This document shows, one piece after another, positions 1 through 46,452 of a stretch of DNA of 46,452 bases. The DNA is from a virus: positions 1 through 46,452 of the IMG/VR virus record IMGVR_UViG_3300009083_000003, one strand, 5' to 3'. Positions within the stretch are counted from its first letter, which is position 1; each line of letters opens with the position of its first letter. Both the position numbers and the translations under genes were made by a program. Under the pieces are notes generated by a model that saw only the letters and a list, made by a program, of their open reading frames with translations, did no database searches and was not told the DNA's origin.

Positions 1-32
1 TGGGCTTTGCTAAGCCGCTGTCATTCCAACGC

Positions 33-122
33 GGAAGGGTGGCCGAGTGGTTTAAGGCACCGGTCTTGAAAACCGGCGTGGGTGCAAGCCCACCGTGGGT
101 TCGAATCCCACCCCTTCCGCCA
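33..122 (+). tRNA. tRNA-Ser(UGA)
   Basis: This is a class II tRNA. The acceptor stem GGAAGGG (33-39) pairs with CCCTTCC (112-118), followed by discriminator G119 and an encoded CCA (120-122). The anticodon stem CCGGT/ACCGG encloses loop CTTGAAA with anticodon TGA at 67-69. A long variable arm (GTGGGTGCAAGCCCAC) and the T arm GTGGGTTCGAATCCCAC are present. The gene is intact and is the integration target: its last 14 bases plus the following base form attL, so the phage restores the tRNA 3' end. Confidence 0.97.
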
Positions 123-123
123 C
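109..123 (+). other. attL core
   Basis: The 15-bp sequence CACCCCTTCCGCCAC covers the T-arm/acceptor 3' side and CCA of the tRNA and is repeated exactly at 46330-46344. Flanks differ (preceded by C and followed by C here; preceded by A-G context and followed by T at the other end), which defines the core limits. Confidence 0.93.
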
Positions 124-127
124 CGTT

Positions 128-151
128 GCTTCCGTCGACCTCCGCGGAAGC
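128..151. other. Inverted repeat just inside attL
   Basis: GCTTCCG (128-134) and CGGAAGC (145-151) form a perfect 7-bp hairpin stem with a 10-nt loop immediately downstream of the tRNA. There is no following T-run, so it is a weak candidate for a tRNA terminator. It may equally be a recombination-protein site. Confidence 0.4.
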
Positions 152-235
152 CCACTTTCACCTTGATTTACAGCGCGTTCTGCAAGAAGTTCGTCCGCGA
201 TCTTCCGCGACGGACCGCCCAAATCCGTGAAAATT

Positions 236-275
236 CCGGGCATAAAGCCGGGTATCTTTTCTCGCGGCCGGGTAT
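236..275. other. Candidate integrase arm-type repeats, left end
   Basis: CCGGGCATAAAGCCGGGTA (236-254) closely matches CCGGGCATTAGACCGGGTA at 46246-46264 near attR (16 of 19 identical), and a further GCCGGGTAT lies at 267-275. Repeats placed just inside both ends of a tyrosine-integrase element fit arm-type Int or Xis binding sites. That role is inferred. The repeats overlap the region just upstream of the integrase start, so they could also serve in int autoregulation. Confidence 0.5.
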
Positions 276-291
276 TTTACACAGGACGCCG

Positions 292-1557
292 ATGCTTACC
301 GACACCGCAATCAGAAAAGCCGCCCCAACCGCGAAGCCCTACAAGATGGCGGACGGTGGCGGCCTTCACCTCTTCGTCAGCCCTGCCGGCGGCAAGCTAT
401 GGCGCTATCGGTACGAGATCGGCGGCAAAGAGAAAACCCTTTCGATCGGAAAGTATCCGGCTATCTCGCTCGCTGCGGCACGCCAAGCGCGGGACAAGGC
501 GCGAAGTATCCTCGCGGCCGGGCGCGACCCATCTATCGCGAAGCGCGTTGAGAAACTGACGATCCGAGCCCAGGCGGCCGACAACTTCGAGGCTATAGCT
601 CGGGAGTGGTTCGAGGCCAATGAGGCCAGATGGACAAAGGTCCACTCAGATGACGTGCTTGAGTCGCTGGAGAGAGACGTCTTTCCGTTCATCGGAACGT
701 TGCCCGTCGTCGAGATCGAGCCGCCGCAGATATTGACCGTTGTCCGCCAGATCGAGCAGCGCGGCGCGATCGAAACCGGCGGGCGCGTCAGGCAGCGCAT
801 GAGCGCGGTGTTCGTGTATGCCATCGCCACCGGCAGAGCGAAGACGGACCCGGCGGCCATCATCAAGGGAGCGCTTGCGTTTAGACGTAAGGGCAGATTC
901 CCCGCCATCACAGATCTGGAGAAAGCAAGGCAGATCATCCGAGACGTTGACGCGACGCCAGGATTCGCGATCACAAAGCTAGCCATCCGGCTTGTAGCCC
1001 TGACAGCCGTCCGGCCAGGCGTCATCCCCTCGACGCCTTGGAGCGAGCTGCCGCAGGGCGCGGACCTATGGGTGATTCCAGCGGCGAGAATGAAGATGTC
1101 CGCCGAGCGCAAGGAGGACGAGGCGCGAGATCACATCGTTCCCCTATCGCGTCAAGCAGTCGAAACAATCGAAACGATTAGGACTATCACCGGAAAAGGT
1201 CCACTCGTCTTTCCGAACACGCGGCACGCACACAAGGGCATGAGTTCGAACGCCATGGGGTATATGCTCAACCGGGCCGGCTATCACAGCCGACATGTCC
1301 CGCACGGCTGGCGCTCGACGTTCAGCACCATCATGAATGAACGGAACATCGCCGACGCGCCGGTAATCGATTTCATGCTTGCGCACCAACCGGAGAACAC
1401 CACCGAGGCGGCGTACAATCGGGCACTCTACCTACCGAGACGAATCGAGCTTGCGCAAATCTGGGCGGACCTCATCACAGACGGTCTAGACCAACCGTCA
1501 TCGGTCATTGGGATGCCAGTTCGGACGCTTTCGAAAGGCCGGCCATCCACGCGTTAA
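292..1557 (+). CDS. int: P4-type tyrosine integrase
   Basis: A 421-aa site-specific recombinase that should integrate and excise the prophage at tRNA-Ser. The N-terminus (MLTDTAIRKA, then YKMADGGGLHLFV and KTLSIGKYP) is the DUF4102-type arm-binding domain typical of P4-like integrases. The C-terminal catalytic domain shows an Arg region (LTAVRPGVIP), HGWRSTFST for the His-x-x-Arg motif, and the late Tyr in NTTEAAYNRALY. The first Arg motif reads TAVRPG, normal for this family. ATG 292 was chosen because the family begins with this motif; the reading frame is open further upstream into the tRNA but that part is not coding. The gene sits 170 bp from attL, and its last 53 bp overlap the alpA-like gene antisense. 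Confidence 0.95.
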   Translation: MLTDTAIRKAAPTAKPYKMADGGGLHLFVSPAGGKLWRYRYEIGGKEKTLSIGKYPAISLAAARQARDKARSILAAGRDPSIAKRVEKLTIRAQAADNFEAIAREWFEANEARWTKVHSDDVLESLERDVFPFIGTLPVVEIEPPQILTVVRQIEQRGAIETGGRVRQRMSAVFVYAIATGRAKTDPAAIIKGALAFRRKGRFPAITDLEKARQIIRDVDATPGFAITKLAIRLVALTAVRPGVIPSTPWSELPQGADLWVIPAARMKMSAERKEDEARDHIVPLSRQAVETIETIRTITGKGPLVFPNTRHAHKGMSSNAMGYMLNRAGYHSRHVPHGWRSTFSTIMNERNIADAPVIDFMLAHQPENTTEAAYNRALYLPRRIELAQIWADLITDGLDQPSSVIGMPVRTLSKGRPSTR

Positions 1558-1702
1558 CTTCGCTCTCCCGCCACCGAACGCAGCGCTCGGATATCCGGAC
1601 AGGCGCAGGAAACTTCCCTTTGGAAATCTGATCATAGATCCACGAATGGCCGAGGCCGATCGTGGATTTGACGTCTTCAAGCTTCAGGAGGCGGTCGCTC
1701 AT
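1505..1702 (-). CDS. alpA: AlpA-family regulator / excisionase candidate
   Basis: A 65-aa protein with the AlpA/MerR-like winged HTH: LLKLEDVKSTIGLGHSWIYD, then KGKFPAPVRIS, VRWRESEVNAWMAG. In P4-like elements AlpA proteins control integrase expression or act as excisionase, so this is the best Xis candidate here. It is transcribed towards the integrase gene and overlaps its 3' end by 53 bp, tail to tail. That arrangement would allow transcriptional interference between integration and excision. A degenerate copy of the phage operator (1703-1719) abuts its ATG. It lies downstream of the lysis genes on the same strand. Confidence 0.9.
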   Translation of the reverse strand: MSDRLLKLEDVKSTIGLGHSWIYDQISKGKFPAPVRISERCVRWRESEVNAWMAGLSKASELASQ

Positions 1703-1719
1703 GTTGTGTTTATCGCATC
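1703..1719 (-). promoter_or_regulatory. Degenerate phage operator at alpA start
   Basis: GTTGTGTTTATCGCATC differs from the prophage-wide 17-bp palindrome (GTTGYGATTATCRCAAC) at two positions and touches the alpA-like start codon. It may place the excisionase under repressor control. It is weaker than the ten better copies. Confidence 0.4.
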
Positions 1720-1765
1720 ACCAATCGCAACAGTCAACGCACACCCATGCTGGTGACATGGACGC

Positions 1766-2161
1766 CTAGCTATCGCGGATTTTCTCCAATCGCTCGGTCA
1801 TTTTGTCGAGGTGCCTCTCGATTTTTTCGCCGAGCGATTCGATCCCCTTTTCGAGCCGACCGACGACGAGTTCGAAACTTCCCTTTCGGACAAACTCGTC
1901 CCGCGCCCAGGTTTCGATTTCGTGCAGCTTGCTTCGGAGGGCCGACGCCGTCTCTCCGAACTCGCGGCGCAGGCCGTCGATCTGAGCGGAGTGCGCCCGC
2001 TGCATATCGCCGATCTCGCCAGCGTGCGCCTTGTCCTGATCGTTGAGCTTCTGTTTCAGGTCGGCGTTGTCAGCCGCCATTGTCCGCGTGATCCTGACCG
2101 CCGCGCCTACGACGGCGATTAGGAGCGTGATTAGCGCGCCGTTGATGATGAGATCGGACAC
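1766..2161 (-). CDS. Membrane-anchored coiled-coil protein, possible i-spanin
   Basis: A 131-aa protein with one N-terminal membrane segment (about residues 4-25, INGALITLLIAVVGAAV) followed by a long charged alpha-helical/coiled-coil region with many heptad-like Leu and Glu/Arg. An N-terminal anchor plus periplasmic coil directly after the endolysin gene fits an inner-membrane spanin or a holin-like lysis accessory protein. It starts at a GTG four bases after the endolysin stop, so the two are translationally coupled. I found no embedded Rz1-like lipoprotein. The function rests on architecture and position, not on a recognised sequence family. Confidence 0.65.
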   Translation of the reverse strand: MSDLIINGALITLLIAVVGAAVRITRTMAADNADLKQKLNDQDKAHAGEIGDMQRAHSAQIDGLRREFGETASALRSKLHEIETWARDEFVRKGSFELVVGRLEKGIESLGEKIERHLDKMTERLEKIRDS

Positions 2162-2165
2162 GGCG

Positions 2166-3374
2166 CTACTTGTCCGCGCGCGAAAGGAAGCCTTGCCGGA
2201 ACAGCACCACCATGTTTAGCACTGCCATCGCGACCTTGAACAGCATGTAGAGCCCGCAACCCGCGGCGATCAGCCACCAGTGAGCGAAGCACCACTGAGC
2301 GATACCGATGATCGTCGTCAGGATCGTGGTGACCGTGCCGAGCGTGTCCTGCGCGCTCTGCAAAGTGTCCGTCGCCTTGGTGAGCAGGCCCTGTTGCTCG
2401 GCACCGCCGAGAAGGCCACCGCCGAGCAGAAGCTTTCCGAGCAGGCCGAAGCCGTCGAGCGTCGCGACTTGCGTGTTTCCCTTCTCGCGAAGATCTGACG
2501 CGCTCGCATCGGCGCGCGATTTGGCGACCTGCCGCGGCCCGGCAGCGGCTAGGGCGGCGGAAAACTTCGCGTCGATCGCGTCGCCGGCCGGAAGGCCGGC
2601 CTCGGCGCGGAAAGCGCGGATCGCGTTGGTGGTCTTACGCCCCATCAAGCCGTCCGGCTGACCGACCTCCGTGTACCCCTTCGACGAAAGTAATTCCTGC
2701 TGATCGTAAAGCGCGGGATCGCCGTTCGGGTGCAGGCCGGGCCGCGCCTTCGCGGTATCGGTTCGGACCGCCGCGTCCTTTCCACGAAGCAAATTCCAGA
2801 GAGTGCCCCACACGCCGGGACGCTGCACGGCGACCGGAGCCGGTGCAGTCTCGACGATCGGAGCGGCGGTCTTGACCGGCTTTCGCGCAGCCCCACGGCC
2901 GAACACGATCTGCTGCGCTTCGATCCAGTCAGCATCGGCAGCGGGCATCTTCTTGCCGGCTTCGTGCGCGGCCTGTGCTTTCAAGAACGCCAGACCGGAC
3001 GGGCTTCGCCAGAAAGCGTCGTTCATGATCGTGTCCTCGGTCAGGCCAGGCACACGCTTCTTGCAGAACGCGATGTAGGAATGCACGTTGTTGCCGCCGG
3101 ACCACGTCGCAATCGCATCGGCGAAGCGCTTGTTCCGATACTTCGGCGAGGTGCGCCAAAGATCGAGCTGCGCGCAGATGCCCTGCACCCAGGTATCGAA
3201 CACAGCGATGTTGTTACCCTGCCCTTTTCCGTCGTTGAGATAGACGGTCTTGGTGCTACCCCACTTGAGCGGGATCGCGGCGTTGGTCGCGACGATTTTC
3301 GCCGAAGACGGGCGCTTTCCAGTTCGTCCCCACATAGCGCCGGGATTTTTGTATCTGATCGCCGCTGGTTCCAT
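2166..3374 (-). CDS. Endolysin with PG-binding domain and C-terminal membrane segments
   Basis: A 402-aa protein. The N-terminus (IRYKNPGAMWG, IAVFDTWVQGICAQLDL, WSGGNNVHSYI) resembles the phage 'structural protein P5'-like lysozyme family that starts with an R-x-x-NPGA motif. A peptidoglycan-binding repeat follows at about residues 220-280 (QELLSSKGYTEVGQPDGLMG, TTNAIRAFRAEAGLP). The C-terminal third contains a glycine/leucine-rich hydrophobic stretch (LLGKLLLGGGLLGG) and one or two clear membrane helices (WWLIAAGCGLYMLFKVAMAV). It may thus combine cell-wall hydrolysis with membrane tethering or a holin-like function. ATG 3374 has a GAGAGA Shine-Dalgarno. The spanin-like gene follows at once. 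Confidence 0.8.
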   Translation of the reverse strand: MEPAAIRYKNPGAMWGRTGKRPSSAKIVATNAAIPLKWGSTKTVYLNDGKGQGNNIAVFDTWVQGICAQLDLWRTSPKYRNKRFADAIATWSGGNNVHSYIAFCKKRVPGLTEDTIMNDAFWRSPSGLAFLKAQAAHEAGKKMPAADADWIEAQQIVFGRGAARKPVKTAAPIVETAPAPVAVQRPGVWGTLWNLLRGKDAAVRTDTAKARPGLHPNGDPALYDQQELLSSKGYTEVGQPDGLMGRKTTNAIRAFRAEAGLPAGDAIDAKFSAALAAAGPRQVAKSRADASASDLREKGNTQVATLDGFGLLGKLLLGGGLLGGAEQQGLLTKATDTLQSAQDTLGTVTTILTTIIGIAQWCFAHWWLIAAGCGLYMLFKVAMAVLNMVVLFRQGFLSRADK

Positions 3375-3459
3375 CGTGACAATCTCTCAGGTTGCGATTT
3401 GACGCCGCAACCATTGCCCCGTGAATAGTTGCCATCGAGAACAACCAAACGGAGCGCGA

Positions 3460-3715
3460 ATGTCTCAGCACCAAGGGTTGCCAGTCGCAGGCTATCGGCC
3501 GCAGTCGGATCGGAGTGTCGAGCTGGTCAACAGGAACAAGGAATCGGAGGAGCTGATCCTGCGCAACCTCGACGCTCTCGCCGCAGACGACAGCGTCGAC
3601 AAGCGTCGACAAGCGTTGGCTGGCGGTCGGCCGGACCCACATCGAGCAAGGCTCCATGGCGATCAACCGCGCCATCTTCAAGCCGGGTCGCGCCGTCGTA
3701 CCCGGCGACAAGTAA
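3460..3715 (+). pseudogene. acb2: Acb2-like anti-CBASS protein gene, frameshifted
   Basis: The first 48 codons encode QGLPVAGYRPQSDRSVELVN, then RNKESEELILRNLDALA and DDSVDKR, the N-terminal half of the Acb2/Tad1-hairpin family (cyclic-nucleotide sponges that block CBASS immunity). The rest of the family signature (RWLAVGRTHIEQGSMAINRA, then IFKPGRAVVPGDK and TAA) lies in the next frame. The cause is visible: CGTCGACAAG occurs twice in tandem at 3594-3603 and 3604-3613. Removing one copy restores an 81-codon gene. ATG 3460 has GGAG 5 bp upstream. It is a lone + strand gene between two - strand operons, as expected for an accessory 'moron'. As read the product would be non-functional. The family assignment is from motif memory; the frameshift is seen directly. 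Confidence 0.85.
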
Positions 3716-3770
3716 TCGAACACAGCGCGCGGAAGTCCACCCAACCAATCCGGAACGTTGGGAAAACATG

Positions 3771-3837
3771 CCCCCGATCGACCGTGAAGAACGGCATTGG
3801 ACCGCGTGCTGACTGGCAGTGCCAGTGTAATCGGGGG
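3771..3837. other. Structured intergenic segment
   Basis: CCCCCGAT (3771-3778) and ATCGGGGG (3830-3837) are perfect 8-bp complements enclosing CCGT-GAAGA-ACGG (3782-3794) and ACTGGCA-G-TGCCAGT (3812-3826). The RNA would fold into a closed multi-branch structure of 67 nt. It lies between the 3' ends of the acb2-like gene and the primase gene, so it may be a bidirectional terminator or 3'-UTR structure. No T-run is present on either side and no coding potential is apparent. Confidence 0.4.
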
Positions 3838-3883
3838 AGCCGGGGATAGAGGGCCGCAGCGGAATGAGCCGCTTGCGGCCATC

Positions 3884-6277
3884 TTACCATTCGGCAAGGG
3901 ATTTTTGATCCGCACCATCATCGTCGGAAGTGACGCGCCGGAACACAACGCGATCCTCGCCATCCTGCCGATCGCGCGAGGACGTCCATTGCAGTTTCTT
4001 CATGATGCGGCCGACACGCCCAGCGTGCCGCCAGTCAGCATCCTTCTTCGGGATACCCAGCGCGGCGAAGATATCAATCTGCGCGATCGACCTCTGACCA
4101 TTCTTGACCGGGACGTCGTTCAACACCGGAACGATCAGATCGACCCACACGTCAACGTCGGTGCGCTTCTCTTGCTCTGCCTCGACGGCGGCCTGCTCGC
4201 CCTCTTGCACCCACCAAGGCGTACCATCGCGATACAGCGCGACCGCTTCCGCCCAAAGCTGATCGCGATCCTGCTGCAATCCCTCGATATCGATCGAGCC
4301 GACCGTCAGCGGCCAAAACCGCCGCGCGCCTGTCGGATCGCGCAAGTACGCGTTGCCTTCCGGGTTGATCGTGCCGTTGAGCACGCACCGCCGCGGCGCT
4401 TCGATCACCGATCGCCCGTAGGGCGGCCGGTATCGGTCCGTCTGGCGGGAGAGAAACTTCTTCACGGCGTTTGTTTCGGAGGCATTGAACCGGTGCATTT
4501 CAGCGACCTCGATCCCCCAAACACCCTGCATTTCCATGAGCGCATCTTTGCCGCCGATGTCGGACAATTCGTCGGTGAAAAACTCATCGCCGTAGAGCGC
4601 CCGCAGCGCCGTTGATTTCTTCGCCCCTTGGGGCCCCTCGAGGATCGGCATGGTGTCGACCTTGCACCCGGGGCTGAGGCCGCGTGCGACGCTGGAGATC
4701 AGCCAGCGCGTACCGACAGCCCGTGCATACTCACAGTCTTCGAGGCCGAGATAGTAGGACAGCCACGTCGCGATGCGCGGCTTACGGTCCCATTCGAGGC
4801 CGTCGAGATATTCGCGCAGCCGGTCGAAGCTATTGTGTTCCGCCACCGTCTGGATCACCGCCGCGATGTTCGACGCCTTCGGCGTCATGTTGCGGCCTTC
4901 CAGCCACATCACCGCTTCGCTGTAGTCGCGATCCTGGAGCACGCGCGGCTCCCACCCGTTGCCACGCTCCCACGGCGGTTTCCGCTGGAGCACGACGCGC
5001 AGTTTAAACGCATCCCACGCAAAGGTGCCCGCGATGTCCGGATGGTGTTCGAGGAATAGAGCCCAGTTCTTCGTGATCGACGGCTTGAGCTTGCCTTCCT
5101 CGTTGAAGACGAGTTGCAGCATCCATCCGTCATCGGCAGGAACCTTCTTGCGCGTATGGAGCTGCGTCACCGTCGCTGACGCCGGCTGTTCCTGTTGCGT
5201 GGTCCGCGCCTCAGTCACCGGCCTTCCGGTCGAGATCGGGTCTGGACGGCCGGCAGGAGGCGGAGGAGGATCGAGGGGTGCCGGCGGCTCCGGTTCGGGT
5301 TCCGGTGGCGGCGACCATGGTCGGACTGTCTCGCGCATGAAGCGGTCAAGACCGTCCTTCGTCCATCCGCCGTCGATCGCGTCCGCGCAATCCCAACCAT
5401 CCTTCGGCTGGTCGCGCATCACGTCCATGACGCGGACCGTGCAGCCGAGCCCAATCACGATCGCCGCGATTTCGTCGGCCGTCTTGAGTCCCGGCTTGTC
5501 GGCGTCCGGCCAGATCACGACGTTGCGGCCGGCGAGCGGCGACCAGTCGCAGTGCTTCACGCCCTGCGTTCCGCCCGGCCATGACACGACGACGCGTCCG
5601 GTAACGCGGGCGAGCGCGTCGCGGCACTTCTCACCCTCGACGACAATCACCTGCCGGGCGTCGCCGAGCCCTTCGAGGCCGTACAGCGAGCGTGGCTTCG
5701 GAAACGGAAAGCGCGACCAGCACTCCAAGCCGTTCGCGAGCCGCACCGACATAACCATCGGCGTTTCTTTGCCGTCGTTCAGGTCCCGCCGCAGCACGTA
5801 ACCAATCAGCGATCCGTCCGCGCGGCGATATGGAAACACCATCGACGGGACGAACCGGCCCCACTGCATATCCGTGTCGGCGCGCTTGGGATTGTAAAGC
5901 GAGACCCGATCGCCGACCGCGATTTCGCCGGCAGGATCGCGCAGTGTGATCCCCGCATAGACGTCACGCACCGGGACTTGCTTTCGTTCGACGTTCGGCC
6001 CGGCCTTGCCGCCGCCGAGGATTCCAATCGCCTCGCGAAGGTCGACGCCCTTGAGCGCTTGGACATAGTCCAGAAGGTCGCCGTGCTGTCCGCAGCCGAA
6101 GCAATGGAAGCGCTGAACGCTATCCTTGCCGACGAAGATCGTGAACGACGGTGTGTCTTCCTTGTGGAACGGGCAGCAAGCGGCGAACTCGCTACCGTCC
6201 TTTTCCAGCTTGAGGCCGAAATTTCGCGCCACGTCCGAAAGAAGAACATCGCGCCGAAGGCGCTCGACATCGGACAT
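3884..6277 (-). CDS. Primase-helicase: CHC2 + Toprim + VapE-like ATPase
   Basis: A 797-aa replication protein. Residues 35-62 form a DnaG-type zinc finger (CCPFHKEDTPSF, FHCFGCGQHGD). A Toprim core follows at about 205-260 (VIVVEGEKCRDAL, VIWPDADKPG). After a Pro-rich linker (about 340-360) comes a virulence-associated-E-like ATPase with Walker A ILEGPQGAKKSTALRAL and the family stretch GIEVAEMHRF, TGARRFWPL. It probably primes and unwinds phage DNA. ATG 6277 was chosen over the TTG 12 bases upstream because TGAGG lies at proper spacing before it. It is the last gene of the leftward replication operon, but has its own operator at 6301-6317. Confidence 0.92.
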   Translation of the reverse strand: MSDVERLRRDVLLSDVARNFGLKLEKDGSEFAACCPFHKEDTPSFTIFVGKDSVQRFHCFGCGQHGDLLDYVQALKGVDLREAIGILGGGKAGPNVERKQVPVRDVYAGITLRDPAGEIAVGDRVSLYNPKRADTDMQWGRFVPSMVFPYRRADGSLIGYVLRRDLNDGKETPMVMSVRLANGLECWSRFPFPKPRSLYGLEGLGDARQVIVVEGEKCRDALARVTGRVVVSWPGGTQGVKHCDWSPLAGRNVVIWPDADKPGLKTADEIAAIVIGLGCTVRVMDVMRDQPKDGWDCADAIDGGWTKDGLDRFMRETVRPWSPPPEPEPEPPAPLDPPPPPAGRPDPISTGRPVTEARTTQQEQPASATVTQLHTRKKVPADDGWMLQLVFNEEGKLKPSITKNWALFLEHHPDIAGTFAWDAFKLRVVLQRKPPWERGNGWEPRVLQDRDYSEAVMWLEGRNMTPKASNIAAVIQTVAEHNSFDRLREYLDGLEWDRKPRIATWLSYYLGLEDCEYARAVGTRWLISSVARGLSPGCKVDTMPILEGPQGAKKSTALRALYGDEFFTDELSDIGGKDALMEMQGVWGIEVAEMHRFNASETNAVKKFLSRQTDRYRPPYGRSVIEAPRRCVLNGTINPEGNAYLRDPTGARRFWPLTVGSIDIEGLQQDRDQLWAEAVALYRDGTPWWVQEGEQAAVEAEQEKRTDVDVWVDLIVPVLNDVPVKNGQRSIAQIDIFAALGIPKKDADWRHAGRVGRIMKKLQWTSSRDRQDGEDRVVFRRVTSDDDGADQKSLAEW

Positions 6278-6300
6278 CCGTGGCCTCAAGTGATTTGTTT

Positions 6301-6317
6301 GTTGCGATTATCACAAC
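6301..6317 (-). promoter_or_regulatory. Phage operator upstream of primase gene
   Basis: GTTGCGATTATCACAAC is a near-perfect copy of the 17-bp palindrome. On the - strand its centre reads GATAAT, a good -10 box, with TTGCGT about 18 bases upstream. The operator thus probably covers a primase promoter 24 bp before the start codon. Confidence 0.75.
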
Positions 6318-6343
6318 ATTGCACCCGAAAACGCAATGAGTTT

Positions 6344-6748
6344 TCAGGACAAGCCGCTGATAATTGCAGACAAATCCGCCTCGGAGCGCGCGACTCCTGC
6401 GCGCCCGCCTGCCCGCTTCACCGCATCGATCCAGGCGGCTTGCTCTTTCGTCGTCCGCGCGCCGTCCTTGACCTCGACTTGGCAATAGACGGCAACGGTT
6501 GATCCCACCATCGCGGCGGTGATCTCGACCGGCACCCATCCACCGAGATCGGACATGCCCGTCACACCGGCATGGAAGGGTCGCGCCTTGCGGATCACCA
6601 CATCACCGGGGGCCACGCGGACGAAATCGACACGGGTGAAGTGTTGCACGTTCCCGACCCATGCCATTCCGACCTGTTGCCGAAACAGCCGCGCGCCGAG
6701 TGTGGATGCCAGCATTTGCAGCCGGCGCATGAGATCAGCTTCTGACAT
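6344..6748 (-). CDS. VRR-NUC-type nuclease
   Basis: A 134-aa protein ending in a VRR-NUC core: YCQVEVKDGARTTKEQAAWI, then GGRAGVARSEADL. This small PD-(D/E)XK-like fold is found in phage Holliday-junction or replication nucleases. The E-x-K pair (EVK) plus the downstream Gln/Trp helix are visible. The N-terminal part (LGARLFRQQVGMAWVGN) includes a conserved hydrophobic region and an upstream Asp/Gly-rich strand. ATG 6748 is preferred to the TTG directly before it. It is cotranscribed with the helicase and winged-helix genes and precedes the primase gene, supporting a role in replication or fork processing. Confidence 0.8.
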   Translation of the reverse strand: MSEADLMRRLQMLASTLGARLFRQQVGMAWVGNVQHFTRVDFVRVAPGDVVIRKARPFHAGVTGMSDLGGWVPVEITAAMVGSTVAVYCQVEVKDGARTTKEQAAWIDAVKRAGGRAGVARSEADLSAIISGLS

Positions 6749-6764
6749 CAATCCAATCCGACGA

Positions 6765-6938
6765 TCAGAACGGAATGTCTTCGTCGGGCTGCTGCCGCTG
6801 GCTCGGATGGCGCGTTTCGCTTCGCGGCTGGCTGGCCTCGCCCCCCTGCTCGCGCAGCTCGAAGCACGACAACAGCACCGTTTCGCGATCCGAGTTGATG
6901 CCAGCAGGATTGAACCATCGCGCGAGAAGGATGAACAT
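6765..6938 (-). CDS. Small protein with SSB-like acidic C-terminal tip
   Basis: A 57-aa product (ATG 6938) beginning MFILLARWFNPAGINSDRET and ending QRQQPDEDIPF. The last six residues match the C-terminal peptide of bacterial single-stranded DNA-binding proteins that recruits replication and repair partners. No OB fold is possible at this length. The frame stays open upstream to a GTG at 6986, which would overlap the winged-helix gene. It lies between that gene and the VRR-NUC gene. Codon third positions are GC-rich, which supports coding. I do not recognise a named family. Confidence 0.6.
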   Translation of the reverse strand: MFILLARWFNPAGINSDRETVLLSCFELREQGGEASQPRSETRHPSQRQQPDEDIPF

Positions 6939-6954
6939 CGAGCCGTGCAGCCAC

Positions 6955-7284
6955 TTACTTTCTCCCCACAACAAGCCGATATCCACGGCGATAGCCCACG
7001 TTCTCGATGCTCACGCCGGACCCGGCCAGACGCTCACGCAGATGACACAGCGCGACCTTGAAAGCCGCGTACATTCTCGACGGCGAAGGGCCGCCGTCCG
7101 GATCGTCGGAGTACATCGCATCGAAGATGCGCTCGGTTTGAACGGGATGCCCCTTTCCTTTCCACACCGCGCGCAGAATGCTCGCTTCCCGCGGCGTGAT
7201 GCGATAGCGATCAATGATGATATCAACCGTTGGCGACGCAACTATTTGAGCGCAACACGGGCACTTGATCTGTTGAGCAATCAT
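6955..7284 (-). CDS. Winged-helix DNA-binding protein with Cys motif
   Basis: A 109-aa protein with an N-terminal CPCC zinc-knuckle-like motif (MIAQQIKCPCCAQIV) and a C-terminal winged helix like the OmpR/PhoB effector domain (YRITPREASILRAVW, HLRERLAGSGVSIENV, GYRRGYRLV). The receiver domain of response regulators is absent, so it is a stand-alone DNA-binding module. ATG 7284 overlaps the helicase stop (ATGA) and has GAGGGGG upstream; the 17 extra codons of the longer frame lie within the helicase gene. Position in the replication operon suggests a role in origin binding or transcription control, which is an inference. Confidence 0.75.
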   Translation of the reverse strand: MIAQQIKCPCCAQIVASPTVDIIIDRYRITPREASILRAVWKGKGHPVQTERIFDAMYSDDPDGGPSPSRMYAAFKVALCHLRERLAGSGVSIENVGYRRGYRLVVGRK

Positions 7285-8693
7285 GCCGCGACCCCCTCTT
7301 TCGATTTGCGATAGCTCCAGACATGCGCCGCCCACTTCTCAGGCTTCTTGTAGCCGCGCGCAGTCGCCAGCTTCACCAAGTCTTCAAGCGTTCGAGCGGC
7401 GCCCTGCTCGCGCGCGCGTTGGCGACGCAAAGCCTCGACGTCGATTTCTTCAAGCGTGCCGTCGACCTCATCGAGCACACGGCCACCGCCTAGCGAGGCG
7501 CGATCCTTCACGGGATATGTGAACCCGCATTCCGGACACGCGCGAGCTGGGTGGTGCGTCGCAAAGCACCGCTCGCACGTCATGTTCTGGACTTCTGCGC
7601 CAGCATTCTTGCGGCCTTCGAGCGACCATTCGCGCTCATCGTCCGGCATCCCGAGGCGAGCAAATGCGCCGACGAGGTCGAGCAGGATCGCGGGTTCTGG
7701 CTTCTTTCGCATTGCCCGACCGTTCTTTTGCAGATGTCGAGCGAGCGATTTCGATGGCGAGACATCGAGCACCGCCTCGATCGTCACATCACGATCGATC
7801 TGCGCTGCCAAGTCGAAGCCCTCGCAGAACAACTGGCAGTTCATGATCAGGTCTATTTGCCGATCGGCGAAGCCGATGAACGCAGCCTTCCGGTCGGCCT
7901 GCGGCGTGTTACCATCGAGCGCAACGGCCACGATTCCGTTTGCACGAAACTCAGCAGCGAGTTGTTCGGCCCTGATGATCGACGGCGAGAACGCAATCGT
8001 GCGCTTGCCGGCGGCGAGTGCTTTCCAATGCTTCACCGCGCCCGCAAGCACCGCCTTGCCCGAAACGATATCGTCGATCTCTGAAGCAACATAGTCACCG
8101 CCACGCACGCGAACGCCACTCAGGTCGATGCCAGCAGGAGAGAACGCCCGGTAGCGCGACAGGTGGCCCTGTTCGATAAGCCATCGCACGGACGGACCGA
8201 AGACCATTGTGTCCCACACATCGCCGAGAGGCTTGCCGTCTAAACGCTCCGGCGATCCGGTTAGTCCAATGAGTTTCGCGAAGCTATCCTTGTAGTACTT
8301 CGCGACCTTTGCCCACCCCATGGACACGCTCAGGTGCGCCTCATCAACGAACACGTAGTCAGCCGGGATTTTGCCGAGCCGGTTTTTCAGTGTGTCGATC
8401 GATGCAATATAAACCCGGTGGTGCGGGTTGAAGTGATAGCCCGACGCGATATAGGAGAACGGGATTCCGGCCCACTCGAATGTTTTGGCCGTTTGCGTGA
8501 TCAGATCGACGCGGTGGACGCAGAAGATCACTCGCTTTCCAGCCCTGAAAATAGCGGCGATCAGCACGGCGGCTAGGACGGTCTTGCCAAATCCCGGAGG
8601 TGCAAACACCAGCACTGCCAGGAACTGGCGCAGCGCAACGCGGAGCTTGTTGCGCACGTTTTCCTGATCTTCGCGCAGTACAAGCCCGGTCAT
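7281..8693 (-). CDS. SF2 DEAH-box helicase
   Basis: A 470-aa helicase. Walker A is FAPPGFGKTVLAAVL (about 31-45) and motif II is VFVDEAHLSVSMGWAKV. Motif III-like LIGLTGSPERLDG follows. The second RecA-like domain includes FCEGFDLAAQIDR and SLARHLQKNGRAMRKKP with the motif VI arginines. A four-cysteine zinc finger (CERCFATHHPARACPECG) follows near the C-terminus, then a charged helix. Such proteins act with the phage primase in replication or recombination. It overlaps both neighbours by ATGA junctions, so it is in the middle of a tightly coupled operon starting at the Cro-like gene. Confidence 0.92.
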   Translation of the reverse strand: MTGLVLREDQENVRNKLRVALRQFLAVLVFAPPGFGKTVLAAVLIAAIFRAGKRVIFCVHRVDLITQTAKTFEWAGIPFSYIASGYHFNPHHRVYIASIDTLKNRLGKIPADYVFVDEAHLSVSMGWAKVAKYYKDSFAKLIGLTGSPERLDGKPLGDVWDTMVFGPSVRWLIEQGHLSRYRAFSPAGIDLSGVRVRGGDYVASEIDDIVSGKAVLAGAVKHWKALAAGKRTIAFSPSIIRAEQLAAEFRANGIVAVALDGNTPQADRKAAFIGFADRQIDLIMNCQLFCEGFDLAAQIDRDVTIEAVLDVSPSKSLARHLQKNGRAMRKKPEPAILLDLVGAFARLGMPDDEREWSLEGRKNAGAEVQNMTCERCFATHHPARACPECGFTYPVKDRASLGGGRVLDEVDGTLEEIDVEALRRQRAREQGAARTLEDLVKLATARGYKKPEKWAAHVWSYRKSKEGVAA

Positions 8694-8896
8694 TTCCCGG
8701 TCACCACCATTCTGATCTTTTCCTCGTAGGGGGCCATCCGGTGCAGCCGGTCCGCCAGCGCCTGCAGCGTCTCGATGTCGAGAACATCAAGCCACAGCGT
8801 CGCCGCCGCAGCGACGCGCCCGTTTGTGCTCGTGCACCGGCGGATAACATCGTCGACGAAAACGGCCTGCTGCTGGATAGTCAGGCTTTCAGCCAT
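8690..8896 (-). CDS. Hypothetical small phage protein
   Basis: A 68-aa protein (MAESLTIQQQAVFVDDVIRR) predicted mostly helical, with WLDVLDIETLQALADRLHRM in the second half. I do not recognise the family. It starts on a TGATG junction with the Cro-like gene and ends on an ATGA junction with the helicase gene, so it is translationally coupled to both. Such arrangement suggests an early regulatory or replication accessory role. Confidence 0.75.
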   Translation of the reverse strand: MAESLTIQQQAVFVDDVIRRCTSTNGRVAAAATLWLDVLDIETLQALADRLHRMAPYEEKIRMVVTGK

Positions 8897-9120
8897 CAGC
8901 GCACCGGCATCATATCGTCGGCTTTGATGATCACGCCGTTGCGCGCGGCAACGGTCAGGATCAGCTCTTGATCAACGCCGTTGATGAGCCCCTTCTTGTC
9001 TTTCAATGCGCGACTGACTTTCGACCGGTGCCGGCCGAGCAGCTTCGCGAAATCAGACTGGGAGCATTCGAATTTGGAATAGACCCGTTGCCACGGCGTG
9101 GTGTGGACCGCTTGTCGCAA
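8896..9120 (-). CDS. Cro-like HTH regulator
   Basis: A 74-aa protein with a helix-turn-helix: CSQSDFAKLLGRHRSKVSRAL, preceded by TTPWQRVYSKF. It faces the CI-like gene across a 300-bp control region, the classic Cro position, and heads the leftward replication operon. The start is a TTG at 9120: there is no ATG in the frame, and GGAG lies eight bases upstream. The promoter reads TTGACG-N17-TAATGT (9176 to 9148 on the - strand), with one operator in its spacer and one directly after the -10 box. It is thus strongly repressor controlled. Confidence 0.8.
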   Translation of the reverse strand: MRQAVHTTPWQRVYSKFECSQSDFAKLLGRHRSKVSRALKDKKGLINGVDQELILTVAARNGVIIKADDMMPVR

Positions 9121-9132
9121 TTTCGCAGCTCC

Positions 9133-9149
9133 GTTGTGATTTGCACAAC
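9133..9149. promoter_or_regulatory. Phage operator O1 (immunity region)
   Basis: GTTGTGATTTGCACAAC, a near-perfect palindrome of the 17-bp class. It overlaps the end of the -10 box and start site of the leftward (Cro-like) promoter. Confidence 0.8.
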
Positions 9150-9154
9150 ATTAT

Positions 9155-9171
9155 GTTGCGAATTGCGCAGC
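9155..9171. promoter_or_regulatory. Phage operator O2 and leftward promoter
   Basis: GTTGCGAATTGCGCAGC, a slightly degenerate 17-bp copy, centred 22 bp from O1 so both lie on the same DNA face. It fills the spacer between TTGACG (9176-9171, - strand) and TAATGT (9153-9148) of the leftward promoter. Confidence 0.7.
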
Positions 9172-9372
9172 GTCAAGCAGCGTCGCGGTAACCACGCCCC
9201 GCAAAAGCGATATCAACAGCCCTCGCAACTTTTCCGATTGGAGGATAGTGTTCCTAGTTGACTTGCCGAGAACAAAATAGGAACCGTTAACCTAATGCTG
9301 CTCGTAAATGTGACTGGGGACTTGCCGACAATGAAAATCGCCAATCGGCGCTGGGGATCGCGCTTGCGGCTT
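9172..9372. other. Central part of the immunity intergenic region
   Basis: No gene is seen. It has a 7-bp inverted repeat GTTCCTA/TAGGAAC (9250-9256 and 9278-9284) and an exact 10-bp direct repeat GACTTGCCGA (9260-9269 and 9319-9328). These sequences differ from the 17-bp operator and could bind a second regulator or shape the CI-gene promoter. Confidence 0.45.
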
Positions 9373-9389
9373 GTTGCGGGATTTGCAAC
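9373..9389. promoter_or_regulatory. Phage operator O3 before the CI-like gene
   Basis: GTTGCGGGATTTGCAAC keeps both outer half-sites of the 17-bp palindrome with a changed centre. It lies 36 bp before the repressor start codon and fits an autoregulatory operator. Confidence 0.65.
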
Positions 9390-9424
9390 AATTAGCAAAT
9401 TAGTAACCTGTGTGAGTGTCGCCC

Positions 9425-10075
9425 ATGCCCCCGAAAAAACGCCCAAGCGCAACGAAGCACGTCGTGGATCAGGCATGGTTCAAGGCAAAATTGGCCGACG
9501 TCAACAAGTCGATGCGTGAAATGCAGAAGTCCGTAGGAATGGACGTCTCCGCGATTTCAAGAACGTTCTCGGGCGAGCGAAAAATGCAGATGGCAGAAGC
9601 GACAAAGATCGCTCAATTTCTTGGAACGCACGTAACCGAAGTGCTGCGACATGCCGGCGTGCAGATCGACAGTGACGATCAGGCGAGCCGCATCATGCTC
9701 GCTGCCACGATCGACGAAGACGGCAAGGTTGAACGGATTTTGGAGCCCAAGGCGTTGCCGCGCCACGTGATCGACCGGGCCAACGCCGCGATCACCATCA
9801 AGGGCGGCGGCAACGTCATTGCGGCGCAAGTCCGCGCCCTTGATGGCCCGCTCGCGATGTTCGATGACGCGGTATTGCTATTCGGCCACACCGACACGGT
9901 TGAGAGTGACGCGATCGGATCATTGTCGATATGCCGCAATCGCGAGGGCGGACAGATTCTCGCGAAGATAGAGCGGGCCAGAAAAACTGGCGAAGCCCTG
10001 CTCATCTGCCCAGACGGGTCGAAGCAGGAATTCTCCCTGCGCACCGCCGCGCCGATCATCGCCATCATCCCGTAG
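9425..10075 (+). CDS. CI-like phage repressor with degenerate S24-like domain
   Basis: A 216-aa regulator transcribed away from the Cro-like gene. The N-terminal third contains an HTH (MREMQKSVGMDVSAISRTFS, ATKIAQFLGTHVTEVLRH). The C-terminal part (VRALDGPLAMFDDAVLLFG, GQILAKIERARKTGEALLI) has the strand pattern of an S24/LexA-type dimerisation domain and a Lys at the usual position. The Ser-Met of the active-site motif is replaced by Leu-Ala. It may therefore not self-cleave. ATG 9425 is used; an in-frame GTG at 9416 is possible. It is the most likely protein to bind the ten dispersed 17-bp operators. Confidence 0.8.
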   Translation: MPPKKRPSATKHVVDQAWFKAKLADVNKSMREMQKSVGMDVSAISRTFSGERKMQMAEATKIAQFLGTHVTEVLRHAGVQIDSDDQASRIMLAATIDEDGKVERILEPKALPRHVIDRANAAITIKGGGNVIAAQVRALDGPLAMFDDAVLLFGHTDTVESDAIGSLSICRNREGGQILAKIERARKTGEALLICPDGSKQEFSLRTAAPIIAIIP

Positions 10076-10139
10076 CCTTCAACGCATCCGCCGACCATTC
10101 AGCACCCGCGCTTACCATCTCTATCTTGGTAACGCAGGT

Positions 10140-10156
10140 GTTGCGATTTCGTCAAC
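10140..10156. promoter_or_regulatory. Phage operator upstream of recombination operon (distal)
   Basis: GTTGCGATTTCGTCAAC, a 17-bp copy with intact outer half-sites. It is 72 bp upstream of a better copy, a spacing suited to cooperative binding. Confidence 0.55.
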
Positions 10157-10183
10157 AATTTTTAGAAATACAGAATTTCTGGA

Positions 10184-10228
10184 TTGACGCCTGTGGATTG
10201 TTGCGCCTATTGTTGTGAACTTCACAAC
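10184..10228 (+). promoter_or_regulatory. Promoter and operator of recombination operon
   Basis: TTGACG (10184-10189), 17-bp spacer, CTATTG (10207-10212), then the operator GTTGTGAACTTCACAAC (10212-10228). The operator begins at the last base of the -10 box, the same geometry as at 39264-39307 and 43780-43824. The exonuclease start codon follows 15 bp later. Confidence 0.75.
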
Positions 10229-10243
10229 AGCACGAGGCAAGCA

Positions 10244-11104
10244 ATGACCGAAAAGCTCAACGTCAATCCGGACATCAAGCCGGGCATCTATCAGAGCATC
10301 CCGAACGAGGCGTACCACGCCGGCCCCGGCATTTCGAAGTCAGGCCTGTGGACGATCGAGACGCAGAGCCCGGCGCACTACAAGTTCGGCGAGCGCAAGG
10401 CGACCAACGCGTTCGACTTCGGCGAAGGATGCCACCTCGCCATTCTCCAGCCCGAGTTGTTCGAGGCCCGCGTGTTGCGCGGCCCCGAGGATCGGCGCGG
10501 CAACAAATGGAAGGACGTTGCCGAGATGTGCAAGGTGGACGGCAAGCTGTTGCTTACCGGCCCCGACTACGACAGCGTATTGGCGATCCGCGACGCGGTT
10601 CATGCCGACGCCTGGATTAATTCGATCATCACGAGCCGCAAGCCCATGGTCGAGGCGTCCGGCTACTGGATCGACCCGGAAACCGGCGAACTCTGCCGGT
10701 GCCGGCCCGACCTGTACCGCGCCGATCTCGGCATCATCCTGGACGTGAAATCGTCACTCAGCGCGCATCCCGACGCCTTCGCGCGCTCGGTCATCTACTA
10801 CGGCTATCACGCTCAGGAAGCGTTCTACTCTGACGGATGGCACTCGCTGGGCCAGAAGGTCGAGGGTTTCGTTTTCCTCGCGTGAGAGAAGAAATCACCC
10901 TACGCCCACGCGGTCTATGAGCTGCCGCCGTCGATCGTTGACGAGGGCCGCGCCATCATGCGCAAGGCGCTAGGCACCTACGCCGAATGCCGCACGGTCG
11001 ACCGCTGGCCCGGCTACTCCGATGGCGTCACCGAGCTGCCGATCAAGCGTTGGGCCTATCGCCTCACGCAAGCCCCTGATCTCAGTGCCGAGGCGGCGGC
11101 GTGA
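10244..11104 (+). pseudogene. RecE-like PD-(D/E)XK exonuclease, interrupted by in-frame TGA
   Basis: The frame encodes a PDDEXK exonuclease of the RecE/exodeoxyribonuclease VIII type: ISKSGLWTIETQSPAHYKF, AFDFGEGCHLAIL, then catalytic CRCRPDLYRADLGIILDVKS and YYGYHAQEAFYSDG. After codon 213 (VEGFVFLA) a TGA at 10883-10885 interrupts, but the same frame continues with the expected family C-terminus (EKKSPYAHAVYELPPS, then AECRTVDRWPGYSDG) to TGA 11102. The full length would be 286 codons. The truncated product retains the D/E-x-K residues but lacks the last 73 codons. The partner RecT gene follows. Readthrough or a sequence error is possible. Confidence 0.85.
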
Positions 11105-11301
11105 GCAGCGAGATATCAGCCCGAGCATTCTGGAGCGCGGCGGTGTTCATCCGCCGCGCTCCCGACCGCGATCCGATGATTGCGGTCAAAGTTCTTGAGC
11201 AACTGTCGCGGACTACAACGGGACCGGCACGCGATCGAGCAACAACCCTTTTGAAGGAAATCGCCAATGGCACAGACCGCAGCACTCCCCGCGCAGGTTG
11301 A
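11101..11301 (+). CDS. Hypothetical small protein between exonuclease and RecT
   Basis: A 66-aa product starting at a GTG that overlaps the exonuclease stop (GTGA) and ending 35 bp into recT. The sequence (MSSEISARAFWSAAVFIRR, DPMIAVKVLEQLSR) looks helical and coding-like but matches no family I know. The long overlap with recT makes it less certain. It does provide translational continuity across the gap between the nuclease and recT. Confidence 0.5.
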   Translation: MSSEISARAFWSAAVFIRRAPDRDPMIAVKVLEQLSRTTTGPARDRATTLLKEIANGTDRSTPRAG

Positions 11302-12232
11302 GCAAAAGCCGCTCACGCTTCGCGATCATCTGGTGAAGGCGCAGCCCGAATTCGCGAAAGCGCTCCCGAGTTACATCAAGCCGGACCGCTTCGTCAGGAC
11401 CGCGCAAAGCGCCCTCACCTTTACCCGCAACATCGACAAGGTGACGAGCCCGCAATCGCTGCTCGCCTGCTGCATGAAGGCGGCGGCGGACGGCTTGATC
11501 CTCGACGGTCGCGAGGCGGCCCTTGTCGTCGACTTCCGCGGCGACGTCCAATATCGCCCGATGATGCGTGGCCTCCTGAAGCTCGCTTACAACTCTGGCA
11601 TGCTCAAGGGGATCGTCGTCGAGGTTGCCTGCCAGGGCGACGCCTTCAGCCACCGGCCGACCAATCTGAACGAACCGATCTCGCACGAGATCAACCACGT
11701 CGGCGCGCGCGGGGACGTCATCGCTGTTTATGCGCTAGCAGAGTTGAAGGACGGCGGTATCGTTCATGAGGTGATGTCGGTTGCCCAGGTGAACGCGATC
11801 CGCGATCGGTCAGATGCGTGGCGGGCGTTCAAGGCCGACAAAATCAAGTCGACGCCGTGGCACACTGACTGGTCGGAAATGGCTCGGAAGACCGTGTTCC
11901 GTCGTCTGTCGAAATACCTGCCGTCCAGCAGCGACCGCGACGCCCTGCATCAGGCCGTCGAGCGGATCGACGAGGATTACTCGTTCACGATCGACAACGG
12001 CAGCACGAGCGAACTGCCGGCCGGCACCGCTCCGAAGAAACGCGGCGGCGCGGCGGCGATCCTGAAAGACGTGACGCCGGAAACTGCCAAGCCGGCGCAG
12101 AAGAAGAAGGCGCAGCCGCCGGCCGAAGACGAGCACGATCCCAACACCGGAGAAGTATTCGATCACGACGCCCCGGACCCGAACGATCCGCGCTTCAACG
12201 ATGAAGGCCCGCAGCCGGGAGACGACATCTGA
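11267..12232 (+). CDS. recT: RecT-family single-strand annealing protein
   Basis: A 321-aa RecT homologue. Typical stretches are LTLRDHLVKAQPEFAKALP, SLLACCMKAAADGLILDGRE, ALVVDFRGDVQYRPMMRGL and STPWHTDWSEMARKTVFRRL. RecT proteins anneal complementary single strands produced by a RecE/lambda-Exo nuclease in phage recombination. The C-terminus is a long acidic, Pro-rich tail (EDEHDPNTGEVFDHDAPDP), likely a protein-interaction tail. AAGGAAA precedes ATG 11267. Its nuclease partner just upstream is interrupted, so the pair may be non-functional or RecT may act alone. Confidence 0.95.
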   Translation: MAQTAALPAQVEQKPLTLRDHLVKAQPEFAKALPSYIKPDRFVRTAQSALTFTRNIDKVTSPQSLLACCMKAAADGLILDGREAALVVDFRGDVQYRPMMRGLLKLAYNSGMLKGIVVEVACQGDAFSHRPTNLNEPISHEINHVGARGDVIAVYALAELKDGGIVHEVMSVAQVNAIRDRSDAWRAFKADKIKSTPWHTDWSEMARKTVFRRLSKYLPSSSDRDALHQAVERIDEDYSFTIDNGSTSELPAGTAPKKRGGAAAILKDVTPETAKPAQKKKAQPPAEDEHDPNTGEVFDHDAPDPNDPRFNDEGPQPGDDI

Positions 12233-12450
12233 TGAGCACCACCGACACCATCGCAACAATCCCGACATTCGCTCGCGTCGAGATCAGGATCAAGACCAAG
12301 GGCGACCTGACGAGGGCGGCCTACGAGCTTAAGGCGCTCTCCGCAGAACTGGAGACGCTGTACAGCCAGGGTCAGACCGACGAGGCGACCATGATCCTCG
12401 CACACCACAAGATCAGATCGACATCGAAGATGCTCAGGGGGGCAACATGA
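12232..12450 (+). CDS. Hypothetical small protein
   Basis: A 72-aa protein, MSTTDTIATIPTFARVEIRI at the start, then a helical region (TRAAYELKALSAELETLY). The start overlaps the recT stop (TGATG), so it is coupled to the recombination operon. No family recognised. It could be a recombination accessory factor by position only. Confidence 0.7.
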   Translation: MSTTDTIATIPTFARVEIRIKTKGDLTRAAYELKALSAELETLYSQGQTDEATMILAHHKIRSTSKMLRGAT

Positions 12451-12968
12451 ACGCAGTCAATATCGAGAAAGGAAAGTTCTACCTCAATCGCTCCGGCGGG
12501 ATCGTTGGTCCGATCAGTGAGACAGGCGACAGCGTCCTCCCATGGTTTGGGATCCTATGCGGCGCTGTCCGCCTCTACCGACAAGACGGAACCGCAGCAT
12601 ACGGACCGGCTCTCGACCTCGTCTCCGAGTATCCGGTCAAGACCGGAAACGAGCCAAACCATCAGCCGGCCGCGGTTGACCCGAGGCAATGTTCCGCACT
12701 GTCCGACGTGCTTACAGAGGCGTACGAGGACGCCGCCAACGGCAAAGGTCACCACCGCCACGGGGACGCAACCACGCCGTTCCTCGATCAGCCGAGTATG
12801 CAGATCGGCCGCATGGTCGGCGTTGGCTACCCGATCGGGCAGGCCATGAAGAAGGCCCATGAAGCTTCCACGAGGACTGATCGCGGCGACTATAGCGGCG
12901 CGGTTCATGAGCTGCTCGGCGTCATCAACTACGCCGCTTTGGCGATTCTTCTGATCCGGGAAAAGTGA
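12447..12968 (+). CDS. Hypothetical phage protein
   Basis: A 173-aa protein with two parts. The first 60 residues (VNIEKGKFYLNRSGGIVGPI) look like a small beta domain. The C-terminal region (EAYEDAANGKGHHRHGDATT, then GQAMKKAHEA and VHELLGVINYAALAILLI) resembles the helical 'RHG ... ELLGAINYLA' segment seen in phage proteins of nucleotide or deoxynucleoside metabolism neighbourhoods; I cannot assign an activity. Four-base ATGA overlap with the preceding gene and a GGGGGG ribosome-binding site are visible. Last gene before the next operator and terminator-like hairpin. Confidence 0.75.
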   Translation: MNAVNIEKGKFYLNRSGGIVGPISETGDSVLPWFGILCGAVRLYRQDGTAAYGPALDLVSEYPVKTGNEPNHQPAAVDPRQCSALSDVLTEAYEDAANGKGHHRHGDATTPFLDQPSMQIGRMVGVGYPIGQAMKKAHEASTRTDRGDYSGAVHELLGVINYAALAILLIREK

Positions 12969-12978
12969 TGTTGTGCAT

Positions 12979-12995
12979 GTTGTGATTATCGCAAC
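12979..12995. promoter_or_regulatory. Phage operator downstream of recombination genes
   Basis: GTTGTGATTATCGCAAC, one of the copies identical to consensus. It lies between the 173-aa protein gene and the zinc-motif gene. A poor TTGTGA-N17-TAGATG promoter overlaps it. Confidence 0.75.
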
Positions 12996-13009
12996 ACTCT
13001 GCTAGATGA

Positions 13010-13036
13010 GGGCGGGCCGTTTAGACGGACCCGCCC
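13010..13036 (+). terminator. Hairpin, probable terminator/attenuator
   Basis: GGGCGGG (13010-13016) pairs with CCCGCCC (13030-13036), with CCGT/ACGG continuing inside, followed by TTTC. It lies downstream of the operator but upstream of the next gene, so it may end the recombination operon transcript or attenuate transcription into the zinc-motif gene. Confidence 0.65.
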
Positions 13037-13058
13037 TTTCAATGACAGGAGCCGCCAC

Positions 13059-13451
13059 ATGACCACCAAGCTGCAAAGCTGCCAAGAATGCGGCGCGCCG
13101 ATCACTGGCGGCCGGATCGGTCAGGAGTTCTGCGCGAAGGAGTGCCGGCAGGCGTTCAACAATCGCCGGATGCAGCGCGGAGCCGAACTGTACGACCTGT
13201 TCCGCGCCCTGCGACGCGAGCGCGGCGCGGCGAAAGACCTCGCAATCTGGACCGCAATCTGCCGCCTCGAACTGAAATGGCAGACCGAGGATGAAGCAGC
13301 GCGACCCGGCCGGAAATCATACATGCCGCCGCGCAAAGCCCTTGCCAACCTGCTCGACAAAGGAAGCCTGCCGCGAGGCGAAGTCCTGGTGAAGCCGATC
13401 AACCGCGCCGCGAAATCGCCCATCCATCGCCAAATCGCCGCGCACGGTTAG
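13059..13451 (+). CDS. Zinc-motif phage protein, hypothetical
   Basis: A 130-aa protein whose N-terminus is a treble-clef-like zinc site: CQECGAPI, then GQEFCAKECRQAFNNRRMQR. The following helix (GAELYDLFRALRRERGAAKD) and a basic tail suggest nucleic-acid binding. This family is common in alphaproteobacterial prophages but has no assigned function that I know. AGGAG precedes ATG 13059. It ends by overlapping the tail-spike gene by four bases in a convergent arrangement. Confidence 0.8.
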   Translation: MTTKLQSCQECGAPITGGRIGQEFCAKECRQAFNNRRMQRGAELYDLFRALRRERGAAKDLAIWTAICRLELKWQTEDEAARPGRKSYMPPRKALANLLDKGSLPRGEVLVKPINRAAKSPIHRQIAAHG

Positions 13452-15778
13452 TTAGGCCAAGCGAGCGACAAGCCGCCTCCAATCCCCTGAGTAGCCAATT
13501 CTCGGGTCTTGACCCCGGCGATATGGGTTGTGTTGAAGATGCAGTATTTTTCACCTCCGCACTTGATCAAGGCGTTGTCAACCGCCAGAAAATCTGATTT
13601 GAAGGTCGGAAGCTCCTCGTCTCTGACGTACATGACGGCTTGCAGGTTCGTGCACATCGCGGTGAGGCCGTCAACAACTACGTTGACCGCCATGTTGACG
13701 GACCGCCCGCCAACATAGATCAGCCGCGCGTTTGTGTCAGTGTCGTCGTAGCCAAGCTGATTCACCACGCTGATATTCCGGAACACGAATAGACACTTCT
13801 GCTTGAGTGTGGCTCCCGGCGACAATCTGATAAGCCCGTACGCCAGATTGCCGTAGTGGATCACGAAGGTGATATTCTCCAACGTGAACACTCCACCGAG
13901 GAATTCCGACCCGTAAACTGCCGAACCGTTCGGATCGCCCGGAATCTGACGGATTATTGAGTTTCGAGCGCTGACATTTTTCCCAGCCAAGATCAGACCG
14001 CCGTCGAGAACGCAGTTGTCATAGAATATATTTTCAACGCACCCATGCATGTCGCCGGCACCGATGCCGTTGCTTGCGTTCCGAAGAGTAGCGTTGACGA
14101 TCCTGATATTTCGATTAGGGCCTGCTCCGACCTCTTCCCGTTGACCAAGGGCGATTGAATGCCGGCCGGCTGACGGCGAACCTCCATCGAACATAAAATC
14201 AGTACAACTATTTATCGATACGCCGTACATGCCTCCAGCAGTGGAGCTGTTGGAGCAAGAAACCCCATTAACTACCCCTCCGAAGCAGCGGTCAAATTCA
14301 AACGTGACATAGTATTTCGTACTGATCTCGACGTTGCTAACATGGACACCGCGCGCCCACAGCACGTAAATGATCGTCTCTGCTGTTCCGCCGGTGATCG
14401 TTAGGTCAGACATCTCGAACGAGATAGGGCTGACCTTGTACATCGAGGTGTCAGATGTACCGTAAAGATCGGAAGGCCTCCCGCATATCTGCACGTCGGT
14501 TGAGTTGGTAACGCTACTGGTAACAAAAAATTCCGCCTGCGTGTAATTACGAACTTGTCCTGGCCTGTTTGAATCAAAGTAGCTATTCGCCGCCGGCTTA
14601 AACGCGAGAAACAGGTCGTTCGGAGCAAGACCGTGAGCGCCGTTGAAAAAAGCATATCCACGCTCTGTACGCATGTACGCCGAAAGATTCGGAAGCGCGC
14701 TAATCGAACCATTAAACTGGAACTTTGCGGCAGCATTGCCGAAATTTAGAATCGTGTTTCCCTTTCCATCACCAGTAATTTTGATGGATGTAAGGCGCGG
14801 GTCCGGAGACGTGTCGATACGGTAGACCCCAGCGGGGAAGCGCAACCACTTCACCTCTGCTATCCCGAAGATTCGGCTTATCAAGCCACCTGCGTCAGTG
14901 ACCCCCGTAGGATCAACTCCCCACCAAGTAACGATGGCCGGCCCGTTATAGATGCGAACCCAGGCACCACTTGCGCCAGTGAGGTCGAATGACGGGGCGA
15001 CATATAGCCCCTGAGACAGATCGGCTGAAATCTTGGCGGAGAGATTCTGCCCTGACCATTTGAAGCTACCTTCGCGCCCACGTTCCACCAGCTCGACGGA
15101 TCGATAGGCAATAACATTGACGGGTAGAGCCGCCATTTCCGACCGGCTTATAACAACCGTGGACAGCCTGGACCGAAACAGAGAGGTCAAGTGCTGCTCG
15201 CCAACACTTGCGAGCGCCGGGATATTCAGCTGAGACGTCCGAGATGCCATCTCGACAATCGCTTCGGCCACCGACGCGAGCGTTTCGATTTCACCGGCTA
15301 TGCCGGCAAGGGCATTGATCTGATCGGCGCTGCCGCCTAAGCGGACCACGTCGCCGATCAGCCTAGCCAGTGCCTCGGGGTTGGCGGAAGCGGGGATAGT
15401 CACAGCGCGATCGAGCCGCTCGGATAGTTGCTGATCGCGCATTACACCCAGATCGAGCGCGTCTTCGATCGTCTCGGAGAAGAATGCACCTTGGTTTTCA
15501 AGGTCCATTTCTTGGACGAACGGCACATTTCGAACAATGGTGATCCGCTCGCCCACCGCCGGCGCTACCGAGAGCGTAACGTCTCCACCTGTTGCACTAC
15601 CGACACCAGACACCGCATAGCTGACGTTGAGCGCGAGCACGGTTTCCGCGCCACGGCTATCGGTCTGGATCACCTTGACATGGCCCGCATCCTTGATGCG
15701 GAACTCGTAGGGAAATGACTTGGTGACGCCATTGCCGTTATACGGCCCGGATCGTCGCGCTTCGCTACTGACGGTCAT
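13448..15778 (-). CDS. Tail spike / tail fibre with beta-helix
   Basis: A 776-aa receptor-binding protein. Residues 1-130 resemble the N-terminal virion-attachment domain of T7-like tail fibres (GPYNGNGVTKSFPYEFRIKD, VGERITIVRNVPFVQEMDL). A helical linker follows to about 200. From about 270 on the sequence has a pectate-lyase-like beginning (WWGVDPTGVTDAGGLI, WLRFPAGVYRID) and then parallel beta-helix repeats rich in Asn, Gly and Val. It should bind and perhaps cleave a host surface polysaccharide. It is the last gene of the second late block. The 5' end has a hairpin holding the Shine-Dalgarno in its loop. Confidence 0.88.
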   Translation of the reverse strand: MTVSSEARRSGPYNGNGVTKSFPYEFRIKDAGHVKVIQTDSRGAETVLALNVSYAVSGVGSATGGDVTLSVAPAVGERITIVRNVPFVQEMDLENQGAFFSETIEDALDLGVMRDQQLSERLDRAVTIPASANPEALARLIGDVVRLGGSADQINALAGIAGEIETLASVAEAIVEMASRTSQLNIPALASVGEQHLTSLFRSRLSTVVISRSEMAALPVNVIAYRSVELVERGREGSFKWSGQNLSAKISADLSQGLYVAPSFDLTGASGAWVRIYNGPAIVTWWGVDPTGVTDAGGLISRIFGIAEVKWLRFPAGVYRIDTSPDPRLTSIKITGDGKGNTILNFGNAAAKFQFNGSISALPNLSAYMRTERGYAFFNGAHGLAPNDLFLAFKPAANSYFDSNRPGQVRNYTQAEFFVTSSVTNSTDVQICGRPSDLYGTSDTSMYKVSPISFEMSDLTITGGTAETIIYVLWARGVHVSNVEISTKYYVTFEFDRCFGGVVNGVSCSNSSTAGGMYGVSINSCTDFMFDGGSPSAGRHSIALGQREEVGAGPNRNIRIVNATLRNASNGIGAGDMHGCVENIFYDNCVLDGGLILAGKNVSARNSIIRQIPGDPNGSAVYGSEFLGGVFTLENITFVIHYGNLAYGLIRLSPGATLKQKCLFVFRNISVVNQLGYDDTDTNARLIYVGGRSVNMAVNVVVDGLTAMCTNLQAVMYVRDEELPTFKSDFLAVDNALIKCGGEKYCIFNTTHIAGVKTRELATQGIGGGLSLAWPN

Positions 15779-15806
15779 GCTCGCGGAACTCCATCGCTCC
15801 GCGAGC
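15779..15806 (-). promoter_or_regulatory. Translation-control hairpin before tail-spike ATG
   Basis: GCTCGCGGA (15779-15787) and TCCGCGAGC (15798-15806) form a perfect 9-bp stem. On the mRNA (- strand) the 10-nt loop reads GCGATGGAGT, so the GGAG Shine-Dalgarno is in the loop and the stem ends at the ATG of the spike gene. It might adjust spike translation or partially stop transcription after the giant gene. Confidence 0.6.
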
Positions 15807-15822
15807 CCTACCCCCGTGATGG

Positions 15823-18800
15823 TTACTTCTTAAATCGGCCCATCAGATATTCGAGCGGCGAGACGTCTTCCCCATCCGCCTGACGCCAACGCGCATCGAC
15901 AACGCGGTTGATCTGCGTCGCCGGCAGGCCGAGCGCGAGACCGGTCGCGCCGATCACCGACTTGACCAACGCCTTATCGACTTCGCCCTTGGCCGCCGCC
16001 TTCAGCGGCTTCGTCACCTCATCGGTGATGGAGCCATAGGCGCCGCCGCCGCCGTACCCTTGCAGCGGGCTTGCAACGTCCCGCACGAACGGCACGGTTG
16101 ACATGATCGAGAGCCCGGTTTGCTTCGCCAGAAACTTGAGCCACCCGTCATCCTCATCATCGCCCTTCGGCAATTGCCCGCGGATCGCCGCCGTCAGCAA
16201 CGCTTCGAGCGTGAACAGGAACGCCATATCGAGCGTCCAGGACAGCGCCTCTTGCGCCGACTTCAGGCTCACGCCCTCATCCTGCACCGTGCGGCTGGCC
16301 TTCGCCGTCCGCTCATAGGCCACGTTGAATTTCGCGAACATGTACGAGCCCAGCGTGGTGAAAAGGCGGACCACGTCGTTCTGCCGGGCGTTGCGCGTCA
16401 CCGAGCCGCGTTCGATCGCCGAGCGGTCCGCGAACAGACCAGACGACTGCGCCCGCTTCACGATCGCGTCGGCGTGTGCGATGGCCTTGGCCTCGTCGTT
16501 GCCGAACTTCTGCATGCCCTGCTCATAGCCGGCGATCCACGTCGGCACGTCGGCGGCGAAGAACTGGACCTTCGTCATCAGCCAGAACGACAGCGGGCCG
16601 ATGAACTCTTTCTTGATCTCGCCCCAGCGCGACGCCACCGGCCCGTTGCTGGAATCCGAGTAGAAGTCGAAGATGTCCTTGTTGAACGTCGTCTGCCGTG
16701 ACGCCATGAAGGGAGACTTTGCCGCGATGTCGGCGGCGACGCCGGCAGGGTTGGCAACCGTCTTGGCGATGCCGACCGCCATGTTCTTTTTTCCGACGAC
16801 GACCGCCGACTGCGAAACGCCGACGATCTGCATCGCGACGGTCGAGAAGTTGAAGGCCAGCTTTGCCGCAGTGAAGTTCGACTTCAGGACGCGCGCGGCG
16901 CGGCCGACGAAATCGGCCGACTTCAACTCGCCTTCCGCCACATCCTTCAGCCAAGTTTCGAGGGCGTCGAAATCCGGCTGCTTCCCGGCCTCAATGAACG
17001 AGGCGCGGATCCTGCCGTCTTGCAGGATGCGCCAGGAATTCGCGACCGCCTCGCTCAATTCGAGATCATAGATCACCTGATTGACGTGGCGGTGCATCAC
17101 CGAGATATCGAATTCGACGTCACGGCCCGACGACTGCGCGCGATCTTTGAGGTGCCCGTTCCGCGTCTGCGCTTTTCCGAACCGTCCAGCTTGCAGCGAC
17201 TTCGCGATTTCCTGCGTTTCATCGTCGCGCGCCAGCGAGGAAAGCCGCGGATCGTATTTGATCGGATAGTAGCCGCCGGCCAGCATCTTGCCGCCGATCT
17301 CGACCGGCGTCGCTTCGACCCATTGCGGTTCGACGCCGGTCACACGGCGTTCACGCGCCGCGATATCATTGCGGAACGACCCGATATAGTCCCACGCCGA
17401 CTGCACGAAAGAGGCGTCGCGCTCATCGAGCGTGGCAAGCACAACCTTGACCTGATCCGGCGTGAGCGAGCCGCGCACGCTCTGGTCTGTCAACCGCTGA
17501 TAGTTTCCGGCATTACCAGTGTTCAGCGCGACCGCGATCCGCTCCCACTTCGAGAGCGCATAGCCCAGCTCCGGGATGTGCTGACGGACGGCCATCTTGC
17601 GCCGCTCATCCTTCGAGTAGGCGGCATACAGCGTCTCAAGATCAGTCGCGGCCTGCTGCTTGCGGACCATCAGACGGTTCATCGCCGCATCGATCGGCCC
17701 CTTGATGCCCCGATACGCCGCGCCATCGTCAGCGAATCCGTCGATTTCGCGCAGCAGCGTCGACGCGTTCAGCACCAGGTCAAAGAACTGCCGCACAGCG
17801 TTCCGCGCGCCCTCGCCTTTGGTCGAGACGCGACCGGGCGGCCGCTTCTTCACGTTGGCGTCGAATGCGGCCACGATATCGGTCACGACCTCATCGAGCT
17901 TGCGATTGTTCTGTGCATCAATCAAATCGTCCCAGCGCAGAGCCATGTGCTCGAGATTTTTCAGCGTGTCGACGACGCCGCGCAATTCCTCGACACTCAG
18001 GGTTTTGTACGGCCTTCGTGCCGCGTTGTTCAAAACGGCTTCCGGGATCGCCAGTTCGTTTTCACGCCCTGCCGCAGTCATCGCCGCGACGAACGCATTG
18101 AGCGCCCCGCGCCGCCCCTCATCCGCCGCGCTTAAACGGCGGAAGTCATATTGTGTCAGAAGATCGTCGATCGTCCCGAGGTAATCGATCTGCGCGTCCG
18201 CACGCCGACCGGCCCCAGCGATCCGCTCGCGATGCGACGCTTTGCCCAGCTTGGAGACGAACCGTTCCGCCTTTTCGACCTCGTCAGCGACCTTCCGGGC
18301 CTCGGAATACAGCGCGTGGTTCAGCAGTTGCCGGCGCTTGGCATCGAGCAGCTTGGCGACATTCTCGTTGTAGCCGGCGAGATTTGAGACGCGGGTTTTC
18401 CCCTTCGCCTCATAGACCACGACATCGCTGTCGAGCAGGTTGTTCCGCCTGTCGATTGCCGCGTTGATCTGGTCAACCGTGGCGTCGCCCTTGGCCGCCC
18501 GCCGTGCCTGCGCTTCCATCCGCCGCGTCGCGTTCTGGAGCCACACGCCATCGCGCGCCAGCATCGCGCCGAGCCGTGCCGCCTCATCGGCCGCCTTGCG
18601 TTCCGCCGCCAGGAAGCGGTTCGCGTTCATCGCGTCGCGCGTCTTCATCCGGGCGATGGTCTGCCGCGCCGTCGCACGCGCTTCCTTTGCCGTCATCGCC
18701 TTTCCGGCTTCCGCGATCTCGACGATGGCTTTCAGCTCGGCGGCGATCCAGAGTCCACGCTTGTCGTTGTGGACGGCATCGAGCGCTGCCGCTTCGATCT

Positions 18801-21800
18801 CGCCGTCATGCAGAGCGTCGCCGTGCCGTTCGCGCATGACGCGATCGGTCTCCGCTTCGATCGCGTCGTTGCGCTTCGGCGCGCGCTCCATGGCTCGGAT
18901 CAACTCGTCACCGGAGCCGAAGCCGAACCAGCCGGCCGCCTCATCCGGGTCTAGACCGCCTTCGACCGTGTAGATGGTTCTCTTTCCGCGCGGGAGCGTT
19001 TTGAGCACGCCTTCGCCATAGCGATCGACCAGCACGTCTTTCGACAGCCGCATGTCCGGCAGTTCGGTCGGTTGATCTTCGCCAAGCCAGCGGCCGTTGC
19101 CCATCCATTCGAGTGCGCGGAAATACGGCAGCGCGTTGACCTGCGCCGCCATTTCATCGCGGACCTTGGCGCGTTCTTCCTTGAACCACCTCTCGCGCGC
19201 CCGCTTCACAGGAGCCATCGTCTCGCGAAGCAGCCGCGCCTTGGCCTCGTCTTCCGCCTGGGCGCGCAGCTTCATCAGCCCGCCGAATTGCTCCGGAGAC
19301 AGGCCGAGCTGTTCAGCCGTGGTGAACGTCGCGCCCGTGTCGCCGGCCTCCGCCTTGGCCTTGTCGATCTCCGCATCGGTCGCGATCATGCGATCGAACA
19401 CTGCGCGGATGTCGTCCGACATGTTGACGTTGAGCCCGGCGAGCCGGCGGTAGACCGAAATCAGCCACGCGCGGAATTTCTCGAAGGCCGAGCGCAATTC
19501 GATCGACGGCGCTTTGCCATCCATCAAATAAGCCTCGAAGGCCCGCGCCCACTGCTCCTGCAGCCCGGCGTCGACCGCGGCGTCCTTCATGACGTCGCCG
19601 GTTGTGCCCTGATCCAGCGCCGCAAGCACGTCTTCCGCGGTGATCTCGACGCCCTGCATCACGCGCGCGCCATCGGCGGCGACGGCTGCGGCGTTCGAAC
19701 GCCACCAATCACGGACCACGGTCATATCCGACGAGGCGCCAGCTTCGCCGCGCCCGGCCATGTCCTGCATGACGGTTAGAAAATAGTGGCCGCTTTCGTG
19801 GATCACGGTCGACAGATCGGCCGTCTCAAACAGGCGGATGATAGTGTCGCCGCTGCCGACGCCACCGGCCGGAAACTGGATCGCGCCGCGCGGACCGGGA
19901 CCGCCGGACTGGTAGAAAATCCGGCCGGCCGCCTTGACAACATCGGGGCGCGTTAATAGCTTTGCCTTCCGCTCTTGCCGAGATAAGCCTTCTTTTACTG
20001 CCGTTGAAGGCACTCCAGGGGAATTAGCCCCCGTACGGACTGGGACTTCGGCAAGGGCGGCTTCACTTTTCGCATAAACTTTGCCGGTTCTGGACAGCGC
20101 GACTGACAGGACCCGCCCCAACCGTTCGCGCGCGCTCTCGCTCGCGTTTCCGTCCATTGGCGTGATTGTCCTGATTTCCCCATCGCGGATACCGACAACG
20201 ATCGGCGATCCGATCTCGGTAGCGGCATCGATCACGACGTTCATGTTCCCGTCCGATCGCACGAACGCGAACATCGGATCGGCCAGCAGAGACGGCAAAT
20301 TCATCCAGACCGCAGCAGGAATATCGGGGTGCTTTGATTTCACCGCTCGAGCGACGATCGGGCTGAACAGGACTTTCCCTCGCCCGCCAGCTACCGCCGC
20401 CAGGACCGCGCTTTCGCGCAACACTTCCATTTCTCGCCGCGCCGTGCCGTCGAGAATGCGCTGAGCGTGGTTGCTCCAATCCTCCGCGATGCGATCGAAC
20501 AGCATTGTGCGGCCGTCCGGCCCTGTCGGGATGTCGCGGCCCTTGTTCGAGGCTTGCGCATACTGCCGGCCCTCCGCCTGATCAGCCTCGATCGCCGTGC
20601 GGATCACCGCGTCATCTTCATCAAGCGACACGCCGAGCCCGTTCAAATACGCTTCGATCTGGTCGAGATCGTCGGCGCGCATCGTGGCGGCGTCGGCTTC
20701 ACCGGCCCGCACCGACTCGCCTTTCAGCTCGCGATCGATATTCTCCCACAGCACCATCGTGATGTCGGGGACTTCGCGGGCTTCGTTGACCGCGTTTTTG
20801 TAATCCTGCACGACCGGGTCATCCGCCATGTACCCGGCCTCGATCGCGGCGCGCGCCACTTCGTCGGCGCTGAATTTCTTGCCGCCGCCGCCGAACATAT
20901 CGCGCACTGCCACCGTCGCGCCCTTACGCGCCAGCCGCAACGTCTTCTTGCCAGGACCGCGCTTGATCACTTCCGCATCGCGCGCCCGCAGCTCGCCACC
21001 ACGGTCGACGATCCCACCATGGTCGGCGATGAATTCCAGCAGCGTTCTGCGCTTGTCGAGCCCAACCGCCTTGCGAGCGCGCGCCTCGGCGAGCGTCCGC
21101 GTCAACGCATCGACGTTGCGAAGCTGCATCCCCTCGGGCAGATCGCCGCGGATCGCCGGCAATGGGTATTGCCGCATGAAATCCTCGGTGGTCATTCCGG
21201 AGCGTTCGGCCATCACTCGGTAGAACGCCGGATATAGCATCGCCTCGGTGGTGGCGACGTCGGTCGATCGGCCGGCGGCGCGCAGCCTCGAAACCATCTG
21301 GTCGTAGATTTCCTGCTCGTGCGATCGGAGCGCTTCGCTTTCCTGCCATACCTGTTCGGCAAGCTCATAGGCTTCTTGCAGAGCTTCTTGCGCCTTGGCA
21401 TTGAACTCCGCAGCTTCCCGAGACGTGAACTGATCCGGATCGAACCGCATGTTTTCCATGAGGAACGCGTCGTGTGCAGATCCAGCGATCCGCGCCGCGT
21501 AGGTCGCCGTCGGAATTTGCAGGTCTCCCCCGGCCGCAAGCGCGGCGTCGAGATCGTCCGCGCTCAAGCCATCCAGTTCGTCGACCAGCGCGCGCGGGTC
21601 GACGCCGATCCCTTGGAAATACTGCACGAACTGATCGGCCGGAACGTAGACGTTCTCGACCGGACCGTTCGCCGTCGCCGCCTCGACAAACTGGCGGAAT
21701 TTGTCAGGCATCCGGCCGCGCAGGATCGACGATTGCGCCTGCCCGCTCAATTCCTCGAACAGCGTCTTGCGATCGGTGGCGTCCTTGGCCTTGCGCACGC

Positions 21801-23088
21801 CATCCATGAGACGTGATCCGCCCATGCCCGCCACCTCGATCGGGGCGGTGGTGAATTCGGCCAAGCCTTCAAGCAGCACAGCGCCAAGGTCGAACTTCTG
21901 GCCGGCCGCCATCTGGGCGCCTGCTTCACCAGCCGACCCCATAGCGGCCTGCGTCAGCGCTTGCAGCACCATATTGCCGACGCGTGACTTAGCGAGCATC
22001 TGACCGGCAACACCGCCGGACAAGCCATCCATAGCGCCGACAACGACGCCACGGATCACACCGCGCTGCGCCGCCTCTTGCATCAACTGCGGATCGGAAA
22101 TGACCTTCATTGCGCCGGCCGGCGTCGAAACGTCGATCCCCTTTTCCTGGAAAAACTCAACCGGAGCGGTGCCGTATTCCTGCGCGCCGGACATCGATCC
22201 CATGGCTATCGCGCCAGCTTTCGAAGATCGCGTCACCAGACCAACGCCGGTCGCCGCCGCCATCATCGGAAGGCTTTCAATCGCAGTTTGAGTGACGAAC
22301 GAGACGAGCCCTGCAGGGTTGTTGCCGATGACGGCCATGTAGTCCATGAAGTCGCCGCCGGATTTGCTGACGCCGGCCCATGCGTCGCGGCTCTTGCTCG
22401 CGTCGGGCGTCAACGGTATTTCGCCGATCCGCTTGTTGATCTGTCCAACCGCTTGTTGAAACGCCGCCGCTGACTTTTGCTCGTCGATTCCGAGTGCGCT
22501 TGACAAACGAGATTGCGCAAACCGGGCTGCGGCAAATGGCAGATCGAGCGGCCCGGCCGCTTCTTTAACCGTCTCTCCAGTCGCCCTTCCGTCTCGCATC
22601 AGCTCAATCGAGCGCTGCTGATCTGCGAAGATTTCGCCGAAGCTCTTACCCTGATCATTCGACCGTTCGGCCGCCGAGCTGGCGAGAAACTGATTCCAGG
22701 ATTGAGGCACCCGCTTGACGCCACGGCTCATCGCGTTGCCCGCCGCGCCGAGACCGGCTTCAAACCACGACAGGCCAGTCAAATCATCCTTCGCCACGGC
22801 CGCGTTCTCAGGGTTGCGGAGCCATTCGGCGAGGCGCGGCGACGATGACAGGATCGTCTTGTTCTTTTCGCGCTCAATCGCCTGCTGGAAAACACTGCGG
22901 TACTCTTGGACCAGTGTTGCAGGCGGAACAGGGTTGCCCGTCGTCTTGGCGAACTCATGAGCGAGGTTCAGATCGCCGGCGGCCTCATCCGGCTTGGCGT
23001 CGATACTATCCATAACCACGTTGGCGGCAGCAATGTTGTGCTGCTGATTGGTTGCCTTCCACTTTTCGTAATCGGCGAGCGTGGTCAT
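15823..23088 (-). CDS. Giant internal virion / polyvalent protein with HExxH motif
   Basis: A 2,421-aa protein, first gene of the second late block. Visible elements: Ala/Gly-rich hydrophobic stretches at about 270-400 (LVSFVTQTAIESLPMMAAAT); a metallopeptidase-like motif TVIHESGHYFLTVMQDMAG at about 1095-1113; a long charged coiled-coil region around 1200-1700 (AKARLLRETMAPVKRARERW); and a C-terminal region with membrane-like helices (LDMAFLFTLEALLTAAI). Very large proteins in this position in podoviruses are ejected with the DNA and can cross or cut cell-envelope layers. Start ATG 23088 has AAGGGGA upstream; the TTG 18 bases further up is less likely. Confidence 0.85.
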   Translation of the reverse strand: MTTLADYEKWKATNQQHNIAAANVVMDSIDAKPDEAAGDLNLAHEFAKTTGNPVPPATLVQEYRSVFQQAIEREKNKTILSSSPRLAEWLRNPENAAVAKDDLTGLSWFEAGLGAAGNAMSRGVKRVPQSWNQFLASSAAERSNDQGKSFGEIFADQQRSIELMRDGRATGETVKEAAGPLDLPFAAARFAQSRLSSALGIDEQKSAAAFQQAVGQINKRIGEIPLTPDASKSRDAWAGVSKSGGDFMDYMAVIGNNPAGLVSFVTQTAIESLPMMAAATGVGLVTRSSKAGAIAMGSMSGAQEYGTAPVEFFQEKGIDVSTPAGAMKVISDPQLMQEAAQRGVIRGVVVGAMDGLSGGVAGQMLAKSRVGNMVLQALTQAAMGSAGEAGAQMAAGQKFDLGAVLLEGLAEFTTAPIEVAGMGGSRLMDGVRKAKDATDRKTLFEELSGQAQSSILRGRMPDKFRQFVEAATANGPVENVYVPADQFVQYFQGIGVDPRALVDELDGLSADDLDAALAAGGDLQIPTATYAARIAGSAHDAFLMENMRFDPDQFTSREAAEFNAKAQEALQEAYELAEQVWQESEALRSHEQEIYDQMVSRLRAAGRSTDVATTEAMLYPAFYRVMAERSGMTTEDFMRQYPLPAIRGDLPEGMQLRNVDALTRTLAEARARKAVGLDKRRTLLEFIADHGGIVDRGGELRARDAEVIKRGPGKKTLRLARKGATVAVRDMFGGGGKKFSADEVARAAIEAGYMADDPVVQDYKNAVNEAREVPDITMVLWENIDRELKGESVRAGEADAATMRADDLDQIEAYLNGLGVSLDEDDAVIRTAIEADQAEGRQYAQASNKGRDIPTGPDGRTMLFDRIAEDWSNHAQRILDGTARREMEVLRESAVLAAVAGGRGKVLFSPIVARAVKSKHPDIPAAVWMNLPSLLADPMFAFVRSDGNMNVVIDAATEIGSPIVVGIRDGEIRTITPMDGNASESARERLGRVLSVALSRTGKVYAKSEAALAEVPVRTGANSPGVPSTAVKEGLSRQERKAKLLTRPDVVKAAGRIFYQSGGPGPRGAIQFPAGGVGSGDTIIRLFETADLSTVIHESGHYFLTVMQDMAGRGEAGASSDMTVVRDWWRSNAAAVAADGARVMQGVEITAEDVLAALDQGTTGDVMKDAAVDAGLQEQWARAFEAYLMDGKAPSIELRSAFEKFRAWLISVYRRLAGLNVNMSDDIRAVFDRMIATDAEIDKAKAEAGDTGATFTTAEQLGLSPEQFGGLMKLRAQAEDEAKARLLRETMAPVKRARERWFKEERAKVRDEMAAQVNALPYFRALEWMGNGRWLGEDQPTELPDMRLSKDVLVDRYGEGVLKTLPRGKRTIYTVEGGLDPDEAAGWFGFGSGDELIRAMERAPKRNDAIEAETDRVMRERHGDALHDGEIEAAALDAVHNDKRGLWIAAELKAIVEIAEAGKAMTAKEARATARQTIARMKTRDAMNANRFLAAERKAADEAARLGAMLARDGVWLQNATRRMEAQARRAAKGDATVDQINAAIDRRNNLLDSDVVVYEAKGKTRVSNLAGYNENVAKLLDAKRRQLLNHALYSEARKVADEVEKAERFVSKLGKASHRERIAGAGRRADAQIDYLGTIDDLLTQYDFRRLSAADEGRRGALNAFVAAMTAAGRENELAIPEAVLNNAARRPYKTLSVEELRGVVDTLKNLEHMALRWDDLIDAQNNRKLDEVVTDIVAAFDANVKKRPPGRVSTKGEGARNAVRQFFDLVLNASTLLREIDGFADDGAAYRGIKGPIDAAMNRLMVRKQQAATDLETLYAAYSKDERRKMAVRQHIPELGYALSKWERIAVALNTGNAGNYQRLTDQSVRGSLTPDQVKVVLATLDERDASFVQSAWDYIGSFRNDIAARERRVTGVEPQWVEATPVEIGGKMLAGGYYPIKYDPRLSSLARDDETQEIAKSLQAGRFGKAQTRNGHLKDRAQSSGRDVEFDISVMHRHVNQVIYDLELSEAVANSWRILQDGRIRASFIEAGKQPDFDALETWLKDVAEGELKSADFVGRAARVLKSNFTAAKLAFNFSTVAMQIVGVSQSAVVVGKKNMAVGIAKTVANPAGVAADIAAKSPFMASRQTTFNKDIFDFYSDSSNGPVASRWGEIKKEFIGPLSFWLMTKVQFFAADVPTWIAGYEQGMQKFGNDEAKAIAHADAIVKRAQSSGLFADRSAIERGSVTRNARQNDVVRLFTTLGSYMFAKFNVAYERTAKASRTVQDEGVSLKSAQEALSWTLDMAFLFTLEALLTAAIRGQLPKGDDEDDGWLKFLAKQTGLSIMSTVPFVRDVASPLQGYGGGGAYGSITDEVTKPLKAAAKGEVDKALVKSVIGATGLALGLPATQINRVVDARWRQADGEDVSPLEYLMGRFKK

Positions 23089-23161
23089 GCGGCGATCCCC
23101 TTGCAAGATGGACCGCGAACATCAGCGCCGGATGGTTGCCAGATCAAACCCCGGCATGAGC

Positions 23162-23360
23162 GGAGGTTTTTAAGGAAGTTTCTAAGAGCGACCGAAATTT
23201 CTCAGCTCAGGGAGTGCATACATACAGCCAGCCTATGTAACCAGCTTGTTTGTATGCACTCCCCAAATTACAATCTTTACCCCTCTCTTATAAACCCCCT
23301 AGTATCTAGCATATTATTGATCTACATGGGTTTTGAGTGGCAGAGAGATTTTTAAGGAGG
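23162..23360. promoter_or_regulatory. Late-control region A (upstream of giant gene)
   Basis: Shares six conserved boxes in the same order with 38995-39180: GGAGGTTTTTAAGGA (23162), TATGTAACCAGCT (23234), AATTACAATCTTT (23266), CTCTCTTATAAA (23283), ATTATTGAT (23313) and GAGATTTTTAA (23345). The last four have identical spacing in both regions (17, 30 and 32 bp). The first box lies 74 bp before the giant-gene start, against 78 bp for the terminase gene in the other copy. It is AT-rich and lacks genes. Probably a late promoter or activator region. The 23369 membrane-protein gene starts just beyond on the + strand. Confidence 0.7.
23210..23263. repeat. 13-bp perfect inverted repeat
   Basis: GGGAGTGCATACA (23210-23222) and TGTATGCACTCCC (23251-23263) are perfect complements separated by 28 bp. 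It lies inside late-control region A and is not shared by region B, so it is specific to this copy: possible terminator of leftward read-through, or a separate regulator site. Confidence 0.65.
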
Positions 23361-23368
23361 CGGGAGAG

Positions 23369-23749
23369 ATGTCAGGGTTTGATGCAGGGTTAGTCAAGTA
23401 CGGACTCCTCATATTTGCGTGGGTCGGCTTCATCACGTTTGTTGTAATTGTTGAGCTGGCGTCGAAGTTTGATCCTCGAATTTTTCCAACGACCTTAATA
23501 GCTGCCGCGGGTATCCCAATCTCAGTTCTCATATCCACGTTGACGATTTTCCTCATATCCGTGTCCTACGACCCATCAGGAATTTTGACTGTATCGCTGA
23601 AGGACCCGCTTGGGGTGCTCGCTTTCTTTACCGAGAAAGGGATCGAATTTTCCGTCGTTGCACCCCTCAGCCTAATAGCTTTCGCTGTGGCGCAGATCAG
23701 AAGGCGAAGGGCAAAAAACGCCCTTGACCGCAGCGTCATGTTGCGATAA
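23369..23749 (+). CDS. Small integral membrane protein (accessory)
   Basis: A 126-aa protein with three predicted membrane helices: KYGLLIFAWVGFITFVVIVE, TLIAAAGIPISVLISTLTIF and VVAPLSLIAFAVAQI, then a basic tail (RRRRAKNAL). No family recognised. It is transcribed opposite to the late genes it is inserted between and has a GGGAG ribosome-binding site. A lone membrane protein in such a place is often a lysogenic-conversion or superinfection-exclusion gene; this is a guess from context. A 17-bp operator overlaps its last codons. Confidence 0.75.
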   Translation: MSGFDAGLVKYGLLIFAWVGFITFVVIVELASKFDPRIFPTTLIAAAGIPISVLISTLTIFLISVSYDPSGILTVSLKDPLGVLAFFTEKGIEFSVVAPLSLIAFAVAQIRRRRAKNALDRSVMLR

Positions 23750-23756
23750 TCACAAC
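23740..23756. promoter_or_regulatory. Phage operator of the accessory cassette
   Basis: GTTGCGATAATCACAAC, a consensus-class copy. Its centre reads GATAAT on the + strand, a good -10 box, so binding would block transcription towards the 24000 gene. It overlaps the last ten bases of the membrane-protein gene. Confidence 0.75.
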
Positions 23757-23999
23757 ATCGTCAACTCTTGACGGGATGGGAAATCAGCGCCATTCTGTGG
23801 ATGGTGCTGAACACACCTCACGCAAGCGGACGCCGTTTCCCCGAAAGAATGGCTCCAAGACTTTAAATTGCCGGGTAGCGCGCTAGCTATAAAATACCCT
23901 TCGGGGGAAAGCTGCGGGCCGTCTTGCGTCGGTGTTCAAGTACCCGGTGCCTGTCTGAACAGCAGGCATCGACCATGGACAAAACGCAAGGAAACCATC
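23757..23999 (+). other. Long leader of the accessory cassette
   Basis: About 240 bp without a convincing gene, unusual in this compact genome. It has TTGACG (23768-23773), an ACCC-TTCG-GGGG tetraloop hairpin near 23897 and a strong hairpin TGCCTG/CAGGCA (23948-23953 and 23963-23968). The frame into the 24000 gene is open from 23868 but reads as poor protein. It may be a structured 5' UTR. Confidence 0.4.
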
Positions 24000-24263
24000 A
24001 TGAGCAAAGCTCTCGACGCGCTGATCAGCGCGCACCGCGACACATACGATTTTTTCCGAAACCTTGACTGCGACATCGACGACGCCCGCTGCATCAATGC
24101 ACTGCGGGCCGAAGGCTATCTGGCAATATCGATCTGCCTGTATCGATGCGACAGCCCCGACGAATTGCAGCAGAAATTCGCCTACATCGCAGAGGCCCCG
24201 ACGCTCGGTAGCGTGATCCAGCCGCACCACGTCGAGGCCATCATCGCTTCGATGGCTGCGTAG
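24000..24263 (+). CDS. Hypothetical protein, accessory cassette
   Basis: An 87-aa protein starting MSKALDALISAHRDTYDFFR; acidic N-terminal half with two cysteines (LDCDIDDARCINAL), then a helical region (SPDELQQKFAYIAEAPTLG). No family recognised. AAGGAAA is well placed before ATG 24000; upstream in-frame codons are not convincing. It is the first gene after the operator at 23740 and is followed two bases later by the next gene, so both form a small + strand unit inside the late region. Confidence 0.75.
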   Translation: MSKALDALISAHRDTYDFFRNLDCDIDDARCINALRAEGYLAISICLYRCDSPDELQQKFAYIAEAPTLGSVIQPHHVEAIIASMAA

Positions 24264-24265
24264 CC

Positions 24266-24667
24266 ATGTCGATCACCGTGCACAGGCTGATCGGGTCGGT
24301 CACGCGCGGCGGGGATACCAACGGCAAGCCATGCGATATCCTCGTTGATTGGGTGCATGACATTTGCGGAACGCCGGTCGCGGTGCGCGGCCGGATCGTC
24401 GAGAATGGAAAGCTGCTCCGCAAGAAGGCGACCCACCTTCTGCAACGCGGTTTCGAGGTGATCGAATACACCGATATCGAGCCGCCGGTCGTACCGCAAT
24501 CCATTGCCGGTCGGCTGCGCGCGTTGCAGCCGGGCGGCTCCATTGAGGCGACGGGGGAGAAAAGCAGATCGTGGCGAGACGCTGCCGCTCGCCTGAAAGC
24601 CGACGAAGGCCTGACCTACACCATCAACACCGTGTACGGCGGCATCCGTGCGACACGGGTCAGATAG
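24266..24667 (+). CDS. Hypothetical protein, accessory cassette
   Basis: A 133-aa protein. The first half looks like a small beta domain (PCDILVDWVHDICGTPVAVR, GRIVENGKLLRKKA); the C-terminus is basic (SRSWRDAAARLKADEGLTYT, IRATRVR). No family recognised. It begins two bases after the preceding stop and ends six bases before a strong bidirectional terminator. The pair 24000/24266 appears to be expressed early or in lysogeny, unlike its flanking late genes. Confidence 0.75.
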   Translation: MSITVHRLIGSVTRGGDTNGKPCDILVDWVHDICGTPVAVRGRIVENGKLLRKKATHLLQRGFEVIEYTDIEPPVVPQSIAGRLRALQPGGSIEATGEKSRSWRDAAARLKADEGLTYTINTVYGGIRATRVR

Positions 24668-24673
24668 GCAGAG

Positions 24674-24695
24674 GCGGCCCCGCACGCGGGGCCGC
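24674..24695. terminator. Bidirectional terminator between convergent genes
   Basis: GCGGCCCCGC (24674-24683) and GCGGGGCCGC (24686-24695) form a very strong GC stem, followed on the + side by TACTGTTTC. It separates the accessory cassette (+) from the end of the first late block (-) and overlaps the last stop base of the lysozyme-bearing protein gene. Confidence 0.8.
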
Positions 24696-26911
24696 TACTG
24701 TTTCAAGACAAAGCTCTGGTACCGATGGGCCACCTCGACCGTCGTTGGCTTTCGACCCAGTTCGCGTTCGAGGTCGAGCGCAATCCCCCGGCGAAGGTCG
24801 ATCGGGATATCCTCATACTTCGTCGCGCCCTCCACGACGGAGTTGTCCGGCCGCTGGGCGGCATCGAACGCGAACGTCTTGCTCGCGCCCGGCGGCGTCC
24901 ACGTGCTGTCCCAAAACGTTCCGGGCTGCTTGATCACGACCGGCAAGAGCAGCCGATTGATCATCGATTGAATATCGAGCTGCGTCGGCTTCCGATCATT
25001 GTTCGAGCGTTTAAACTCGTCCATCTGGACGGATAGAGCGTTGTTGAATTGCGCGATGCGTCGGTTGGCCTTCTCAAGCTCAGAGCCTTTCAGGCCGCGC
25101 GTTGTAATGCCGACAGCGGCCAATTGGTTTTCGGCCTGCGAATATGCCGCCGTGAGCTGCAAACCGTCCTCGCGCGCCTTGCGCTGATCCGTCAGGGCGC
25201 TCGTCTGGAGCCCTGACAGTTCCTTGATGTCCGACCGCGAAAGCTTGTGGCGGTAGTCGTTGAGATCGACGCGAGAGAAGAACTCCGGGTCCATCGCGGC
25301 AGTCCGGCGCATCCCGTAGAGGGTCTCTTCGTCGCTTTGCACGTCGCGCCCGCGGCGCACCGTGTCCATGTAGGACCACGCCGACGATACAGCCTCCATC
25401 CCGGCGGCCTGCCGAACTTCCATCGGGACCTGATCGGGCGTCTGCCCCTTGTCGATGTAGCTCCAAAGCGTCGCTTTGGCCTGCCGCTGGTTTTCCGTGA
25501 CCGCCTTGTTCTTGGTCTCGAGCATCGCGTTGATCCGCTTCCGCGTCATGTCTTGCACGTCGGGATCGGTGATCTTCGCGAGGTAACCTTCGAGGTCCGT
25601 GTAGAAGGACTGCGCGTCGCGACCCGCCGCCGCCACGCCAGCCGCAGTTTTGATGCCGAGCACCGCATCAGCTTCCTTGTTGCGCCGCCCCTTGTTTATG
25701 CCGTCGTTGTGGTTTTCGAGCCCCCGGATCGCCGTGGCAATCTCAGCCGGGCCACCGGTCTTGATCGCGCTCGCGACGCTCTCCGGCAACGAGCCGTAGT
25801 TGTAGGCAACGGAGGTGACCGCGGCCTTGGCCGGCGCGGACAGCGCATCGAACTTGTCGCGGCCAACCGTGTTGACGATGCCGACTTGCGACTGCGCAAT
25901 CCGCCGATTGAGATCACGCGCGGCGTCCACTTCTGAAACGGTCATGCCCTGCTGTACCGTGACGACTGACCCGTCCTCGCGCGTGATCGTGTCCGATCCG
26001 TAGCCGAGCCGGTGATGATTGACGTCCCAATACGTTCCCGAGCGGAAACCTTCGAAGCGCGCGATCATGTCGAACGTCGAGCCATTCGCGCCAGCCGCCG
26101 CCGACTGCGAAAAGAATTCCGACGCCGCGCGCTTGGACTTCTCTTGCTTGATCTCGGATTTCAGTGATGTTTCCAGCTCGTAATAATTCGCGCCACTGAT
26201 CTGACCCTTGCGCTCAATCATGTATTTTTCGGCGGCGATTGGATCAGTTTGCGCGAGCCGCAGAGTGACGTTCTTGTGAACGCCCGAAACGAACTCGGCT
26301 TCCCGCTGCTTGAGCGTATCGGCGTCCCAGCCGTGCATCGCACCGGCCTGCCGAATTTCAGCTTGCCCCAAAGCGATGCTCTTCGACACGACGTCGGGCT
26401 TGTCGTAGCCAGCGAGCGCGTCATTCGCGAACGCCTCGACGCGCGCCGACGATGCCTGATTGAACCACGTCTTTCTCGCCTGGGCCGAGTGGACGATCGA
26501 TTCTCCCAGGGTGGATTGCAGCCGAGCGCCGGCCGCTTTTTGATAGTGGAGCGCCGCGCCGGGCGTGAGGCCCTGCCCGTACTCGCGCTGCTTTTCTGCA
26601 GCTTCCTTCTCGAAGGCTTCGCGCGCGTCCACTGCGGCGCGACCTTCCAGCGTCATGAAACCGCCTTGGCCGAACTTCCGGACGCGCAACCAGTCGGCAT
26701 ATTTGTTGTCAGCATCCTTCGCTCGCATTGTGTCGTTGAGATCACGTACGTGCTCGACGTTCTGCGCCGCGACCTCGACGCCGCGCGCCATCGTCTGCAG
26801 GCCAGCACCAACATCAGACCCGAATGCCTGCGGCGTCGCCTGCGACTGAACATCTTGCCGAAATCCCGGCCGCAGCGGGACGTCGGGCGCGTATTCAGGA
26901 ACCTTGACCAT
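24695..26911 (-). CDS. Internal virion protein with phage lysozyme domain
   Basis: A 738-aa late protein. The middle (about 275-430) is a T4/GH24-type lysozyme: DMIARFEGFRSGTYWDVNHH, RLGYGSDTITREDGS, then VAYNYGSLPESV and ENHNDGINKGRRNKEADAVL. Glu, Asp and Thr/Ser fit the E-D-T catalytic set. Both flanks are long alpha-helical, Ala/Gln/Lys-rich regions (AEKQREYGQGLTPGAALHYQ). Ejected internal proteins of T7-like phages carry a similar muralytic domain to open the cell wall during DNA entry. It is the last gene of the first late block, after the core-like protein gene. Confidence 0.88.
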   Translation of the reverse strand: MVKVPEYAPDVPLRPGFRQDVQSQATPQAFGSDVGAGLQTMARGVEVAAQNVEHVRDLNDTMRAKDADNKYADWLRVRKFGQGGFMTLEGRAAVDAREAFEKEAAEKQREYGQGLTPGAALHYQKAAGARLQSTLGESIVHSAQARKTWFNQASSARVEAFANDALAGYDKPDVVSKSIALGQAEIRQAGAMHGWDADTLKQREAEFVSGVHKNVTLRLAQTDPIAAEKYMIERKGQISGANYYELETSLKSEIKQEKSKRAASEFFSQSAAAGANGSTFDMIARFEGFRSGTYWDVNHHRLGYGSDTITREDGSVVTVQQGMTVSEVDAARDLNRRIAQSQVGIVNTVGRDKFDALSAPAKAAVTSVAYNYGSLPESVASAIKTGGPAEIATAIRGLENHNDGINKGRRNKEADAVLGIKTAAGVAAAGRDAQSFYTDLEGYLAKITDPDVQDMTRKRINAMLETKNKAVTENQRQAKATLWSYIDKGQTPDQVPMEVRQAAGMEAVSSAWSYMDTVRRGRDVQSDEETLYGMRRTAAMDPEFFSRVDLNDYRHKLSRSDIKELSGLQTSALTDQRKAREDGLQLTAAYSQAENQLAAVGITTRGLKGSELEKANRRIAQFNNALSVQMDEFKRSNNDRKPTQLDIQSMINRLLLPVVIKQPGTFWDSTWTPPGASKTFAFDAAQRPDNSVVEGATKYEDIPIDLRRGIALDLERELGRKPTTVEVAHRYQSFVLKQ

Positions 26912-26919
26912 TGCTTGCC

Positions 26920-27480
26920 TCAGTAAAACGTCCCGAGCCTCGTGGGGTTGCTTGTCCCGCTGTAGGACAGCGACGGTGACGACAGGCCCTTGTACTGCCC
27001 ATACCCCTTGCCCGCACCGGCGAGGACTGTACCGCCAGCGTTCAAGTAACTACCCGTGATCGCGTTGTCCGCCTGCGCTCGGGACATCGAGGCGCCTGCT
27101 CGCTGGTTCACGGCCTCGGTTCGGAAATCATAGGACTCGCGGTTCGCGTTGGTGCGGATCGTCAGCGCGTCCATCTCGCCCATGACCGCGGTGTCGACGA
27201 TCGTATCGAGCGGCGAGCCGAACGACAGGTCAACGCCATTCGCCGCCATCGCGGCGGTCTGCTTGCCTCTGATCTGCGCGACTTCCTGCCGCTTGCGCTG
27301 CTCCTCCAGCGCGCCGCGTTCAAGCGCATCCTTCGCCTTGCGCTCTGCCAGCGTGGCGTTCATTTCCTGCACTTGCGCCGTGTAGCGGCTCGCGGTAGCC
27401 GTCGCCTGCCCTTGCTGGATCGCGCCGGCCGCGCCGAGCAGGGTCGAGCCAATGGTCAGCGCCGTCATGATCTCGCACAT
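26920..27480 (-). CDS. Internal virion (core) protein, T7 gp14-like
   Basis: A 186-aa protein with a hydrophobic N-terminus (ALTIGSTLLGAAGAIQQGQA) and a Gln/Arg-rich helical middle (LERGALEEQRKRQEVAQIRG), then the family-typical AANGVDLSFGSPLDTIVDTA. This matches the 'virion core protein' of T7-like podoviruses, which forms part of the ejected trans-envelope channel. ATG 27480 has GAGG seven bases upstream. It lies between the GNAT-like and lysozyme-bearing genes, the usual order in these phages. Confidence 0.85.
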   Translation of the reverse strand: MCEIMTALTIGSTLLGAAGAIQQGQATATASRYTAQVQEMNATLAERKAKDALERGALEEQRKRQEVAQIRGKQTAAMAANGVDLSFGSPLDTIVDTAVMGEMDALTIRTNANRESYDFRTEAVNQRAGASMSRAQADNAITGSYLNAGGTVLAGAGKGYGQYKGLSSPSLSYSGTSNPTRLGTFY

Positions 27481-27949
27481 CGGAAAGCCTCAATTCGAAC
27501 GGCCGGAACGCATGGCCACGGAAGACGACGGGGGCGAAGAGGCGGAAGCCGAGCCAGCGCAGCCAGCGGGCCGACGCCCTGTTTCGCTGATCGACGAAAT
27601 TTCTCAGCACCGGATAGATGCTCAACAGTTGATCTCGCCAACTGACCGAACCGCGCAGGAACGCAACGTAGTGACGCTCGACCGCATCGGTCCCGAGCAG
27701 CCAGGGAGCGCCGATGCCGGCAAGGACGTTGAGGTCGGCCACACCGAACATGACCTCCGGTCGGCCGTCGACAAGAGCCGTCCACGCCTTGGACGACTTC
27801 CGGTAAGAGTACGCCAGCGCCGCGCCGGGCGTCCGGCCTGACGCGGCGGCGATTTCGTCTCGATCGGCTTGGCGCATCCGGCGAGCGATCGGGCGGATAT
27901 GAGCCGGCCGCGCCGGCACGATCTGGATTTCAACGGCCAATGGTGACAT
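27320..27949 (-). CDS. Internal virion protein A-like, GNAT fold
   Basis: A 209-codon frame whose first ~155 residues match the acetyltransferase-like internal protein of podoviruses: SGRTPGAALAYSYRKSSKAW, VMFGVADLNVLAGIGAPWLL, GTDAVERHYVAFLRGS, NRASARWLRWLGFRLFAP. Catalysis is not expected; the fold serves virion assembly. After FRPFELRL the frame runs on for about 50 residues inside the core-protein gene (161-bp same-strand overlap), which looks like lost termination, as homologues I recall end near this motif. It overlaps the tail tube B gene by 20 bp at its start. Confidence 0.8.
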   Translation of the reverse strand: MSPLAVEIQIVPARPAHIRPIARRMRQADRDEIAAASGRTPGAALAYSYRKSSKAWTALVDGRPEVMFGVADLNVLAGIGAPWLLGTDAVERHYVAFLRGSVSWRDQLLSIYPVLRNFVDQRNRASARWLRWLGFRLFAPVVFRGHAFRPFELRLSDVRDHDGADHWLDPARRGRRDPARAGDGYREPLHGASAGNERHAGRAQGEGCA

Positions 27950-30029
27950 CCGGCATAAGGGCGAGGATCGTCATCGGCAGCGGATCGAACTGCTTCACCC
28001 ACATCGAACCGTGCGTGTTCCAATCCCACTGCGGCGTCATGTGAATATCGCCGGTGTACAGTCCAATCGCCTCATTCCAACGCTCGGTGGCGCGCTGCCG
28101 ATATTCCGTCATTTGCGGACTGTCGCGATCGCCGTCCTTCGGACCGATAAAAATGCCACGCGTTTTCTCGACACGCATGGTCATTTCGCTGATCGACTTC
28201 TGGCGGCCCTGCACCGTGCCGAGCCCCTGCACCGTGCCGAGATCGAGATCGAGGGTTTGGATTGCCGCAGTGGTCGGCAGGCCAATGTGAGCCTTGGTCG
28301 CCGGGAACGGGAGCGTCACCTTTCCAAGCGCGACCACCAGATTGCGCACCACGTTGCCGTTCGCCAGCGCAACAACGGTCTGCCCTTCAAGGTGGTCTAG
28401 ACCGCTTATCACCTTCGCCGCAGGCCCCTCATAGGTCAGGCCGGAGTCGACGAAAAATGCATCTTCGACGCGCGCGAAAACGCGAGGGCGCAGCCGTTCG
28501 ATGTAGCGTTTTCGTTCGCCGCCGATCGTGCGGCTCAAAAGAAAATAGGGGGTGTCCTCGTTGCCTTCGGCGAGAACAATCACATCCTCGAAAATCGCAT
28601 CATCGTCCGGACCACTCTGATGCCGTGTCCAAGCCCACACGTCATGCTCTTTCATGTAGGTAAGCGAGACCAGCGAGCCATCGTCGAGGATCACCCACAC
28701 GATCGAATGCGGGGCCTGCGCATAGGCCCACGCCTTGATGTTTTTGTTCTCGAACAGATGCTTCGCAAGGATCGTCAGGTCGCGGCCATCGAACCCGTCC
28801 TTGGTCATATCGTAAGAAAAATCTCGAATGATGCCGCCGCGCGCCTGGGCGAATAGCAGTGTGTTTCCAACAACGATCGGCTGGACCCGCGCAGATCCCC
28901 GATATCCCTGCGGGTCGATCTTGATCGCGGAAGGCGCTATTGCATCAGATTGAGAACCGCCACTAACGATCCACTCCGATGCCGAGGTCAGCAGCATCAA
29001 GCCACGCAGCGCAATCATCGACCTGATTTCGTTCACCGTACGCGACCTTATCCGAAAGGTCACGGCATCGCTCGCCTTCGCAGGCCGCGCGTAACCAAAA
29101 TTCTCGTAATTCGCCGACTGCGATAGCCATACAGCTTGCGGATCATTCTTCGTCGAAGCGAAGGCGAGCCGCTGTTCGACGAAAGTTGCGCAGCGGGGGA
29201 AATTTCCGGTCCCTGTAAATGGATTCCTGTCTGACTGCGGCGTGTCAGCAAGATCGGGCACCAGATTTTCGTCGTCGAACGACAGTCCCGACGTGCCGCC
29301 GATGTATCCGAAGACCCCATTGTCATTTCGATAGATGATGTACCGTGCAGCGCCGGGAACCGCCGGCCATGAAACGCTGTTTTTGCCGCCTGCAATTGTG
29401 AGGTCGTTCACGACGGAAGCGGCCGGCGACGGAATGCTTTCTTCGCCCGTTTCATCCGATACCGCCGAAACTGCGTACGTGTAGTTCTTCGCGACATAGC
29501 CGGTCTGTCCGGCTGTATCGACCACCTTGCTCACAGTGGGAGCGCCCGGCGGGGTCATCTTCCGAGCAAACGTCACCACCTCCAACGTCCAATTGTTGTC
29601 AGCGAGCCGTGCGATTCTTCTGACAGCATAGCTCGGGTGGCAGAGATACATGACATCCGCTTCCTGGATCGATACCAGATCGATCAGATCACCGTGGGAA
29701 TACGGCGTCACGATCTCGTAGGCGACGCCGCCCGCCAGGATAAGGCCGCCGTCCCGGAAGAACCGGCAATAGCGGTCGCCGAGTTCGAGGCAATAGGACT
29801 GCGCGTCGCTGAACTGGAACGGGATCATCCGGCATTGGTGCGCGCTGTTCTTCACCACATTGACGAATTCCAGCCCAGCCCGATTGGACACCCCGCCGTG
29901 CGCATGAACGAAGACGTTCACCGCTGTCCGCAGGCCGGTCGTGAACTTTGCGAGGTCAACGCGAGCGGCGAGCGCCGGAGACAGCTCTCCTCCCGTAAAC
30001 GATGGCTGCATTGCGCGAAGCTCTGCCAT
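27930..30029 (-). CDS. Tail tubular protein B-like
   Basis: A 699-aa protein starting MAELRAMQPSFTGGELSPAL, the signature of the podoviral tail tube/stabilisation protein family (also NRAGLEFVNVVKNSAHQCRM, IPFQFSDAQSYCLELGDRYC). A fibronectin-III-like insert is visible near 185-240 (YTYAVSAVSDETGEESIPSP). It forms the distal tail tube (nozzle). It starts on a TGATG overlap with tail tube A, as in most phages of this type. Confidence 0.9.
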   Translation of the reverse strand: MAELRAMQPSFTGGELSPALAARVDLAKFTTGLRTAVNVFVHAHGGVSNRAGLEFVNVVKNSAHQCRMIPFQFSDAQSYCLELGDRYCRFFRDGGLILAGGVAYEIVTPYSHGDLIDLVSIQEADVMYLCHPSYAVRRIARLADNNWTLEVVTFARKMTPPGAPTVSKVVDTAGQTGYVAKNYTYAVSAVSDETGEESIPSPAASVVNDLTIAGGKNSVSWPAVPGAARYIIYRNDNGVFGYIGGTSGLSFDDENLVPDLADTPQSDRNPFTGTGNFPRCATFVEQRLAFASTKNDPQAVWLSQSANYENFGYARPAKASDAVTFRIRSRTVNEIRSMIALRGLMLLTSASEWIVSGGSQSDAIAPSAIKIDPQGYRGSARVQPIVVGNTLLFAQARGGIIRDFSYDMTKDGFDGRDLTILAKHLFENKNIKAWAYAQAPHSIVWVILDDGSLVSLTYMKEHDVWAWTRHQSGPDDDAIFEDVIVLAEGNEDTPYFLLSRTIGGERKRYIERLRPRVFARVEDAFFVDSGLTYEGPAAKVISGLDHLEGQTVVALANGNVVRNLVVALGKVTLPFPATKAHIGLPTTAAIQTLDLDLGTVQGLGTVQGRQKSISEMTMRVEKTRGIFIGPKDGDRDSPQMTEYRQRATERWNEAIGLYTGDIHMTPQWDWNTHGSMWVKQFDPLPMTILALMPDVTIGR

Positions 30030-30640
30030 CAGACCACACCGTCTCGCGATTGCACAAAGTCGCTCTCGTGATCAGATGTCTCCCTGACCTCATTCGCATC
30101 GGCCTCCTGCGCGTCAATTTTAGCCTGCTCGGCAATCTTCATCGCATCAGCGCGGATTTTGGGGTCGCGCGTCAGAGGCATAGCCAATCGTGCGGCCAGT
30201 CGCCACGCGAGCAGATCAACCACCAGCGGCGGCAATTTCGATGGATCGGTGAGCCGCGCAGTGATACGCGCGAAGGCCGGCGAAAGGTTGCAGTAGATCG
30301 TCTCCCCTTCGATCTCAAAGGGGTTCAGAACCTCTTCGTGGTGAGACTGGCGCACGGGATCGACAGTCGAATAAGCGGGCCTGAGCCACCTGACATGCAG
30401 GCAATCGACCGGTCGCTGATACGCTCGACCCCATGCCCTGGGCTTGTCGTTGGCGATTTCCGCCAGCGAAACCGTCCTGCCGGCGAACCGCCAAGGATAC
30501 GCCTGAAACATCAGATCGCGTTCGAATTCGAAGAATTGCTTGCACGCGCGTGCTTCTGCCGTTGGCTCCGTCAGCGCGGAAATATTCTCCTTGGCGAGGT
30601 TGGAGAGCGCCAAATTGCAGATCGAGACGATCGACGTCAC
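30029..30640 (-). CDS. Tail tubular protein A-like
   Basis: A 203-aa protein with ICNLALSNLAKENISALTEP, ACKQFFEFERDLMFQAYPWR and WGRAYQRPVDCLHVRWL, characteristic of tail tubular protein A, which joins the portal ring to the tail nozzle. Start is GTG 30640, overlapping the stop of the repeat-protein gene (GTGA). It sits directly before tail tube B. Confidence 0.88.
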   Translation of the reverse strand: MTSIVSICNLALSNLAKENISALTEPTAEARACKQFFEFERDLMFQAYPWRFAGRTVSLAEIANDKPRAWGRAYQRPVDCLHVRWLRPAYSTVDPVRQSHHEEVLNPFEIEGETIYCNLSPAFARITARLTDPSKLPPLVVDLLAWRLAARLAMPLTRDPKIRADAMKIAEQAKIDAQEADANEVRETSDHESDFVQSRDGVV

Positions 30641-30918
30641 GCCAAGACCCCACTGATTGCGCGAACGGGAATGACCAACTGATTGTTGTAGAGCTTGCGC
30701 GCATCAAGGATCAGCACCACGCCGAGCACCGGTTGATCGTTGTGAACCGCCTTGTCGGCTGTCAGGACATCGACACCGCGAACGCGCTGGTTGCCGACAA
30801 ATGTTGCGAGGGCGCCAGCGTCGACCACGCCGTGCACTGGCAAGCCGTTGAACATCGCCGTCCCGTCAGGAACGATCCGGATGCCCAACACGGGCTGTTC
30901 GTTGAATAGGCTTGCCAT
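30637..30918 (-). CDS. 18-residue-repeat virion-associated protein
   Basis: A 93-aa protein composed almost entirely of five repeats of exactly 18 residues with no gaps. Asn occurs at 6, 24, 43 (one off), 60 and 78; Pro-Val at 9-10, 27-28, 63-64, with Arg-Val 45-46 and Leu-Val 81-82; Gly at 12, 30, 48 and 66, Pro at 84. The unit is like NxQPVLGVxxxxDxxxxx, suggesting a small beta-repeat/solenoid. It is in the tail/head block between tail tube A and a head protein. Likely a minor structural protein. I do not know its family name. Confidence 0.8.
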   Translation of the reverse strand: MASLFNEQPVLGIRIVPDGTAMFNGLPVHGVVDAGALATFVGNQRVRGVDVLTADKAVHNDQPVLGVVLILDARKLYNNQLVIPVRAISGVLA

Positions 30919-30942
30919 TGCCGACCCGCGTCGATCAGGGAG

Positions 30943-30967
30943 GGAGGAAGGGCGCGAGCGCCCCTCC
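30943..30967. other. Intergenic hairpin in late block
   Basis: GGAG-GAA-GGGCGC-GA-GCGCCCCTCC forms a strong hairpin followed by GTTTAA on the + strand. On the transcribed - strand there is no T-run, so it may modulate the late mRNA or act as a + strand terminator against antisense transcription. Confidence 0.5.
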
Positions 30968-30977
30968 GTTTAATCGC

Positions 30978-31460
30978 TTACTCAGTGACGGGCTGCGGAG
31001 TGCCCGGCGCAACCCAATCGGGCTGATTAGCGCCGATCGCTTTCATCGCCTCCGCCGTGGTCTGCTGAACCGGCTCGGGAGCATCGGAGAACGGCGCAGG
31101 TTTGCTCGCTTCGACAAACGCGGCGATGATCTCGTGTGCGTCCTTCACCTTCTTGACCTCGTGACCGGCAATCTGCGAAGCGATCTTCCGCGCCTCGCCG
31201 ACGCTGAGGTTCTGCCAATCCGGCGGGACAACGATGGGCGCAGAGCCGCCGAGATTGTCGTCGGCCGGCTTCGAGCCGCCGACCGTTCCGTCACCGTCGT
31301 GATCGCCCTTCCCGCCGAACGCCTTGGCCGGATCAAGCTTCGCCCAGCTCGGGCGACGCTTCGCGTCATACCAGATGTCATCCGGAACGGAGAACTGGTC
31401 GCCGATCTCCCGAACGACGCCGCCGAAATAGCCGCGCGAAGTTGCAACGACCTTAGCCAT
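30978..31460 (-). CDS. Head/structural protein, hypothetical
   Basis: A 160-aa acidic protein. N-terminus (VVATSRGYFGGVVREIGDQF, VPDDIWYDAKRRPSWAKLDP) is of a type that follows the capsid genes in BPP-1-like podophages. A GDHDGDGTVGG stretch resembles an EF-hand calcium loop (Asp at 1, 3 and 5). The C-terminal half is helical with Pro-rich end. It overlaps the decoration-protein gene by eight bases. A minor head protein is likely; the exact role is unknown. Confidence 0.72.
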   Translation of the reverse strand: MAKVVATSRGYFGGVVREIGDQFSVPDDIWYDAKRRPSWAKLDPAKAFGGKGDHDGDGTVGGSKPADDNLGGSAPIVVPPDWQNLSVGEARKIASQIAGHEVKKVKDAHEIIAAFVEASKPAPFSDAPEPVQQTTAEAMKAIGANQPDWVAPGTPQPVTE

Positions 31461-31863
31461 TGGACTGATTCCCCATCGTGACGCCGGCCGTCACCTTGCC
31501 CATGGTTGGCGCGGTGCCGGTCACCGTGTAATTGAGCCGCAGGAACTGTTCGTCGGTTCCGCGCTGGATGAACTCGGGGGTAACGACCTTGCCCGCCTTG
31601 AGATCGGCAAGAACGACGGTCTGCGACCAGACCGTCTTCGCCGACGTGAAGCCGCTGTTGTCGTCGACCTGGAGCGCGATGCCGAGCGATGTGAGGTTGT
31701 TGAACGCCTCGGTGATCTGGATCAGCAATGGGATCGCTCTGCCCTTGCCGATGTCGCGCACAACCCCGGCCTTGATCGGGCCGAGATCGAGAATGTTGGT
31801 GCTCGCCGCAGTGGCGGTGATCGCCTGCTGATCGGAGAGCAAGTTCTGGTTGTCGAAAATCAT
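31453..31863 (-). CDS. Bbp16-like capsid decoration protein
   Basis: A 136-aa protein: MIFDNQNLLSDQQAITATAA, then KGRAIPLLIQITEAFNNLTS, LGIALQVDDNSGF and TGTAPTMGKVTAGVTMGNQS. This is the Bbp16 family named from Bordetella phage BPP-1, a trimeric cement protein on the capsid. It lies immediately downstream of the major capsid gene, where such genes normally are. Supports relationship of the virion module to BPP-1. Confidence 0.9.
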   Translation of the reverse strand: MIFDNQNLLSDQQAITATAASTNILDLGPIKAGVVRDIGKGRAIPLLIQITEAFNNLTSLGIALQVDDNSGFTSAKTVWSQTVVLADLKAGKVVTPEFIQRGTDEQFLRLNYTVTGTAPTMGKVTAGVTMGNQSNG

Positions 31864-31927
31864 GGGTTGCCTTCTCGGTTGGCCTGCGCCGGATGGAGTG
31901 ACGGCCCGCCGTGGCGGGCCGCGCGGA

Positions 31928-32968
31928 TCAGAGCGTCACGGGCGGAACCAGCGCCTCAGTGTTCAGCAGCGCGTCGGTCATTCTGATGGGAATGCTGCGG
32001 TAGGTCGGGACGACCTTGCCCTCGACGTTCTCCGGCTTCAGTGCGGTGGCGTTCGCGTTCGCCGCAAGCAGCGCGCGGTCGCTGGACTGTGCGTCGAGCG
32101 TTTCGAGCACCTGACGATTCATGTAGATCGCCGTCCGGCCACCCTCCGCGCCCACGCCGTACACCGTGTACAGCCGATAGTACGCCTTTCGCAGAAGCGC
32201 CCACAGATCGACTGTTCCGGCCAGCATTTCGGACACGTCAATGTTCGCGATCCGCGCGCCGTGCCGGTAGTCCTTCACGAACGCGCCGATGTGCCATTCG
32301 AAGGTGGTGACCTTCGCGTAGTAGGGATCGCCGTTCGGATCGAGCACCTTCTCTTCTCCCTTGTCCATCACGACAACGCCGGCTTTGGTGCCCTTCGGAT
32401 AGAGCAGCGAGGTCGCATGATCCGCCCAGGTAACGAACCAGATCGACGTGTTGTCCGAGCCCGTGCCGCCGCCGTGGACAACTTGATTGGCGATGTTCGG
32501 CTTGCCGGGGTCGACGAGGCCGGTGTTGTACGCCGAGTATCGCGCCGACACGCCCTTGAACTTCTCCGGAGTGGTCGCGGTGTCGTGGTAGAAGAAGCCG
32601 GTCGCCATTTCCTGATTCATCGTCTCCAGGTACGGCGAACTATCGACCAGTCGGGCTTTCGCCGGATCGGGTGCCAGCTTGAGCAGGCGAACGTCGATCT
32701 CCGAGCGGGCTTCGAGGAAGCCCGTGCTGTCGTCGACCTGCTGCATCGTCGACTTGGACGCCTTGACGCCCTTGTACAGCCGGCCCCACTGCGCGGTCGG
32801 ATAGCCCGTTCGGATGGGATGCCGGTGCACGACATCCATGTTGCACTGGGTCGCGATCGCATCGTCGAGGATTGGGTTGTTCTGCTTGAGCAGTTCGATC
32901 ACCGTGCCCTCGGCCGAGCCCTTGTAGGCGTCGATGAGGGTCGGATAGGAGCTACCGATAATCGCCAT
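31928..32968 (-). CDS. Major capsid protein
   Basis: A 346-aa protein of the podoviral GP20/Bbp17-like major capsid group: IGSSYPTLIDAYKGSAEGTV, TQCNMDVVHRHPIRTGYPTA, KSTMQQVDDSTGFLEARSEI and a C-terminal domain with YGVGAEGGRTAIYMNRQVLE. Position between the scaffold and decoration genes confirms it. It forms the icosahedral shell with an HK97-like fold (family knowledge). No N-terminal delta domain or protease gene is seen; the scaffold is a separate gene. Confidence 0.92.
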   Translation of the reverse strand: MAIIGSSYPTLIDAYKGSAEGTVIELLKQNNPILDDAIATQCNMDVVHRHPIRTGYPTAQWGRLYKGVKASKSTMQQVDDSTGFLEARSEIDVRLLKLAPDPAKARLVDSSPYLETMNQEMATGFFYHDTATTPEKFKGVSARYSAYNTGLVDPGKPNIANQVVHGGGTGSDNTSIWFVTWADHATSLLYPKGTKAGVVVMDKGEEKVLDPNGDPYYAKVTTFEWHIGAFVKDYRHGARIANIDVSEMLAGTVDLWALLRKAYYRLYTVYGVGAEGGRTAIYMNRQVLETLDAQSSDRALLAANANATALKPENVEGKVVPTYRSIPIRMTDALLNTEALVPPVTL

Positions 32969-32973
32969 TCTCG

Positions 32974-33768
32974 CTAACCTTTCGGTACGTCGTTGGGGAA
33001 CAACAGGTGCGCAGCATCAGCGGGTTTCCCCTTGCCCGTGTCGCCATCGGTCGGCGGGACGTCTTCCTTGATCAACGCCCCCACCTTCGCCATGAAGCGG
33101 ATAAGCTCCGGATGGTTGCCGCCACCAGTCGCTTCCAAGTACTCCTTGAGGGCCGGTGTCCCGAGCGTGTCGACGGCACGGCGCGAGGTCTTGACCGTCG
33201 CGTCCCACTTGTCGCCGCCGATCTCATTGTCCGCCTTCGCGTCGTCGGCCCATTTCGCGACCGTCTCGCCCCATCCTTTGGACTGGTCGGCGGCACGCTT
33301 CTGCTGAATGTCGATGAACTTGTCCGCAAGCTTCTGAGCTTGCTTGTTCGTCAGACCGAGGTCTTTGAACTCGGGGCCGAGCGCATCGACCATGGCCTGA
33401 TCGACCTCGACGCCTTCGGGCATCGTCAGTTGATACTTGCCATCGTCTGGCACCTTGTCGGCCGGATCGACGGGCTTCTTGTCGTCGCCGGCAGGCTTCG
33501 TCTTGTCGTGTTCGGCTTTCGCCGCGGCATTCTCCGCCTCCGACTTCTTCGGGTCGGGCTGGTATTCCTTCCAGTCGGCGGGCGGCGTCTTGCCGTCGCC
33601 TTCGGGCTTCGCGTCGCCGGCAGCGGGCGGAGTCTCGCCTTCCTTCGGAAACAGGATGCTTTCCGGCGATGCCGGCGGCGCATCACCACCACTGCCCGCC
33701 CCCGTTTCCGGCGCAAAGCTCATCCGGGCGCGCGGCGAAAAGCTCGCGAAACTACCCCTCAAGATCAT
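32974..33768 (-). CDS. Scaffolding protein
   Basis: A 264-aa strongly acidic, Pro/Lys/Asp-rich protein with low complexity N-terminal half (KPEGDGKTPPADWKEYQPDP) and helical C-terminal half (NKQAQKLADKFIDIQQKRAA, NHPELIRFMAKVGALIKEDV). This composition and the place immediately before the capsid gene identify the scaffold that templates procapsid assembly. ATG 33768 is chosen because AGGAGA is seven bases upstream, although ATG 33723 is also possible; the start overlaps the Bbp19-like gene by 17 bp. Confidence 0.85.
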   Translation of the reverse strand: MILRGSFASFSPRARMSFAPETGAGSGGDAPPASPESILFPKEGETPPAAGDAKPEGDGKTPPADWKEYQPDPKKSEAENAAAKAEHDKTKPAGDDKKPVDPADKVPDDGKYQLTMPEGVEVDQAMVDALGPEFKDLGLTNKQAQKLADKFIDIQQKRAADQSKGWGETVAKWADDAKADNEIGGDKWDATVKTSRRAVDTLGTPALKEYLEATGGGNHPELIRFMAKVGALIKEDVPPTDGDTGKGKPADAAHLLFPNDVPKG

Positions 33769-34102
33769 CGTCGTTCTCCTTCTTGCGTTGTTGCAGCGAC
33801 TTCATCGCGCTGCGGTCCACGTCCCGGATATCGGCGATATCGAGCAGCAAGCTCGGATACAGCCGCGGATCAATCTCATCGAGCTTCGAGATCAGCACGC
33901 GGCCCGCCGCCTGTTTGCCGATCGTGTAGTTCGTCGGCGCGTTCTGCCCAGTGAACGGGTCCCGGTAGATTGCGCACTGCTCCAGCATCCAGAACAGCAC
34001 GCGCTTTCCGGCCACGGTGGCGACAACCTCGCGGATCGCGCGATGCAGTTCGTCGCGCTCGTAGTCCTGATCCAGCGTGGTTACCTCTCGCAAATCGGTC
34101 AT
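33752..34102 (-). CDS. Bbp19-like head protein
   Basis: A 116-aa protein with a region like the Bbp19 family of BPP-1-type phages: LHRAIREVVATVAGKRVLFW, MLEQCAIYRDPFT, TIGKQAAGRVLISKLDEIDP. These proteins are always found between portal and scaffold genes; the precise function is unknown. The C-terminus is very acidic/basic (LQQRKKENDDDLEG). It begins on a TGATG overlap with the preceding small gene. Confidence 0.82.
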   Translation of the reverse strand: MTDLREVTTLDQDYERDELHRAIREVVATVAGKRVLFWMLEQCAIYRDPFTGQNAPTNYTIGKQAAGRVLISKLDEIDPRLYPSLLLDIADIRDVDRSAMKSLQQRKKENDDDLEG

Positions 34103-34308
34103 CAGTGCACCGTCTCAGGCGGGAAAATCTCGATATCGAGCCAGCCGAATTCATCGGTGCCGGCGATGCAGACAACGGCATCGATCGGCTCGCAATCCTC
34201 ACCGAAGACGTCGAGAAATTCGGTGATTGGCAAAACGGTCCCGTCTCGCAATGTGACGGTGCGCTCATACAAGCTCACAACTTCAACCTCGGGATGATCG
34301 TTCGACAT
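34102..34308 (-). CDS. Small hypothetical late protein
   Basis: A 68-aa acidic protein (MSNDHPEVEVVSLYERTVTL, LDVFGEDCEPIDAVVCIAGT, WLDIEIFPPETVH). The predicted structure is beta-rich. Start ATG 34308 overlaps the portal stop (TGATG). The family is not known to me. It is translated between portal and Bbp19-like protein and may be a minor head component. Confidence 0.75.
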   Translation of the reverse strand: MSNDHPEVEVVSLYERTVTLRDGTVLPITEFLDVFGEDCEPIDAVVCIAGTDEFGWLDIEIFPPETVH

Positions 34309-35996
34309 CACGCCAATCCGATCTGATTGAGCAGCGACGCGCCGCCGGGGTTTTGGCCGGCGCTCGCGAGCACGCTTGCGGCGTCCGCTCCCTGCTTCGC
34401 GGCGGGGGCGAGCGTCGCCATCATCGCAGCGTTGTCCGCCGCCTGCTGCCGCTTGGCGCGTTCGGCACGCACCTTTTTGACTTCGTCGTCAGGCACGACG
34501 ATCGATGGCGGCACGCCGAGCATGTCGCCGTACTGGTCGACCGCTTCGTCTGCATCGAACTTGTCGAGCACGTCCGGCTTGACGGCGGCGAGCTGACCGA
34601 CGAACCCCGCGAAGCGTTCGATCGCGCCCGTCGCTACTGCCTTCTGTGCCTGGGCGAGGATCGAAATGTATTCGATCTTGAAATCGCGATTGACCAGCTC
34701 GCGCGGCGGCGGCGGCAACTGACGGCGGCGGTTGAGGATCGCATAGGTCCGCGAGATCACCGGCTCAAGCTGGCTCGCGTAGATGCTTTCCAGCACCGGC
34801 CCGAGCGCGAGCAACTTTTCCTCTTTCCGTTCCGCGATCTCCATGGAATTGCGCGGCTGGATGCCTTCCATGTTGGCAAGCAACAAGAACAGATCGGCAT
34901 AGAAGGCGCGATTGATCCGCTCTTGAGTGTCCCTGATGTCTTCGCGTAGTTCACTCAGGCTTAAGTTGACGTCCATAGCCGGGCGATAGCCCTTGCCGGT
35001 CGGATCATCCGAATAGGTGATCGAGCCCGGCAACAGCGAAGCTGGATGGTTTCGCATCGACGTCGGGCCGGTCATCGGCGGCCTCACCTTCTTGTCGATG
35101 CCTTCAAGCTTACGCGCCTGCTCTTTCTGCAGCATCTTGACGTCGCCGATCGCGATCTGACCGGGCGACGTCGAGTAGTGATCATCGCCCGCCAGCTCCC
35201 AGGCCGGGCCGATCAGCGGATTCTCGTCGAAACCGCTTTCTTCGAGCAACTTCTTTTCGTCGGCGCGATCCTCCCAATAGTTCGATAGAAACGGTTTGTT
35301 CGTCTTGTCGATTTTCGACGGATCGCGCTCAATGCGCGGCTCGATCGCGTGGTTGACATCGAATATTTCGCCGTAGCGACCGCCGTCGTATGCGGTACGG
35401 ATCGCGCTGCTCACGGCCTTGTAGCCGAAGCGCGCGACGATCCGCTGAACCGACCATCTGAATTGACGGTAGAGCGTCGTCACGCGGCCGGATTCGTCGC
35501 GCGCGATCCAAAACCGTCCATGCAGAAGCTGTTGCATTCGGACGATTGTGTCGTCGTCGTCGATCAGGATGCCCATCGACTGACCGAACAGGCCGAGATC
35601 GCCATAGCCGACGTGAAACGCGTTGTAGATGTTTGACGCCTGGAACACCTGCCGCATCCGGCTTTCGACGCTGGACAGGTAAGTCTTGACCGGCGCGAAC
35701 TCGCGCAGCTCCGGATCGTCGGTCGTGAGGCGAAACCACGGCCGCGCAGGCGACGTGATCCCAGAGTGCATCCCGGATTTGAGGGTCTGAAGCGCAAACG
35801 TCGCGGTGCTGTCGATGATCTTGGCGCGCGAGTTCGCGCCCTCATCCTTGTTCGCCAGCCGCAGCCGCGACGGTTCGATGTACTCAGCGAGCGGCGACCA
35901 CACGCCTTCCCACGGCTGGCGCACGCGCTTCAGTTCGCCGAGGCGGCGACGATGGTAGGCAACTTGCGTTTCGTGGGACGGCGCGTTGACGGTCAT
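34308..35996 (-). CDS. Portal (head-tail connector) protein
   Basis: A 562-aa T7-type head-to-tail connector. Family features: RRRLGELKRVRQPWEGVWSP, LQTLKSGMHSGITSPARPWF, HVGYGDLGLFGQSMGILID and RINRAFYADLFLLLANMEG. It forms the dodecameric portal through which DNA is packaged and ejected. C-terminal region (KVRAERAKRQQAADNAAMMA) is a typical basic, Ala/Gln-rich barrel/tail. The ATG overlaps the stop of the upstream 57-aa gene (ATGA). Confidence 0.95.
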   Translation of the reverse strand: MTVNAPSHETQVAYHRRRLGELKRVRQPWEGVWSPLAEYIEPSRLRLANKDEGANSRAKIIDSTATFALQTLKSGMHSGITSPARPWFRLTTDDPELREFAPVKTYLSSVESRMRQVFQASNIYNAFHVGYGDLGLFGQSMGILIDDDDTIVRMQQLLHGRFWIARDESGRVTTLYRQFRWSVQRIVARFGYKAVSSAIRTAYDGGRYGEIFDVNHAIEPRIERDPSKIDKTNKPFLSNYWEDRADEKKLLEESGFDENPLIGPAWELAGDDHYSTSPGQIAIGDVKMLQKEQARKLEGIDKKVRPPMTGPTSMRNHPASLLPGSITYSDDPTGKGYRPAMDVNLSLSELREDIRDTQERINRAFYADLFLLLANMEGIQPRNSMEIAERKEEKLLALGPVLESIYASQLEPVISRTYAILNRRRQLPPPPRELVNRDFKIEYISILAQAQKAVATGAIERFAGFVGQLAAVKPDVLDKFDADEAVDQYGDMLGVPPSIVVPDDEVKKVRAERAKRQQAADNAAMMATLAPAAKQGADAASVLASAGQNPGGASLLNQIGLA

Positions 35997-36166
35997 AGGC
36001 CGATCCTGAAGTTGTCAACTTCGCGATAGGCCGCGCCGTCATCGTCTTCCGACAGGCGTACAAACACTCGACTGCCCCACGAGACAGATTGCGCAGACTT
36101 GATCCGCGCCATCATGCCTTCGTGGACTTGCTTTTTGCCGTCCTTGTCGAGCAGCCGGAATCTCAT
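35993..36166 (-). CDS. Small hypothetical late protein (57 aa)
   Basis: Too short for common ORF cut-offs but well supported: ATG at 36166 within the stop of the upstream gene (ATGA), 57 codons beginning MRFRLLDKDGKKQVHEGMMA, ending DNFRIGL with TGA at 35993-35995 inside the portal ATG. The predicted protein is basic at first and acidic later, with beta character. Translational coupling at both ends shows it belongs to the operon. Function unknown. Confidence 0.7.
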   Translation of the reverse strand: MRFRLLDKDGKKQVHEGMMARIKSAQSVSWGSRVFVRLSEDDDGAAYREVDNFRIGL

Positions 36167-36375
36167 CACTGCCCCAACAGCGTTTTCTTTTGCGTCGGCG
36201 CCTGCTCTGTCACGCCCGAGCCCGACGTCAGGATGGTGTCAGAGCCGGCGCGAATGCGGTCCTCGGTCCGACGTGATGTGCTGGAGCGAACCGCGTTGCC
36301 GTCAGGCGCGCGCATCGACGCGGTTTCCTTTGGCGTCGTCGGGGGAGGAATGTCGGGCGTCTGGATCAAGCACAT
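36166..36375 (-). CDS. Conserved podophage small protein (KKTLLGQ type)
   Basis: A 69-aa protein, MCLIQTPDIPPPTTPKETAS at the N-terminus, SDTILTSGSGVTEQAPTQKK and TLLGQ at the C-terminus. This pattern (short Pro-rich start, Arg-rich middle, then 'STILTG..GVT...KKTLLG') recurs in small genes between terminase and portal in many podoviruses. Function unknown. ATG 36375 is preferred to the GTG 15 bases upstream because the family starts with MCx-type residues. Confidence 0.75.
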   Translation of the reverse strand: MCLIQTPDIPPPTTPKETASMRAPDGNAVRSSTSRRTEDRIRAGSDTILTSGSGVTEQAPTQKKTLLGQ

Positions 36376-36446
36376 TGGAGCACCACTCACGCGCGGTTGA
36401 GGTTTCCTCGACCTGTACGCATCGAATGGTTGCCGGCACGAACCGC

Positions 36447-37928
36447 CTAATCGGCGAGCGGGTTGTAATCGACCGTGACGGTCGCGCCGCCGGTCCGTCC
36501 GGCGGCGTCGCGCGGCTTCTTCGCCACCGGCTGCGCGAATGTCACGGCAAGCGCGTCACCCTCGTTAGGCGACGGGATGCCGCGATTCTTCATGTCCTCC
36601 TTGCTCTCAAGCTGCACCTTACCGTCGAGACGCGGCACGGTCTCAGGCCCGACCAGGTCCTGATACAGAACCTCGTTTTTTGGATCGATAGCACCTCCGG
36701 ATTTGATCCAGAGCTTCATCTGGCCCCAGATGTACGCACGGACGTTGTAGAAGCCCGGATCGATGGTCTTGGTTGAGCCGAACCAAACCAGTTGCCACGT
36801 TCGGCCCATGGTGGTGCCGGCCGAAACAATTCCAGTTCCATAGCCCGCATCGACGAACACCGCGTCCGCTTGGTATTCATCCTCGAACCGCGCAACCAGA
36901 TTCGCGACATCGACGTCGTTGTCGTTCCGCGGAATGGTGGCGAGCCGCTTCGAATAGAGCCCCTGCCGCAGCATGATCACGGTTGGATCATCGCCGGTCC
37001 AAGCTGGATCGACGCCGATGATCACGGGCGCGAATGCATACTGATCCTTGCGCAGATGCACCGCGCGGGCTTTGTCAACGTCGTCTGCGGAAATGAACTG
37101 CATGGCGCTCTGGGCTGGGAATTGCCCCCTCACACGATATTTCACGACGTCGGAATCCTCGCCGTGGTCATCGACGAGCTTCTGCAGGTAGGTCTTGTTC
37201 GTGCCTTCGACCGTGCGGCTGTCGATCTGACGCGTCACCCAGCGATGGCGGAAGCGGCGGAAGCACTCGCGAAACCGGCCGCTGTTGCGCGTCGGGTTGC
37301 CGAACACAATCCAGATGATGACGGTGTTTTCGTCCGTCATCGCGCCTTCCGCGACCTCCCAAACCTTGTCGTGGATTTTCGACGCCTCATCGAACAGGAG
37401 CAGGATGATCTTGCCCTTGTTGTGCAGGCCGGCGAACGCCTCGGTGTTGTGTTCGGACCACGTGAGGAAATCCATGCGCCAGCTATCGCCGTGCGCAGGA
37501 TCGCGTGACTTGATGCTCATAGCCTGGACGTCGAACCACGACGCGGTCAGGCTCATCTTGAACCACTTGCCGACCTCGGGAGCGGTCTTGGTGCGTAGCT
37601 GCGGTTCGGTATTCGCGGTTTCGAGAACCTTCGCATCGTCCCAACAGGACATCGCCCAGTTCGACAACATGCCCATCTGCGCCGATTTGCCGATGCCGTG
37701 GCCGGACGCGACGGCAATCTGCAGCGGATTATAGCGCGTCGCCGGATTGGCGAGGTGATCGCGGATGATACGATTGATATCGGCCTGCCACGCGCGCGGC
37801 CCGGTGACTTCGGCGAGCGGTCCTACGCCCCAATCCCACGCGAGACGCGACCATGCGTCCGGATCGTACTGGCAATCGGCGGCAAGCTCTATGATGTCGT
37901 CGTTGTGGTCGCGTTTAGACGGAATCAT
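36447..37928 (-). CDS. terL: Terminase large subunit
   Basis: A 493-aa packaging motor. The ATPase has Walker A-like VASGHGIGKSAQMGML (about 73-88) and Walker B KIILLLFDEASKIHD. The RNase H-like nuclease domain shows IGVDPAWTGDDPTVI, DAVFVDAGYGTGIVS and a final DAL (NEGDALAVTF) for the three acidic residues. It drives DNA into procapsids through the portal and cuts concatemers. ATG 37928 was taken; an in-frame TTG lies 15 bases upstream. Overlaps the upstream small gene by 14 bp. Confidence 0.95.
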   Translation of the reverse strand: MIPSKRDHNDDIIELAADCQYDPDAWSRLAWDWGVGPLAEVTGPRAWQADINRIIRDHLANPATRYNPLQIAVASGHGIGKSAQMGMLSNWAMSCWDDAKVLETANTEPQLRTKTAPEVGKWFKMSLTASWFDVQAMSIKSRDPAHGDSWRMDFLTWSEHNTEAFAGLHNKGKIILLLFDEASKIHDKVWEVAEGAMTDENTVIIWIVFGNPTRNSGRFRECFRRFRHRWVTRQIDSRTVEGTNKTYLQKLVDDHGEDSDVVKYRVRGQFPAQSAMQFISADDVDKARAVHLRKDQYAFAPVIIGVDPAWTGDDPTVIMLRQGLYSKRLATIPRNDNDVDVANLVARFEDEYQADAVFVDAGYGTGIVSAGTTMGRTWQLVWFGSTKTIDPGFYNVRAYIWGQMKLWIKSGGAIDPKNEVLYQDLVGPETVPRLDGKVQLESKEDMKNRGIPSPNEGDALAVTFAQPVAKKPRDAAGRTGGATVTVDYNPLAD

Positions 37929-38148
37929 TGCGCTTAACGACAATCGTGAGACCGAGCACGCTGAACGAAGTCACAATCAGCGCTCGATCCTTCGCGGCGA
38001 CGTCAAGCTTTTCTGACATCTCGCGAAGTACACGTGCAAGCCACCCGCTGGAAGCTGCATCATACTTGACCGCAGCGCCGAGCATCGCTGCTAACTCAAG
38101 CCGCTTGGCCGTCGCGTCGACGATGCCGAACCATGGACCAGTCTTCAT
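37915..38148 (-). CDS. Small hypothetical late protein with C-terminal hydrophobic segment
   Basis: A 77-aa protein from ATG 38148 (GAGG seven bases upstream): MKTGPWFGIVDATAKRLELA, then a helical middle (GWLARVLREMSEKLDVAAKD) and a hydrophobic end ALIVTSFSVLGLTIVVKRND. One membrane pass or a buried helix is possible. Function unknown. An in-frame start at 38163 is also available. Placed between the terminase genes. Confidence 0.65.
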   Translation of the reverse strand: MKTGPWFGIVDATAKRLELAAMLGAAVKYDAASSGWLARVLREMSEKLDVAAKDRALIVTSFSVLGLTIVVKRNDSV

Positions 38149-38216
38149 CACCGCCTCGCCCATTCCCAATGATACACCACCGCATCGGCCGGGAGCGCCG
38201 CAACCGGCTCGCGCTC

Positions 38217-38366
38217 TCACACGAACCGCGCCACGTACTTAGCGCCAGCGCTCGGCTTGCGGATGTCGAGGATCATGAACGCCGTTCGGCCGCGCGCCGC
38301 TTTCAGGTATTGGCCGGGCATCGGCAAATCGCCGTCCCATTCAAGCGCGGTCAGCGTCACGGTCAT
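38217..38366 (-). CDS. Very small hypothetical protein (49 aa)
   Basis: ATG 38366 overlaps the small terminase stop (ATGA); 49 codons starting MTVTLTALEWDGDLPMPGQY, then LKAARGRTAFMILDIRKPSA, ending TGA at 38217. Compact, beta-like, with a basic character. It looks like a conserved micro-gene of alphaproteobacterial phages but I cannot name a family. Coupled translation and GC-rich third positions support it. Confidence 0.65.
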   Translation of the reverse strand: MTVTLTALEWDGDLPMPGQYLKAARGRTAFMILDIRKPSAGAKYVARFV

Positions 38367-38917
38367 TCGGCCGCCCTCCGCCTCGCCTTCGCGCGCACGA
38401 TGCGATCGGCCAGAGCCTCAACGCCGGTCACCGCAACCTGATCTTGGAACGCGTTCACCTGCACGTGCTTGCCGATCAGTTCGAGCCGGCGCACGCGGTC
38501 GCTGATCTTGATCTTCTTCACGAAGCCGATCTGCTGCCGATCCTCGCCGAAACCCTCGAACAAAGCTTCGACCTCGACACCGGCAACGAGGCCCTGACGC
38601 CAGATCAGCGGCCATTCCTTGACCGGCTTCACGTCGCCGTTGTCGTCGTACAGGTCCGCAAGATCGGCTTCGGCCTCGACAGCCAGGCGCTTGAGCACCC
38701 ATCCGGCGTCGATCTTCGTTTCCTCGCTCCGCTCGATCTTCGCCGCGTTGATCGCGCCACGGATCACGGAATTCGTCATCAGTTCGCGTGATATCGTTCC
38801 CGCAGACTTCGGCGAGTAGCCTGCGCGGATCGCGGCCTGAGTAGCGTTCAGGTCTTTCAGGTATTCCGCCACGAACGCGCGTTGCTTCGGCGTCAGCGGT
38901 TTCATGGTTGCTGCCAT
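38363..38917 (-). CDS. terS: Terminase small subunit
   Basis: A 184-aa protein with the Terminase_2 family DNA-binding N-terminus: LTPKQRAFVAEYLKDLNATQ, AAIRAGYSPKSAGTISRELM. The C-terminal part is the oligomerisation/TerL contact region (VLKRLAVEAEADLADLYDDN). It selects the packaging site and controls TerL. It is the first gene of the first late block, 78 bp downstream of late-control region B. A second in-frame ATG at 38905 could also be used. Confidence 0.92.
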   Translation of the reverse strand: MAATMKPLTPKQRAFVAEYLKDLNATQAAIRAGYSPKSAGTISRELMTNSVIRGAINAAKIERSEETKIDAGWVLKRLAVEAEADLADLYDDNGDVKPVKEWPLIWRQGLVAGVEVEALFEGFGEDRQQIGFVKKIKISDRVRRLELIGKHVQVNAFQDQVAVTGVEALADRIVRAKARRRAAE

Positions 38918-38994
38918 TGCTCCGATCCGATCGATTGACCGGGGCTTACGACGCGAACGGTTGCTGCGAAAATCGCATCACTTGCGAGTGGCAA

Positions 38995-39180
38995 GGAGGT
39001 TTCTAAGGAGCACCAACATTTTTTCGAATAGGCGAAAACGTCAAGTATGTAACCGGCTGTACTTATGTAGCCCTGTCTATTCCTCTAATTATAATCTTTT
39101 GATCTCTCTTATAAATGTCTTTGTCAGCGTCAGATTATTGATATTGCTGATGAACTTAACGCATCGAGGTTTCTAATTTC
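38995..39180. promoter_or_regulatory. Late-control region B (upstream of terminase genes)
   Basis: Contains the six boxes of region A in the same order: GGAGGTTTCTAAGGA (38995), TATGTAACCGGCT (39046), AATTATAATCTTT (39087), CTCTCTTATAAA (39104), ATTATTGAT (39134) and GAGGTTTCTAA (39166). A reverse copy GAGGTTTTTAA lies at 39252-39242. The stretch 38918-39263 has no gene and is AT-rich. As both late blocks begin next to such a region, it is likely the late promoter and activator-binding region. Confidence 0.7.
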
Positions 39181-39263
39181 GGGTTCCTCGTTATGCCCGA
39201 CAACATAGCCCGGTATAGTTCAAGGCCTCAAATCAGGCCCCTTAAAAACCTCGACCCATCCTG

Positions 39264-39307
39264 TTGACACCCTGATCTGTTGTGCTTAGTGTTGCGATTA
39301 TCGCAAC
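39264..39307 (+). promoter_or_regulatory. Promoter and operator of right early operon
   Basis: A consensus -35 TTGACA (39264-39269), 17-bp spacer and TAGTGT (39287-39292) precede the operator GTTGCGATTATCGCAAC (39291-39307), a perfect palindrome. Repressor binding would cover the start site. AGGAG and ATG 39321 follow. Confidence 0.85.
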
Positions 39308-39320
39308 AGGAGCACGACAC

Positions 39321-39530
39321 ATGGACTGCACTTTGCCGACCGGGGCTTACCCCGCCTACACCACCGCGCAACTCGAAGAATTTCTGTCCGGGACCGGCGA
39401 ACGCTGCCTTGGCGAGCAAACAGCTTCCAAGATGCGCGCCGAGATCGAGCGCCGCCACGCCGTTGCCGCTGGCGACGTCTCGCGCATGTCACCGAGCGAG
39501 CGGCTTCGCTTTACCCCCGCAGCCCGATAG
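39321..39530 (+). CDS. Hypothetical early protein
   Basis: A 69-aa protein, MDCTLPTGAYPAYTTAQLEE followed by LGEQTASKMRAEIERRHAVA. First gene of the right early operon, 14 bp behind the operator, with AGGAG nine bases before the ATG. Family unknown. The position immediately after the repressor-controlled promoter suggests early lytic expression. Confidence 0.75.
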   Translation: MDCTLPTGAYPAYTTAQLEEFLSGTGERCLGEQTASKMRAEIERRHAVAAGDVSRMSPSERLRFTPAAR

Positions 39531-39540
39531 GAGCCTGACC

Positions 39541-40117
39541 ATGCCCGCGGTTGTCGCCGACGTCCCCACCATCAAGTTTGAACGTATCGAGCGCCCTTGC
39601 CCCCACAACAAACACCTACGAGACGCGATGGGCGCGATGACGCCGCGCGGCCTGATCTACGATTTCAACGTTATGATCGGCGGCGAGCTGCGCGCGGTGC
39701 TCCGCCGAAAAATGATCGGCACGGGATACGATCTGTGCGATCCTGACGGGCGCGGCATTAAGGACCCGGAATTTACGAGCCGCCACGCCGCCGAGGTCGA
39801 CCGGCAAAGCGACTTCGAACTGTTCATTTCCGAGTATCTGGCGGCGGGTCGCATTCCGACGCTTCGCCGAGCAGCGCGCCGCAGACGCCCAGGCGAAGGC
39901 CGACCGGATCGCCGCCACGAAGACAGAGAATCGCCAGCGCGCGATCGAGCAGCGCGCCGTCGATCTATACGACGCCTTGAAGCTGGCGCTTGCGGCATTG
40001 CCGGAAGGTGATGAGAGCGCCGCCCGTAGCAGCGCCCTGCTCGCAGAAATCGACGCGAACGCCGCCGAACTGATGGCCGCTGTCGATGCCGACCCTTGCC
40101 GCTTCGGCATCTACTGA
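39541..40117 (+). pseudogene. Hypothetical early protein gene, 1-nt frameshift
   Basis: ATG 39541 (AGGAG upstream) opens a frame coding MPAVVADVPTIKFERIERPC, AMGAMTPRGLIYDFNVMIGG and FELFISEYLAAGRI. After about codon 105 it turns into an Arg-rich sequence and stops at 40011. The +1 frame has no start codon but encodes a convincing C-terminus: FAEQRAADAQAKADRIAATK, VDLYDALKLALAALPEGDES and AAVDADPCRFGIY, ending at TGA 40115. One extra base in ATTCCGACG (about 39852-39860) explains this. Repaired, the protein would have 191 residues. It may also be a sequence error. Function unknown. Confidence 0.7.
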
Positions 40118-40128
40118 GGCGCAGCACC

Positions 40129-40248
40129 ATGCCCCGCCCCGCTCAGCTCATGCTCACCATCGCGCGCGAGCTTGCATCGCTCGCCGCGATCTTCGCATTC
40201 ATCGCCATGGTCGGGCTGTGGGCCGGCGTCCTCGGAGGCTCGATCTGA
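40129..40248 (+). CDS. Single-pass membrane micropeptide
   Basis: A 39-aa product, MPRPAQLMLTIARELASLAA then IFAFIAMVGLWAGVLGGSI. One membrane helix covers most of it. It starts 12 bp after the previous (frameshifted) gene and ends with TGATG coupling to the next gene. Below usual size cut-offs. Function unknown; a membrane-acting early peptide is conceivable. Confidence 0.55.
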   Translation: MPRPAQLMLTIARELASLAAIFAFIAMVGLWAGVLGGSI

Positions 40249-40427
40249 TGAATGCGCGCAGCACCTTGCTCTCCATCGCCGAGGATCTGCGAGTTCGAGC
40301 CCACGAAGGCCAGCGCGACGCCGTGGCGCGGGGGCGCAAGAACAAGATGATCCGCATTCGAACCGACAAGGCGCTGACGCTGGCGATGGCCCTCCGCGCT
40401 CTGCTTCAAGCGGATACCGTGCGATGA
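40248..40427 (+). CDS. Small hypothetical early protein
   Basis: A 59-aa basic protein (MNARSTLLSIAEDLRVRAHE, VARGRKNKMIRIRTDKALTL). Translationally coupled by TGATG to the membrane peptide and by ATGA to the methyltransferase-like gene. Short helical, Arg-rich sequences suggest nucleic-acid or protein interaction. Family not recognised. Confidence 0.65.
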   Translation: MNARSTLLSIAEDLRVRAHEGQRDAVARGRKNKMIRIRTDKALTLAMALRALLQADTVR

Positions 40428-40867
40428 CGATCATCAGGCCGATGAAGATACTGGTTGGTTGCGAGACGTCAGGCGTAGTTCGTCGAGCGTTCGCCGCGCG
40501 CGGTCATGACGTCTGGTCTTGCGATCTTCTCCCGGCAGAGGATGGCAGCAACCGCCACATCATCGGCGACGTCCGGGACTACTTCGCTGATGGCTGGGAT
40601 TTGCTCGCCGTGCTTCACCCTCCCTGCACTCGCGTGTGCAACAGCGGCGTCCGCTGGCTTTCAGTGCCGCCGCCACTCGTGGCCACGAACAAGCTTACGC
40701 CGCCCCAGCCGGGAACGGCCGAGCACAAGGCATGGTCACGCGTGCACCGGGCGAGCCCCGGTCCGGACAGATGGAAGGAACGCAGCCGAACGTACGACGG
40801 GATCGCCGCCGCCATGGCCGACCAGTGGGGCGGATACGCGATCGAGCAGGCGCGAGCCGCAGCATGA
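40424..40867 (+). CDS. Methyltransferase-like phage protein, internally deleted
   Basis: A 147-aa product. The N-terminus is the C5-cytosine-methyltransferase-like family common in phages: MKILVGCETSGVVRRAFAAR, GHDVWSCDLLPAEDG, LLAVLHPPCTRVCNSGVRWL (with the PPC motif). It then jumps from VPP to PLVATN and the family C-terminus (RVHRASPGPDRWKERSRTYD, GIAAAMADQWGG). In homologues I recall, about 80 residues with the ENP motif lie between these parts. An in-frame internal deletion is therefore likely and the protein is probably inactive. ATGA overlaps at both ends show normal operon structure. Confidence 0.75.
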   Translation: MTIIRPMKILVGCETSGVVRRAFAARGHDVWSCDLLPAEDGSNRHIIGDVRDYFADGWDLLAVLHPPCTRVCNSGVRWLSVPPPLVATNKLTPPQPGTAEHKAWSRVHRASPGPDRWKERSRTYDGIAAAMADQWGGYAIEQARAAA

Positions 40868-41058
40868 GACACGCATGGTCCGCACCCGAAGTAATCGACG
40901 CTAACAACACGGCGCGCCGCTGCACGAAGTGCCCGACGCGCCGGATCACACGGCACGAGCCCGACAACTTCCCGCGACACTGGACGATGTTCGCCATCGG
41001 CGACGGTCCGCAATTTCATTCAGAGAAGGTGCCGCCATGCACCGGAAAGGGAGCCGCC
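40864..41058 (+). CDS. Zinc-ribbon-like small protein, in-frame with next gene
   Basis: ATG 40864 overlaps the preceding stop (ATGA) and opens a frame MRHAWSAPEVIDANNTARRC, TKCPTRRITRHEPDNFPRHW, then VPPCTGKGAA. Cys-x2-Cys plus a later Cys and His give a possible zinc ribbon. Similar free-standing 60-70-aa proteins occur in phages, but here no stop separates it from the coiled-coil protein: the frame runs through to 42087, giving a 407-residue fusion. AAGGGAG before ATG 41059 suggests separate initiation there. Either a stop was lost or the fusion is genuine. Confidence 0.5.
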
Positions 41059-42087
41059 ATGACCACAGAGACCACCGCGAAGCCCGCGCCGAAGATCGGG
41101 TTGAAGGCCATTGAGGACGCGACCGCCGCCACCGTGTTTTGCGACGGCGGCGTTGATGCGATGATCGAGCGGATCACTGCCGAAGCAAAGCCGGTCAAGA
41201 CCGATCTTGCGACGAAGGCCGGGCGCGACGCCGTGGCGTCCGCCGCTTACCGCGTATCGCGCGCTGCTACGTTCCTTGACGAGCTCGGCAAGGAACACGT
41301 CGCCGACTTGAAGAAACGGGCCGGTGCGATCGATGCGATGCGCCGCACCCTGCGCGACGGCCTCGCGACGCTCAAGGACGAAATCCGCGCCCCGCTGACC
41401 GCTTTTGAGGACGCCGAGAAGGCGCGCATTCAGGGGCATGACGACGCGCTGGCCGCGGTGGCCGCCCTGCTCGCCCATGCCGGCGATCGGACGTCGACCG
41501 AGATCGAGGCGGCGCTTGTCGAACTCGGCGAGATCGCGCAGCGCGATTGGCAGGAATACGAGGCGCGCGCGGTGTCGACGATCGACCACGTCCGCGAGGG
41601 CCTGCGCAAGGAACTGGCGACCGCCCGCCAGCGCGAAGCTGACCGCGCCGAACTCGAGCGACTGCGCCAGGAAGCGGCCGAGCGCGAGCGCCGCGACCAT
41701 GAAGCAAAGATTGCTGCCGAGGCCGCCGACAAAGCGCGGGCCGAGGCCGAAGCCCAGGCAGCGGCCGAACGTGATCGGCTTGAGCGGGAGCGGATCGCCG
41801 CCGAGCAGCGCGCCCAGCAGGCCGAGGCCGATCGCCTCGCGGCCATCGAGCAGGCCGAGCAGGACCGGCAGAAGGCGATCGAAGCCGAGCGCCAGCGGGT
41901 CGCTGACGAACAGGCGCGTCAGCAGGCAGAAGCCCAGCGCCGCGAGAGGAACAAGGCTCACGCCGCGAAGATCAACAACGAGGTTCTTAGCGCTCTGGTC
42001 GGCTGCGGCCTCACCATCGAATTCGGCAAGCTGTTGATCGCCGCAATCGTTCGCGGCGAAATCCCGCATACCACCATCAGCTATTGA
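41059..42087 (+). CDS. Long coiled-coil phage protein (recombination-associated type)
   Basis: A 342-aa protein. The N-terminal 100 residues (CDGGVDAMIERITAEAKPVK, AAYRVSRAATFLDELGKEHV) resemble DUF1351-like phage proteins found near recombination genes. Residues about 195-300 are an Ala/Glu/Arg-rich coiled coil (EQAEQDRQKAIEAERQRVAD). A small globular C-terminus (NNEVLSALVGCGLTIEFGKL) follows. Start ATG 41059 has AAGGGAG upstream. The protein could be a scaffold or nuclease/ligase partner; activity unknown. Confidence 0.75.
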   Translation: MTTETTAKPAPKIGLKAIEDATAATVFCDGGVDAMIERITAEAKPVKTDLATKAGRDAVASAAYRVSRAATFLDELGKEHVADLKKRAGAIDAMRRTLRDGLATLKDEIRAPLTAFEDAEKARIQGHDDALAAVAALLAHAGDRTSTEIEAALVELGEIAQRDWQEYEARAVSTIDHVREGLRKELATARQREADRAELERLRQEAAERERRDHEAKIAAEAADKARAEAEAQAAAERDRLERERIAAEQRAQQAEADRLAAIEQAEQDRQKAIEAERQRVADEQARQQAEAQRRERNKAHAAKINNEVLSALVGCGLTIEFGKLLIAAIVRGEIPHTTISY

Positions 42088-42095
42088 GGGCCGCG

Positions 42096-42359
42096 ATGAT
42101 CATCGTGCAAGTAAAATTGCTTTCTGCTGTCACCGGAGAGGCAACCGAACTAGCCCGCATGGAGATTTCCAACGACGGTGACCACTCGAACCATCGGCGC
42201 GGTAACTACTCTGTCCGCACATTGCGAGGCCGCAGTACGACAGCCCTCAACAAGCGCGTCACGCAACGGGCCGGCGAGATCAAGGATTTCCCGCGCCTCG
42301 CCATTCACGTTTGGAATCTGGTAGCGACCGCGCTCAAAAGCATGAAGTACGCCGAATGA
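42096..42359 (+). CDS. Hypothetical early protein
   Basis: An 87-aa basic protein, MIIVQVKLLSAVTGEATELA, RRGNYSVRTLRGRSTTALNK, AIHVWNLVATALKSMKYAE. GAGGG precedes ATG 42096; a TTG 12 bases upstream is less likely. Ends on ATGA coupling to the next gene. Looks conserved among alphaproteobacterial phages but I know of no function. Confidence 0.72.
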   Translation: MIIVQVKLLSAVTGEATELARMEISNDGDHSNHRRGNYSVRTLRGRSTTALNKRVTQRAGEIKDFPRLAIHVWNLVATALKSMKYAE

Positions 42360-42601
42360 CAAATCTCAGCACCGCTGCTTTCCGCACCCTCGAACCCGGC
42401 GACCCGTGGACGTTCATCTATGACGCGCCGGTTTTGCACGACAGCGGTCGTCACGTCGTGGTCGGCGAACTTATCAGCAAGTGGTTCGCGACCAACGAGC
42501 CAGGCCGGGTGTTCCGGATCACCGCAATTCGCGGCACAGCGTACGAGACTGAGTATGTAGGCTTCGAAACTGACCTCCGCGCGACCGAGAAAGCGCCATG
42601 A
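42356..42601 (+). CDS. Hypothetical early protein
   Basis: An 81-aa protein (MTNLSTAAFRTLEPGDPWTF, then VVVGELISKWFATNEPGRVF, RITAIRGTAYETEYVGF), probably a small beta barrel. Starts in the previous stop (ATGA) and ends with ATGA overlap with the exonuclease gene. Family unknown. Possibly an accessory factor of the exonuclease, judged only by coupling. Confidence 0.7.
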   Translation: MTNLSTAAFRTLEPGDPWTFIYDAPVLHDSGRHVVVGELISKWFATNEPGRVFRITAIRGTAYETEYVGFETDLRATEKAP

Positions 42602-43311
42602 CAGCCACCGCCCGCGTCGCCCGCGTTATCGACTACGAGACCACGGGCACGCCAGAGGACGCCGACGCCGAGATCATCGAGTTCGGCCGAATCGACGTCG
42701 ATCTTGCGACGCGCCAGATCGGCAACGCCTGGACGTCGCTTTGCTGCCCGCGCGGCCCGATCCCCGCCGTGGTCAAGGCCGTGCACCACATCACCGAGGT
42801 CGACGTTCGTGACGCACCCCAAGCCCGCGAATTGTGGGAGCCATTCTTTGACGGGTGCGGGCCGAATGACATCCTGGTCGCGCACAACGCCAAATTTGAG
42901 CAGCACTTTCACGCGGGCGACGGCAGACCGTGGATCGACACCTACAAGGTCGCGCGCGTGGTGTTTCCGGACGCGCCGACGCACTCGAACCAAGGCTTGC
43001 GCTACCTGCTCGACCTACCGGTTGATCGCGAGCGCGCGTCGCCGCCACACCGCGCCCTGCCGGACGCCTACGTGACAGCGCATCTTCTCGTCCGTCTGAT
43101 GGACTTCAAGACGATCGACGAAATGGTCCACATTTCGAATTATCCGGCGCTGCTCAAGATTATGAATTTCGGCAAGCACCGCGGCATGACATTCGCGGCC
43201 GCCCCGCTCGACTATCTCGAATGGCTCGTTTTCAAGAGCGACATGGACGAGGACACCAAATTCTCGTCCCGGTACTGGATCGCGAAGAGAACGCGAGGTG
43301 ACGCCCCATGA
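42598..43311 (+). CDS. DnaQ-like 3'-5' exonuclease with C-terminal QSregVF-like domain
   Basis: A 237-aa protein. The DEDDh exonuclease fold is shown by Exo I VARVIDYETTG (Asp12, Glu14), Exo II ILVAHNAKFEQHF, and Exo III-like HRALPDAYVTAHLLV (His and Asp). The last 60 residues (IMNFGKHRGMTFAAAPLDYL, EWLVFKSDMDED) resemble the small domain first named 'putative quorum-sensing-regulated virulence factor', often fused to DnaQ exonucleases. It may process DNA ends or proofread in phage replication. ATGA overlaps on both sides. Confidence 0.9.
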   Translation: MTATARVARVIDYETTGTPEDADAEIIEFGRIDVDLATRQIGNAWTSLCCPRGPIPAVVKAVHHITEVDVRDAPQARELWEPFFDGCGPNDILVAHNAKFEQHFHAGDGRPWIDTYKVARVVFPDAPTHSNQGLRYLLDLPVDRERASPPHRALPDAYVTAHLLVRLMDFKTIDEMVHISNYPALLKIMNFGKHRGMTFAAAPLDYLEWLVFKSDMDEDTKFSSRYWIAKRTRGDAP

Positions 43312-43769
43312 CCGTCGCCAACAAGATTGCCCGCGAGGACGCGATCACAGAAGCCCTGCGCGCGGCTGACCTTGCGATCGGCGACGAGGCGCCAACGCCT
43401 CAGGCGCTGCGGATCATCGCGGCGCTTAAACGCCTGCGATCTGGCAAGGCCGTGCGCGTGTCCGGAACACACCGCGTCGACTATCTCAGCCGCGTACAGG
43501 AGGCGGCCCGCGCGGCGTGGCTGGCGCGGCACGGATCGGTGTTCGGCCCCGAGCACGACGCCATGGCCGGGGTTGACACGCCGATCGGCCGATTGCGCAT
43601 GGTCACGTGGCGAACGCTTTGGTCCGGCGGCGCACGCGGCGAGCGCATCGCATGGGCCGGCGAATACTACCTCGATGATGAGCCGATCACCGTGGCCGAA
43701 ATCAAGGACGCCGGCTTGGCGCAGCGGCGAACGCAACGCACCCGGCAGAGAAAGGAACGGGTCGAATGA
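43308..43769 (+). CDS. Hypothetical early protein
   Basis: A 153-aa protein: helical N-terminus (IAREDAITEALRAADLAIGD, SGKAVRVSGTHRVDYLSRVQ), Arg-rich C-terminus (LAQRRTQRTRQRKERVE). No family recognised. GAGGTGA precedes ATG 43308. It is the last gene before the next operator-promoter and so probably the end of the first part of the right early operon. Confidence 0.7.
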   Translation: MTVANKIAREDAITEALRAADLAIGDEAPTPQALRIIAALKRLRSGKAVRVSGTHRVDYLSRVQEAARAAWLARHGSVFGPEHDAMAGVDTPIGRLRMVTWRTLWSGGARGERIAWAGEYYLDDEPITVAEIKDAGLAQRRTQRTRQRKERVE

Positions 43770-43779
43770 CCGCGACGGC

Positions 43780-43824
43780 TTGACAAGCCTACATACGCGC
43801 CCTTAATGTTGTGATTATCGCAAC
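43780..43824 (+). promoter_or_regulatory. Promoter and operator within right early region
   Basis: TTGACA (43780-43785), a 17-bp spacer and TTAATG (43803-43808), followed by the operator GTTGTGATTATCGCAAC (43808-43824). Geometry equals that at 39264 and 10184. It should drive the 43848-46219 genes. Confidence 0.85.
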
Positions 43825-43847
43825 ATAACAACAGGATCGCAACAGCG

Positions 43848-44165
43848 ATGACCCCGCTCCCCAATCCGTTCTATCTGGTCACCGTCGCACACCGGGCCGG
43901 CGCGTACACACCGGAGCGCAACTTGACCGACATCGGCCGCGCCGAGACGATCGACGATATCGCCACCGGCCAGTTCGAGGGCGTTGTTCAGGTGATCGAA
44001 TGCGACATCGCCGCCGGCACGAGCCGCGACGTCACCAACGAGATCGCCCGCGAGGTCATGACGCGCTGGGCGATCGACGGCGAACCGCTCACCTGCGATC
44101 AGATCGATTTCGTTGAGCAGTGTGTTTCGATTGGCGCGGCCAATGCGTTCGCGAGGGTCGCGTGA
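43848..44165 (+). CDS. Hypothetical early protein
   Basis: A 105-aa acidic protein (MTPLPNPFYLVTVAHRAGAY, IATGQFEGVVQVIECDIAAG, DQIDFVEQCVSIGAANAFAR). First gene behind the 43808 operator. The family is unknown. Ends in TGATG coupling with the next gene. Confidence 0.72.
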   Translation: MTPLPNPFYLVTVAHRAGAYTPERNLTDIGRAETIDDIATGQFEGVVQVIECDIAAGTSRDVTNEIAREVMTRWAIDGEPLTCDQIDFVEQCVSIGAANAFARVA

Positions 44166-44500
44166 TGCAGATCGACATTCCAGTGACGATCCATTTCGAC
44201 TGCAACGGCCGCAATGCCAACGGCCGCCAGACCAGCCGCACGTTCACGTTGCGTTTCGACACGGTGGACACCAGCAAGCCGGCGCAGATCGCGCGATCCT
44301 ACCCGCCGGCCGAGAATTCTGCCTGGACGATCGACCATGCCGGCATCCTGTTCGGCCTATTCAATCACGATACAGACCGAATCATCGCTGCGCGCGCGCT
44401 GGCCAAGCCGAGCGACTACGCGCCTGCGACGAACGACAACTCCAGCCTCGACGACGTTGATTGCGCCGTCGCCGCCGTCGCTGCGGAGATCATGGCGTGA
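44165..44500 (+). CDS. Hypothetical early protein
   Basis: A 111-aa acidic protein with an all-beta looking start (MQIDIPVTIHFDCNGRNANG, TSRTFTLRFDTVDTSKPAQI) and helical end (LDDVDCAVAAVAAEIMA). Coupled by TGATG to the previous gene. No family recognised. Confidence 0.7.
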   Translation: MQIDIPVTIHFDCNGRNANGRQTSRTFTLRFDTVDTSKPAQIARSYPPAENSAWTIDHAGILFGLFNHDTDRIIAARALAKPSDYAPATNDNSSLDDVDCAVAAVAAEIMA

Positions 44501-44619
44501 TCGGCCGGGCTTCCGCGGTCATGGCCGGCAATTTTCTCGCCGCCGTCGCGATCTTCTTCATCTCATCGATCGTTTTCAACGCGCCCGCGATTTTCGAAGC
44601 GGTGCGGAACTACTTCTGA
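44497..44619 (+). CDS. Single-pass membrane micropeptide
   Basis: A 40-codon ORF starting at a GTG that overlaps the previous stop (GTGA): MIGRASAVMAGNFLAAVAIF then FISSIVFNAPAIFEAVRNYF. One membrane helix. An internal ATG at 44521 gives 32 residues. Similar in style to the micropeptide at 40129. Function unknown. Confidence 0.5.
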   Translation: MIGRASAVMAGNFLAAVAIFFISSIVFNAPAIFEAVRNYF

Positions 44620-44631
44620 GGGACTGATCCG

Positions 44632-45537
44632 GTGGCGCTCGAAAAGTTCAAGAAATCCAAATTCCGCAAATCGACTGCGGACGTCATCACGAAGGCGAAC
44701 AGCATCATTGCTGCATATCAGGCAATGGGGTTTTCTCTGACGCTACGTCAGCTCTACTACCAGTTCGTGGCGCGAGGTTTGCTGCCAAACAAGCAGCAGA
44801 ACTACAAACGCCTCGGCGAGATCGTCAATAACGCGCGCCTTGCCGGCCTGATCGACTGGAACGCGATTGAAGATCGAACCCGCAACGTCCGCCAGATCGC
44901 AATGTGGTCTAGCCCGCAATCGATCCTTGATGCGGTGGCCGAGCAATACGCGGAAAATCCCTGGGACACCCAGGAGTATCAGCCCGAGGTCTGGATCGAG
45001 AAGGACGCCCTTGTCGGCGTTATAGAGCCGATCTGCTCGCGAATGCGAGTGCCCTACTTCGCTTGCCGAGGATACACGTCGCAGTCCGAGCAGTACCGCG
45101 CCGGAAAACGATTTGCAGCGACCCTTCGAGCCAAGAAGCGCCCGCTCGTCCTGCATCTTGGAGACCACGACCCCAGCGGCCTCGACATGACGCGCGACAA
45201 CGGCGATCGCTTGCGCATGTTCGCCCGCAAGGGCGTCGTCGTGAAGCGGTTGGCGCTCAACATGGATCAGGTTGAGCAGTACAACCCGCCGCCGAATCCG
45301 GCGAAGGAAAGCGACAGCCGCTTCGAGGGCTACCGCGCTTCCTATGGCGATGAGAGCTGGGAGCTCGACGCGCTGGATCCGCCCGTAATCGAGAAGCTGA
45401 TCCAGGACGCGCTCGACGAAATCATCGATACCAGCGCTTGGGACAGCGTCATGTCGCGCGAGGAAGCGAACAAGGCTGATCTCGAAGCCGTCGCCCAGCG
45501 ATGGGCCGACGTTTCCGAGTATCTGAGGGATCAGTGA
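44632..45537 (+). CDS. Spo11/TopoVI-A-like Toprim protein
   Basis: A 301-aa protein combining the two hallmarks of type IIB topoisomerase A subunits. The catalytic Tyr motif is FSLTLRQLYYQFVARG (R39, Y42/Y43; family pattern R-x-x-Y-Y), followed by LGEIVNNARLAGLIDWNAIE. The Toprim domain shows VWIEKDALVGV (E123) and LHLGDHDPSGLDMTRD (D178, D180). It lacks any GHKL-type B subunit, and none is encoded in the window. Stand-alone A-like proteins are known from mobile elements; they may cut or rejoin DNA in recombination or replication. GTG 44632 was chosen by family start. The annotation is from motif recognition. Confidence 0.78.
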   Translation: MALEKFKKSKFRKSTADVITKANSIIAAYQAMGFSLTLRQLYYQFVARGLLPNKQQNYKRLGEIVNNARLAGLIDWNAIEDRTRNVRQIAMWSSPQSILDAVAEQYAENPWDTQEYQPEVWIEKDALVGVIEPICSRMRVPYFACRGYTSQSEQYRAGKRFAATLRAKKRPLVLHLGDHDPSGLDMTRDNGDRLRMFARKGVVVKRLALNMDQVEQYNPPPNPAKESDSRFEGYRASYGDESWELDALDPPVIEKLIQDALDEIIDTSAWDSVMSREEANKADLEAVAQRWADVSEYLRDQ

Positions 45538-45920
45538 TGCCCGTCTTCGCATCCGTCGCCCTTATCCGTCGCAACGGCGCCACCGTGTACAAGCCGCCGC
45601 GAAAAGAGCGGAGCGCCACAGAAACGCAAGCCCGCAAGTCAGCAGCGCGGTTCTGGTGCGGTCACATCGCCGATCCGGACGTCCTGTTGAAAGTCGTGCT
45701 GGTGTCCGCCGCCGGCCCGCTGATCCAGATCGCCGAGCGCGCCGCCGCTGGTGGCCGCGATCAGCCATGGGTCTCCTACCAGCTCCACGCCAGCGAGGCC
45801 GTCAAGCAGCCCCAGGTCGCGGCGTGCCTATCCGAGCTGGGCATCGATCCTGACGCCGCGCCGCCGCTTCTGCCCGACACGCTGGAAATCAACGGCGTCA
45901 TCTACAGGAGGGAGATTTGA
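45537..45920 (+). CDS. Hypothetical early protein
   Basis: A 127-aa protein (MPVFASVALIRRNGATVYKP, then KSAARFWCGHIADPDVLLKV, AACLSELGIDPDAAPPLLPD). Starts on a TGATG overlap with the Topo-like gene and ends overlapping the TTG start of the ASCH gene. No family recognised. Strict coupling suggests it works with the Topo-like protein, but there is no direct evidence. Confidence 0.7.
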   Translation: MPVFASVALIRRNGATVYKPPRKERSATETQARKSAARFWCGHIADPDVLLKVVLVSAAGPLIQIAERAAAGGRDQPWVSYQLHASEAVKQPQVAACLSELGIDPDAAPPLLPDTLEINGVIYRREI

Positions 45921-46219
45921 TCTTTCCCGACATCCCCGTGAAGGCCCTTAGCGTGATGCAGCCGTGGTCATGGCTCATCGTGACGCGCCACAAGCCGATC
46001 GAGAACCGGAGCTGGCGGACGCGTTACCGCGGGCCGGTGGCGATCCACGCTGGAAAGAAGATCGACGAATACTGTGCGGCCGATCTCAAAAGGCTGCGGC
46101 ACCCGACAACCTATGTGTCGCGGGATTTCAGCCCGCCACCTGTTTTCGAGCGCGGCGGCATTGTCGGCGTGGCCGACATCGTCGATTGTGTCGGGGAATG
46201 TAGCCGCCCCCCCCCTTGA
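45917..46219 (+). CDS. ASCH-domain protein, C-terminally truncated
   Basis: A 100-aa product beginning at TTG 45917 (GGAGG upstream): KALSVMQPWSWLIVTRHKPI, ENRSWRTRYRGPVAIHAGKK and RGGIVGVADIVDCVGE. This is an ASCH/YqfB-like fold thought to bind RNA or modified nucleosides. Homologues continue for about 40-50 residues; here the sequence ends in CSRPPP encoded by a run of nine C at 46207-46215 and a stop, 110 bp from attR. Truncation by slippage or by an event near the att site is likely. Confidence 0.75.
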   Translation: MIFPDIPVKALSVMQPWSWLIVTRHKPIENRSWRTRYRGPVAIHAGKKIDEYCAADLKRLRHPTTYVSRDFSPPPVFERGGIVGVADIVDCVGECSRPPP

Positions 46220-46329
46220 AGCCTTGATTCAAAGCCCACGCGAAACCGGGCATTAGACCGGGTACACGCCGCCAACGTCTGATTTTTTGTATCAATTTTT
46301 CAATCTATTAGGTCACTCAAATCGACGGA
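46220..46329. other. Right-end intergenic segment with arm-type repeat
   Basis: No gene seen. CCGGGCATTAGACCGGGTA (46246-46264) matches the left-end repeat at 236-254 at 16 of 19 positions. The rest is AT-rich (TGATTTTTTGTATCAATTTT). Fits the P/P' arm of an attachment site. Confidence 0.5.
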
Positions 46330-46344
46330 CACCCCTTCCGCCAC
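46330..46344 (+). other. attR core
   Basis: CACCCCTTCCGCCAC, identical to the tRNA 3' end at 109-123. No further tRNA similarity is present on either side, so it is the duplicated core and not a second tRNA. Confidence 0.93.
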
Positions 46345-46427
46345 TGTAAGCTATTGATTTTTCTGCAGTACAGAGCCGTTAAGCGACTCGATTCTGTTAC
46401 AATTTAATGTAACGTTTCGAGGCCCCC

Positions 46428-46452
46428 ATGTACCTATGGAAACGAGGCGACA
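46428..46452 (+). CDS. Partial gene beyond attR, possible integrase
   Basis: Eight codons (MYLWKRGD) run to the end of the window behind GAGG and the palindrome GTTACAATTTAATGTAAC (46396-46413). MYLxxRGD-type starts are usual in tyrosine integrases with a DUF6538-like N-terminus, so a second element may adjoin in tandem. Too short to be sure. Confidence 0.3.

Follow-up and report, generated by a model that had tools for sequence, protein, structure and literature searches.

Acb2 proteins are small helical hairpins. As hexamers they sequester the cyclic di- and trinucleotides that serve as alarm messengers in CBASS. The closest described members are Acb2 of the Pseudomonas phages PaP2/PaMx33 (p26, structures 8h2j/8ixz) and Vs.4 of T4 (7uq2), and these have the same Pfam domain and helical hairpin as the gene analyzed here. 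Residues Y11/K26 of p26, which we take to be its cyclic-dinucleotide residues, align with Y12/K27 of the read-through protein of this gene. Residues Y8/F82 of T4 align with Y12/F70 of the same protein; T4 Acb2 requires Y8 to bind dinucleotides, and its F82 stacks against the ligand (PMC12657218). Broken copies of the gene are also on record. The acb2 of PaMx41 (orf24) is naturally broken like the one described here, there in an isolated phage; ORF24 is annotated in the sequence record with 111 nt, a 36-codon frame, and the no-stop mutation X37Q is reported to lengthen ORF24 and to lead to CBASS resistance (PMC10419184). PaMx41 and T2 have been cited as natural acb2 losses, and in a laboratory selection with Panoptes 14 of 15 T4 escapers were mutated only in acb2, indel frameshifts included (PMC12657218).

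Here we analyzed a window of 46,452 nt, which is the whole stretch of DNA under study (positions 1 to 46,452 of the IMG/VR virus record IMGVR_UViG_3300009083_000003). The window is a provirus with 15-bp att repeats at a tRNA-Ser gene, and it also encodes podovirus-type portal, tail and head genes, a repressor-like gene and RecT. The features are as follows.

33-122, plus strand: tRNA-Ser(tga), the integration site
82-1557, plus strand: integrase ORF, which in its listed form overlaps the tRNA and matches integrases from residue 67 on
109-123, plus strand: attL core, 15-bp repeat of 46330-46344
2166-3374, minus strand: lysis-type protein (endolysin PHROGs, PG_binding_1), divergent upstream neighbour of acb2
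3460-3603, plus strand: 5' part of the acb2 homologue, read from ATG 3460; covers residues 1-48 with the first long helix and with Y12 and K27, which align with cyclic-dinucleotide residues
3460-3849, plus strand: frame actually open from ATG 3460, 129 codons and stop; Acb2-like for the first 48 residues only
3592-3616, plus strand: 25-bp array of period 10 which holds the 10-bp duplication; the inserted copy is not placeable within the array; 10-base gap in four syntenic relatives
3605-3715, plus strand: 3' part of the acb2 homologue with stop, frame +1 relative to the start; second long helix including F70
3884-6289, minus strand: primase/helicase, convergent neighbour of acb2, same arrangement in relatives L098-L101
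10241-11104, plus strand: RecE/exonuclease VIII-like gene (PF12684, PHROG 412), broken by TGA at 10883-10885
46330-46344, plus strand: attR core

The acb2 copy of the window is distributed over two frames. From the ATG at 3460 the first frame gives MSQHQ...DDSVDK, the first 48 Acb2-like residues, and thereafter unrelated sequence up to the stop at 3847-3849. The second frame (3461) is interrupted by a TGA at 3554-3556, beyond which it runs to ...SVDKRWLAVGRTHIEQGSMAINRAIFKPGRAVVPGDK and the stop at 3713-3715; after 3554-3556 it has no start codon upstream of the ATG in SMAINRAIF. Judged by these frames, the copy appears to be a pseudogene of the Acb2 family and not a working member. No promoter was found by the promoter scan.

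The break is at a tandem duplication. Two spacer-free copies of CGTCGACAAG are present at 3594-3613, as the original prediction had stated, and the array proved longer than it had given, since it extends over 3592-3616 and reads AGCGTCGACA AGCGTCGACA AGCGT (25 bp, period 10, 15-bp self-match). Its further statement, that removing one repeat unit joins the two frames into an 81-codon protein, was confirmed by translation. The 20-mer CGTCGACAAGCGTCGACAAG occurs a single time in the window, at 3594-3613, where shuffles give an expected number of 0, and the array is the sole exact tandem repeat with a unit of 10-30 bp in the 46,452 nt. Markov-shuffled sequences had a mean of 0.13 such repeats, and a period-10 run of 15 was reached in 0 of 100 shuffles. 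The single-copy sequence would read AGCGT-CGACA-AGCGT, that is a 5-bp direct repeat at 10-bp spacing, and replication slippage across this repeat, for which the five bases of AGCGT would suffice, probably produced the duplication in a one-off event. A 12-bp imperfect inverted repeat overlaps the duplication site; single-strand folding was no better than in shuffles (z -0.47 and -1.64), and a hairpin-promoted duplication is not claimed.

The HMM search of the repaired 81-aa sequence, by which the original prediction proposed to check family membership, gave a match to Pfam PF24729 (Acb2/Tad1 hairpin) over profile positions 1-58 of 58 with 61.3 bits and E 1e-16, the curated cut-off being 27 bits. 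The C part alone scores 37.5 bits, above this cut-off, and the N part alone 21.4 bits, below it; the family searches of the read-through protein depend on the joining of both frames as in the relatives. Sequence matches in PDB were obtained with p26/Acb2 (8h2j, 8ixz; E about 1e-6) and weakly with T4 Vs.4 (7uq2), and PHROG 717, of unknown function, was also matched. The protein of 81 aa has its hairpin from residue 11 on and is without the N-terminal beta domain of Tad1. The pocket residues corresponding to T4 Y8 and F82 are both present, as Y12 and F70, of which F70 lies beyond the lesion. The prediction of an Acb2-family gene broken by a 10-bp tandem duplication is thus upheld by the PF24729 and solved Acb2 matches, and by ten extra bases relative to the relatives described below.

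The fold was taken from an AlphaFold model of an intact syntenic homologue (L116:5740-5985, minus strand), which has helices at 17-41 and 48-69 with pLDDT 85; the two long antiparallel helices are therefore those of the homologue's model and not of the window protein itself. The top eight PDB matches of this model by Foldseek are all Acb2 or Vs.4, with probability 0.99-1.00 and TM 0.54-0.67 by query length, and with Foldseek E-values of only 0.007-0.07; sequence identity of the homologue to p26/Vs.4 is only about 26-28%. Placed on the model, the frame break would fall where the chain turns from the first long helix to the second, so that the duplication would shift the frame there and the translated product would keep the first helix and be without the second helix and F70. 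Unlike p26 and Vs.4, only the first helix would be read. As the second helix is lost, this shortened protein should be unable to build the sponge, and we infer that Acb2 function has been lost in this copy.

Five related records were retrieved with the window primase. They belong to a temperate podovirus-like group (L116, L098, L099, L101; records G401-G405) with primase identity of 55-73% to the window. The acb2 locus is conserved in 4 of the 5 records: the order helicase, regulator-like gene, VRR-NUC and primase, with convergent acb2, is the same in the four relatives which reach the locus (L098-L101), and acb2 is a single open frame in all four. The fifth, G405, has no PF24729 match, and it is uninformative on acb2 because the record stops beside the primase. 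Aligned at the DNA level with the four syntenic relatives, the window exceeds them by exactly ten columns at the repeat. The relatives have an intact, single-frame acb2 without exactly these 10 bases, and therefore the duplication is the derived state. A wider set of 80 viral loci and Rhizobium sp. C1 (L007) with acb2 relatives was single-frame throughout (81/81), and no tandem unit in these 81 homologous loci exceeds 6 bp; the search peptide patterns lay in the N-terminal half, so copies broken in the C-terminal half were not missed on that account. Among 397 whole genomes of one alphaproteobacterial order, PF24729 matches were found in 22 and none has an internal stop; the five weakest of the 22 are partial matches, and location in prophages is assumed. 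The order-wide DNA search gave only partial matches of 66-83% and no near copy of the phage.

Some other characters of the locus were observed in these comparisons. In L101/G404 and L102/G405 the primase match is split over two ORFs (about 290 and 510-530 aa) and the gene is split or interrupted there, whereas the window has a single ORF of 801 aa. Between acb2 and the primase gene, whose 3' ends face each other, the stretch 3713-3885 is well conserved among five related phages and has no obvious conserved gene; it is possibly an RNA or control element. Between the divergent lysis gene and acb2 there is an inverted repeat, GGTTGCG-N9-CGCAACC (3390-3412), with a similar one, GTTGTG...CGCAAC, retained in the relatives, and this is perhaps an operator.

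When the relatives' proteins were compared with the window, a single additional gene shared by these relatives proved to carry a clear lesion. It is the RecE-like gene, with a TGA at 10883-10885 in place of the TGG or TTC of five relatives; past this TGA the homologous sequence runs on intact. This second lesion favours general decay of the prophage over a switch or a cause specific to acb2. We therefore consider it likely that acb2, as part of the conserved locus of this temperate podovirus-like group and integrated here at the tRNA-Ser gene, was recently inactivated by the one-off duplication, and that its loss is most simply a case of neutral decay in a resident prophage which also lost its RecE-like exonuclease. 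The neutrality of the loss is the conditional part of this reading: two lesions make a small number, and the remaining genes that were compared seem undamaged. The prophage may therefore still be largely in working order, and selection may lie behind the loss of acb2. The original argument that acb2 brings a prophage no benefit is weak, with open chromosomal copies occurring elsewhere and Acb2 reported in a review to act on lysogenic induction and not in maintenance (PMC12043709). The PADLOC scan gave no confident defence system among the proteins tested.

The loss looks recent, as was also predicted. Among 77 distinct relatives, 20 residues are conserved at a level of 95% or more. The read-through protein keeps all 20 of them, as well as 24 of the 25 conserved at 90%, which is within the range of intact relatives. 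Since the rest of the read-through protein is almost undrifted, the gene would have been under constraint until recently. The sole departure at the 90% level is S62 (codon 3653-3655), which is aromatic (F, W or Y) in 77 of 77 relatives; T4 Vs.4 has a serine at the aligned place. As S62 replaces a universal aromatic residue, reduced function before the duplication is possible, and S62 could be early drift or an altered ligand preference.

The same undrifted sequence is also what would be expected of a sequencing or assembly artefact, in which case the repeat unit would be single and acb2 intact in the actual provirus. Searching viral contigs for the single-copy 24-mer and the duplicated 25-mer gave no match. 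The lack of another record with the duplicated form is again in line with an artefact, but carries no weight because records close to the window may be missing from the set searched. Against an artefact, base-calling errors do not typically take the form of a perfect 10-bp duplication, the 25-bp repeat is shorter than ordinary short reads, and the RecE-like TGA is a second lesion of a different kind. We regard an artefact as unlikely.

Selection may instead have acted on acb2. A guard of the Panoptes type (decoy cyclic nucleotides, OptSE) makes an active sponge lethal to the cell, and acb2 would be discarded for this reason. The laboratory T4 escapers from Panoptes carry acb2 mutations (PMC12657218), and they lost the gene by indel frameshifts, as in the window, among other mutations, but under laboratory selection. 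The guard leaves the lesion of the RecE-like exonuclease unexplained, and all four syntenic relatives reaching the locus keep acb2; selected loss is thus rated as improbable, below the artefact. An extended form, in which a Panoptes-like guard selected the loss and the tandem repeat would let the prophage regain its sponge when CBASS is met, has a very small chance of being right. The proposed regain can be likened to PaMx41, which regained its sponge by a point mutation.

The original prediction had also suggested phase variation, in which the counter-defence gene would be turned on and off as the 10-bp unit is lost and gained; this found no support. The repeat can in principle revert by slippage through its 15-bp self-match, but there are only 2.5 units, none of the 81 homologous loci has the unit repeat or a broken frame, and the four syntenic relatives have a single copy. 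Switching would moreover be lopsided, with the on-to-off step far rarer than off-to-on, because the one-copy state keeps only the 5-bp AGCGT repeat. Such a switch is scarcely credible here. Programmed +1 frameshifting or other recoding, which would yield the whole protein lengthened by three residues at the turn, can practically be dismissed, for although the turn tolerates length changes and relatives differ there by several residues, no recognised slippery motif was seen at the site by inspection, the relatives are single-frame and the duplication is unique to the window record.

Neutral decay of acb2 in the resident prophage is therefore the reading we retain. Natural loss of acb2 is already known from PaMx41, and the window is another natural loss with a different type of mutation: a point stop in a Pseudomonas phage in the one, a 10-bp duplication in an integrated provirus in the other. 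No earlier note of acb2 in the phage group of the window was found. With these data, an uncharacterised temperate phage group is seen to have a sponge gene of the Acb2 type at a conserved locus, and one more natural loss joins the few reported. A single acb2 loss beside another decayed gene says little alone on selection by guard systems; natural acb2 losses are the data needed for asking whether phage genomes are shaped in nature by guards of the Panoptes kind.

What the first reader, a model, noticed from the sequence alone, without database searches (positions are those of the whole stretch)
30637..30918. Five exact 18-residue repeats in a 93-aa virion-block protein
Asn, Pro-Val and Gly recur every 18 residues without any gap over the full length. 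Exact-length repeats in a tiny protein suggest a miniature beta-solenoid or beta-propeller-like oligomer. DNA repeats are diverged, so the pattern is old and selected. It lies between head and tail genes and might be a head-tail adaptor or needle.
Basis: seen in the sequence. Interest (0 to 1): 0.52.

Follow-up and report, generated by a model that had tools for sequence, protein, structure and literature searches.

The report
Five-unit anchor of phage surface spikes
A tiny phage protein made of five matching 18-residue units turns out to be a free-standing copy of a domain that many related phages of root-nodule-type bacteria use as the root of sugar-cutting or sugar-binding surface proteins, probably spikes on the phage head.

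Summary
The 93-aa minus-strand gene (30637-30918) is five 18-residue units plus three residues (z 10.9; 0 of 20,000 shuffles), with diverged DNA. I found 53 distinct copies of this domain in phage and prophage DNA; where host titles exist they are Rhizobiales. All keep five units, none four or six (one is split by a frameshift). In 32 of 48 complete ORFs it is the N-terminal domain of a larger protein (over 130 aa) ending, where recognised, in an SGNH/GDSL esterase, lectin-like or fibre-like module; the window has one of a dozen or so free-standing forms. It sits in a variable slot between capsid/cement and tail-adaptor genes. All 18 phage records examined carry a separate, conserved tail-spike anchor. 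In Cobetia phage Carin-1, a structure-solved relative, the same slot holds the 'head spike base' gene. Best reading: a virion-surface anchor module, most likely of head spikes, not a head-tail adaptor or needle. Its fold is unresolved: AlphaFold gives a confident repeat of hairpin plus strand, but nothing in PDB or BFVD matches. The invariant count of five invites a bold, untested idea: one chain matching a fivefold capsid vertex.

The parts
30637..30918 (-). 93-aa five-unit repeat protein (stand-alone anchor domain)
30865..30918 (-). repeat unit 1 (residues 1-18)
   Evidence: its start is the only part kept in chimeras L012 and L014
30811..30864 (-). repeat unit 2 (residues 19-36)
30757..30810 (-). 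repeat unit 3 (residues 37-54), the most divergent unit
30703..30756 (-). repeat unit 4 (residues 55-72)
30649..30702 (-). repeat unit 5 (residues 73-90); residues 91-93 and the stop follow at 30637-30648
30029..30640 (-). gp4-like tail/adaptor protein (phrog_394); its GTG start overlaps the stop of the repeat gene (GTGA)
30978..31460 (-). 160-aa upstream neighbour, no family match; part of the conserved gene order
31453..31863 (-). Bbp16-like capsid cement protein (PF21190)
31928..32968 (-). major capsid protein, GP7 family (epsilon15 / BPP-1 type)
15383..15778 (-). N-terminal anchor of the separate tail spike/fibre gene 13448-15778 (phrog_1640); shows that the tail-spike position is filled by another protein

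Best explanation
The protein is a free-standing copy of a compact, five-unit virion-anchor domain. In most relatives the same domain forms the N-terminus of a surface protein whose C-terminus is an SGNH/GDSL esterase, a lectin-like or a fibre-like module. Mechanism: the five-unit domain docks on the capsid surface of these epsilon15/BPP-1-type podophages, most likely as the base or root of a head spike, and carries or recruits a module that binds or trims host surface polysaccharide; in the window it serves alone as a decoration/base protein, or holds a partner not encoded next to it. Shown: the repeat, its conservation at five units, the fusions, the gene slot, the separate tail spike. Inferred: presence in the virion, capsid rather than tail location, carbohydrate function.
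For: 53 distinct domain copies among 175 loci including the window; of 48 closed ORFs 32 are over 130 aa, 2 are 101-130 aa and 14 are at most 100 aa (one of these is the frameshifted L171). Eleven fused proteins were scanned: esterase families in 5 (L013, L018, L032, L046, L047), LamG in 1 (L045), phrog_5939 'tail' in 2 (L007, L050), phrog_10356 'virion structural, head and packaging' in 1 (L034), unknown-function family in 1 (L052), none in 1 (L039). In L003 the stand-alone gene is followed directly by a GDSL esterase gene. Gene slot: of 18 bacterial-genome loci found by the domain alone, 16 have the same capsid protein upstream; over all copies 48 of 53 (inflated because many loci were fetched by the capsid gene). 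The tail spike has its own anchor in 18 of 18 near-complete records, of which 10 hold the five-unit domain. Carin-1, whose capsid protein is 45% identical, has 'head spike base' gp40 (PDB 8cjz 'Spike Base Protein') and gp39 in this slot; gp39 and the L034 fusion match the same head-structural family phrog_10356.
Against: No sequence kinship with the Carin-1 base (hhalign probability 0.24%). PHROGs calls some C-terminal families 'tail', and SGNH modules are commonly tail-spike modules (recalled). Two of 53 copies lie outside the capsid block, beside lysis/replication genes (L115, L132). The window and several relatives have no attached or adjacent effector module, so the 'anchor' has no visible cargo there. 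The gp39/L034 similarity is short (31 residues, E 3e-4 for one comparison). No virion proteomics.
Confidence: 0.6

Rival explanations
1. It is the anchor of a second set of tail fibres or tail spikes rather than head spikes: the domain docks on the tail tube or adaptor and carries a depolymerase/esterase towards the cell.
For: Adjacent to the phrog_394 tail gene, with overlapping stop and start; some C-terminal families are annotated 'tail'; L015 has a phrog_11393 tail-fibre-like gene next to it.
Against: All 18 near-complete records have one separate tail spike with its own conserved anchor; the slot follows the capsid and cement genes; a structure-solved relative has its head spike base there.
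Confidence: 0.22
2. A capsid cement/decoration protein in its own right: many copies coat the shell, and fused modules are passengers.
For: Stand-alone forms cluster on the tree (10 of 11 in one weakly supported group, support 88/47, together with one fused and one short-tailed form) and are under purifying selection; other small proteins of about 100 aa occupy the slot in L036 and L101.
Against: A Bbp16-type cement gene is already present and many relatives also have a gp10-like one; most copies are fused to modules of 200-800 aa, which is unlikely on hundreds of sites.
Confidence: 0.12
3. Head-tail adaptor, needle or other connector part.
For: Position between head and tail genes.
Against: Adaptor, nozzle and portal are separate conserved genes; the slot is filled by unrelated proteins in other phages; fusions to esterases.
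Confidence: 0.03

Closest known systems
Cobetia phage Carin-1 gp40 'head spike base' with gp39 (PDB 8cjz)
   Same: Same capsid type (capsid protein 45% identical), same slot between cement and connector genes, similar size (92 aa); followed by a gene that shares phrog_10356 with one fused member.
   Different: No detectable sequence similarity, no 18-residue repeat seen; base and second protein are separate genes, whereas here the domain is usually fused.
RcGTA head spike: base Rcc01079 and fibre Rcc01080 (PMC7296036, passages read)
   Same: Alphaproteobacterial particle with head spikes that bind capsule polysaccharide; the fibre N-terminus carries a repeated (iso)leucine pattern that contacts five base subunits as a 'five-point star'.
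   Different: The base is a jelly-roll pentamer; the star is 9 residues, not 93; no sequence relation was shown.
Left-handed beta-helix / hexapeptide-repeat solenoids (pattern recalled)
   Same: 18 residues per unit and a hydrophobic residue every 6.
   Different: No match to any solved structure at E <= 0.001, though this common fold should be easy to find; the predicted strand pattern is hairpin plus strand.
phrog_5070 and phrog_7964 (unknown function)
   Same: Weak match over about 68-86 residues of several members (best E 5.8e-4), so perhaps remote kin.
   Different: Longer families (182 and 269 aa); not followed to their members.

Membership tests
Head spike base (Carin-1 gp40 / RcGTA Rcc01079) | Gene in the capsid block between cement and connector genes | tested here: met
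Head spike base (Carin-1 gp40 / RcGTA Rcc01079) | Sequence similarity to the solved base proteins | tested here: not met
   hhalign A4 against Carin-1 gp40: probability 0.24%; profile A4 against all PDB sequences: only a chance hit, E 0.29
Head spike base (Carin-1 gp40 / RcGTA Rcc01079) | Jelly-roll pentamer on capsid pentons | not testable with these tools
   no multimer prediction; fold searches gave no confident match
Head spike base (Carin-1 gp40 / RcGTA Rcc01079) | Carries a polysaccharide-binding or -modifying fibre | tested here: inconclusive
   esterase, LamG or fibre-like families as fused C-terminal modules in relatives, but none in or beside the window gene, and no activity shown
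Podovirus head-tail adaptor (gp4-like, phrog_394) | Match to the adaptor family | tested here: not met
   0 PHROGs families for P0001 at E <= 0.1; the next gene matches phrog_394 at 1.7e-48
Tail spike with phrog_1640-type anchor | phrog_1640-type N-terminus | tested here: not met
   that domain is in another gene, 13448-15778
Beta-solenoid (left-handed beta-helix) | 18-residue turn with an aliphatic residue every 6 | tested here: met
   15 of 15 hydrophobic; only nominal support once the 18-periodicity is kept
Beta-solenoid (left-handed beta-helix) | Fold match to known beta-helices | tested here: inconclusive
   no PDB match at E <= 0.001; best VIA Z 2.1

The most novel reading that the evidence does not exclude
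The domain is a symmetry matcher: five pseudo-identical 18-residue units in one chain form a closed, pseudo-fivefold star or ring that plugs a fivefold capsid vertex and roots a single spike there, a large folded counterpart of the five-point star at the root of the RcGTA head fibre. This would explain why the unit number is five in every one of 53 distinct copies, although repeat numbers usually drift.
Probability: 0.18. Interest if true: 0.8.

Novelty: new variant of a known kind. Interest (0 to 1): 0.5.

Why it matters
It defines a previously unassigned virion-anchor domain (no Pfam match above its cut-off, no PHROGs match for the window protein), common in epsilon15-type prophages of Rhizobium and relatives, with interchangeable esterase, lectin-like or fibre modules. 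If it roots head spikes, it gives a handle on how these prophages meet the exopolysaccharide of nodulating bacteria, and a small module for display on phage heads. If the fivefold idea is right, it is a neat natural solution to the mismatch between one fibre and a fivefold vertex.

Tried and rejected
Head-tail adaptor and needle: rejected, those roles have other genes. Annotated families: none for the window protein (a Pfam Asp_protease_2 hit at E 0.084, below cut-off, taken as chance). Phage records: no tblastn hit with the window protein; two diverged members at E <= 10 gave only hits that look like chance. PDB sequences: nothing. Folds: Foldseek PDB and BFVD, no match at E <= 0.001; VIA best Z 2.1, rmsd 3.3-3.4 A, 59 residues, to the knotted protein Q9PR55; PMC9278004 (passages) describes that torus knot; taken as no evidence. 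Phage_T7_tail (PF03906): over its cut-off in 0 of 18 records, E <= 0.001 in 4. Homology of the L036 102-aa slot protein to Carin-1 gp40: none. First genome-contig scan with a 4-row alignment found nothing; the 34-row alignment found 18 loci. The 6-residue rhythm is only weakly independent of the 18-residue one (2,899 of 100,000). Ring against solenoid could not be decided: the tools gave no coordinates.

Papers: PMC7296036, PMC13317679, PMC8310070, PMC9278004 and PMC10783043 were read as found passages only; PMC10218006 and PMC10386132 gave no passages for my terms; the Carin-1 cryo-EM paper (d'Acapito et al. 2023) is known only through its citation in PMC13317679. I found no paper naming this domain in the search listings; that library lacks most subscription journals.

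Full report
What is there. The gene at 30637-30918 (minus strand) encodes 93 residues that fall into five 18-residue units and a three-residue tail. A permutation test finds period 18 at z 10.9; 0 of 20,000 shuffles reach it at that or any other period from 5 to 39. The named residues are mostly but not strictly repeated (Val 5 of 5, Asn and Gly 4 of 5, Pro 3 of 5). The units share 17-28 of 54 bases, so the duplication is old. The frame is real: relatives conserve it with dN well below dS (L001/L002 0.045 against 0.42), and the following gene starts inside its stop codon (GTGA at 30637-30640).

Neighbourhood. The window is a virus record of 46,452 bases. In the direction of transcription the order is portal, scaffold/protease-like, GP7-type major capsid protein, Bbp16-type cement, a 160-aa protein without a family, the repeat gene, a phrog_394 tail/adaptor protein, a nozzle-like tail protein, then internal virion proteins. 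This is the epsilon15/BPP-1 arrangement. A tail spike/fibre gene with a phrog_1640 N-terminus lies far downstream at 13448-15778.

Relatives. Starting from three close homologues, I fetched loci by the domain, by the capsid protein and by the tail protein and scanned all ORFs with profiles made here. Among 175 loci including the window there are 53 distinct copies of the domain. Fifty-two cover the whole five-unit profile; the last (L171) is split between two frames. Aligned over their first 85 residues, the longest internal gap is two residues, and no copy shows more than five units; a single-unit model recognises five units above 3 bits in 41 of 53, four in 11 and three in 1, the missing ones being weak rather than deleted. 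Unit i of one phage resembles unit i of others (0.49-0.62) more than it resembles other units (0.19-0.41), so units are neither shuffled nor homogenised. Where organism names exist, hosts are Rhizobiales: Rhizobium, Mesorhizobium, Phyllobacterium and a Hyphomicrobiaceae MAG.

Architecture. Of 48 copies in closed ORFs, 14 are at most 100 aa (including the broken L171), 2 are 101-130 aa and 32 are longer, up to 889 aa. Eleven fused proteins were scanned: five carry SGNH/GDSL-esterase families, one a LamG domain, two match phrog_5939 ('tail'), one phrog_10356 ('virion structural, head'), one an unknown-function family, one nothing. L132 is a further esterase fusion. In L003 the stand-alone gene is followed by a separate GDSL esterase gene; in the window and in several other stand-alone cases no such gene is adjacent. 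Stand-alone forms mostly fall in one weakly supported group (10 of 11, with one fused and one short-tailed member inside; 88/47), with at least four label changes on the best tree. L012 and L014, and by eye L069, keep only the first unit in front of another sequence. In L036 and L101 unrelated proteins of about 100 aa fill the same slot. The slot is thus a place where surface modules are exchanged (inference).

Head or tail. Sixteen of the 18 genomic loci found through the domain alone have the same capsid gene upstream. All 18 near-complete records tested carry a separate tail spike with one conserved anchor (49-63% identity to the window's), whether or not they have the repeat domain (10 of 18 have it, two have the one-unit form). 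Carin-1, a Cobetia podophage with a 45% identical capsid protein, has its 'head spike base' gp40 in this slot, and PDB 8cjz lists it as 'Spike Base Protein'. [quoted passage not shown] gp39 shares phrog_10356 with one fused member of the present family. Our domain is not a detectable homologue of gp40. So this is similarity of position and probable role, not membership. Against a head position stand the 'tail' labels of some C-terminal families and two copies outside the capsid block, L115 and L132.

Structure. AlphaFold with 34 and then 46 sequences gives the same repeating pattern, pLDDT 78.9 then 83.2, pTM 0.65 then 0.67: two short strands around the Asn-x turn, then a five-residue strand, in each unit. 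The short strands (residues 4-5 and 8-9) are placed symmetrically around residues 6-7, as in a tight hairpin (inference). No PDB or BFVD structure matches with confidence. Beta-solenoid, trimer-forming repeat and closed ring all remain open.

Mechanism. Most likely the domain is the root of a surface spike, by analogy on the head; the variable part binds or de-acylates host polysaccharide (inference). The invariant number of five in 53 copies is the most curious fact. A testable explanation is that one chain offers five equivalent contacts to a fivefold vertex, as the short star of RcGTA does. Nothing here proves it, and a functional length constraint on a solenoid would give the same count.

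Verdict. Observation confirmed, interpretation partly supported: virion block and regular beta repeat yes, adaptor or needle no. It is a new variant of a known kind of part, a phage surface-protein anchor, with an open and interesting structural question.

Noticed in passing
L034:5306-8470: Two paralogous proteins in tandem, both starting with the five-unit domain but with different C-terminal modules (head-structural phrog_10356 in the first).
   Followed up: partly
L115:8001-8282 and L132:7932-9482: Five-unit domain outside the capsid block: next to an endolysin/tail-lysozyme-like gene (L115) and between a primase and an endolysin gene as an esterase fusion (L132), so the domain moves between phage contexts.
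   Followed up: partly
L012:7983-8453, L014:6496-6717, L069:1318-1752: Chimeric slot proteins that keep only repeat unit 1 (or a look-alike, L069) before another sequence; unit 1 alone may be the docking element.
   Followed up: partly
window 30978-31460: 160-aa neighbour without family match; its relatives in many loci keep similar N- and C-terminal motifs around a linker of variable length.
   Followed up: no
window 30029-31460: The gp10-like (PF21628-type) gene that many relatives carry in this region was not detected in the window (tblastn E <= 1e-4).
   Followed up: partly
window 15823-23106: Very long ORF of 2427 aa matching phrog_9880 (unknown function), probably a giant internal virion protein.
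   Followed up: no
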